From assembly GCA_903872425.1 (NCBI GenBank), contig CAIQKQ010000019.1, positions 1-39,884 on the forward strand: a DNA stretch of 39,884 nt, in the 5' to 3' direction. The stretch is from an uncultured Opitutia bacterium (lineage in GTDB: Bacteria; Verrucomicrobiota; Verrucomicrobiia; Opitutales; Opitutaceae). The translations under genes and the position numbers were made by a program. Of this stretch, positions 1 to 39,884 are shown piece after piece (positions within the stretch are counted from its first letter, which is position 1; each line of letters opens with the position of its first letter). The notes beneath the pieces were generated by a model, which saw only the letters and a list, made by a program, of their open reading frames with translations, searched no databases and had not been told where the DNA came from.

Positions 1-78
1 CCGGCGCGTTTACTGACGCCGTCGATGTCCTGCGGCGGGCGCGGCGTGTGAGTCCAGCGCATGGGTGGCATTTCCGAG

Positions 79-165
79 GTAGGGCGCGTGACCTTAACGC
101 GCCGGTTGGGCTCAGCGCTCCGGTGGGCCGAGTCACAGCGGCGGATTAGGGATAATCCGCCCTAC
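79..165. repeat. Inverted pair of GTAG-headed hairpins (REP/REPIN-like element)
   Basis: + strand 79-103 GTAG-GGCGCGT-GACCTTA-ACGCGCC; - strand 165-140 GTAG-GGCGGATTA-TCCC-TAATCCGCC; same head and layout, different but self-complementary stems. Confidence 0.75.
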
Positions 166-174
166 TTTTGAAAA

Positions 175-2775
175 TTATTCCGAAGCCTTGCTGGCGCCGG
201 TCCACTCGTATTTCGGGGCGATATCTTCGTGGGCCTCGACATGCTTCCGGTCGCCCTTGTGCCACCAGTAGAACACCTGGGCGGCGACAAAGATGGCCGA
301 GAATGTCGAGGTGACGATACCGACGAGGAAGGTGAACGCGATGTCCTTGAGTACGCCACCACCGAAGAGGTAGAGAGCGAGCGCCGCAAGGAAGGTGGTC
401 GTCGCCGTCTTTATGGTGCGGGCGAATACCTTCCGGATGGCGTCGTTGATTACGTCCTTAAGCTTCCCGTTGGGGTTGAGTTTGAGCTCTTCCCGGATAC
501 GGTCGAAGACGACGACGGTCTCATTGATCGAGTAACCGGCGATACAGAGGATGGCGGCGACCATCGGGGCGTTGAACTGGTGACCGGTGAGCACAAACAC
601 CCCGATCGTCATCAAGATATCGTGCAACGTGGAGACCATGGCGCCGACGCCGAAGCCGAACTCAAAGCGAAACGCGATGTAGAGCAGAATAACCGCCATT
701 GAGATGGCGACGGCTTTGAGCGCGTTCCACAAAATTTCCGAGCCGATGGTTTTTCCGAGGTGACTGACGCTGACACTTTTTTCATCAAGTCCAGCCGAGG
801 GGAAGGCCGCCTTGAGCGCAGTGAGGACGCCCGCGCCCTTATCTTCTGGCAGCTCAATCTTAAAGGTTTCCTTGCCGCCGCCGAGCGGGCTGGCGGTGGT
901 GATGATCATGTCAGCCACGCCAGCCGTCTTGACGACCTCGCGAATTTTGGACTCGGCCGGTGGCTGGGCGAACGTCAGGGCGACCTCGTCGCCACCCTTG
1001 AAGTCGCGGCCGAAGATTGCGCTGCCTTGGTAAACCACGCTGCCGAAGCCGAGGACCACGAGCAGGCCGGATGCGATAAAGGCGGGCTTGCCGAAACGAA
1101 CAAAGTCCCAGCGCGCGTCCTTCAGCAACGGCAGCATAACAAATTTCTTCACCGCGCCGGACTCCAGTGCCAGCTCCATAATAAGGTGGCCGGTGATAAG
1201 GACGGAGAACAGGGTCGAGCATACGCCAATGGCAAGTGTCACGCCGAAGCCCTTGATCGGGCCGGTACCATACCCGATCATCACGGCGCAGATAATAAGC
1301 TGCACCAAATGGGCGTCGAGGATGGTGGTGAGCGCCTTGACGAAACCGCTCTGATTGGACGTGGCGAGGGACTTGCCGACGGCCAACTCCTCGCGCATAC
1401 GCTCAAAGATCAGAATATTCGCGTCAACCGCCATGCCGATGGTGAGCACGATGCCAGCGAGACTAGGGAGTGTGAGCGTCGCACCAATGTTGGCCATGAT
1501 GCCGAGAATCAGGAGGACGTTGACCAGCAGGCTGAGCAACGCAACGACGCCGCCAAACGTGTAGACCACGAGCATGAACGCCGCCACGAGGCTAACGGCA
1601 ATGACGGTGGAAGTTTTGCCGCTGGCGATGGCATCCGCCGCGAGCGAAGGCCCGACGGCAGTCTGGTCGAGTACGGCGAGCTCAGCGTTGAGCGGGTTGT
1701 TGAGCACGCTTTTGAGATCGAAGGCGGCGCGTTGGTCGAAGTTGCCGCTGATGGATGCAACGCCACCGGTGATGGGGCCACGGATGACGGGGGCGGAATC
1801 AAGCTTGCCGTCGAGCACGATGGCGAGGTTGCGGCCGACGTTGGCCGTGGTCAGCGCGCCAAACTCCTTGGCCCCCTCGTCGGTGAGCTTGAGGCTAATC
1901 TCGTAGCCAACGAGCTGGCCGGAGACGACGTCAGCCCGCGCCACCCGATCGCCGGTCATCTCTGCTTTTTGTTTCACAACATAATAGGCGGTCGGGCTGG
2001 TGCCGTTTTCATCCTCTTTGGCGAGTACCTCATAACCCGGCGGAATGTCTTCGGCTGGAGGCGGCTGCAGCTGCGGCTGGATGCGGTCGGAGACGAGGCG
2101 AAACTCGAGCTTAGCGGGCCGGATGACGGTAGCGATGAGGTCAGGGTTGTCGTTGAGGTTCTCACCGGGGAGCTGGACCTCGATGCGATTATCGCCGACG
2201 GCGCGGATCAGCGGTTCGGTGACGCCGAGGCCGTTGATCCGCTGGTCAATGATGCGAATGGCAGCCGTAAGCGTCTCAGGCGGAACCTTGCCGCCGTCTT
2301 TGGCGCGGATCTCGAGAGTGACGGCGACGCCGCCGTTGAGATCAAGACCGAGCTGCACACGGCGCTTGGCCTGGCGCTGAAGCTCGCCTAGGAGCAGGGT
2401 GTTGCGTTTATCAATGTTCTTGAGCGAAGAACCAAGGTCGATGTCGGGGAAAAACGCCGAGAGATCGAGCTGGCGCTCATGGCCAAGCTGGCGGAGTCCG
2501 ACGAGCACACTGGGCGTAGCCTTCGGGTCGGCCTTGACGCGGGCACGGGCGTCAGCGAGCAGGGTGGCGAAGAGAATTCTTTGGCCGGCGGCCGGCGTGG
2601 CCGAAATACCAGGCTGCGCAGCAGGCGCAGCGATGGACGGAGTTGCACGGGCGGTGAGAAACTCATCAAAGTTGAGGTTTTTCAGCGGGGTCAGCTCATA
2701 GATGGCCCAAGCCATGAGGACGAGGGTGAGGAAGATTTTCCAAGCGTTGCGCTGCCAGAGGTTGCTGTTGGGCAT
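175..2775 (-). CDS. secDF: Fused protein translocase subunit SecDF
   Basis: 866 aa; SecD-type half (RVQLGLDLNGGVAVTLE) followed by SecF-type half (GRDFKGGDEV...GYSINETVVVFDRIRE); yajC immediately upstream. Confidence 0.96.
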   Translation of the reverse strand: MPNSNLWQRNAWKIFLTLVLMAWAIYELTPLKNLNFDEFLTARATPSIAAPAAQPGISATPAAGQRILFATLLADARARVKADPKATPSVLVGLRQLGHERQLDLSAFFPDIDLGSSLKNIDKRNTLLLGELQRQAKRRVQLGLDLNGGVAVTLEIRAKDGGKVPPETLTAAIRIIDQRINGLGVTEPLIRAVGDNRIEVQLPGENLNDNPDLIATVIRPAKLEFRLVSDRIQPQLQPPPAEDIPPGYEVLAKEDENGTSPTAYYVVKQKAEMTGDRVARADVVSGQLVGYEISLKLTDEGAKEFGALTTANVGRNLAIVLDGKLDSAPVIRGPITGGVASISGNFDQRAAFDLKSVLNNPLNAELAVLDQTAVGPSLAADAIASGKTSTVIAVSLVAAFMLVVYTFGGVVALLSLLVNVLLILGIMANIGATLTLPSLAGIVLTIGMAVDANILIFERMREELAVGKSLATSNQSGFVKALTTILDAHLVQLIICAVMIGYGTGPIKGFGVTLAIGVCSTLFSVLITGHLIMELALESGAVKKFVMLPLLKDARWDFVRFGKPAFIASGLLVVLGFGSVVYQGSAIFGRDFKGGDEVALTFAQPPAESKIREVVKTAGVADMIITTASPLGGGKETFKIELPEDKGAGVLTALKAAFPSAGLDEKSVSVSHLGKTIGSEILWNALKAVAISMAVILLYIAFRFEFGFGVGAMVSTLHDILMTIGVFVLTGHQFNAPMVAAILCIAGYSINETVVVFDRIREELKLNPNGKLKDVINDAIRKVFARTIKTATTTFLAALALYLFGGGVLKDIAFTFLVGIVTSTFSAIFVAAQVFYWWHKGDRKHVEAHEDIAPKYEWTGASKASE

Positions 2776-2843
2776 GGTGGTGTTTGGTTAAAGGGAGGAA
2801 GCCGCCGGCGCGACCGGCGGGCAAGCGCGGGGCGGCGGGCGGA

Positions 2844-3209
2844 TTACTTTTTATCCGCGCCGGCCTTGCGGACGACCGCGCTAATGAAGCTCTTAGCGAT
2901 CTCGACCTTGGTGGTCTCGGCGATCCGGACGACGTAGCGGTCGTCCTTCACGCTCGTGATCACACCGTAAAGGCCGCCGGTGGTGACGACCTCGTCACCC
3001 GGCTCCAGCGCGGCGAGCAGTTTCTCGTGGGCCTTCTGCTTGTCGCGCTGGGGCTTGATCATGAAAAAATACAGCGCGCCAAACATCAACACGTAGCCGA
3101 CTATCACGATGGCGGGGAACCCGCCCGGCTGCTGACCGGCCCCGGCGGCAGGCGCGGCGGCGGATGCGGTGGCTTGGGCAAGAAAGAGGGTGGCGGCGAA
3201 AAGGGCCAT
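2844..3209 (-). CDS. yajC: Preprotein translocase subunit YajC
   Basis: Single TM followed by FFMIKPQRDKQKAHEKLLAALEPGDEVVTTGGLYGVI; upstream of secDF; start taken at MALFAATLFLAQ. Confidence 0.93.
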   Translation of the reverse strand: MALFAATLFLAQATASAAAPAAGAGQQPGGFPAIVIVGYVLMFGALYFFMIKPQRDKQKAHEKLLAALEPGDEVVTTGGLYGVITSVKDDRYVVRIAETTKVEIAKSFISAVVRKAGADKK

Positions 3210-3318
3210 ATTCGGGATTGCGTGTTGAAGGTTTTGGAAAAAGAAACGCGCACTCAACCGAGTCCACCCCTGCCAACGCAAGCCTTAACCCGTCCCGCCC
3301 CTTCGCCCGCTCCCCGCC

Positions 3319-5262
3319 TTGAAAATCAAATCCCCCTCCTCGTGGTCCGCCGCCCAGTCCGAAGAGCTCTATGGCTTCAAACGCTGGGGCGCGGGGCATT
3401 TTGGCGTGGATGCGGGCGGCTTCGTCGAAGTGCAACCGCTGGCTGATGGCCGGGCCATCCGCCTGATGGACGTGGTCAACGAGGCGAGCGAGATGGGTCT
3501 AAAGGCGCCACTGGTCGTACGATTTCAGGATTTGCTGCGCCATCGCGTCGTGCGCTTGAACGAAGTTTTCCGCAAAGCCATTAAAGAGGAAGGCTACAAA
3601 GGCGACTACCGCGGGGTGTTTCCCATCAAAGTGAACCAACTCCGTGAGGTCGTGGACGAGGTCGTCGCCGCCGGCAAGGACTACCACTTCGGTCTCGAGG
3701 CCGGTTCAAAACCTGAGCTGATGGTTGCGCTCGCCATGCATGAGGGCGGCCAGCGCCTCATCATCTGCAACGGCTACAAGGATCACGACTACATCCGCCT
3801 GGCCCTCCTCGGGCGCAAACTGGGAAAAAAGATCATACTCGTGGTCGAGCAGCTCTCCGAGCTCGACGTGATCATCCGCCTAGCCGCCGAGACCGGCGTG
3901 AAGCCGCTGCTCGGCCTGCGCGCCAAGCTCCAAACCCGCGGCGACGGCAAGTGGGCCGCCTCGACCGGCGACAACGCCAAATTCGGCCTCAATACGGCTG
4001 AGATTCTTTTCGCGGTCGAGAAGCTGCGCAAGGCACGGCTCTCGTCCGCGTTGCGCCTCGTGCATTTCCACATCGGCTCTCAGGTACCAAACATCCTCAC
4101 GATCAAAAACGCCGTCGTCGAGGCCGCGCGGTTTTACTGCCAGCTCGCGCAGATGGGATTTCCGATGGGCTATCTTGATGTCGGCGGCGGGCTGGGCATT
4201 GATTACGACGGCTCACGCACCAATTTCGATTCCTCGATGAACTACTCGATGGACGAATACGCCCGCGACGTCGTCCATAATATCAAGGAAATCTGCACCG
4301 ATGCCGGCGTCGCCCTACCCGACATCGTGAGCGAGTCGGGCCGCGCGGTCGTCGCGCCGCACTCGATGCTTGTGGTCGAAGTGTTCGAGCGCATCAACAA
4401 GCGCGAGTCACTCGGCCAGCAGCACCGCCCGCGTGAAAAGCACAAGATCGTCACCGACCTTGAAGCCATGCTCCGGAACAAGCCCAAGCTCGGCCGACTC
4501 GAGCGCTTTCACGACGCGGTGCAGAAAAAGGAGGAGGCGTTCTCCCTCTTCAACCTCGGCTACCTCGACCTCGAGAACCGCGCCGCCGCTGAGCAGATTT
4601 TTTGGCAGATCTGTGAGCAGATTGGCCGCGAGACCGACCGCTCGGGTTACGTCCCAGAAGAATTACGCGATCTGAAAAAACTACTTGCCGACCAATACGT
4701 TGGCAATTTCTCCGTGTTCCAGTCGCTGCTCGACCACTGGGGCCTCGACCAACTCTTCCCCATCGCACCGCTCCACCGCCTGAACGAAAAGCCCACCGTC
4801 AACGCCACGCTCGTGGACATCACCTGTGATTCCGACGGCAAGATTGACCGCTTCATTGATCTCCAAGACGTGAAAGACTATATCACGCTCCACCCGCTCA
4901 ACGGCAAGCCCTACCACCTCGGCATCTTTCTCACCGGCGCCTACCAGGATATCATGGGCGACCTGCACAACCTCTTCGGCCGTGTCAACGAGGTGCATGT
5001 CTTTCTCGAGTCCGACGAGCCTAACGGATTCTATATTGAGGAGGCGCTCGCCGGCAGTTGCGTCGCTGACGTGATTGAAGGCGTGCAATACCGGCAGGAC
5101 GAATTGTGCCGCCGGATGAAGGCGCAGATCGATACCGCCACCAAGAAAGACATGGTCAAGCCCCGCGAAGGCGTGCGCCTGCTGGAATTCTACGAAGGCC
5201 AAATGGCCGCCAAGACCTATCTCAACATCGAACGGCCTAGCCCGAGAAAGCCAAAAAAGTAG
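3319..5262 (+). CDS. speA: Biosynthetic arginine decarboxylase
   Basis: 647 aa; GVFPIKVNQLREVV PLP-binding region, HFHIGSQ, LDVGGGLGIDYDG, SESGRAVVAPHS. Confidence 0.96.
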   Translation: MKIKSPSSWSAAQSEELYGFKRWGAGHFGVDAGGFVEVQPLADGRAIRLMDVVNEASEMGLKAPLVVRFQDLLRHRVVRLNEVFRKAIKEEGYKGDYRGVFPIKVNQLREVVDEVVAAGKDYHFGLEAGSKPELMVALAMHEGGQRLIICNGYKDHDYIRLALLGRKLGKKIILVVEQLSELDVIIRLAAETGVKPLLGLRAKLQTRGDGKWAASTGDNAKFGLNTAEILFAVEKLRKARLSSALRLVHFHIGSQVPNILTIKNAVVEAARFYCQLAQMGFPMGYLDVGGGLGIDYDGSRTNFDSSMNYSMDEYARDVVHNIKEICTDAGVALPDIVSESGRAVVAPHSMLVVEVFERINKRESLGQQHRPREKHKIVTDLEAMLRNKPKLGRLERFHDAVQKKEEAFSLFNLGYLDLENRAAAEQIFWQICEQIGRETDRSGYVPEELRDLKKLLADQYVGNFSVFQSLLDHWGLDQLFPIAPLHRLNEKPTVNATLVDITCDSDGKIDRFIDLQDVKDYITLHPLNGKPYHLGIFLTGAYQDIMGDLHNLFGRVNEVHVFLESDEPNGFYIEEALAGSCVADVIEGVQYRQDELCRRMKAQIDTATKKDMVKPREGVRLLEFYEGQMAAKTYLNIERPSPRKPKK

Positions 5263-5520
5263 CCGCGGCGAAGCGAGCCAGCTCGAGTCTTAATCCACGT
5301 TTAATCCACCCCCGAGGTCACGTCTCGAACCGGTCAGAACGATGGCAAGGGGGTTGGTTCGAACCGTCAGGCGCGCGCCTGCTCGCGCTCCGGTAGAGCG
5401 TTCCGGCCAGCCTGTGGACCACTTAAAATCTCCCGCGGTCAAACGGCCAGCCCCGCACTCACGGTGCATTTACTTGCTCGAAAAATCGAACCTCCCCGCC
5501 AAGCTCTTGTCTTTCCACCC

Positions 5521-7149
5521 ATGCCTTGTTTGTTCCGCCGCACTCTAAGCCTATGCCTTCGCGGCTTCGCCCTGTTGACCTCCCTTTGGCTGGGCGCCCT
5601 GCACGCGGCCTCCTTGGCGGGGCCCACCCCCAGCACGCCCGGCCGGGAAATCGCCGCCGGGCCGTTTACCGCCACGTGGAGTTCGCTCGTAAAACATGAA
5701 AACGCCGAATGGTTTCGGGATGCGAAACTCGGCATCTGGGCGCGTTGGGACGCACAGGACGTGCCCGAACAGGGCGACGACTACGCGCGCAGCATCTACG
5801 TCCCTACCCTGCCGAACAAACGTCCCAATCCCACCTACTCATGGCACATTGACCACTTTGGCCATGTCTCGCAATTCGGTTTCAAAGATCTGCTCCCGCT
5901 GTGGAAAGCCGAGCAGTGGGAACCGGAAAAAATCATCTCGCTCTACCAACGCGCCGGGGCCCGCTACTTTGTCGCCCTCGCGAACGACACCGACAATTTC
6001 GACTGCTTTGACTCCAAATATCAGCCGTGGAACTCCGTCGCGTTCGGCCCGAAACAGGACCTCGTCGCCCGGTGGGCCACCGCCACCCGCGCCGCCGGCC
6101 TGCGCTTTGGCGTAAGCGTCCACGCCGCCGCCGCGTGGACATGGTTTGAACCGGCCCAAGGCTACGATATTTCCGGGCCATTCGCCGGTCGCCCTTACGA
6201 TGGTCGCCTCACGATTTCCGATGGCTATGCTAAATGGTGGCGCGGCTTCGACCCCGCCACGGAGCTCTATGCCCAATTTCACCAGCCGGGCGCGAAGCCG
6301 GACGCTGCCTATACCAACAAATTTTTCCTCCGCACCAAGGACCTTGTTGACCACTACGCGCCCGATCTCCTCTTTTTTGGCGACAGCAACCTACCGCTCG
6401 GAGACGCCGGCCTAGCCCTCGCCGCGCATTTTTACAACACTAGCCTGGCCGTACACGCTGGACCACTCGACGCCGTCCTCGCCGCACCCACTAACGACCC
6501 AGCCCGCCGTGCAGCGTTCGCCGCCACGCATGAGCGCGCCGTCGCCGCCACGCTCCGGCCCGAGCCGTGGCAGACCGTCACCTCGATCGGCCAGTGGCAC
6601 TACAAGACCGGCCAGAAATATCGCCCGGTCGGTGACATTATTCGTCAGCTCGTGGATGTCGTCAGCAAAAACGGCAACCTCCTCCTAAACGTCCCCCTGC
6701 GCGGCAGCGGCATCCCCGATCCCGACGAAGTCCGCCTGCTCGACCAGCTCTCGGCCTGGATGGCTGTCCACGACGAAGGCATCCACGCCACCCGCCCGTG
6801 GAAAATTTTTGGCGAAGGCCCTTCCCTCGCGGCCTCCGCGCCGGACGGCCTGCTGGTCGAGACTAAGCTCGCGTTCACTCCGCAAGACATCCGCTTCACC
6901 CAAACCAAGGATGGCGGCACGCTCTACGCCTTCGTCCTCGCTTGGCCCAAGGACGGCCAGATCACGATCAAATCCCTCGCCCAGTCCTCCGGTCAACCCA
7001 ACCCGCTAGAGAAAAAGATCGGCATGCTCACGCTCCTTGGCTCGGCGGAAAAAATTTCGTGGACGCGCGATGCTACCGGACTGCACGTCGCCCTCCCCGC
7101 GTCCGCCCCGAACGAAAACGCCTGCGCGCTCAAGCTTACGCTGGAGTGA
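5521..7149 (+). CDS. Secreted GH29-family (alpha-L-fucosidase-like) protein with atypical active site
   Basis: Signal peptide MPCLFRRTLSLCLRGFALLTSLWLGALHAAS; GH29 scaffold (WFRDAKLGIWARWDAQDVPEQGDDYAR, FGFKDLLPLWKAEQW, YFVALANDTDNFDCFDSKYQPWNSV, NGNLLLNVPLRGSG). Confidence 0.9.
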   Translation: MPCLFRRTLSLCLRGFALLTSLWLGALHAASLAGPTPSTPGREIAAGPFTATWSSLVKHENAEWFRDAKLGIWARWDAQDVPEQGDDYARSIYVPTLPNKRPNPTYSWHIDHFGHVSQFGFKDLLPLWKAEQWEPEKIISLYQRAGARYFVALANDTDNFDCFDSKYQPWNSVAFGPKQDLVARWATATRAAGLRFGVSVHAAAAWTWFEPAQGYDISGPFAGRPYDGRLTISDGYAKWWRGFDPATELYAQFHQPGAKPDAAYTNKFFLRTKDLVDHYAPDLLFFGDSNLPLGDAGLALAAHFYNTSLAVHAGPLDAVLAAPTNDPARRAAFAATHERAVAATLRPEPWQTVTSIGQWHYKTGQKYRPVGDIIRQLVDVVSKNGNLLLNVPLRGSGIPDPDEVRLLDQLSAWMAVHDEGIHATRPWKIFGEGPSLAASAPDGLLVETKLAFTPQDIRFTQTKDGGTLYAFVLAWPKDGQITIKSLAQSSGQPNPLEKKIGMLTLLGSAEKISWTRDATGLHVALPASAPNENACALKLTLE

Positions 7150-7234
7150 ATGAACCTCCTTCCTGCCCGGCGCTCGCCACCACGCCATCATTTTTTTCGC
7201 GCCTCCTGCGCCATTTTGCGGCCATCCTCCGGTC

Positions 7235-8143
7235 ATGACCCGCGTTCTCCATGTCCTTACCGGTCCGACCGCCGTCGGCAAGACCGAGCTGGCGTTGCGC
7301 TGGGCCGAGGCCAACGGCGCGGAGATTATCTCGTGCGACACGCTGCTGTTTTACCGGGGCATGGATCTCGGCACCGCCAAACCCACCGCTGCCGAGCGCG
7401 CTCGGGTGCCGCACCATCTGATTGATGGGTGCGACTTGGCCGAGCCGATGGACGTAGCGCGCTACGCCGCGCTCGCCCGCACGGCCGCCGAGGACATCGC
7501 GGCGCGAGGGCATGCCGTGCTGGTCGTAGGTGGGAGTGGGTTTTATCTGAAGAGTTTTTTTGCACCGGTGGCCGACGAAGTGGCCGTGCCGCCCGCGTTG
7601 CGCGACGAGATCGCATCCAAACTGGATCACGCCGGTCTGCCCGCGCTTGTAGCCGAACTGCTCGCGCTCAACGCGGGCAGCCTCGGCGCGCTCGATACCG
7701 CTAATCCGCGCCGGGTCACCCGCGCGCTGGAACGTTGCCGCGCGTCGGGACAGACCCTCGCCGCGCTGGCGGCGGAGTTCGCGCGCCAGCCCGCGCCGTT
7801 TGCCGGCTGGGAAACGCGCTGCACGCGTCTCGACCGTACCCCCGCCGAACTCGACGCGCGTATCACCGCGCGCACTGAGGCAATGCTGACCGGCGGATTG
7901 ATTGCCGAGGTGCGCCACCTGCGCGCTTCGGGGCTAGAGAACAATCCGAGCGCCGCGAGCGCCATCGGCTACCGTGAGACGCTGGCGATGCTCGATGGCA
8001 AACTGCCTGAAGCGCAGCTCGCAGCCGAGATCGCCAAGAACACCCGCGCCCTCGTGAAAAAGCAGCGCACCTGGTTCCGCACCCAGCTACCACCGCACCG
8101 CGCGCTCGACGCCGCGGCAGTGGCGGTGGCTGATATGTTTTAG
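7235..8143 (+). CDS. miaA: tRNA dimethylallyltransferase
   Basis: GPTAVGKTELALRWAEANGAEIISCDTLLFYRGMDLGTAKPT; AIGYRETLAML; KKQRTWFR. Confidence 0.96.
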   Translation: MTRVLHVLTGPTAVGKTELALRWAEANGAEIISCDTLLFYRGMDLGTAKPTAAERARVPHHLIDGCDLAEPMDVARYAALARTAAEDIAARGHAVLVVGGSGFYLKSFFAPVADEVAVPPALRDEIASKLDHAGLPALVAELLALNAGSLGALDTANPRRVTRALERCRASGQTLAALAAEFARQPAPFAGWETRCTRLDRTPAELDARITARTEAMLTGGLIAEVRHLRASGLENNPSAASAIGYRETLAMLDGKLPEAQLAAEIAKNTRALVKKQRTWFRTQLPPHRALDAAAVAVADMF

Positions 8144-8319
8144 CGCCAGAGAGGCAAAGTGGCAAAGCCACCGATGAAGCCTCCTCAGCTCGGAAACTAT
8201 GGGTATGGCTCAGCCGAATTCTCACTTCATAAATACTGAATTTTTCGGTTCAGATTTCTCGTCTTGGTGTTGAAGCATTTGCACTGGCACGGGTGGAACG
8301 ACCAGGACAAGGTAAAAAA

Positions 8320-10029
8320 ATGCCCGAGGATAGTTTCGATCTATTAAGTGATGCCGTGCCGCCATGCTGGCGGCGACACGCAGACGCCCTTTGGGCTGGC
8401 GCAGTGTTTGTCCTCACGGTCTCGCTCACCGTACTGGCGTTTCCGCCGTTTAACGCGCCGGAGTGCGGTTACCTGCTCGTCGCCCCGGCCGCGTGCTGGG
8501 CGTATCGCCGACCCCGTTGGATAATTTTTGCCGCCACGGTCCTTGGCGCGCAGGCGGCGGCATGGACCGTTGTGCTCGGCTGGCTGCGGCACGTGACATG
8601 GGGCGGGCTGCTGTTGCTCGGGCCGTTCGTCGGCGTATGGGTAGGCCTGTGGTTTGTCGCGGCGCGCTGGGCGCTGCCGCGGTTGCCGGGGCGTCTGTGG
8701 CCGGTGCGCGTGCTTACGATGCTCGCACTCGCGGCGCTGTGGGTGGTCAATGAATGGACGCGTACTTGGCTGCTCAGCGGTTTCCCGTGGCTACCGCTCG
8801 CAGCGAGCCAATGGCAGCGCGCAGTGATTTTGCAAATTGCCGCGTACACTGGCGCGAGCGGGGTGTCGTTTGTGCTCGTGACGATGAACCTCGGCCTCGC
8901 GGCCTTCGCACACTGGCTGCTGTTCGAAGGTGGGCGCGGAACACTCGACGACCGACCGGGTATGCGGGGGCGGCGCTGCCCGGAGCTGTTGGCGGCGATG
9001 TTTCTGCTCCTCGGGTGCTTCACCGTATTTTTGCACGAGACGACGTCCCGTGCGCCGTTTACCGTCCCGCTCGCGCGCGTGGCGTTTGTGCAGCCGAACA
9101 TTCCGCAGGAAATCAAGTGGGACAACACCAAGGCGCCCGAAATTCTCGCTGTGCTCGTCGACGTGACGCGCGCTGCCGCCGTGACTCAACCCGACCTGAT
9201 TCTCTGGCCAGAGGCGACGACTCCGTGGGCGCTCAACGCCGATGCGAGCCTGCGCGCGCGCGTCGAGACGCTCGCGCGCGAAGCCGGCACGCCGCTGGTG
9301 CTCGGCTCCATCGCCATCGAAGCGGCAGGCGGCAACGCGACTGACTGGCTCAACGCGGCCTTCATCGTGGATCCGATGGTGGGCATGCAGGAGCGCATCT
9401 ACGCGAAGCGGAAACTTGTGCCCTTCGGCGAATATGTGCCGTTCCGCCCGCTGCTTGGCTGGATCGGGAAATTTGTACCAATTGGCGACGACTTTGCGCG
9501 CGGTGAAAACGCGGAGCCGTTGCACGTCAAAGCTGGCGGCGCGGACGGACGGCCCCTCGCGCTCGGCGAGCTGATCTGCTACGAGGACGTTTTTTCCCCA
9601 CTCGCTCGTGCCAGCGCGCTCGCTGGCGCGGATGTGCTCGTTGTCCACACCAACGACGCCTGGTATGGCGAGGGCGGCATGGCGGCGCAGCACGCGGCCC
9701 ATAGTGTGCTCCGCGCAGTCGAGACGCGCCGCCCCGTGCTGCGCGACGGCAATGCCGGCTGGAGCGGCTGGATTGACGAGTTCGGTGTCGTCCGCGCGGT
9801 GCTCACGCGCGACGCGACAGGCCACGTGACAACCGATCCGACCCTAGCGACCAACGGCACCGTGTATTTTCGCGGCGCGGCGGCAACAGATGTGACGCGC
9901 GATTCGCGCTGGATCGGACGCCAAAGCTATTACACCGAGCACGGCGATTGGTTCGTCGCTGCGTGCGCCGCGCTGGCGTTCGCGGGCTGGCTCGCGTTGC
10001 GCCGCCCGCCGCTCAACCCCGCCACGTGA
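8320..10029 (+). CDS. lnt: Apolipoprotein N-acyltransferase
   Basis: Multi-TM N-terminus plus nitrilase-like domain with [34 protein letters not shown]; start chosen at MPEDSFD after an AGGACAAGG-like site. Confidence 0.93.
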
Positions 10030-10507
10030 ACGCGTGGCAGAGCGCGACGCCAGCGGCGTCAGCCTCGTCGGTCGCGAGCGGACGGCCATGGCCGAGCATC
10101 GCCATTACGGTGCGCGCCATCTGCTCTTTGCTCGCGCGGCCCGCGCCGACGACCGCCTGTTTCACGCGCAAGGGCGGATACTCAAAAACCTCTTTGTCGG
10201 CCAGCGCCGCCGCCGCGATCGCCGCCCCGCGCGCCGCGCCGAGAATTTGTGCGGTCTGGAAATTTTGCACAAAGATTGTCTGTTCCAGTGCGACATGACG
10301 CACATCAGCGGTAGCCAAAAACGCTGTGACTGCGCGCGAAATCTCGCCCAGCGCAAATGCCATCGACCGCTTCGCCGGCACGTGCAGCGTCTGACAGCGC
10401 AGCAGCAGCGGCGTCCGCCCCGGCGCGAACTCGACCAACGCCAATCCCGTACCGCGCAACGACGGATCAATACCCAGCACCACTCCGGCAAACGCGAGTC
10501 GCGCCAT
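10013..10507 (-). CDS. ruvC: Crossover junction endodeoxyribonuclease RuvC
   Basis: [55 protein letters not shown] could start as far upstream as 10606. Confidence 0.88.
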
Positions 10508-10610
10508 ACCACCGAGCGCGAGCGTCGTACCCGCACCGTGGGCCGTAGGCACGGCACGGCCCTCGAGTTTCGCTTTCCACATTTGCCTGACGTTCATGCG
10601 CGCCATGTTT

Positions 10611-11345
10611 TCATTTCAATAACAGATACAAACCCGCCAGCGTGCCGAGCGCGAGCGTCACGTTCTCAAACGTCCGCTGGTTCAGTCGTGGCAGCAGCCA
10701 ACGACCGCCGAGCGTGCCGGCAAACACCGCCGGGGCTAACCAGAGGTTGAACTGCAAACTTTTCGTGGTCAACAGGCCGAGGTGCACCATGAAAGGCACC
10801 TTAAACAGGTTCACTGCGAGAAAAAATACCGCCGCTGTGCCGACGAATTCCAGCTTCGGCAACCTCATCGCCAGCAGGTAAATCGCCATGAGCGCACCGG
10901 CCGCATTAGCTACGAGCGTCGTGAAGCCCGCCAACACGCCGATCACTGGCCCAAACCACGCACCCGGTGCCGCACCGTCCGCGCCTAGGCACCGCCGCGC
11001 AACTTGCAGCCCTGTCAACCCGAGTACCAGCGCACCGATGAGCAGCCGCGCCTGCCGGTCGTCCATGTGCCCCATGGCGAGCCAGCCAAACACGATGCCC
11101 AGTGCGGTCCACGGAAACATCCGTCCAATGTGCGCCCACACCGCGTGCCGTCGGTAGGACGCCACCGCTACGAGGTCGCCAAAAATCAGCATCGGCAAAA
11201 CGAAACCGGCCGACTGCTTCGCCGGCATGAGCAAGACGAACAGCGCCGACGCCAACACCCCCAGCCCACCGACGCCGGTCTTAGACACGCCGACAAACAG
11301 CGCGCCAATCACCGCCAACGTCAGTTCCCACGAGGAAAAATTCAT
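10611..11345 (-). CDS. TauE/SafE-family sulfite exporter-like permease
   Basis: Multi-TM protein with [37 protein letters not shown] and the second-half motif [19 protein letters not shown]. Confidence 0.88.
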
Positions 11346-11450
11346 GCGACAGGAGATTCCCGTCCAATCTCCTTGGCGCGACAACAAATTGCGCTCCAGC
11401 AAGCAGCCGCACGCACGGCTTGATCCGACGGCCGACGCATGACACCAACC

Positions 11451-12545
11451 CTAGACGGTGCGCTCGCGCAACTGGCCGCATGCGGCAGCGATGTCGGGAC
11501 CGCGCGAACGGCGGAAGTGCGCGACGACTTTATGCTCGCGCAATTCCGCCACGAAGGCCTCGGCCGCCAGGTCGGACGATGGTTTGTAGTTATAACCCCG
11601 CAGGCTCAGGCCGGTGGGGTTGTAGCGCAGAAGGTTGACGTGCATCCGGCGCGGGCCGAGCAGCGCGGCGAGCTGCCGCGCGTGCGCCGGTGAGTCGTTC
11701 ACCCCGGATAGCAGACAATACTGGATTGTCACCGGCCGCCCACGGCGCGCTTGAAAACGGTCCGCCGCCGCGAGGATGTCGGCGATGAGAAAACGCTTCC
11801 CCATTGGGAGCAGTTGCGCGCGCGTGGCATCGTCGGGCGCGTGGAGAGAGACGGCGAGATGGAGGTTTAGTCCCGTGGCGGTCAGCGCGTCCATGCCTGG
11901 CACGATGCCGACGGTCGAGACGGTGATCTGCCGCCACCCGAGCGCACCGACGGTGTTGTCTGCCAGCCGGCGCACAGCGGTGAGCACGGCGTCAAGGTTA
12001 AGCAATGGCTCGCCCATGCCCATGAAAACGACGGTCTGGAGGCGGCGGCCAGCGTCGCGTGCCTCGCGGCGGAGGGTGATGAACTGCCCCACGATTTCGG
12101 CCGCCGTGAGATTGCGCTCGAAGCCAGTTTTGGTCGTGGCGCAAAAATCGCAGCCCATCGCACAGCCCACCTGCGAAGACAGGCAGCCGGCGGCCCGGTC
12201 CGGACGAAAGTCCGGCATGAGTACTGACTCTACCGTGCGTCCGTCGCCGAGGCGGAGGAGCAGCTTCGTCGTGCCATCCTCTGCCACCTGCCGCGCAGCC
12301 AAAGCGACCTCCTCCGAGAGGAATTCCGCGCGCAATTTCTCCCCGAGACCCTTCGGTAGCCCACGCAAAGGGGCAGTCGCGAGGTCCTCACCCGCATAAA
12401 ATGCCCGTAACACTCGCGCCGCATGGCTGGACTTGAAACCCCAGTCCGCAAATTGTTGCGCGAGGGCAGCAGCATCAAACTTGGCCAATCCGCCAATCCT
12501 AGAGCCTGACGCCAATGGTTGCCGTCCAGGTTCAGAGCGTTGCAT
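11451..12545 (-). CDS. rlmN: 23S rRNA (adenine2503-C2)-methyltransferase
   Basis: Radical SAM motif CAMGCDFCATTKTGFERNLTAAEIVGQ; VFMGMGEPLLN; VSTVGIVPGM. Confidence 0.94.
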   Translation of the reverse strand: MQRSEPGRQPLASGSRIGGLAKFDAAALAQQFADWGFKSSHAARVLRAFYAGEDLATAPLRGLPKGLGEKLRAEFLSEEVALAARQVAEDGTTKLLLRLGDGRTVESVLMPDFRPDRAAGCLSSQVGCAMGCDFCATTKTGFERNLTAAEIVGQFITLRREARDAGRRLQTVVFMGMGEPLLNLDAVLTAVRRLADNTVGALGWRQITVSTVGIVPGMDALTATGLNLHLAVSLHAPDDATRAQLLPMGKRFLIADILAAADRFQARRGRPVTIQYCLLSGVNDSPAHARQLAALLGPRRMHVNLLRYNPTGLSLRGYNYKPSSDLAAEAFVAELREHKVVAHFRRSRGPDIAAACGQLRERTV

Positions 12546-12587
12546 AACGGTCAAAATACGAAGCGATGAGAGTGCCTTAAACGGGCG

Positions 12588-13409
12588 TTAACGCCCCCCA
12601 AAACACAGCGGACAACTCACGTCAGGAACATAGTGCGGATGCCGCTGTTCGGCCTCGGTTAGCGGCATCTGGCAATTAAAACAAAGTACAGCGCTCGTTT
12701 CACGTAGCGAGGCGTCCAAGCCAACCCGACGATCAAACACGAAACATTCGCCGTCGTAGTGCGCACCACCACATTCCTCGAAATACTTGAGGATGCCACC
12801 GTCGAGCTGGTGGACGTCCTTGAAGCCCGCTCGCTCCAAATACGGGCCAGCCTTCTCACAGCGGATGCCGCCGGTGCAGAACATCACGACGGGAGCCGTC
12901 TTCAGCTCCTCAGGCAGCCGGGCCACCGCCGCAGGAAAATCACGGAAATTATCAATTCCCGCGACCCGCGCGCCACGAAACGTCCCAAGCCGCACCTCAT
13001 AGTCGTTGCGGGTGTCGAGCAACGTGATGGGCCGACCTTCGTCGAGCCATTGCTTGAGCGTACGCGGGGGGAGCTTGGCGGTGGGATGGAGCGCCGGGTC
13101 AATGCCCTCTATGCCAAACGCGATGATCTCCTTTTTAATCTTCACCAACATCCGATTGAAAGGCTGTTCCTCACTCGGACTCTCCTTGGGCGTGAGATCG
13201 GCGAGACCCGGGATCGCGCGCAACTCAGCGAGCAACGCGTCGAGGTTCGCACGTGTGCCGGCGACAAAAAAATTAATCCCTTCGGTGCTCAGGAGAATCG
13301 TGCCCCGCAGTTCTCGGTCGTGGCACACCTGCCGTAGACGCTCACGCAGCACCGGCAGGTTAGTCAGCGGCGTGAACTTATAGGCAGCGAGGTTGATGAT
13401 GTCGGGCAT
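12588..13409 (-). CDS. trhO: Rhodanese-domain tRNA uridine hydroxylase TrhO/YceA family
   Basis: [10 protein letters not shown]-terminal domain, rhodanese [42 protein letters not shown]-terminal Cys cluster CFNCQ...CPLC. Confidence 0.88.
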
Positions 13410-13449
13410 GGCGACGGCGGCGGAAGCAGACGGAGATTCCTCCGCCGAT

Positions 13450-14148
13450 TCAAGCATGGGTATCGGGGAGGGGTGCATTCAGCAGCGCTGCATGCAGCGG
13501 ACAGCGCCGGAAATCAATGGGGAGGCCGGCCCGGTAGCGCGCGAGGAGTTGCTTGGAGTGGGCGGCAAGCTGGCGGCGTACCTCGCGACGACGGCCGCGC
13601 TCGCGCGAAATCATCATGTGGTCATAGCCGGTGGTCTGGTGGCGCATCCAAGCGATGGTCGCCGCCTCGGCGCGCCGCTCGATGGGAATGCGTTTCGTGC
13701 GGGCGACAGTGCCGCTCCCTACCGGGGTCGCGTGCGCCGCGATGTGCGTGGCCATGGCGGCAGCGTGGTCGTGGTAGTCGGGATGAAACGCGAGATAGGC
13801 CAGCACCGCGCCGCGAAAATCTACCGCATAAACCTCCTCCGCAGCGGCACGGCGGGATCGGGCGGAATCGAGCTTGCGCTGGTAGGACGGATTCTCGCGT
13901 TCGGCGGCAAGCTCGGCCCGGAGCGTGGCGATACGCTCCGCGGGCGCCCAGATGCCGCGGGAGAAACGCTTGCGGCCCTTGAGCTCAATCACGGTCCACG
14001 TCGGGCCGTCAGCCTTGATGCGACGGCTGAGCGCGGCATCGCCGGGCGGGAGCAAGTCCCAATCGGGCGGTACGGGGACGACCATCCCCTCAGCCAGCAC
14101 CTTGCGTGGCAGGTGGAAGGGGCGAACTTCGCGGGTGGGTGTAGGCAC
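13450..14148 (-). CDS. DUF2293-like protein of unknown function
   Basis: C-terminal [40 protein letters not shown] resembles DUF2293; N-terminal part resembles no family I recognise. Confidence 0.7.
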
Positions 14149-14156
14149 GCGGATAA

Positions 14157-15035
14157 TTAGACGGCGGCCGGCACCCCAGCGCGGGCGACCAAGTCTTGCA
14201 GTTGACCGATTTCACTGAGCGAAGTCTTGGCCACGAAGCCGCGGGCGTGCGCGAAGTGGACGCCGGGGCGATCCGCGATGCGCATGAAATCGAGCCGCGC
14301 GTTGTCCCGATAACGCGAGAGGCCGTACCCGGTGCTGCGACGGTCGGGGCTCACGATCCCCACCACTTCAGTCGCAAGGCCGCGTTGCTCAATGTACCGC
14401 TCGATTCCCATCGAGGGGTCGTCGGGGAGCGGGTCGGTACGGGGGAGAAACAAAATTTTGGCCGGCGCACCAGCGAGGTCGAGCGACCAGATTTGCGCGT
14501 GTTGCCCGATGAAATCGAGGCGGGCGCGCAACGTCCGCACGTAGTCCAAAAGATCTTCCCCCACCATGCGCAGGATTTCCCATAGCGGCTGACCGGGTTC
14601 CAGCCGGGTGGTGAGGGCGAAACGCCGCAGCAGGGTGATATCCACCGGCGAGGTGAGCCGGGCGAGCATGGCAGGGGTGGCCCCGAGCCATTTGGCCGTT
14701 GTGATCAGGCCGCGACAATCGAACCACTCAGCCGCTTCGAGCCATTCACAAAACTGCCGGGCGTCGTCGTAAAGCCCGAGGTGTTGGAGCACGAGCGAGA
14801 GCGAGCAGGTGGGCGGGTGATGTTTCGGGAGTTGGTGATGGTCGAAGTTGTTGAGCGCGGGGTCGTGTTGGCCTCCGACATCCACGACGGCGATGGCGGG
14901 GTCGGCGAGGTCGGCGGGAGTGGGCTCGCGGCGGACAATCGGCACAGGGTGCAAGGCGAGCAGGACGCTGCACGCGAGCAGCTCGTCCTTATGCGCACTG
15001 CCGGGATGAGTGAGGATGGTGGTGAGCTGGGTCAT
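14157..15035 (-). CDS. MYG1 / UPF0160-like metal-dependent hydrolase
   Basis: TILTHPGSAHKDELLA, VVDVGGQHDPALNNFDHHQLPKHH (DHH-like), C-terminal GRGFVAKTS-type region. Confidence 0.72.
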   Translation of the reverse strand: MTQLTTILTHPGSAHKDELLACSVLLALHPVPIVRREPTPADLADPAIAVVDVGGQHDPALNNFDHHQLPKHHPPTCSLSLVLQHLGLYDDARQFCEWLEAAEWFDCRGLITTAKWLGATPAMLARLTSPVDITLLRRFALTTRLEPGQPLWEILRMVGEDLLDYVRTLRARLDFIGQHAQIWSLDLAGAPAKILFLPRTDPLPDDPSMGIERYIEQRGLATEVVGIVSPDRRSTGYGLSRYRDNARLDFMRIADRPGVHFAHARGFVAKTSLSEIGQLQDLVARAGVPAAV

Positions 15036-15143
15036 TCAGAACATCAACGTGGGGACGGGTCGCGTGACGGCAATGGCGGAACACGCCTCGCATCCGAGAG
15101 AGGACAAAAACGATATTTGACGCATCTGGCTAGTGAGGGGGAA

Positions 15144-15175
15144 ATAAAAACCCCGCGCCCTAGGAGGGCGCGGGG
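15144..15175 (-). terminator. Rho-independent terminator downstream of ppdK
   Basis: Minus strand CCCCGCGCCC-TCCTA-GGGCGCGGGG followed by TTTTTATTT. Confidence 0.9.
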
Positions 15176-15211
15176 CGAGAAGGGAGCGCGAGTAAGCTCG
15201 CAGCCTTCGGA

Positions 15212-18001
15212 TTATTTCTTCGCGACTTTGGCGTCGGCGACGGCCGCTTGGGCGGCGGCGAGGCGGGCGACGGGGACGCGATACGGGCTGCACGAGACGT
15301 AGCTCAAACCGAGCTTGTGACAGAACTTCACGCTATCCGGATCGCCACCGTGCTCGCCACAGATACCCAGCTTGATGTCGGGGCGGGTGGCGCGGCCTTT
15401 CGTGATCGCGATTTCCATCAGCTGACCGACACCCGTCTGATCAATGCTCGCGAACGGGTTCTTCTTCATGATCTCGGACTCCTGATAAGCGCCGAGGAAG
15501 CTGCCCGAGTCGTCGCGGCTCATGCCGAGACAGGTCTGCGTGAGATCGTTGGTCCCGAAGCTGAAGAATTCGGCAGTCTTCGCGATTTCGTCGGCGGTGA
15601 GCGCGCCGCGCGGGATCTCGATCATGGTGCCGACACTGTAGGCGATCTTGGTCTTCTTCTCGGCCATGACAGCCTTGGCGACCTCGTGGACGAGCGCGAC
15701 TTGGAGATCGAGCTCCTTCTTGAAGCCGACGAGCGGGATCATGATCTCGGGCTTGGCCTTAAACCCGGCCTTGTTCGCGTCGGCAGCAGCCTCAAACACG
15801 GCACGCGCCTGCATCGCAGTGATCTCGGGATACTTGATGCCGAGGCGGCAGCCGCGGAAGCCGAGCATGGGGTTGAACTCGTGCAGCTCGTGGACGCGGT
15901 GCATGATTTTCTCGACGCTGATACCGAGCTTCCGCGCAAGGTCCATCTGCTGCTCTTTGGAGTTGGGCAGGAACTCGTGCAGCGGGGGATCGAGGAAGCG
16001 GATGGTTGCCGGGAAGCCCTTGAGGGCCTTGAAGATTCCGAAGAAATCGGCGCGCTGGTAAGGCAACAGCTTGGCGAGCGCGGCCTGCCGGTCGGTAAGT
16101 GTGTCGGCGAGGATCATCTCGCGCATCGCATCGATGCGGTCGCCCTCGAAGAACATGTGCTCAGTGCGGGTGAGGCCAATGCCGACCGCGCCGAACGCGA
16201 TGGCGTTCTGAGTCTGCTCGGGGGTGTCAGCGTTGGTGCGGACCTGGAGCTTGGTGGCCTGCGCGCACCATTTCATGAGCTGGTTGTAGCTCTTGAACTT
16301 CTCCGTGGCCTGCGCGGCTTTGTCGCCGTTGAGCAGGCCCGCGATGATCTCGGATGGCGCGGTCTTGATCTGGCCGGCATAGACGGCGCCGATGGTGCCA
16401 TCAATCGAGAGGAAGTCGCCCTCGCCAAACTTTTGGCCGGCGATGGTCGCGGTCTTCTTGTCGTAATCAATTGTGACGCCGGCGGCGCCGCACACGCAAA
16501 CCTTGCCCATCTGGCGTGCGACAAGCGCGGCGTGCGACGAAACCCCGCCGCGTGCGGTGAGGATGCCCTCGGCGGCGATCATGCCGCGCAGATCCTCGGG
16601 CGAGGTCTCGACGCGGACGAGTAGTACTTTCTCACCCTTTTCGGCGGCCTGTACAGCGCGGTCGGCGTTGAAATAGATCTTACCAGTGGCGGCGCCGGGG
16701 CCGGCGGGGAGTCCGGTGGCGATCACCTTGGCTTTTTTGACTTCCGCGAGGTCGAAGATCGGCGCGAGGAGCTGCTCGAGCTGGTCGGCCGGGTTGCGAA
16801 GGATGGCGGTCTGCCAATCAATGAGTTTCTCCTTCACCATATCGACGGAGAACTTGAGCGCGGCGGCGGCGGTCCGCTTGCCATTGCGCGTCTGCAGCAT
16901 GAACAGCTTGCCGTCTTGAATGGTGAACTCGATATCCTGAACGTCCTTAAAGTGCTTTTCCAGTGTCGCGCGAACCTTCAGCAATTCGGCGTAGGACTTC
17001 GGCATGACGTCCTTCAATTTCAGGACGGGTTCAGGCGTACGGACGCCAGCGACGACATCTTCGCCTTGCGCGTTCACCAAAAACTCACCGTAGAATTCGT
17101 TGACGCCGTTGGCGGGATTGCGCGTAAACGCCACGCCGGAGCCGGAGGTGTCACCGGTGTTGCCAAAGACCATCGCCTGCACGTTGACGGCGGTGCCCCA
17201 CTCGGAGGGGATGTTGTATTTGGCACGGTAGACCTTGGCGCGGTCGTTCATCCAGGAGCCGAAGACGGCGCCGGCTGCGCCCCGCAGCTGGTCCCATGGA
17301 TTGTTCGGGAAGGCCTTGCCGGTGCGGTCGAGGACGAGGGCCTTGAAACGCCGCACGAGTTCCTGTTGGTCCTGGGCGGTGAGTTTTGAGTCCTCGAGGT
17401 CACCGTGATATTTTTCGTGCTTAAACCCGTGGATGACAGACTCGAACGGATCGTGGTCTTCTCCCTCGCGTTTCTGCACACCCATCACGACGTCACCAAA
17501 CATTTGGATGAACCGGCGGTAGCAATCCCACGCGAAACGCTCGTTGCCCGTGGCAGCGGCGAGGGCGAGCACGGCCTGGTCGTTGAGACCGAGATTCAGG
17601 ATGGTGTCCATCATGCCGGGCATCGAATCACGGGCGCCGGAACGGACAGCGACGAGGAGCGGCATGCCGCTGGTCGCACCAAACTTCGTGCCCATGATTT
17701 TCTCCATGTTGGCGACGCCGGCCTCCATCTGCGCCTGCAGCGCAGCGGGATAGGTGCGCTTGTTGGCATAGTAATATGTACAGACCTCGGTCGTGATCGT
17801 GAAGCCGGGGGGCACGGGCAGGCCAATGCGCGTCATCTCGGCGAGGTTGGCGCCCTTGCCGCCAAGGAGATTTTTCATCGAGCCATCGCCGTCGGCCTTC
17901 GCGGCGCCCCACGTATAGACGTATTTAGCGCCCGCGGCGGATTTTTTGGCCACCTTGGGGGCGGAGTTTTTCTGGGCAGGTTTCTTGGATTTTGCAGCCA
18001 T
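15212..18001 (-). CDS. ppdK: Pyruvate, phosphate dikinase
   Basis: [86 protein letters not shown]; start taken at [10 protein letters not shown], an upstream ATG at 18028 is possible. Confidence 0.96.
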
Positions 18002-18155
18002 GATGGAGGTGTGAGTGAAAATTTTCATACCGTGCCGGATGGACACGGGTAATGCAGCGAATAGGAAACGGCCGTGGTGTGTCAACGGCCGAGCGGCCCG
18101 GTCTAAAAATAACCCAGCCCACCCGGTATTCTCAGCCCTCGGTGTGCAGGCACGA

Positions 18156-18172
18156 GTGTTTTTCAAAAACAC
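18156..18172. promoter_or_regulatory. Perfect palindrome upstream of ppdK
   Basis: GTGTTTTT-C-AAAAACAC in the ppdK/RG-rich-gene intergenic space. Confidence 0.4.
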
Positions 18173-18197
18173 CCGGCCTGTTCTTACCCTACCTCTA

Positions 18198-20042
18198 TTA
18201 ACTCGCTGGGCTTTCGGCCGAAGCAACCGCTGGAACCACCGGTGACGCGGCCACCGGCTCTGACCCCGTCACGGCTGGGGCGGCCGCTGGCTCCTCGACC
18301 GCCGCGGCGGGCGCGGTGGCCTCGGCTTCAGGGAAATTCTCCGGGTCGTCCTCAGTCGTCTCGGCCTCCTGCTTGCGGGCGGCAGCGACGGGGGGCGGCG
18401 TGAAGAGACGGCCATCCATAAACTCCATCACATAACCTTCGCTCAGAAGCCAGCGAAGGTCGCCGTGCATTTTCGCCATGCGCTCGCGGTCCTCAGGCGA
18501 GAATTGCTGGGCCACGGGTGGGGCTCCGGCCGCCGCGGGCGCAGCTTCGCCAGGCGCTTGGCTGACCGGAGCTGGGGCGGCCGGCTCGGCCGATGGCGGA
18601 GGCACAGTCGTTTCCGACCCGACCGGTTCAGCGACGGCCACAGGCTTGAGGCCGAGAAATTTCACCGGCAGCTCGCTGCGGCGCACCATCGGGTTATGCT
18701 CGATGAACGCGATGAGCGCGCCGAGGCTGTCCGCAAATACCTGGTCAGGCGTGCGGAATTTGCGGCGTACCCCGCACACATAGGTGATGCCTTTCGAGCC
18801 TTTTTTGAAAATATGCAGTCCCTCGCGGCGCAGCCGACCGCGCAACGCGTTGGCCGTGTCGAGCGGAAAACGCCGCTGGCGCTCCAATGCACCCTCAACG
18901 GCGCGGCGGATCTCGCCTGGCGGCAACGTGTCCAGATTTTTGCCGGGAAAACGCCAGCTCTCGACCAGGCGCACAACTTTCTCGCGGGCGGTGGCAAGCA
19001 GGTGCTGACGCGCGTCCTCGATCGTGTCGAACGAGGGCGTCGGATCGCCCTCGGCCGCCGGCTTCCAAGTGAAGCGCGTGACCTTTTTCATCTTGGCGAG
19101 CCATTGGTTGACGGCCTCGGGGTCGCGCACGGTCTCAATTCTGGAGGTAAACACCTCAAACGGCAGACGCACGCGTGCCGCGTGGTGCTGCCGCATGATT
19201 TGCGGGTAGCGGTGGTAGTTCGGCGGCCCGAGCAGCTCGCCGGTAACACCGCATTTGTTGATGACTTGGAAGTTGCCCTTCGGTGGCTCCACCTCGGCCT
19301 CGCTCGTCTCGAAAAACGTGCTAAGGTGCGTGGCAAGCACATGTGCGATGGCGGCTTCTTCCGTCTCGAATGGCAGGCTATCTGGCACCGACACGGCGAA
19401 TGGTTCCGGCTTTGCGGGTGCGGCTCCCGCAGCTGGTGGCGGGCCACCGGCCGGCAGGCGCTGGATCTGAGCGATGCAGCGTTCGCTTTTACCTACCACC
19501 GCACGGGCAATTTCAAACAACTCCAAAGTGCGAAACGACACACGGATTTTCTGCACCAGCGTCGCGAAGCTCGTCTCCTCCGGATAAAATGAGACGCCAA
19601 AAAACGGGCTGATATAAGGACCGCGCTCCACCTCAAAATCTCGGCGTGGGCCGCGAAAATTTCCGCCCCTATCGTCGCCCCGTGGCGCGCGGTCATCGCG
19701 GCGGGGGCCGCGGAAGCCACCTCCTGACCCATCTGCCCGCGGACTGCGCGGGGGCTGGCCGCCCTCGCGCGGGGCAGACGACGGCGCGCCCTCCCCTGCC
19801 GGCCCGCCCGGCCGGCGAAACTCCCGGCGGTCGCGACGCGGTTCACTGCTGACCGGCCCACCGCCCTCGCGCGGACGAAACGGACGGTCATCCCTCCGCC
19901 CCTCGCGCGGCGGCCGTGCCCCGCCGCCAGGCTGGGCCTTGTCCTGGGTCCATTGCGTGCCAAAGCTGAAGCTCTGGAGCTGGGACAGGTCGAGTTTGTT
20001 GAAATCCGCAGGCGGATTTTCAGTGGGGGTTGGGTCGTCCAT
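18198..20042 (-). CDS. RG-rich protein of unknown function with a conserved-looking core
   Basis: Continuous ORF; N-terminal disordered RG/RGG/RR-rich tract ([24 protein letters not shown]), ordered core, Pro/Ala-rich C-terminus; start chosen at [15 protein letters not shown]. Confidence 0.8.
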
Positions 20043-20268
20043 GTGATCCGAAAAAGCGGGCGGGAAGCCCGCGAAGGTTGGCTGGTGTGCGCGTGGCGCG
20101 GCGAGAGTGAAAGCCCAGTGTCGCCCGTAGGCCCCCGGTGAAGCAAGCGCATTTCCACCGACGGCGAGTACGCCACTTCTCCCCCAGGAAAACCTCCCGC
20201 CGCCCAACCGGAGTAAGGGTGATACCACTCAAAGGTACTGTTGTGAACCCAGCGAACGTGGGCTCTGC

Positions 20269-22584
20269 TCAGAAGTTGATTTGGAACGAAGTGGCCAGCC
20301 AAAGGTTGGCCGCTTGCCCAGTGGTGGTGGCGTTGACGGAGATCGAGAAGAGGCCCCGGCTGGTGTCGTGTTCAATGCCCACCATGCCACGCGCCCAGTC
20401 CTGGCGTTGGCGCTGGCCTGGTGTCGTCACCGGGCCGATACCTATCCCAAAGTCCGCGGTGGTCGAAGCGCTCGTGCCCTGAAACCGATGCACCCCCTCA
20501 ATTGTGCCAACCAGGCGTAGACCGGTGCGGACCGCGTAAGCGCTGTTGACCCCCACGACGACTTCCGACGCTAGATCCTTGCGACCAGCGATGACAGCCG
20601 GAAAGCCGCCGCCAGTCTCGGTGAAGGTCGGAGTGGTGGTTTGCGCGACAGTGCCTTTCACATAAGGGGTGAGTGCGAGGCCACGCCATGCGATAGCGTT
20701 TTCCCAGTCGGCGCGCAGCGCACCTCCGGCGGTGTGTGCGTCAAACGAAGCCGAAGATGAGTCGGGTGTGCCTGCGTTTAAATAGCCGCGACGGATGTCG
20801 AGCAAATTCAGTTGGTAGAAGCCGGAGAGCGTGACCCAGAGCGCGCGGTTGGGGAGCTTGGTCAGCAGGTCGGCCATTAGGTAGGTGCCATTAAGCTCAG
20901 TCTTGCCAGCCACGGGCGTATGCTGGGTGGCGTTGGTCTTGCCCAAGGCCAAATTGAATTGGAGCCGGCCAAAGTTGTGCCCGACGCCGACCTCGCCGAC
21001 GCTGAGGTCGCCGTCGCGGCTGCCGTGGCTGTCCTCGCCGAGGTCGCCAGCGGCCCAGGCGGTGGACTTCCCCTCTGCGGCCCGGCGCGCCAGCGGATGA
21101 CCGTGCGCCCCGCTGAGCATCGTCCAGCCGGCGTCCGTCGCGAGGCTCAAGGAATTCGCCGTGCTCACCATCCCGCGCCGCAGCTCAGCCACTGTGATCG
21201 CGGCCCCCGGGATCCCGGTGCCGCCACGCGCGAGATACACGATGTCTTCGTTTTCCTGCAGTGAACCGGTGACCACAGTTCCGTCCTCGCTGACCGAATA
21301 AGCGGCCCCGGTCACAAAGGAAGCGCCCACTGTGACGCCGCTGTCGGTCAACCATTCCTCGACCGTCTGCATGCCGGTGGCCTCGGTCCAACGGAAAGCG
21401 TGAAACCCCTCTGAGTCCTGGAGCGTACCGACGACAACCGAACCGGTGTGGTTCATCGCACCGGCAAAGGAAAAAGTCGCCGTGCTGCCGCGGTTGTTGA
21501 GGTTCACCATTCCGGTGGTGGGCGTCCAACGGAAGGCTTGGGTTTGGTCATTCGGGAGGGTGTCGGAGTTGCCCACAACCACATTGCCATCGGTGCTCAC
21601 GAAACTGGCGGATGAGCGGGTGCCAGCACCGAGCGTGCCGAGATCGGTCATCGTGCCGGCCTTCCAGCGGAAAGCATGACTATCGGAGCCAGGAAGGGTG
21701 TCAGCCTCGCCCACAATTACGCTACCATCCGGGGTCATAGCGTTGGGAGTGGAAAACGTGCCCGTCCCGAGGGTACCCAAGTCCACCATACCCTCCGCCT
21801 GCGTCCAGCGAAACGCGTGCACATTGTCATGCGGGATGGTTTCGGAACTGCCGACGACCACCTCGCCATCCGTACTGACAAATTGGGCGAATGAATTGCT
21901 GCCGGTGCCCAAGGTGCCAAGGTCGGTCATCGTCGAAGTGGTTAAGGTCCAACGGAACGCATGTGAGTCGTTGGGGTTAACGTCAGCTTGGCCCACGATC
22001 ACGCTGCCGTCTGGGGTCATGGCCGTGGGACTTGAGGTGGAGCCGGTACCGAGCGTGCCAAGGTCCAGTATGCCATCCGCCTCAGTCCAGCGGAACGCGT
22101 GGCTCAAGCCACCGACCTCGTCAATGGCGGGAATAGTATCGGAACTGCCGACCACCACCTCGCCATCCGTGCTCACAAACTGGGCGAAAGAATTATTGCC
22201 GGTACCCAAGGTGCCAAGGTCGGTCATGGTCGAGCTCGTCACATCAAAGCGGAACGCATGAAAGGTATCGGCGGTAACCGCCGTTTCGCCCACGATCACG
22301 CCGCCATCCAGGGTGGTGGCGTTGTTGTAAACAGCACTGCCAGGACCAGGCGCACCAAGCGGAGGGCTGATGCTGGACGTGATCACCTGAGTCGTGAGTG
22401 TGGTAGCGTCCGATAAAAATATGTCGGCTGTGAAGTCACCGGTATTAACCTCGAACCCGTTTGGGTCACCGCCAGAGTTGAGAATTTGCGCCTGGACAGC
22501 GGACGGGGAGAGCCAAACTGAGCTCAAGGCGAGGAAAGCCAATAACCCACGGTACCACCGGCGGATGAGTGGATGGATTTTCAT
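20269..22584 (-). CDS. Secreted HAF-repeat protein with C-terminal autotransporter beta-barrel
   Basis: Signal peptide MKIHPLIRRWYRGLLAFLALSSVWLSPSAVQAQ; multiple HAFRWT...DLGTLGTG...DG.V.VG repeats; barrel-like C-terminus ending NLWLATSFQINF. Confidence 0.88.
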   Translation of the reverse strand: MKIHPLIRRWYRGLLAFLALSSVWLSPSAVQAQILNSGGDPNGFEVNTGDFTADIFLSDATTLTTQVITSSISPPLGAPGPGSAVYNNATTLDGGVIVGETAVTADTFHAFRFDVTSSTMTDLGTLGTGNNSFAQFVSTDGEVVVGSSDTIPAIDEVGGLSHAFRWTEADGILDLGTLGTGSTSSPTAMTPDGSVIVGQADVNPNDSHAFRWTLTTSTMTDLGTLGTGSNSFAQFVSTDGEVVVGSSETIPHDNVHAFRWTQAEGMVDLGTLGTGTFSTPNAMTPDGSVIVGEADTLPGSDSHAFRWKAGTMTDLGTLGAGTRSSASFVSTDGNVVVGNSDTLPNDQTQAFRWTPTTGMVNLNNRGSTATFSFAGAMNHTGSVVVGTLQDSEGFHAFRWTEATGMQTVEEWLTDSGVTVGASFVTGAAYSVSEDGTVVTGSLQENEDIVYLARGGTGIPGAAITVAELRRGMVSTANSLSLATDAGWTMLSGAHGHPLARRAAEGKSTAWAAGDLGEDSHGSRDGDLSVGEVGVGHNFGRLQFNLALGKTNATQHTPVAGKTELNGTYLMADLLTKLPNRALWVTLSGFYQLNLLDIRRGYLNAGTPDSSSASFDAHTAGGALRADWENAIAWRGLALTPYVKGTVAQTTTPTFTETGGGFPAVIAGRKDLASEVVVGVNSAYAVRTGLRLVGTIEGVHRFQGTSASTTADFGIGIGPVTTPGQRQRQDWARGMVGIEHDTSRGLFSISVNATTTGQAANLWLATSFQINF
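21560..22270 (-). repeat. Tandem HAF repeat array within the autotransporter gene
   Basis: Near-identical blocks at 21845-21930 and 22142-22226 (offset 297 nt, about 8 differences by eye) with a weaker third copy near 21569. Confidence 0.85.
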
Positions 22585-22774
22585 GTAGTGAATACTAAAG
22601 GAAAATAGCTGCAATCACCGGACGCGGCCGGTGCACTTCAGCCGTAAAATCCAGCTGTTTGCCATTTCTGCAAATCCAAAAATCCTACTTTATAGGCTTC
22701 GAGATTTTCAGGACTTGGGCCGCTACCGGCATGGGCTTTGCCCCTTACCATTCTGTCACTCAGATTTTTGTAAA

Positions 22775-22962
22775 AATTGATATCGGATATCAGAAGTCAG
22801 TTACCGAGGTCAGCAGGCCGAAATCAGCCAATCCGAAATCCGCCTAATTTCAAAGCCACCATCCAAAATCCAAAATTTCAAAGCTGCCCCTCCTCCTACG
22901 GTAATCCGCACTACGCAATTCTCAAATCGTCCTACGGTCTATCCAAAATCAAAATTGCGGAT
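22775..22962. repeat. Intergenic patch of repeated short AT-rich words
   Basis: GATATCGGATATCAG, CCGAAATC/TCCGAAATCC, ATCCAAAATC (x2), ATTTCAAAGC (x2), TCCTACGGT (x2). Confidence 0.55.
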
Positions 22963-22971
22963 TTCGCTAGT

Positions 22972-23056
22972 TGGTGCTCGGGACAGGACTCGAACCTGCA
23001 CGCCTTACGGCACACGCCCCTCAAACGTGTGTGTCTACCAATTCCACCACCCGAGC
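22972..23056 (-). tRNA. tRNA-Leu (anticodon GAG)
   Basis: Minus strand GCTCGGGTGGTGGAATTGGTAGACACACACGTTTGAGGGGCGTGTGCCGTAAGGCGTGCAGGTTCGAGTCCTGTCCCGAGCACCA; 7-bp acceptor, long variable arm, encoded CCA. Confidence 0.95.
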
Positions 23057-23209
23057 ATTTTGCTAACCAAGGGAACGTGACTAAACGCGACGCCGTCTAG
23101 CTTGTCCAGCGTGGAAATGAGGATTTTTTGCCGGAACTTGCGCCCGCAGGCATCGGCACGGTTTGAGTGCACAGCCAAGGGTGCTGGCGCGACGCCGACC
23201 TCGGGCAAG

Positions 23210-24643
23210 TCAGCGTACGGTAATCGTCACGTCGCGGTAAGTACCCCGGGAGTAGAGGCTGACCACATTCGGGCCTGGCTTGAGCAGACTGCGGGCGGCG
23301 GCGAGGTCGGTCACATCAATCTGGTTGATTTGCAGAATGACTTGTCCGGGCGCGAGCTGGTCGGCGTAGGCGGAGTTGTTTTTGACCTCGGAAACAACGA
23401 GACCGCCAGTCGGCGGCGGGGTAGCATTTCCCCGGCCGCCACCACCGAGGCTGCGCGCGGCGGCCGGCGTGAGCGGGATGGCGCGCACGCCTGGGAGCAA
23501 GTCGGAGAGTGTTTCGTCGAGTTGGGCGAGGCGGACATTACGGGCGTCGGGCTTGCCGGCGTGGAGAAATTTTACGGCGACGTCGCGACCAGGAGCCATC
23601 TGCGAAACAGTAAGGCGAAACTCTTGGATGGACGCGACGGCATGGCCGCCGACGGAGATAATGACGTCATCGGGTTTGAGGCCGGCCTTGGCCGCGGGGC
23701 TGTCGGCGGCGACCTCAGTGATGAACACGCCCTTAGTATCCTTGGGGAGCTTGGCGGCATCGGCACGTTCGGCCGTGAGGGTTTCGCCACCGACGCCGAG
23801 GAAGCCTCGGACCACCTTGCCGCCGTTCTCGATCAGATTCCGCATAATGCTCGCGACCAAGTTGACGGGAATGGAAAATCCGATACCGATGCTGCCGGAT
23901 GACGGGGAGATGATGGCGCTGTTGAGGCCGACCAGGCGACCCCGGGCGTCTACGAGCGGTCCACCGGAATTACCCATGTTGATGGCGGCGTCGGTCTGGA
24001 TGAAATCTTCGTAGCCGCCAACATCATCGAGAATGCCAAGGTCGGTGCGACCCTTGGCCGAGACTATCCCGCTCGTGACGGTCTGTCCGACGCCGAGCGG
24101 ATTGCCGATGGCAAACACGATGTCGCCCACGCGCACCTTGTCGCTGTCGGCCAGCGTGAGCGCCGGAAGTTTGCTCGCGTCAATTTTGATGATAGCAATG
24201 TCGGTTTTCTCATCGGCCCCGATAAGCTTGGCCTTGAACTCATGGTCGTCGGCCAACGAAACCGTCAGCTCGTCCGCGCCCTCGACGACATGGTTGTTGG
24301 TGAGAATATAACCATCCGGCGAGACGATCACGCCCGAACCGAGGCCCTCCTGCTTGCGCGGCTGACCGCCACCACTGCCGCCGCCGCGCCGACCGAAGCC
24401 CGCTGGCCGACGGACCATCACGATGGAATGGACGGACACAACAGCCTGCTGGACGGGCTCCAGCATGTCGGCGTAACTGGCAAGGTGGCCGGCCGAGCCT
24501 GCGCCGACGGGAGAGGCGTCCAGCTTGAGCACGGGCATGGCGACAGCCGGCGCGGATTTGGAGTCGGCCGCCAGCAAGCGGCCTAACCCCGATGCGAGGA
24601 GCACCACAATAGGCAAAACACGGAGAAAGAAACGTGCGGTCAT
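23210..24643 (-). CDS. DegP/HtrA-type periplasmic serine protease with PDZ domains
   Basis: GSGVIVSPDGYILTNNHVV, DIAIIKID, TDAAINMGNSGGPLVD, two PDZ-like regions. Confidence 0.95.
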   Translation of the reverse strand: MTARFFLRVLPIVVLLASGLGRLLAADSKSAPAVAMPVLKLDASPVGAGSAGHLASYADMLEPVQQAVVSVHSIVMVRRPAGFGRRGGGSGGGQPRKQEGLGSGVIVSPDGYILTNNHVVEGADELTVSLADDHEFKAKLIGADEKTDIAIIKIDASKLPALTLADSDKVRVGDIVFAIGNPLGVGQTVTSGIVSAKGRTDLGILDDVGGYEDFIQTDAAINMGNSGGPLVDARGRLVGLNSAIISPSSGSIGIGFSIPVNLVASIMRNLIENGGKVVRGFLGVGGETLTAERADAAKLPKDTKGVFITEVAADSPAAKAGLKPDDVIISVGGHAVASIQEFRLTVSQMAPGRDVAVKFLHAGKPDARNVRLAQLDETLSDLLPGVRAIPLTPAAARSLGGGGRGNATPPPTGGLVVSEVKNNSAYADQLAPGQVILQINQIDVTDLAAARSLLKPGPNVVSLYSRGTYRDVTITVR

Positions 24644-24737
24644 AGGAGTGGGGATAAGTGAAACGGAGAACTTAAGCTTGGCAAATGACGCAGCGCACGG
24701 ACGGATGTTTCACGGCTCCGCCAGGCCGACGGAGCGG

Positions 24738-25685
24738 CTAAAAGCCTTTGATTTTGAACAGACTTGTCACGCTCTCGTTGGAGTGGATGCGGACGATGGC
24801 GTCGGCGAGCAGGTCGCCGATGTTGAGCACGCGAATGGGGAGCTGGTGCGCCTCAACCGGGATGGAGTTGGTGGTGATGAGCTCATCAATGTCGCGCTTG
24901 CCGAGACGTTCGTATGCAAGCGAGTTGAGGAGCGCGTGGCTGACGGCGGCGCGAACGCTGACCGCACCGTGGGCCCGGAGAAGCTTGGCGGCGTTGACAA
25001 GTGTGCCAGCAGTTTCGGTGATGTCATCCACGATGAGCACATCTTTGCCGGCGACCTCGCCGACGATGTTGACAGGTTCGACGGTAGTGGCGCTGGTGCG
25101 TTTTTTCCAGACCATGCCGAGGCCGGTGCCGAGAAGGTTGGCGTAGGCAGCGGCCATCTTCATGCCACCGACGTCGGGCGAGACCACGACCAGGTTATCA
25201 CAACGCAGCGTGGCGAAGTACTTGAAGAAAACCGGTGAGGCAAAGAGGTGGTCCACCGGAATATCAAAGAATCCCTGGATTTGCTGCGAGTGCAGATCCA
25301 TCGTAAGGATACGGTTCGCCCCAGCGGCGACCAATAAGTTGGCGACCAACTTCGCGGTGATCGGCACGCGGGGCTGGTCCTTGCGGTCCTGCCGCGCGTA
25401 ACCGTAGAAGGGCATCACCGCAGTGATGCGGTGGGCCGACGCCCGCTTGGCGGCGTCAATCATGATCAGCAGCTCCATGATGTGCTGATTCGTCGGCGTG
25501 CAGGTGGACTGGACGATGAAGACGTCCTGCCCGCGGATATTTTCGTCAATTTTGACGAACGTCTCCCCATCGGGAAAGCTCGTGACGGTGGCGGCACCGA
25601 GCGGCACGCCGACGTGGCGGCAGATGTCCTCGGCGAGAGGACGGTTGGAGTTGCCGGAAAATATTTTCAGCCGTGGCTCGCTCAT
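24738..25685 (-). CDS. prs: Ribose-phosphate pyrophosphokinase
   Basis: LKIFSGNSNRPLAEDICRHVGVPLG, DGETFVKIDENIRGQDVFIVQST, YARQDRKDQPRVPITAKLVANLL, DVLIVDDITETAGTL. Confidence 0.97.
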   Translation of the reverse strand: MSEPRLKIFSGNSNRPLAEDICRHVGVPLGAATVTSFPDGETFVKIDENIRGQDVFIVQSTCTPTNQHIMELLIMIDAAKRASAHRITAVMPFYGYARQDRKDQPRVPITAKLVANLLVAAGANRILTMDLHSQQIQGFFDIPVDHLFASPVFFKYFATLRCDNLVVVSPDVGGMKMAAAYANLLGTGLGMVWKKRTSATTVEPVNIVGEVAGKDVLIVDDITETAGTLVNAAKLLRAHGAVSVRAAVSHALLNSLAYERLGKRDIDELITTNSIPVEAHQLPIRVLNIGDLLADAIVRIHSNESVTSLFKIKGF

Positions 25686-25710
25686 TGGTGGCGACAGCGT
25701 GACGAGAATG

Positions 25711-26766
25711 TCACGCGGCGGAAGACTTTTTTAAGCGAACAATCTCAGCCTCTAAATCGCCGACGCGCCGGAACAGCGCGGGCAGCCGCTGGCGCAGGAC
25801 CCGAATACGTTGCTCAAGCTGGATCGGAATCGCCGGGTAGCCGTCCACAAACGCTCCGTCGGCCAGGTCGCGCGTGACGCCTGCCTGCCCGCCAACCTTG
25901 GCTCCTTTCCCCAGAGCGAGATGACCCGCCACACCGGCCTGGCCGCCAAAGATGGCGTAATCGCCAATCGTCGTGCTGCCCGAAATACCGACCTGCGCGC
26001 AGAAGAGGCAGTGCTTTCCGATGACCACGTTATGCGCAATCTGGACGAGGTTGTCGATCTTAGTCCCCTCCCCGATGACCGTGCGGCTGAAGCGCGCACG
26101 ATCAATGGTGGAGTTCGCCCCGATCTCCACGTCGCGCTCGATCAGCACCTGCCCGACCTGCGGCACTTTCTCGTGGCGGCCAGCGACAAACTCGTAGCCA
26201 AAGCCATCGGAACCGACCACGACGCCCGCGTGCAGCCGCACGCGCTCGCGCAGCTCGCACTCGGCCGTGACCACCACGCCCGGCATGAGCCAGCAGTCGT
26301 CGCCCACTCGGGCGTTACGGCCGAGAAAAATCTGTGCCTGCAAATGCGCCCGCTCGCCCACCACCGCGCCGGCCTCGACCACACAGAGCGGGCCGACGGT
26401 CGCCGTCGCTGCCACCCGCGCGTCCGGCGCGACCACCGCGCTGGGATGGACGCCCGCTGCCGGCCGCGGCCAGAGCGTCCGCTCGAGGCGAGCGCACACG
26501 CGAGCGAGCGCAACAGAGGGATTTTCGACAAAAAGAAACAGCTGCCCCGTCCCCGGCTCGACCGCACAATCCGGTGGCAGCAAGATCACGGACGCGGCGG
26601 ACGCGGCCACGTCGGCCTTGTACTTTACGTTACCGAGAAATGACAGCTCACCGGCCCCCGCACCGCGCAACGCAGCCAACCCGCCAATGATCGCGGTCGT
26701 AGCCCCCTTGGAGGCAAGCGGACGAACAATGTCCACAATTTCGGCGGCGCTCAGAGAGATTTGCAT
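25711..26766 (-). CDS. lpxD: UDP-3-O-acylglucosamine N-acyltransferase
   Basis: Hexapeptide left-handed helix repeats; GSDGFGYEFVAGRHEKVPQVGQVLIERDVEIGANSTIDRARFSRTVIGEGTKIDNLVQIAHNVVIG. Confidence 0.96.
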   Translation of the reverse strand: MQISLSAAEIVDIVRPLASKGATTAIIGGLAALRGAGAGELSFLGNVKYKADVAASAASVILLPPDCAVEPGTGQLFLFVENPSVALARVCARLERTLWPRPAAGVHPSAVVAPDARVAATATVGPLCVVEAGAVVGERAHLQAQIFLGRNARVGDDCWLMPGVVVTAECELRERVRLHAGVVVGSDGFGYEFVAGRHEKVPQVGQVLIERDVEIGANSTIDRARFSRTVIGEGTKIDNLVQIAHNVVIGKHCLFCAQVGISGSTTIGDYAIFGGQAGVAGHLALGKGAKVGGQAGVTRDLADGAFVDGYPAIPIQLEQRIRVLRQRLPALFRRVGDLEAEIVRLKKSSAA

Positions 26767-26828
26767 GGGCCAAAACTCTGACGGCATTCACCACGCATGG
26801 CAATGCCACAGTCGCTTCGCCGGTGCAC

Positions 26829-26858
26829 AAAAAACCCCGGCCCAATCACGGGCCGGGG
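26829..26858 (-). terminator. Rho-independent terminator downstream of ompH/skp
   Basis: Minus strand CCCCGGCCC-GTGATT-GGGCCGGGG followed by TTTTTT. Confidence 0.9.
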
Positions 26859-26879
26859 CGAAAGGTTCGATGGGGTCAC

Positions 26880-27587
26880 TCAGGGCGCTTTCGGCGCCGG
26901 GAAGACCACAGAGGGCGCGGCCGAATCGGACGCGGCGGGTTTGACCATGGTCCCGGCCGGCACCGGCGCTACGGGTGCGAGTGGCGCGAGGGGCGCGGCT
27001 GCGGTGGGATGGCCGGCGTTAAGCGATTTCAGCACTTCTTCGGTGATATCGGTGTAAGCGCTGTCGAGCCAAAGGAAACTGCTGGTGCCAAAATTATTGT
27101 TGTTGGACCGATCAATCAGCATGTTCGCGCCCTTCTGTTGCGCGATTTTCTTCGCGGCCTCGGTGATCAGAGGGATAGTCGTGCCACGGTAGTTGGCAAT
27201 CGTGTTGGCCGCCACATCATTGGTGTTTTTGGAGAGAAGCTGGAGATCGGCTTCCTTATCCTGGATGCGTTTCCTCAGGTCGGCCCCTTGTTTTTCCGCC
27301 TCGGCCTTGGCGGCAGCGGTGATAGTCGGATCACCGGTCACTTTGGCCGCCAGCTCTTGGTATTTCGTAATCAGATCGGCGCGATCTTTAACGAGTGGCT
27401 CGGCCTGCTTCTTCGCCTGCTCAGCGTAGTCGTTGAGCTTGGCCTGCTGAATGGCCGTGTCCCAATAGCCCTCATAGGCTTTCTGGAAGTCAATCACGAC
27501 GATCTTGGGCGTGGGCTGGGCAGTAAGACTGACGGCACCAAGGACGGTGAGCGCGGCAGCAAGAATGAATTTGACGGAGGATTTCAT
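26880..27587 (-). CDS. OmpH/Skp-family periplasmic chaperone
   Basis: Signal peptide MKSSVKFILAAALTVLGAVSLTAQ, KIVVIDFQKAYEGYWDT, coiled-coil core, SAYTDITEEVLKSLN; downstream of bamA. Confidence 0.9.
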   Translation of the reverse strand: MKSSVKFILAAALTVLGAVSLTAQPTPKIVVIDFQKAYEGYWDTAIQQAKLNDYAEQAKKQAEPLVKDRADLITKYQELAAKVTGDPTITAAAKAEAEKQGADLRKRIQDKEADLQLLSKNTNDVAANTIANYRGTTIPLITEAAKKIAQQKGANMLIDRSNNNNFGTSSFLWLDSAYTDITEEVLKSLNAGHPTAAAPLAPLAPVAPVPAGTMVKPAASDSAAPSVVFPAPKAP

Positions 27588-27610
27588 GGAGAGAGAAAAA
27601 TAGGCGACAC

Positions 27611-30046
27611 TCAGAAACGCGTGCCAATGGAAAAATTGAAACGCATACCTTTATTGTTGGTATTGTCGGCCTTCAAGGGAAAGCCGAAGTCGAGGTTCAA
27701 CGGCGCACCGTTTAGGAGCAAGCGCAAACCAAAACCATAATCGGAGTTGTAGCCACTAGTGCCAAAATCGTAGGCATTGGCGTTGACAAATCCCGCGTCG
27801 TAGAAAATCGCGAAACGGGCGGGGTTGACGACTTCCAGTGAATATTCGAGGCTGACGAAGCCATAGGTCTTGCCACCAATCGGCTCTTTCGAGGCCGTGT
27901 CCTTCGGTCCAACCTCGCGATAGTCGAAGCCGCGCAACGTATAGGGGCCGCCAAGGAAATAGCGGTCGAAAAAGGGCACCTGCGTGCTCTGGCCGTAGTT
28001 TTCAATCACCCCCGCGCGGCCGACGAGTGAGAGCACTTGCGCCTGCGGTACAAAGAGCTTGAAAAATTGCGAGCCGCGGGCCTCGAGGCGGTAGTATTCC
28101 GCATCGGCCCCGAGGAAACCGCCAGCCAGCTCGGCCGTGAGCTCGACGCGGTTGCCGGAAGTGGTATTGAGCAGGCGGTCGCGAATGTCGCGGGTCAGGG
28201 TGAGGCCGATTTTGGACTCCGTGTTCTGACCGGCCAAGGCCTTGATGACGGCAGGGGCGGTAGCTTCAATCTTGCTGATGTCCACCGCCTCAAAGGTGTA
28301 GCTCACCTGCCCCTCGACATCGCCGACGCCAATAAAACGATTGCCAAAAGCCGGCAGCACGACCTTGCGGAGATAGACCTGCACGCCGGCACGAATCTCA
28401 TCGTAGAGGCTGCTGTTAAAGCTGCTCGAGGTGCGATAAATGGAGAAACCCAACGCGAGCCGGCGCTGAAACAACCATGGTTCCTCGAAGGAAAGCAGCG
28501 CCTGGCTTGAGCGGGTGCCGAGCTGCAAGAGTAAGCGAAATTTTTGTCCCGCGCCTTGGTAACGCGAGCGGGGATTGAAGAGGTCGAAATTGTTTTGGGT
28601 GACCTCGGCCGTAACGACAAATTTCTCGAGTGAGCTGATGCCTGCGCCGAAATTAAATGCCCCAGTCTGCGCCTCTTTCACGGCAATCTTGAGGTTGCGT
28701 CGGGCGGGGACCGCGGTGGCCTCGTCCGTGACGCGCACCTCGTCGAAGAAGCGGGTGTTTTCCAGCGTAAGCTGGGCGTTTTTCATCCGTACGGTGTCGA
28801 ACACGTCGCCGGGACCGAGGTTCAACTCGCGGATGAGAACGAGGCTTTTGGTCTTCGTGTTGCCCTCGATTTGCACCGACTCGACGTGCACCAGCTCGCC
28901 CTCGCGGATGACATACTCGATGTCAATTGACGTGCCACTGCCGGGGTGCGGCTGGGTCATGGTCACCCGCGTCTCCAAATAGCCGAGCGTACCAAAGGCG
29001 TCCTGTAGAGCCGTTTCGTCGGCTTTCATCTTAGAGGGTGCGAACACGGCGCCGGTTTTTTGCTTGAGCAACTTCAGCAGATCGGGCGTCGAGATAATGG
29101 TGTTGCCGCTGATCGTAACCGTGCCCACCCGCGATTGCGGACCTTCGACAATGGGAATGGTAAGGGCGATCTTGCCGGACGAGGGCCGGTTGCTGGCGAT
29201 TTTTTCGCGCAACGGGATTTCGACGTCGAGATAGCCTTGCTCCTTGTAGTAATCGCGCAGTTTAATCAGGTCGTCCTCAAATTGCTCGTCCTGCAAATAG
29301 CCGGACCCGGTGAGCCACGAGAACCAACCGCGGGTCTTCGTCTCCATCAGACCGCGTAATGTGCCGGCCGTGACGTGGTTATTACCCGTGAAACCAATCG
29401 AGCCGATGACGGCCCTTGCGCCCTCGCTAATCGTGAATATCACGCCGGCGCTGCCAGCCGCGCCGTCCGAACGATCGATGCGATAGTCCACCTTCGCTTG
29501 GCTGTAACCAGCCTTCTGATAAAAATCCCGAATCTGCTCCGCGTCGGCGTGAACCTGCTGCTCATCCAGTGCGTTGCCGGCCTTGGTCTTCACTTCTTTG
29601 GCAAAACCTGCGCTGAGAAAACCGCCGGCACTGAGTTTGCTGTTACCCTCGTAGCGCACCGCCTGCACGCGGAGCTTGGGCGTCACCAGCACGGTGATGT
29701 CCACCGCCGAGTGGTCGGCACGCTCGGTCGGACGGATGTCCACCTGCGCGAACTGGCCAGTTGCGTAGAGCGAGCGCACATCGTGGTCCAAGCTGGTGCT
29801 GTCAAAATCCGTACCCTCGCGCAACCGCATGTTGGCCAGCACCACTTGTTCGCTGATCAGAGTGGTCTGCGTCGCAAACTGCACCGTGATCTTCCCGATC
29901 TTAAGTGGGGCCGGCGCAGTAGCGGACAGACCGGCCGAGACTGAAGGCGCGACGGAAGGCTGAGCCAGCCCGGCCACGGCAGTGAGCAGCAGGGCAAGAG
30001 CGAGACGAAGGGCGCAGGGCGCAGGGCTACTGGGTGAAGTTTTCAA
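27611..30046 (-). CDS. bamA: Outer membrane protein assembly factor BamA
   Basis: POTRA repeats, C-terminal barrel with FFDRYFLGGPYTLRGFDYREVGP and terminal FNFSIGTRF; apparent TTG start. Confidence 0.95.
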   Translation of the reverse strand: MKTSPSSPAPCALRLALALLLTAVAGLAQPSVAPSVSAGLSATAPAPLKIGKITVQFATQTTLISEQVVLANMRLREGTDFDSTSLDHDVRSLYATGQFAQVDIRPTERADHSAVDITVLVTPKLRVQAVRYEGNSKLSAGGFLSAGFAKEVKTKAGNALDEQQVHADAEQIRDFYQKAGYSQAKVDYRIDRSDGAAGSAGVIFTISEGARAVIGSIGFTGNNHVTAGTLRGLMETKTRGWFSWLTGSGYLQDEQFEDDLIKLRDYYKEQGYLDVEIPLREKIASNRPSSGKIALTIPIVEGPQSRVGTVTISGNTIISTPDLLKLLKQKTGAVFAPSKMKADETALQDAFGTLGYLETRVTMTQPHPGSGTSIDIEYVIREGELVHVESVQIEGNTKTKSLVLIRELNLGPGDVFDTVRMKNAQLTLENTRFFDEVRVTDEATAVPARRNLKIAVKEAQTGAFNFGAGISSLEKFVVTAEVTQNNFDLFNPRSRYQGAGQKFRLLLQLGTRSSQALLSFEEPWLFQRRLALGFSIYRTSSSFNSSLYDEIRAGVQVYLRKVVLPAFGNRFIGVGDVEGQVSYTFEAVDISKIEATAPAVIKALAGQNTESKIGLTLTRDIRDRLLNTTSGNRVELTAELAGGFLGADAEYYRLEARGSQFFKLFVPQAQVLSLVGRAGVIENYGQSTQVPFFDRYFLGGPYTLRGFDYREVGPKDTASKEPIGGKTYGFVSLEYSLEVVNPARFAIFYDAGFVNANAYDFGTSGYNSDYGFGLRLLLNGAPLNLDFGFPLKADNTNNKGMRFNFSIGTRF

Positions 30047-31427
30047 AGCGGGTGATGTCGCGGAGGAACGTGAGTTTCAATTCTCCTACCGGTCCGTTGC
30101 GCTGTTTGGCAACCACTAACTCCACCGAGTCCGCCGCCACCTGAAATTTTTCGTCAGCATCTTTCGGCCGGGCGAGCATCAGCACCACGTCCGCGTCCTG
30201 CTCGATGGAGCCGGATTCGCGCAAGTCCGCCAACCGTGGCGTGCGGTTTTCTTTTTCCGAGGCACGGTTGAGCTGACTGAGGACGATGACGGGGACGTTG
30301 AGCTCCTTCGCCAGCGCCTTTAGCCCGCGCGACGCCTCGGCCACCTGCTGCTCGCGCGGCAGCCGCGCATCGGTCGGACTGAGCAATTGAAGATAATCGA
30401 CGATCACTAGGCCGAGCGCGCCGCGCGCGTGGATGCGGCGGGCCTTCGCGCGGAGCTGCATGATCGAAAGCGCGCTCGAGTCATCAATGTAAATGGGTGC
30501 CTTGGAAAATTCGTCCGCCACATGCAGCAAGTTCTGCATCTCCTCGCCGTTCTGTTTGATGAAACCTTCGCGCATCAATTTCATGTTCACCCGCGCGCGC
30601 GAGCACAGCATGCGCAACGCAAGCTGGGCCGCACTCATCTCTAGTGAAAACACCAGCGTGGCCGCCGGCGGGCCCTTGCGTGGCATCGCGGCCGCCTCGG
30701 CGAAGTTAAGGGCGAGGGAGGTCTTGCCCATTGAGGGCCGCGCCGCCAGCACGATCATTTCTGCCTTCTGAAAGCCAAACGTGAGCGTGTCGAGATCCTT
30801 GAGGCCGGACGTCACCCCGGTCAGCTCGCCCCGGTGATGAAGCATTTTGTCAATGACGACAAACGCTTCCTTGATCGGCTCGCGCATCGGCTTGGCCGAA
30901 TCGGACACACGGCCCTGCGTGACTTTGAAAAATTCTGTCTCCGCCTCGTCGAAAAACTGGTCCACGTTTTCCCCGGGCGAGAATGCCCGCTCGACGATGC
31001 CGCCCGCCGTTTGGATCATGCGGCGCAACAGATGCAGGTTGCTCACACGCTCGATGAAGTAGCCCGCCTGCGCCGTCGTAGGAATTTTCGACGATACCTG
31101 CATCAGATATGGATAACCCCCTATCTCATCCAGCCGACCGGCGGCCTTCATTTCCTCGGCCAGCACGTCCAGGTCGAGCGGTAGCCCGCGCCGGTCCATA
31201 TCAGTGAGCTGCGCGAAAATTTTCTGGTTGGCCGGCGCAAAGAACGCCTCGGATGTGAGCTTCTCCACTTGGCACAGCCCCATCGTCTCCGCACCATCGA
31301 TGAAGCAGCACGACAGCAAATACTCCTCGGCCTCTAACGAGTGCGGCAGCTCACGCCCAAAAAGCCCAGACGGTGCAGGGGCCGGACGCGCGGATGAAGG
31401 GAGGGACTTAGTTGGTGCTTCGGCCAT
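30027..31427 (-). CDS. dnaB: Replicative DNA helicase
   Basis: LPHSLEAEEYLLSCC, LAARPSMGKTSLALNFAE, GLVIVDYLQLL, SQLNRASEKENRTPRLADLRESGSIEQDADVVLML. Confidence 0.97.
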   Translation of the reverse strand: MAEAPTKSLPSSARPAPAPSGLFGRELPHSLEAEEYLLSCCFIDGAETMGLCQVEKLTSEAFFAPANQKIFAQLTDMDRRGLPLDLDVLAEEMKAAGRLDEIGGYPYLMQVSSKIPTTAQAGYFIERVSNLHLLRRMIQTAGGIVERAFSPGENVDQFFDEAETEFFKVTQGRVSDSAKPMREPIKEAFVVIDKMLHHRGELTGVTSGLKDLDTLTFGFQKAEMIVLAARPSMGKTSLALNFAEAAAMPRKGPPAATLVFSLEMSAAQLALRMLCSRARVNMKLMREGFIKQNGEEMQNLLHVADEFSKAPIYIDDSSALSIMQLRAKARRIHARGALGLVIVDYLQLLSPTDARLPREQQVAEASRGLKALAKELNVPVIVLSQLNRASEKENRTPRLADLRESGSIEQDADVVLMLARPKDADEKFQVAADSVELVVAKQRNGPVGELKLTFLRDITRFENFTQ

Positions 31428-31628
31428 GAATAAAACAAGAGCAAGAGCACCCGGCCCCATCACGACAAGCGGAGTTTGCACAGAAGTTGCCCCGAGGCTG
31501 TTCACAATCTCGGGTCAGTCGGGCGGTTCGGTTGCCGGGGCGCGCTCTGCGCGCGTTTTTCCGCCCCAAGATCAAACCCGGCTTCGCCTTTCCGTAGTCA
31601 TCTAACTAACAGTGTAAAATACTCCAGT

Positions 31629-32327
31629 TCAGAGCCCTACCAAGTTCCCGTGCCGCTTTAGCCACCGCTCCGCCTCGCGCCAGCCAGGACACGTCTCCGC
31701 CACGCGTGCCCAAAATCTTTCCGAGTGGTTCATCTCCCGCAGGTGCGCCAGCTCGTGGTAGATGATGTAGTCGCGCACGGTGTCGGGGGTCTGCACCAAC
31801 CGCCAATTGAGCGAAACCGTGCCGCGCGCTGAGCACGAACCCCAGCGCGAGCGCTGATTGCGGACAGAAACCTGCTTCATCGCTGCGCCCGTCTCTGCCG
31901 CCAGCTCCCATGCACGCGCTGGCAACTCGACTTTGGCGCGCCGCAGAAACTGTGCCTCCAATGTCGGCCGCAAGTCGCCTTCGGCCGAGCGCATGGCGAA
32001 AACATCCGCCGCGAGGCAGACGAACGGCTTTTCACCTGCGAATGTCACGCGGATTGCCGTCAGCTCCCCGCGCCATAACACCCGCGCACCGACCGTCCAC
32101 GTCTGTTCGCCCCGTGGACGCCGCCGCTGCCGCTCGCGCGCCCGCGCCAGCCACTCGGCATGCTCCGAGAAAAAATTCTCCGCCTCGCGCTGCGTTCCCC
32201 GAGTCGGCACAGTAACGACTGCCGTGCCATCACGCCGTAACGTGAGCCGGTAGCGTCGTGCCCGTGCGCTGCGCACAAACACCACCGCCGCGCCCGCCGC
32301 CGGTGCCGCGCTGCTTGCCAACGTCAT
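31629..32327 (-). CDS. YgjP-type (DUF45/WLM-like) zinc metallopeptidase domain protein
   Basis: SRWGSCSARGTVSLNWRLVQTPDTVRDYIIYHELAHLREMNHSERFW (HExxH variant typical of the family). Confidence 0.9.
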   Translation of the reverse strand: MTLASSAAPAAGAAVVFVRSARARRYRLTLRRDGTAVVTVPTRGTQREAENFFSEHAEWLARARERQRRRPRGEQTWTVGARVLWRGELTAIRVTFAGEKPFVCLAADVFAMRSAEGDLRPTLEAQFLRRAKVELPARAWELAAETGAAMKQVSVRNQRSRWGSCSARGTVSLNWRLVQTPDTVRDYIIYHELAHLREMNHSERFWARVAETCPGWREAERWLKRHGNLVGL

Positions 32328-32618
32328 CTCGGGTTGTCCGCCGCCGTCCATGTGCACAGCCAACGCCACCTGCCATTGGAACACCAGCCACGAATCGTAC
32401 ATTAGCGCCCGATTAAGCTGTGGCATGGGTACCCTGTCCGTGTTTTGATTATTGACGCAGGCCCTGATGGTGCTGGTCGGCTGCTTGCAGGCGCTTGCAG
32501 GTTGCGCGTGAGCAAGCTAGTGGCTGACGGAGCTTAATGGAGCCAATCAGGTGATCGATCGAAACATCTCTAAGGTGCCGGACGGTTCCAGTGCTCGGAC
32601 TTGCGACGACACCCGGCC

Positions 32619-33347
32619 TCACGTCGAGCTGGTTGCCGCCGCCTCGAAGCGGTAAAATACCCAAGTCGCCGCCACGCGACCACCGGGCTCGCGAAAGGAT
32701 TTATCGTAGTTCGCCAGCCGCCGCCTCAACGCGCCTGCAGTCAACCGCCGCTCCGGAGCCGCCCCGACTCCGTGCAGGCTCCGCAAAAACTCGCACGCTG
32801 ACGAATGATAAAAAATCCGCTCTGTGGTCTCGTCGCGCACGACACTCAGCCCCGCGCGTGCTAGCGCTGCGCGCCACACAGCCGGTGTGCGCCACCTCAC
32901 GGGGCCGTCGTCACCCGCGACCACGCGCCACTCGGGTAGGCTGCCCGCCGCAAACAGCGCGCCCAGCGCGCGCCCGCCCGGCGCGAGCACCGCACGCCAC
33001 GCGGAAAATATATCCGTCGGCTCCTCCGCCCATTGCAGCATCGCGCTCGAAACTAACCAGTTCCACGGCCCAAGCAACGGTTGCCCGGCTGCCATCACTT
33101 GCCAGCTGGCTGACGGTACTGCCCCACGCCCGACCGCGACCATCTCCGGCGAAAGGTCGGTTGCAATGACGCCGCCTGGCCAACCAGTAAGGTGCTTGGT
33201 GAACACGCCCGACCCCGCGCCGACCTCCAGCACGCGACCGATTCGCTCCGAGGGCAGCCACTCCGCCAGCCACGCGGCCAGGTCGCGCTGCACGTGTGCG
33301 TGATGGTGGTAATCGCGGGCGGCCTTGGAAAAGCTAGTAGTCGTCAT
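32619..33347 (-). CDS. bioC: Malonyl-ACP O-methyltransferase BioC
   Basis: FSKAARDYHHHAHVQRDLAAWL, VLEVGAGSGVFTKHL SAM-binding motif, last gene of the biotin operon; start overlaps upstream stop (ATGA). Confidence 0.88.
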   Translation of the reverse strand: MTTTSFSKAARDYHHHAHVQRDLAAWLAEWLPSERIGRVLEVGAGSGVFTKHLTGWPGGVIATDLSPEMVAVGRGAVPSASWQVMAAGQPLLGPWNWLVSSAMLQWAEEPTDIFSAWRAVLAPGGRALGALFAAGSLPEWRVVAGDDGPVRWRTPAVWRAALARAGLSVVRDETTERIFYHSSACEFLRSLHGVGAAPERRLTAGALRRRLANYDKSFREPGGRVAATWVFYRFEAAATSST

Positions 33348-33955
33348 GCGGTCGCCTCCACCGTTTCCGCATATGCTTGCAGCAACGCCCCTGGATGATG
33401 CGTCGCGCCCGGCACGGGAGCAAGTTCCGGCACCAGCGCATGCAAGCGGGCCGTGTCGAGCAACGCGTCGTCTGCACCGCACCACGCGAGCCAGCCCGGC
33501 GGCAACGCAGGTGGCAGCACGACGGTTTCCAATTGCGCCAAGCCCCACTGTAAAACCTCTGGCGAAAAATCTACCGAGAATGCGACGGGCACATCCAACC
33601 CCGCGCGAGCATAGAAGTCGGTGAGCGCGGCGCGCGGATCACGCCGCAGCCAGCGCGCGAGCAACTTCACCTGCGCCCGCGCCATCCGGCCGCCGGAGTT
33701 CTCCTCGCGGGGAAACGCAAAGATCGGCGCGAGCAGCGCGACCTGCTCGGCCCGGGTCCCGCTGGCGAGCAGCAGTTGCGCGCCGAGTGAGTAGCCCACC
33801 AGCCAATCAAATCGGCCAGCCGCACTGATACGCGGCAGCGTGTCCGGCGCAGCAGGGAAAAAGGCATGCTGCGAATCGGGCAGCACCGCGCGCGCCAGCG
33901 GAGCGAACCACGCCTCCGGCACCGCCCAGCCAAGCACCCAGCCGATGCGTTTCAT
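33344..33955 (-). CDS. Small alpha/beta-hydrolase, candidate pimeloyl-ACP methyl ester esterase (BioH/BioG role)
   Basis: LVGYSLGAQLLLAS (GxSxG), possible Asp in CGADDALLD and His in PGATHHPGALL; lies between bioDF and bioC. Confidence 0.75.
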   Translation of the reverse strand: MKRIGWVLGWAVPEAWFAPLARAVLPDSQHAFFPAAPDTLPRISAAGRFDWLVGYSLGAQLLLASGTRAEQVALLAPIFAFPREENSGGRMARAQVKLLARWLRRDPRAALTDFYARAGLDVPVAFSVDFSPEVLQWGLAQLETVVLPPALPPGWLAWCGADDALLDTARLHALVPELAPVPGATHHPGALLQAYAETVEATA

Positions 33956-35823
33956 GGCGACGCCCTCCACGCGTCCATTGCGGTGATCAGGCGCTGCGCG
34001 TGAGCGTCGCTGAACGTGCGCTTAAGCGAGAGGCGCAGGCGGCTGGTGCCGGCGGGCACCGTCGGCGGGCGCACCGCGCCGACGAGGATGTTTTTTTCGC
34101 GCAATGCCGCGGCAAGGGACATCGCGTCGTCTGCGCCGCCGAGTTTCACCGGCACGATGGGCGAGTCGCCGTCGGGTGCATCCCAGCCGGCGGCGCGCAA
34201 GCGGGTGCGCAGGTCGCGCGAGAGGGCGTGCCAGCGCGGTTGGGCGGAGGCCAGCGCACGCACACGGGCGAGCGCCGCCGATGCAGCGGCGACGTTGAGG
34301 GGTGAGAGTGCGGTCGAGTAAATAAATTCGCCGGCGAAATTTACTAAGTAATCACGCACGGTGGCGTCGCGGAACAGTGTATACGCCCCGCCGGACGCGA
34401 GCGTCTTGCCGAACGTGCCGATGAGCACATCCACCGCATCGGCAATCCCGGCGGCGCACACGAGGCCAGAGCCCTCGGGTCCGTGCCAGCCGAGCGCATG
34501 AGCTTCGTCCACGATGAGAACAAAATTGTGGCGGCGTTTCAGCTCGGCGAGACGCGCGAGGTCGGGATAGTCGCCATCCATGCTGAAAACGCTTTCGGTG
34601 ATGACGAAAACCGTGGGGGTGGAGCGTGCCGGAAAATCACGCTCCACCTCAGATTCGGCGGATGGACGGGAGGGCGCGAATTTTTTTTCGAGCAACTTCT
34701 CCAGGTGAGTGAGATCCAGGTGCTCGTAGCGCTGGAGGCGCGCGCCGCTCCGGAGCAGGCCAGCAATCATACTATGGTGGATAAGCCGGTCGGCCAGCAC
34801 AAGATCGCCGCGGCGCGGGAGCAGACCGAGCACGGCAGAATTAGCCGCATAGCCGCTGCTCCAGAGCAGGCCATGCGCAAAACCGTGCCACGCACATAGT
34901 TCCGCCGTGAGCGCGGCATGTGGCGACTGCCATCCGGTGATGAGCGGCGAAGCGGCGGCAGATGTGCCATAAGTACGGGCGGCACTAGCCACAGCGTCGG
35001 CCAACGCAGGATCGTGGGCCAGCGCGAGGTAATCGTTGTCGGCGAGGTTGAGCGTGATGGCGGCGGACGCGGAGATTCGCAGTTCACGGATGAGACCATC
35101 GCGGACACGTTCGGCGAGGGCGTGTTGGAGGCGCGAGAGTAATGATGAGGTAGAGCGCGCCTGCCCCGGCGCGCTTGGCTCGGTTATCGAAGGCACATCA
35201 GATCCGGACAGCTCCATCTTCAAGTCAGCCAGCACCGACCACAGCGGCACACCGGCAGCGGACAGCTCGCTGCGATTCGACGCAGCGACAGTCGGGTCGG
35301 CGGAGAAAAATTCGTTGAGCCACACTCCGGCGTTTAAACAGAGCGTGGCGGCGCGAGCGTGGGCAAGGCGGGCTTGGTTGATCGCGCCGAGGCGATCGGG
35401 CACGACGATCACGACAGCGTCGGGCGCGAGGGTGGCGGCAAAATCGGCCCAGTCGCGCGACTCCGCGTCGAGCGGCGTAGCGATGCCTCCCGCGCCTTCG
35501 AGGATGCGCCATTCGCACGGCGGCAGCGCGCGCAACGCGGCTAGCAATGCAATGAAAGAAATTTCTCGGCCCACAGCGCGGGCGGCGGTACTCGGCGCGA
35601 GCGGTGCAGCGAAGGACGCCAGCGTGAACACCTCAAGGCTCGTGGTCACTAGGCCCACGAGCCGTCGCGCCGACGTGGCGTCGCCCTCAGCGGGCAGACC
35701 AGTCTCGACGAGCTTCACGATTTGTCCACGCGTGCCATCCGCCGCAAGCTGGCGGGCGAGCGCGGCCACGACGTGGGTTTTGCCCACACCGGTGTCCGAG
35801 CCTGTGACGAGCACCGTGCGCAT
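33952..35823 (-). CDS. Fused dethiobiotin synthetase - 8-amino-7-oxononanoate synthase (BioD-BioF)
   Basis: N-terminal MRTVLVTGSDTGVGKTHVVAALARQL...ILEGAGGIATPLD (BioD); C-terminal LADNDYLALAHDP...VDEAHALGWHGPEGSG...GTFGKTLASGGAY (BioF). Confidence 0.93.
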   Translation of the reverse strand: MRTVLVTGSDTGVGKTHVVAALARQLAADGTRGQIVKLVETGLPAEGDATSARRLVGLVTTSLEVFTLASFAAPLAPSTAARAVGREISFIALLAALRALPPCEWRILEGAGGIATPLDAESRDWADFAATLAPDAVVIVVPDRLGAINQARLAHARAATLCLNAGVWLNEFFSADPTVAASNRSELSAAGVPLWSVLADLKMELSGSDVPSITEPSAPGQARSTSSLLSRLQHALAERVRDGLIRELRISASAAITLNLADNDYLALAHDPALADAVASAARTYGTSAAASPLITGWQSPHAALTAELCAWHGFAHGLLWSSGYAANSAVLGLLPRRGDLVLADRLIHHSMIAGLLRSGARLQRYEHLDLTHLEKLLEKKFAPSRPSAESEVERDFPARSTPTVFVITESVFSMDGDYPDLARLAELKRRHNFVLIVDEAHALGWHGPEGSGLVCAAGIADAVDVLIGTFGKTLASGGAYTLFRDATVRDYLVNFAGEFIYSTALSPLNVAAASAALARVRALASAQPRWHALSRDLRTRLRAAGWDAPDGDSPIVPVKLGGADDAMSLAAALREKNILVGAVRPPTVPAGTSRLRLSLKRTFSDAHAQRLITAMDAWRASP

Positions 35824-35831
35824 AGCGCGCG

Positions 35832-36872
35832 TCAGGCGGACACGCCGGCGACGGTGCAGACATTTTCTCCATGCCCGGCAATCGCACCGGGGACGGCGCG
35901 CTCCATCGGCGAGCCCACGAGCGGGTGCAACCCGAGGCGTGCCAGGAGCTTCATATCGTCACTGCGTTCGGGATTCGGCGTAGTGAGAAGTTTTTCGCCG
36001 AGAAAAATGCTGTTGGCCCCCGCCAAATAGCAGAGCGCCTGCAACTCGTCGCTCATTTCCGTGCGGCCGGCAGAGAGGCGCACCATCGCGCGCGGCATCA
36101 GGATGCGCGCGGTGGCGATGACGCGCACGAATTCGATCGGGTCAACAGGAGTGCGCTCCGCCAGCGGCGTACCGGCCACGGGCACTAAAGCATTGATTGG
36201 TACGGAGTCTGGGTGTGGGTCGAGGGCGGCGAGCTCGCCGAGCATTTTCAGACGGTCGTTCACGCTCTCGCCCATGCCTAGGATACCGCCGCTGCACACC
36301 TGCAGACCGGCGGCGCGGACACGCCCAAGGGTTTCTAGACGTTCGTCGTAAGTGCGGGTGGAGATAATCTCGGGGTAATACTCACGGGAAGTGTCGAGAT
36401 TGTGGTTATAGACGGTGCAACCGGCGGTCTTGAGACGAGTGGCCTGTGCGGCGTTGAGCATACCGAGCGTGCAGCAGACTTCGAGACCGAGGGCAGAAAC
36501 ACCGCGCACGGCGTCGAGCACAGAGTCAAACTGCGGGCCATCGCGCACCTCGCGCCAAGCCGCTCCCATACAGAACCGCGCCGCGCCACCCTGTTGCGCG
36601 CGGCGGGCGCTCGCGATAATGTCGGCGGAGTCCATGAGCTGCTCGGCTTCAAGGCCGGTGTCATGGTGTGCGGACTGCGGGCAGTAGGCGCAGTTTTCCG
36701 GGCAGCGGCCGGTCTTGATGGATTGGAGCGTGCAGAGCTGCACGGCAGCTGGGTCATGATGCGCGCGCTGCGCCTGTTGCGCGCGGAAAATAAGCTCCGG
36801 CAACGGCAAATCGTAGATGGCGCGGAGGGCGACGAGGTCGTAGGTGGCGGGCGTGCCGCAGGCGGTGGTCAT
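35832..36872 (-). CDS. bioB: Biotin synthase
   Basis: [90 protein letters not shown]. Confidence 0.97.
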
Positions 36873-36894
36873 AGGAAGGATAGGTTGAAAAATT

Positions 36895-38307
36895 TTAGGT
36901 GGGCAAAACGTCATCGATCGCTCGGGCAGTGCGGCGGACAAGCTCACCCAACTCGTGCTCGTCGAGACAGAGCGGCGGCACGAGCAAGAGCGAGTCGCCG
37001 AGCGGACGCAGCAGCAGGCCGTGCGCCCGTGCGCGGAGGCAGACTTGCAGACCGGTGCGACGGTCCACCGGGAAGTTTACATCGGAATCACGCGAGGGCG
37101 CAAGGTCGAGCGCGGCGGCGAAACCGCGCTGGCGGAGTTCACGAATGTGCGGGTGACTGGCGAAGGTTTCGTCGAGCAGGCGGCCAAAGTAGGCCGCGCG
37201 AGTGTGCAGCGTCCCGTCGGCGATCAGCGGGCGGAGCTTGCGAATGTTTTCAAGCGCCACGGCAGCAGCGAGTGGATTGCCAGTGAAGGTGTGACCGTGG
37301 AAAAATGCGCGCCCGCTGGCGTAGGGGCCAAGAAAAGCGGCGAAAATTTCCTCGCTCGCCAAAGTTGCCGCGAGCGGGAGGTAACCGCCCGTGAGACCTT
37401 TCGCCAAGCAGAGAAAATCAGGGGTCACGTCCTCGTCGGCGCACACCAGCATGGGCCCGAGCCGGCCAAACGCGACGAACACCTCGTCGAGGATGAGATG
37501 GACGTTATGCGCGCGGCAAAGCGCTGCAACCTCGCGCACGAAGCCGGGCGGTTGCAGGCGCATCCCGGCCGCGCCTTGGACGGATGGTTCGAGGATAAGG
37601 CACGCGGTGCGGTCAGCTTGTGCGACGAGCAGAGCGCGCAGCGCGGCGAGGCTCGCGGAGGCGTCGGCTGCGCGAACGTGTCCGCCCCACTCGCGACAGA
37701 GTGGTGCGGAGAAATGTTGAGCGGAAAAACACCAGGGGCGGAACCGTTCATGGAACCAACCACTGTCGCCGGCCGCCATCGCCCCGAAGGTGTCGCCGTG
37801 ATATCCGCCGGCCATCCCCAGGACGCCGATTTTCTCTGGGCGGCCAGTGAGTTGCCAGAATTGAAACGACATTTTCAACGCCACCTCAACCGCGCCCGCG
37901 CCGTTGTCGCTGAAAAACACCCGACCCAGCCCCGGCGGCGCGAGGTCGGCCAGTTCGGCGGCGAGCGCCGCGCCGGGCGCGTGCGTGAGGCCGAGCATCG
38001 TGGTGTGGGCGACGTGCGCGAGTTGGCGCTGAAGAGCAGCGTTAAGATCCGGGTCGTTGTGGCCGTGGACGTTGGTCCAGATGGATGCGTTGCCATCAAG
38101 ATATTCGCGGCCCTCTAGGTCGGTCAACCAACCGCCGCTGCCGGACGCGATGGCGAGCGGCGGCAACGCCAGATATTCCTGCATCTGTGCGAACGGATGC
38201 CAAACATGCTGGCGGTCGGCGGCGAGCGTGGCGGCGACGGCGGCGACTGCGGCCGCCGCATCGGGGCCGACGACGTCGGGAGCGCAAATGTCCGCCACGC
38301 GGGTCAT
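36895..38307 (-). CDS. bioA: Adenosylmethionine-8-amino-7-oxononanoate aminotransferase
   Basis: [71 protein letters not shown]; start may alternatively be 38331. Confidence 0.96.
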
Positions 38308-38341
38308 GCGCAGAGAATGCGCACGCACCACGCACGAAACA

Positions 38342-38385
38342 AGCCTTAGTTAAGCGGCCAGTCGAAACTGGCTAACTAACGGGCT
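38342..38385. promoter_or_regulatory. Composite hairpin/palindrome between ferredoxin gene and bioA
   Basis: AGCC-TTAGTTA-agcg-GCCAGT-cgaa-ACTGGC-TAACTAA-cg-GGCT (about 17 possible pairs, two small bulges). Confidence 0.65.
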
Positions 38386-38397
38386 AAGCTCGCCCGC

Positions 38398-38634
38398 TCA
38401 CTCGTCGCCGTCGTTCCCGATAGCCTCGACAGGGCAGCCCTCGAGCGCCTCCATGCAAAGAGCGACGTCATCCTCGGTCTTCGGTTGATTGAAGACAAAC
38501 GAGTGCCCGCCCTCGTCGTGGCGCTTGAAAAACGCCGGCGCGGTCTCGCGGCAGAGATCGCAATCAATGCATTGCTGATCGACGTAAAACTTGCCGCCGA
38601 TGTTGGTGCCCCATTTTTCTGCTTTGTTGGCCAT
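38398..38634 (-). CDS. Single-cluster 4Fe-4S ferredoxin
   Basis: YVDQQCIDCDLCRETAPAFF ... CMEALEGCPVEAIG. Confidence 0.9.
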   Translation of the reverse strand: MANKAEKWGTNIGGKFYVDQQCIDCDLCRETAPAFFKRHDEGGHSFVFNQPKTEDDVALCMEALEGCPVEAIGNDGDE

Positions 38635-38769
38635 GAGCCGGGCAGCAAACGGCAACGGCCCAGCCTGTCAAGCGGGTAGGCGGCGGAAACCACTTCATCA
38701 AGGCCACGACCCTAGCCAGCCGCTGCAGAGTTGCGCACCGCCGACAAACCGCTCCATTGTCCGATCAAA

Positions 38770-39072
38770 GTGAGCCCTGCCCGCGCCGCCAACACTGTCA
38801 CCCAGCATGAAACCCACCCCGAGATTGCGCTCGGCGGCGTGTGGCACGTCGTTGTGCTCAACGACCCTGTCAACCTCATGTCCTATGTTGTGGCAGTGTT
38901 CCGGCGCGTTCTGGGTTTCGATGAGACCACGGCGCGCAAACACATGCTAGAAGTCCACGAACAAGGCCGCTCGGTTGTGTGGAGCGGGCTGCGCGAGCGT
39001 GCGGAGCACTACGCCTTTATGCTTCAGCAGTGGCATCTCACCACCGTGCTTGAATCCGATGAAACGCATTGA
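38770..39072 (+). CDS. clpS: ATP-dependent Clp protease adaptor ClpS
   Basis: WHVVVLNDPVNLMSYVVAVFRRVLGFDETTARKHMLEVHEQGRSVVWSGLRERAEHYAFMLQQWHLTTVLE; GTG start assumed, TTG at 38731 also possible. Confidence 0.92.
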   Translation: MSPARAANTVTQHETHPEIALGGVWHVVVLNDPVNLMSYVVAVFRRVLGFDETTARKHMLEVHEQGRSVVWSGLRERAEHYAFMLQQWHLTTVLESDETH

Positions 39073-39535
39073 GGTAAAACTCCACTTGCCTGCCGTCGCG
39101 CCCTTACTCGACGTGATCAAGTCCGCCGCCGATGCGCTCGGTGCCGACCTCGCCGCGCCACTGCGACTCTATGATCTCGAGGACGAGTTTCGCGCCGACT
39201 GGGAAGCCGAGCTGGTCGCATCCCAAAACGAAGACGTGCGACGACTGCTCGGGATGTTTGACACCGAGTTTTTCAGCACGGGGGTCATCGCGCTCGACGA
39301 GGCCAACGCCGAGGCAGTCGTGCGCGCATGTTCCGCTGTGCGCCTGCGGCTGCGGGTGGGCCCGCTCGCCGCGCTGGCCGATGAAGCGTTGGAGGCCGGC
39401 ACTGTCGAGGTCGGGCGACTGAGCGAGCCAACGGGCCGCGCGTTTATGTGCTACGTTTTTCTCGCCACCCTCCAAGACCTCATCCTCAGTCACCTTGACT
39501 CGGCGATCCTCGGCGACGGCGCGGCCCCGCCGTGA
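39059..39535 (+). CDS. DUF2017-like protein
   Basis: MKRIEVKLHLPAVAPLLDVIKSAADALGADL...; start overlaps the clpS stop; resembles the DUF2017 genes found next to clpS. Confidence 0.65.
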   Translation: MKRIEVKLHLPAVAPLLDVIKSAADALGADLAAPLRLYDLEDEFRADWEAELVASQNEDVRRLLGMFDTEFFSTGVIALDEANAEAVVRACSAVRLRLRVGPLAALADEALEAGTVEVGRLSEPTGRAFMCYVFLATLQDLILSHLDSAILGDGAAPP

Positions 39536-39771
39536 ATGCGGTGCGGGCATTTCAAGCAAAAAAATTTCTTCAAGCAAAAAACTTTCCCGCCCTGCGGTGG
39601 TTCGCGTTGACGCGCCCCGCAAACCCGGCACGGTTCGCGCCGAAGACACCCTGCGGTGTTCGAACGCTTTGATAACTGCTCTTTGCCTTTGAGTCATTCC
39701 GGGAGCCGCGATCGGCGGCGGCTGCTAGGCCGTTCATCGGACAGCAAATGCCGTCTGGCGGCGCCCACCTT

Positions 39772-39800
39772 AACCTAAAAAGGTCTGAGCCTTTGAGGTT
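39772..39800. terminator. Possible hairpin downstream of clpS-DUF2017
   Basis: AACCT-aa-AAAGG-tctgag-CCTTT-g-AGGTT; no strong T-tract, so terminator function is uncertain. Confidence 0.4.
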
Positions 39801-39884
39801 TTCGGCACAGGCGGGGTGTCTTCATTCCTCTTTTCCGTACTTCATTTTATTTATTTTCTTTTGCTTTAATTTTTCTCGCATCCC

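Follow-up and report, generated by a model that had tools for sequence, protein, structure and literature searches.

REPtrons, in which a RAYT transposase gene is flanked by two inverted palindromes headed by GT(A/G)G, were described by Nunvar et al. in 2010 (PMC2817692). In the family Opitutaceae, GTAG repeats of Opitutus terrae were published in 2013 (Di Nocera et al., PMC3733652); that paper reports several REP families per genome with a GTAG or GTGG head and stems of 6–9 bp, and heterodimers whose arms have different stems, for which it offers no explanation. The REPINs of Pseudomonas fluorescens SBW25 are intergenic inverted doublets of ∼80–90 bp with a variable spacer, and their arms are typically identical and form one long hairpin (Bertels and Rainey 2011, PMC3116915). 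The Y/Z BIMEs of E. coli are heteromeric doublets associated with TnpA_REP (structure 4er8), their palindromes require a bulge, and biochemical work has identified the GTAG head and the loop as recognition determinants (PMC8266576).

We analyzed a stretch of 39,884 nucleotides (the window) from a metagenome-assembled genome (MAG) of Opitutaceae, the host genome, in which two hairpins lie between secDF and recJ. The features at this end of the window are as follows.

Positions 1 to 62, minus strand: 5' end of recJ (start at ∼62), truncated by the contig end; its orthologue in relatives matches the RecJ model TIGR00644.
Positions 79 to 103, plus strand: REP arm 1, GTAG-GGCGCGT-GACCTTA-ACGCGCC, with a GTAG head, a 7-bp stem, and a 7-nt loop (from the sequence).
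Positions 104 to 139, no strand: spacer separating arm 1 and arm 2.
Positions 140 to 165, minus strand: REP arm 2, GTAG-GGCGGATTA-TCCC-TAATCCGCC, with a GTAG head, a 9-bp stem, and a TCCC loop (from the sequence).
Positions 175 to 2775, minus strand: secDF, identified with the NCBIfam SecDF, SecD, and SecF models.

An earlier sequence-only reading had placed two GTAG-headed hairpins at 79–103 on the plus strand and 165–140 on the minus strand, just past the secDF stop. Both the hairpins and their position are confirmed, as the profile models put the stop codon of secDF 9 nt from arm 2. The two genes are co-directional, ∼20 recJ codons are within the window, and most of the 112-nt gap between them is taken up by the pair. 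The GTAG tetranucleotide is directly 5' of each short palindrome, both stems pair perfectly, and the arms are inverted relative to each other with their heads outward. None of 200 dinucleotide shuffles of either arm folds as well as the arm itself (z scores of −4.0 for arm 1 and −4.9 for arm 2). The GCC shared by the two arms, which had been read as a tail, is present but is the closing half of the stem.

The pair consists of REP elements of the GTAG superfamily arranged as an inverted heterodimer. It shares with the O. terrae repeats (PMC3733652) the bacterial family, the head, the stem length, the unequal stems of paired arms, and the presence of several REP families in one genome, but belongs to another genus, in which it is present once and most likely as a relic. 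It differs from a REPtron (PMC2817692) in being a doublet alone, without a RAYT gene. Like the SBW25 REPINs (PMC3116915) it is an intergenic inverted doublet of that size class, and the spacers of related doublets vary in length and sequence; however, its stems differ, and the minimum free energy (MFE) structure of either strand contains two separate hairpins and no single long one. Because the MFE keeps the arms apart and lacks the single long hairpin to which REPINs owe their name, we class the pair as a GTAG REP heterodimer and not as a strict REPIN; the inverted pair described in the sequence-only reading stands as a same-family doublet. The doublet resembles the E. coli system (PMC8266576; 4er8) in its heteromeric make-up and in the homologous transposase of the family, whereas the palindromes are different and the stems pair without a bulge, as those of RAYT group 3 do.

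The subfamily to which the pair belongs was recognized from the pattern GTAGN{6,8}TATCC[C/T]TA (GTAG-GGC-N4-TATCC[C/T]TA...; the TATCC subfamily), whose one occurrence in the host genome is arm 2. The same pattern has 26 matches in G007, a genome of another Opitutaceae genus (control, 0), 28 in genome G048 of a further related genus (control, 1), and fewer in other genera; the earlier impression that such hairpins are common in Opitutaceae was correct. G007 carries a TATCC doublet at its own secDF-recJ junction, as the window does. Arm 2 is identical to the GGCGGATTATCCCTAATCCGCC arm of that doublet, arm 1 is at an edit distance of 2 from its GGCGCGTTATCCTTAACGCGCC arm, and the order of the arms is opposite in the two genomes. 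From these sequence comparisons, both arms were assigned to the TATCC subfamily as a same-family inverted doublet, with arm 2 intact and arm 1 putatively derived from the GGCGCGTTATCCTTAACGCGCC arm by wear that damaged its loop. Assignment of arm 1 to the family with a TTGACC loop is less likely, as its edit distance to arms of that family is 4–6 (4 to the arm at the same site in the same-genus genome G001).

Based on the above results and those that follow, we consider, with a probability of roughly 0.9, that the pair is a non-autonomous GTAG REP doublet that was deposited by a RAYT between secDF and recJ and is now an orphan relic. The explanations weighed against this one concern the junction itself, the transposases of the host genome, and hairpins in general.

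Across Opitutaceae, the secDF-recJ junction (window 63–174; loci L228–L288 in relatives) repeatedly carries REP pairs, and these belong to different families. A GTRG-headed pair is found there in 6/30 genomes, compared with 2–5 pairs in ∼491 other junctions (Fisher p = 6e-7 to 8e-6), a comparison that excludes the window, takes the other junctions from the same stretches with their number estimated at one per kb, and treats as independent genomes that are not. At this site G007 has a TATCC pair, and the pairs of G038, G022, and G019 are worn but TATCC-like (for G019, as judged by eye); G044 and G042 have GTGG types, as do the same-genus genomes G001 and G002. Where a clear pair is present, the gap is 67–112 bp in most genomes and 268 bp in G009, which has a multi-copy GTGG cluster, whereas in ten relatives from ten other genera it is 9–25 bp and contains no GTRG hairpin. 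The gaps are thus short and hairpin-free or longer with hairpins, but neither an excision nor a target-site duplication was seen, and the pattern is consistent with either recurrent insertion or an old insertion with turnover.

This recurrence, together with the position of the hairpins 3–12 nt past the secDF stop in many relatives, is what would be expected if they formed a conserved RNA element of the operon, in which they shield secDF mRNA at its 3' end or act as an attenuator of recJ, a role for which the REP would have been retained at this place. We regard this as unlikely, since ten relatives do without any such hairpin, the REP families at the site differ between genomes, and no U-tract follows the hairpins on the secDF strand, the sole terminator-like match being on the opposite strand. 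Such a role would in any case be compatible with a REP origin of the hairpins.

The deposited-relic reading draws further on the GTAG hairpins and transposases found elsewhere in the host genome. A 600-kb sample of this genome has 26 perfect hairpins preceded by GTAG where 2.9 are expected, a 9-fold enrichment that serves as an upper guide because the sample includes contigs in which pattern matches had been found beforehand; the sole tetranucleotide with a higher enrichment in this sample is TAGG, which overlaps GTAG. A pattern search of the whole host genome recovered some two dozen genuine hairpins, which fall into several classes, among them class A (GTAGGGCGGGGTCGCCGAACCCCGCC), class B (GTAGGGCGGGACCGCTGGGCCCGCC), and class C (GTAGCCGGGGTCGCTGACCCCGG), and GTGG-headed repeats with TTGACC gave 11 matches (control, 0). 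These other GTAG and GTGG classes are dispersed in the host genome, in which the TATCC subfamily is represented by the window pair. Class A has over a dozen copies (contigs C203, C264, C186, and others), and a RAYT likely to be its cognate was seen in the same-genus genome G001 alone (L193). A long minus-strand ORF contains another GTAG-headed hairpin, GTAGAGCGCGCCTGCCCCGGCGCGCT (window positions 35150–35175), which we set aside as either a chance occurrence or an intragenic REP.

The search for a RAYT gene in the host genome, which the sequence-only reading had proposed, found two, both tied to other REP families. RAYT1 (contig C180, L031:1411–1887) matches NF047646 with an E value of 4e-20 and 72 bits, just below the curated cut-off of 80; a class-B hairpin precedes the gene, and an inverted, degenerate class-B copy, judged by eye, lies over the 3' end of the gene. 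Serine replaces the catalytic tyrosine in this protein (HSIRMNPV), while tyrosine is found in 103/105 aligned RAYTs and the two histidines in all of them; from this residue, RAYT1 is probably inactive or affected by a one-base assembly error. RAYT2 (contig C288; NF047646 45.7 bits, below the cut-off) has the HUH motif and the tyrosine and is surrounded by GTGG/TTGACC hairpins. At three class-B RAYT loci (L087, L099, and L176), the RAYT reading frame runs into the 3' REP, which supplies the codons for the final residues of the protein, GGPSGPALP.

With two RAYT genes in the genome, one of them with its catalytic residues in place, the pair could be a recent insertion that is still mobile and served by a resident enzyme. 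We judge this very improbable, as RAYT1 has a class-B REP and a serine in place of the tyrosine, RAYT2 has a GTGG/TTGACC REP, and the TATCC subfamily is single-copy in this genome, so that no movement within it is visible. No cognate RAYT for the TATCC subfamily was found in the host genome, an Opitutaceae MAG that is 85% complete and in 304 contigs, and such a gene may therefore be absent only from the assembly. The single copy, the lack of a cognate RAYT among the genes found, and the association of both resident RAYTs with other families together make an orphan relic the most likely state of the pair.

Transposases of the cognate type are present in relatives. In both G007 and G048, inverted copies of GTAGGGCGCGTTATCC[C/T]TAACGCGCC directly adjoin a RAYT gene on its two sides, which is the REPtron arrangement (PMC2817692); the prediction of a RAYT flanked by the same hairpins is therefore borne out in these two genomes, not in the host. 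Both enzymes are intact (HUH motif and tyrosine) and exceed the NF047646 cut-off (94.6 and 83.2 bits, respectively), and the closest solved structure to this type is 4er8, TnpA_REP. RAYTs are present in 28/38 related genomes, and at 69 of 106 RAYT loci GTAG hairpins are found on both sides within 300 bp, compared with 1–3 loci for control tetramers. The 80 named RAYT relatives that were collected are nearly all from Verrucomicrobiota, those of Opitutaceae being closest.

Intrinsic terminators of the ordinary kind, or GC-rich hairpins that arose by chance, can hardly account for the pair, even though hairpins are common in this GC-rich genome and one terminator-like match covers arm 2, because GTAG is enriched before hairpins, identical arms occur in other genera (controls, 0–1) and also flank RAYT genes, and a terminator for secDF is ruled out by the plus-strand orientation of that sole match. 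The earlier identification of the pair as GTAG-headed REPs thus holds, by its head, its hairpins, the enrichment, and the copies that flank RAYTs.

In the mechanism that we propose for the relic, a RAYT (TnpA_REP, a Y1 HUH single-strand transposase) would recognize the GTAG head and hairpin loop on single-stranded DNA, cleave nearby, and deposit the doublet between secDF and recJ. By analogy with published biochemistry on related enzymes, we infer that the doublet was moved by a RAYT of the G007/G048 type. The host genome would since have lost this enzyme, leaving a relic with arm 2 intact, the loop of arm 1 damaged, and the subfamily otherwise absent.

We also compared arms and enzymes across the RAYT loci. 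On a tree of 71 RAYTs, built by a quick method and with many weak forks, the loop class requires 19 changes (minimum of 300 shuffles, 31) and the outer stem 15 (shuffle minimum, 24), while the middle stem requires 38 (shuffle minimum, 40). In these sequence comparisons, the head, outer stem, and loop appear to track the enzyme and the middle stem is much freer, and the agreement between loop class and tree is in line with the recognition of GTAG and loop in biochemical work (PMC8266576). The covariation of stems claimed in the sequence-only reading, which two copies could not demonstrate, becomes sound when these many relatives are compared.

Arms with the same loop on the same strand have identical stems in 160/187 comparisons, and those on opposite strands have different stems in 102/138, counts that are not independent. 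In close inverted pairs at RAYT loci, the stems differ in 67/78, where 52.5 are expected from within-locus draws and 0/2000 draws were as high; they differ in 11 of the 12 dispersed TATCC doublets (permutation p = 0.01) and in the window pair as well. When the window pair is made homomeric in silico, its separate arms (−25.5 kcal/mol) give way to pairing between the arms (−42 to −45 kcal/mol). The idea that the stem difference abolishes such pairing is only partly right, as the MFE structure retains arm-arm pairing in 28/39 natural heteromeric pairs; since 38–39 of the 39 do so when made homomeric, divergence of the stems weakens the pairing without abolishing it.

As a tentative proposal, which we rate as possible yet somewhat against the odds, the Verrucomicrobiota REP doublet would combine a shared loop with stems kept apart by selection, such that arm-arm pairing (cruciform formation) is weakened while both arms remain RAYT substrates, and the secDF-recJ junction would be a place where unrelated REP families repeatedly land or are retained. 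The difference between paired stems around a common loop and the recurrence of REPs at secDF-recJ may both be new.

The window pair is new as a local example of a kind already known from O. terrae (PMC3733652). The element itself is ordinary, and the collected RAYT and REP material is more useful: dozens of RAYTs with their flanking REPs from one phylum constitute a natural covariation experiment on enzyme recognition, and they provide numbers for the heterodimer preference that Di Nocera et al. described. The secDF-recJ junction, in turn, provides a natural case for asking whether REPs are retained through a role in operon expression.
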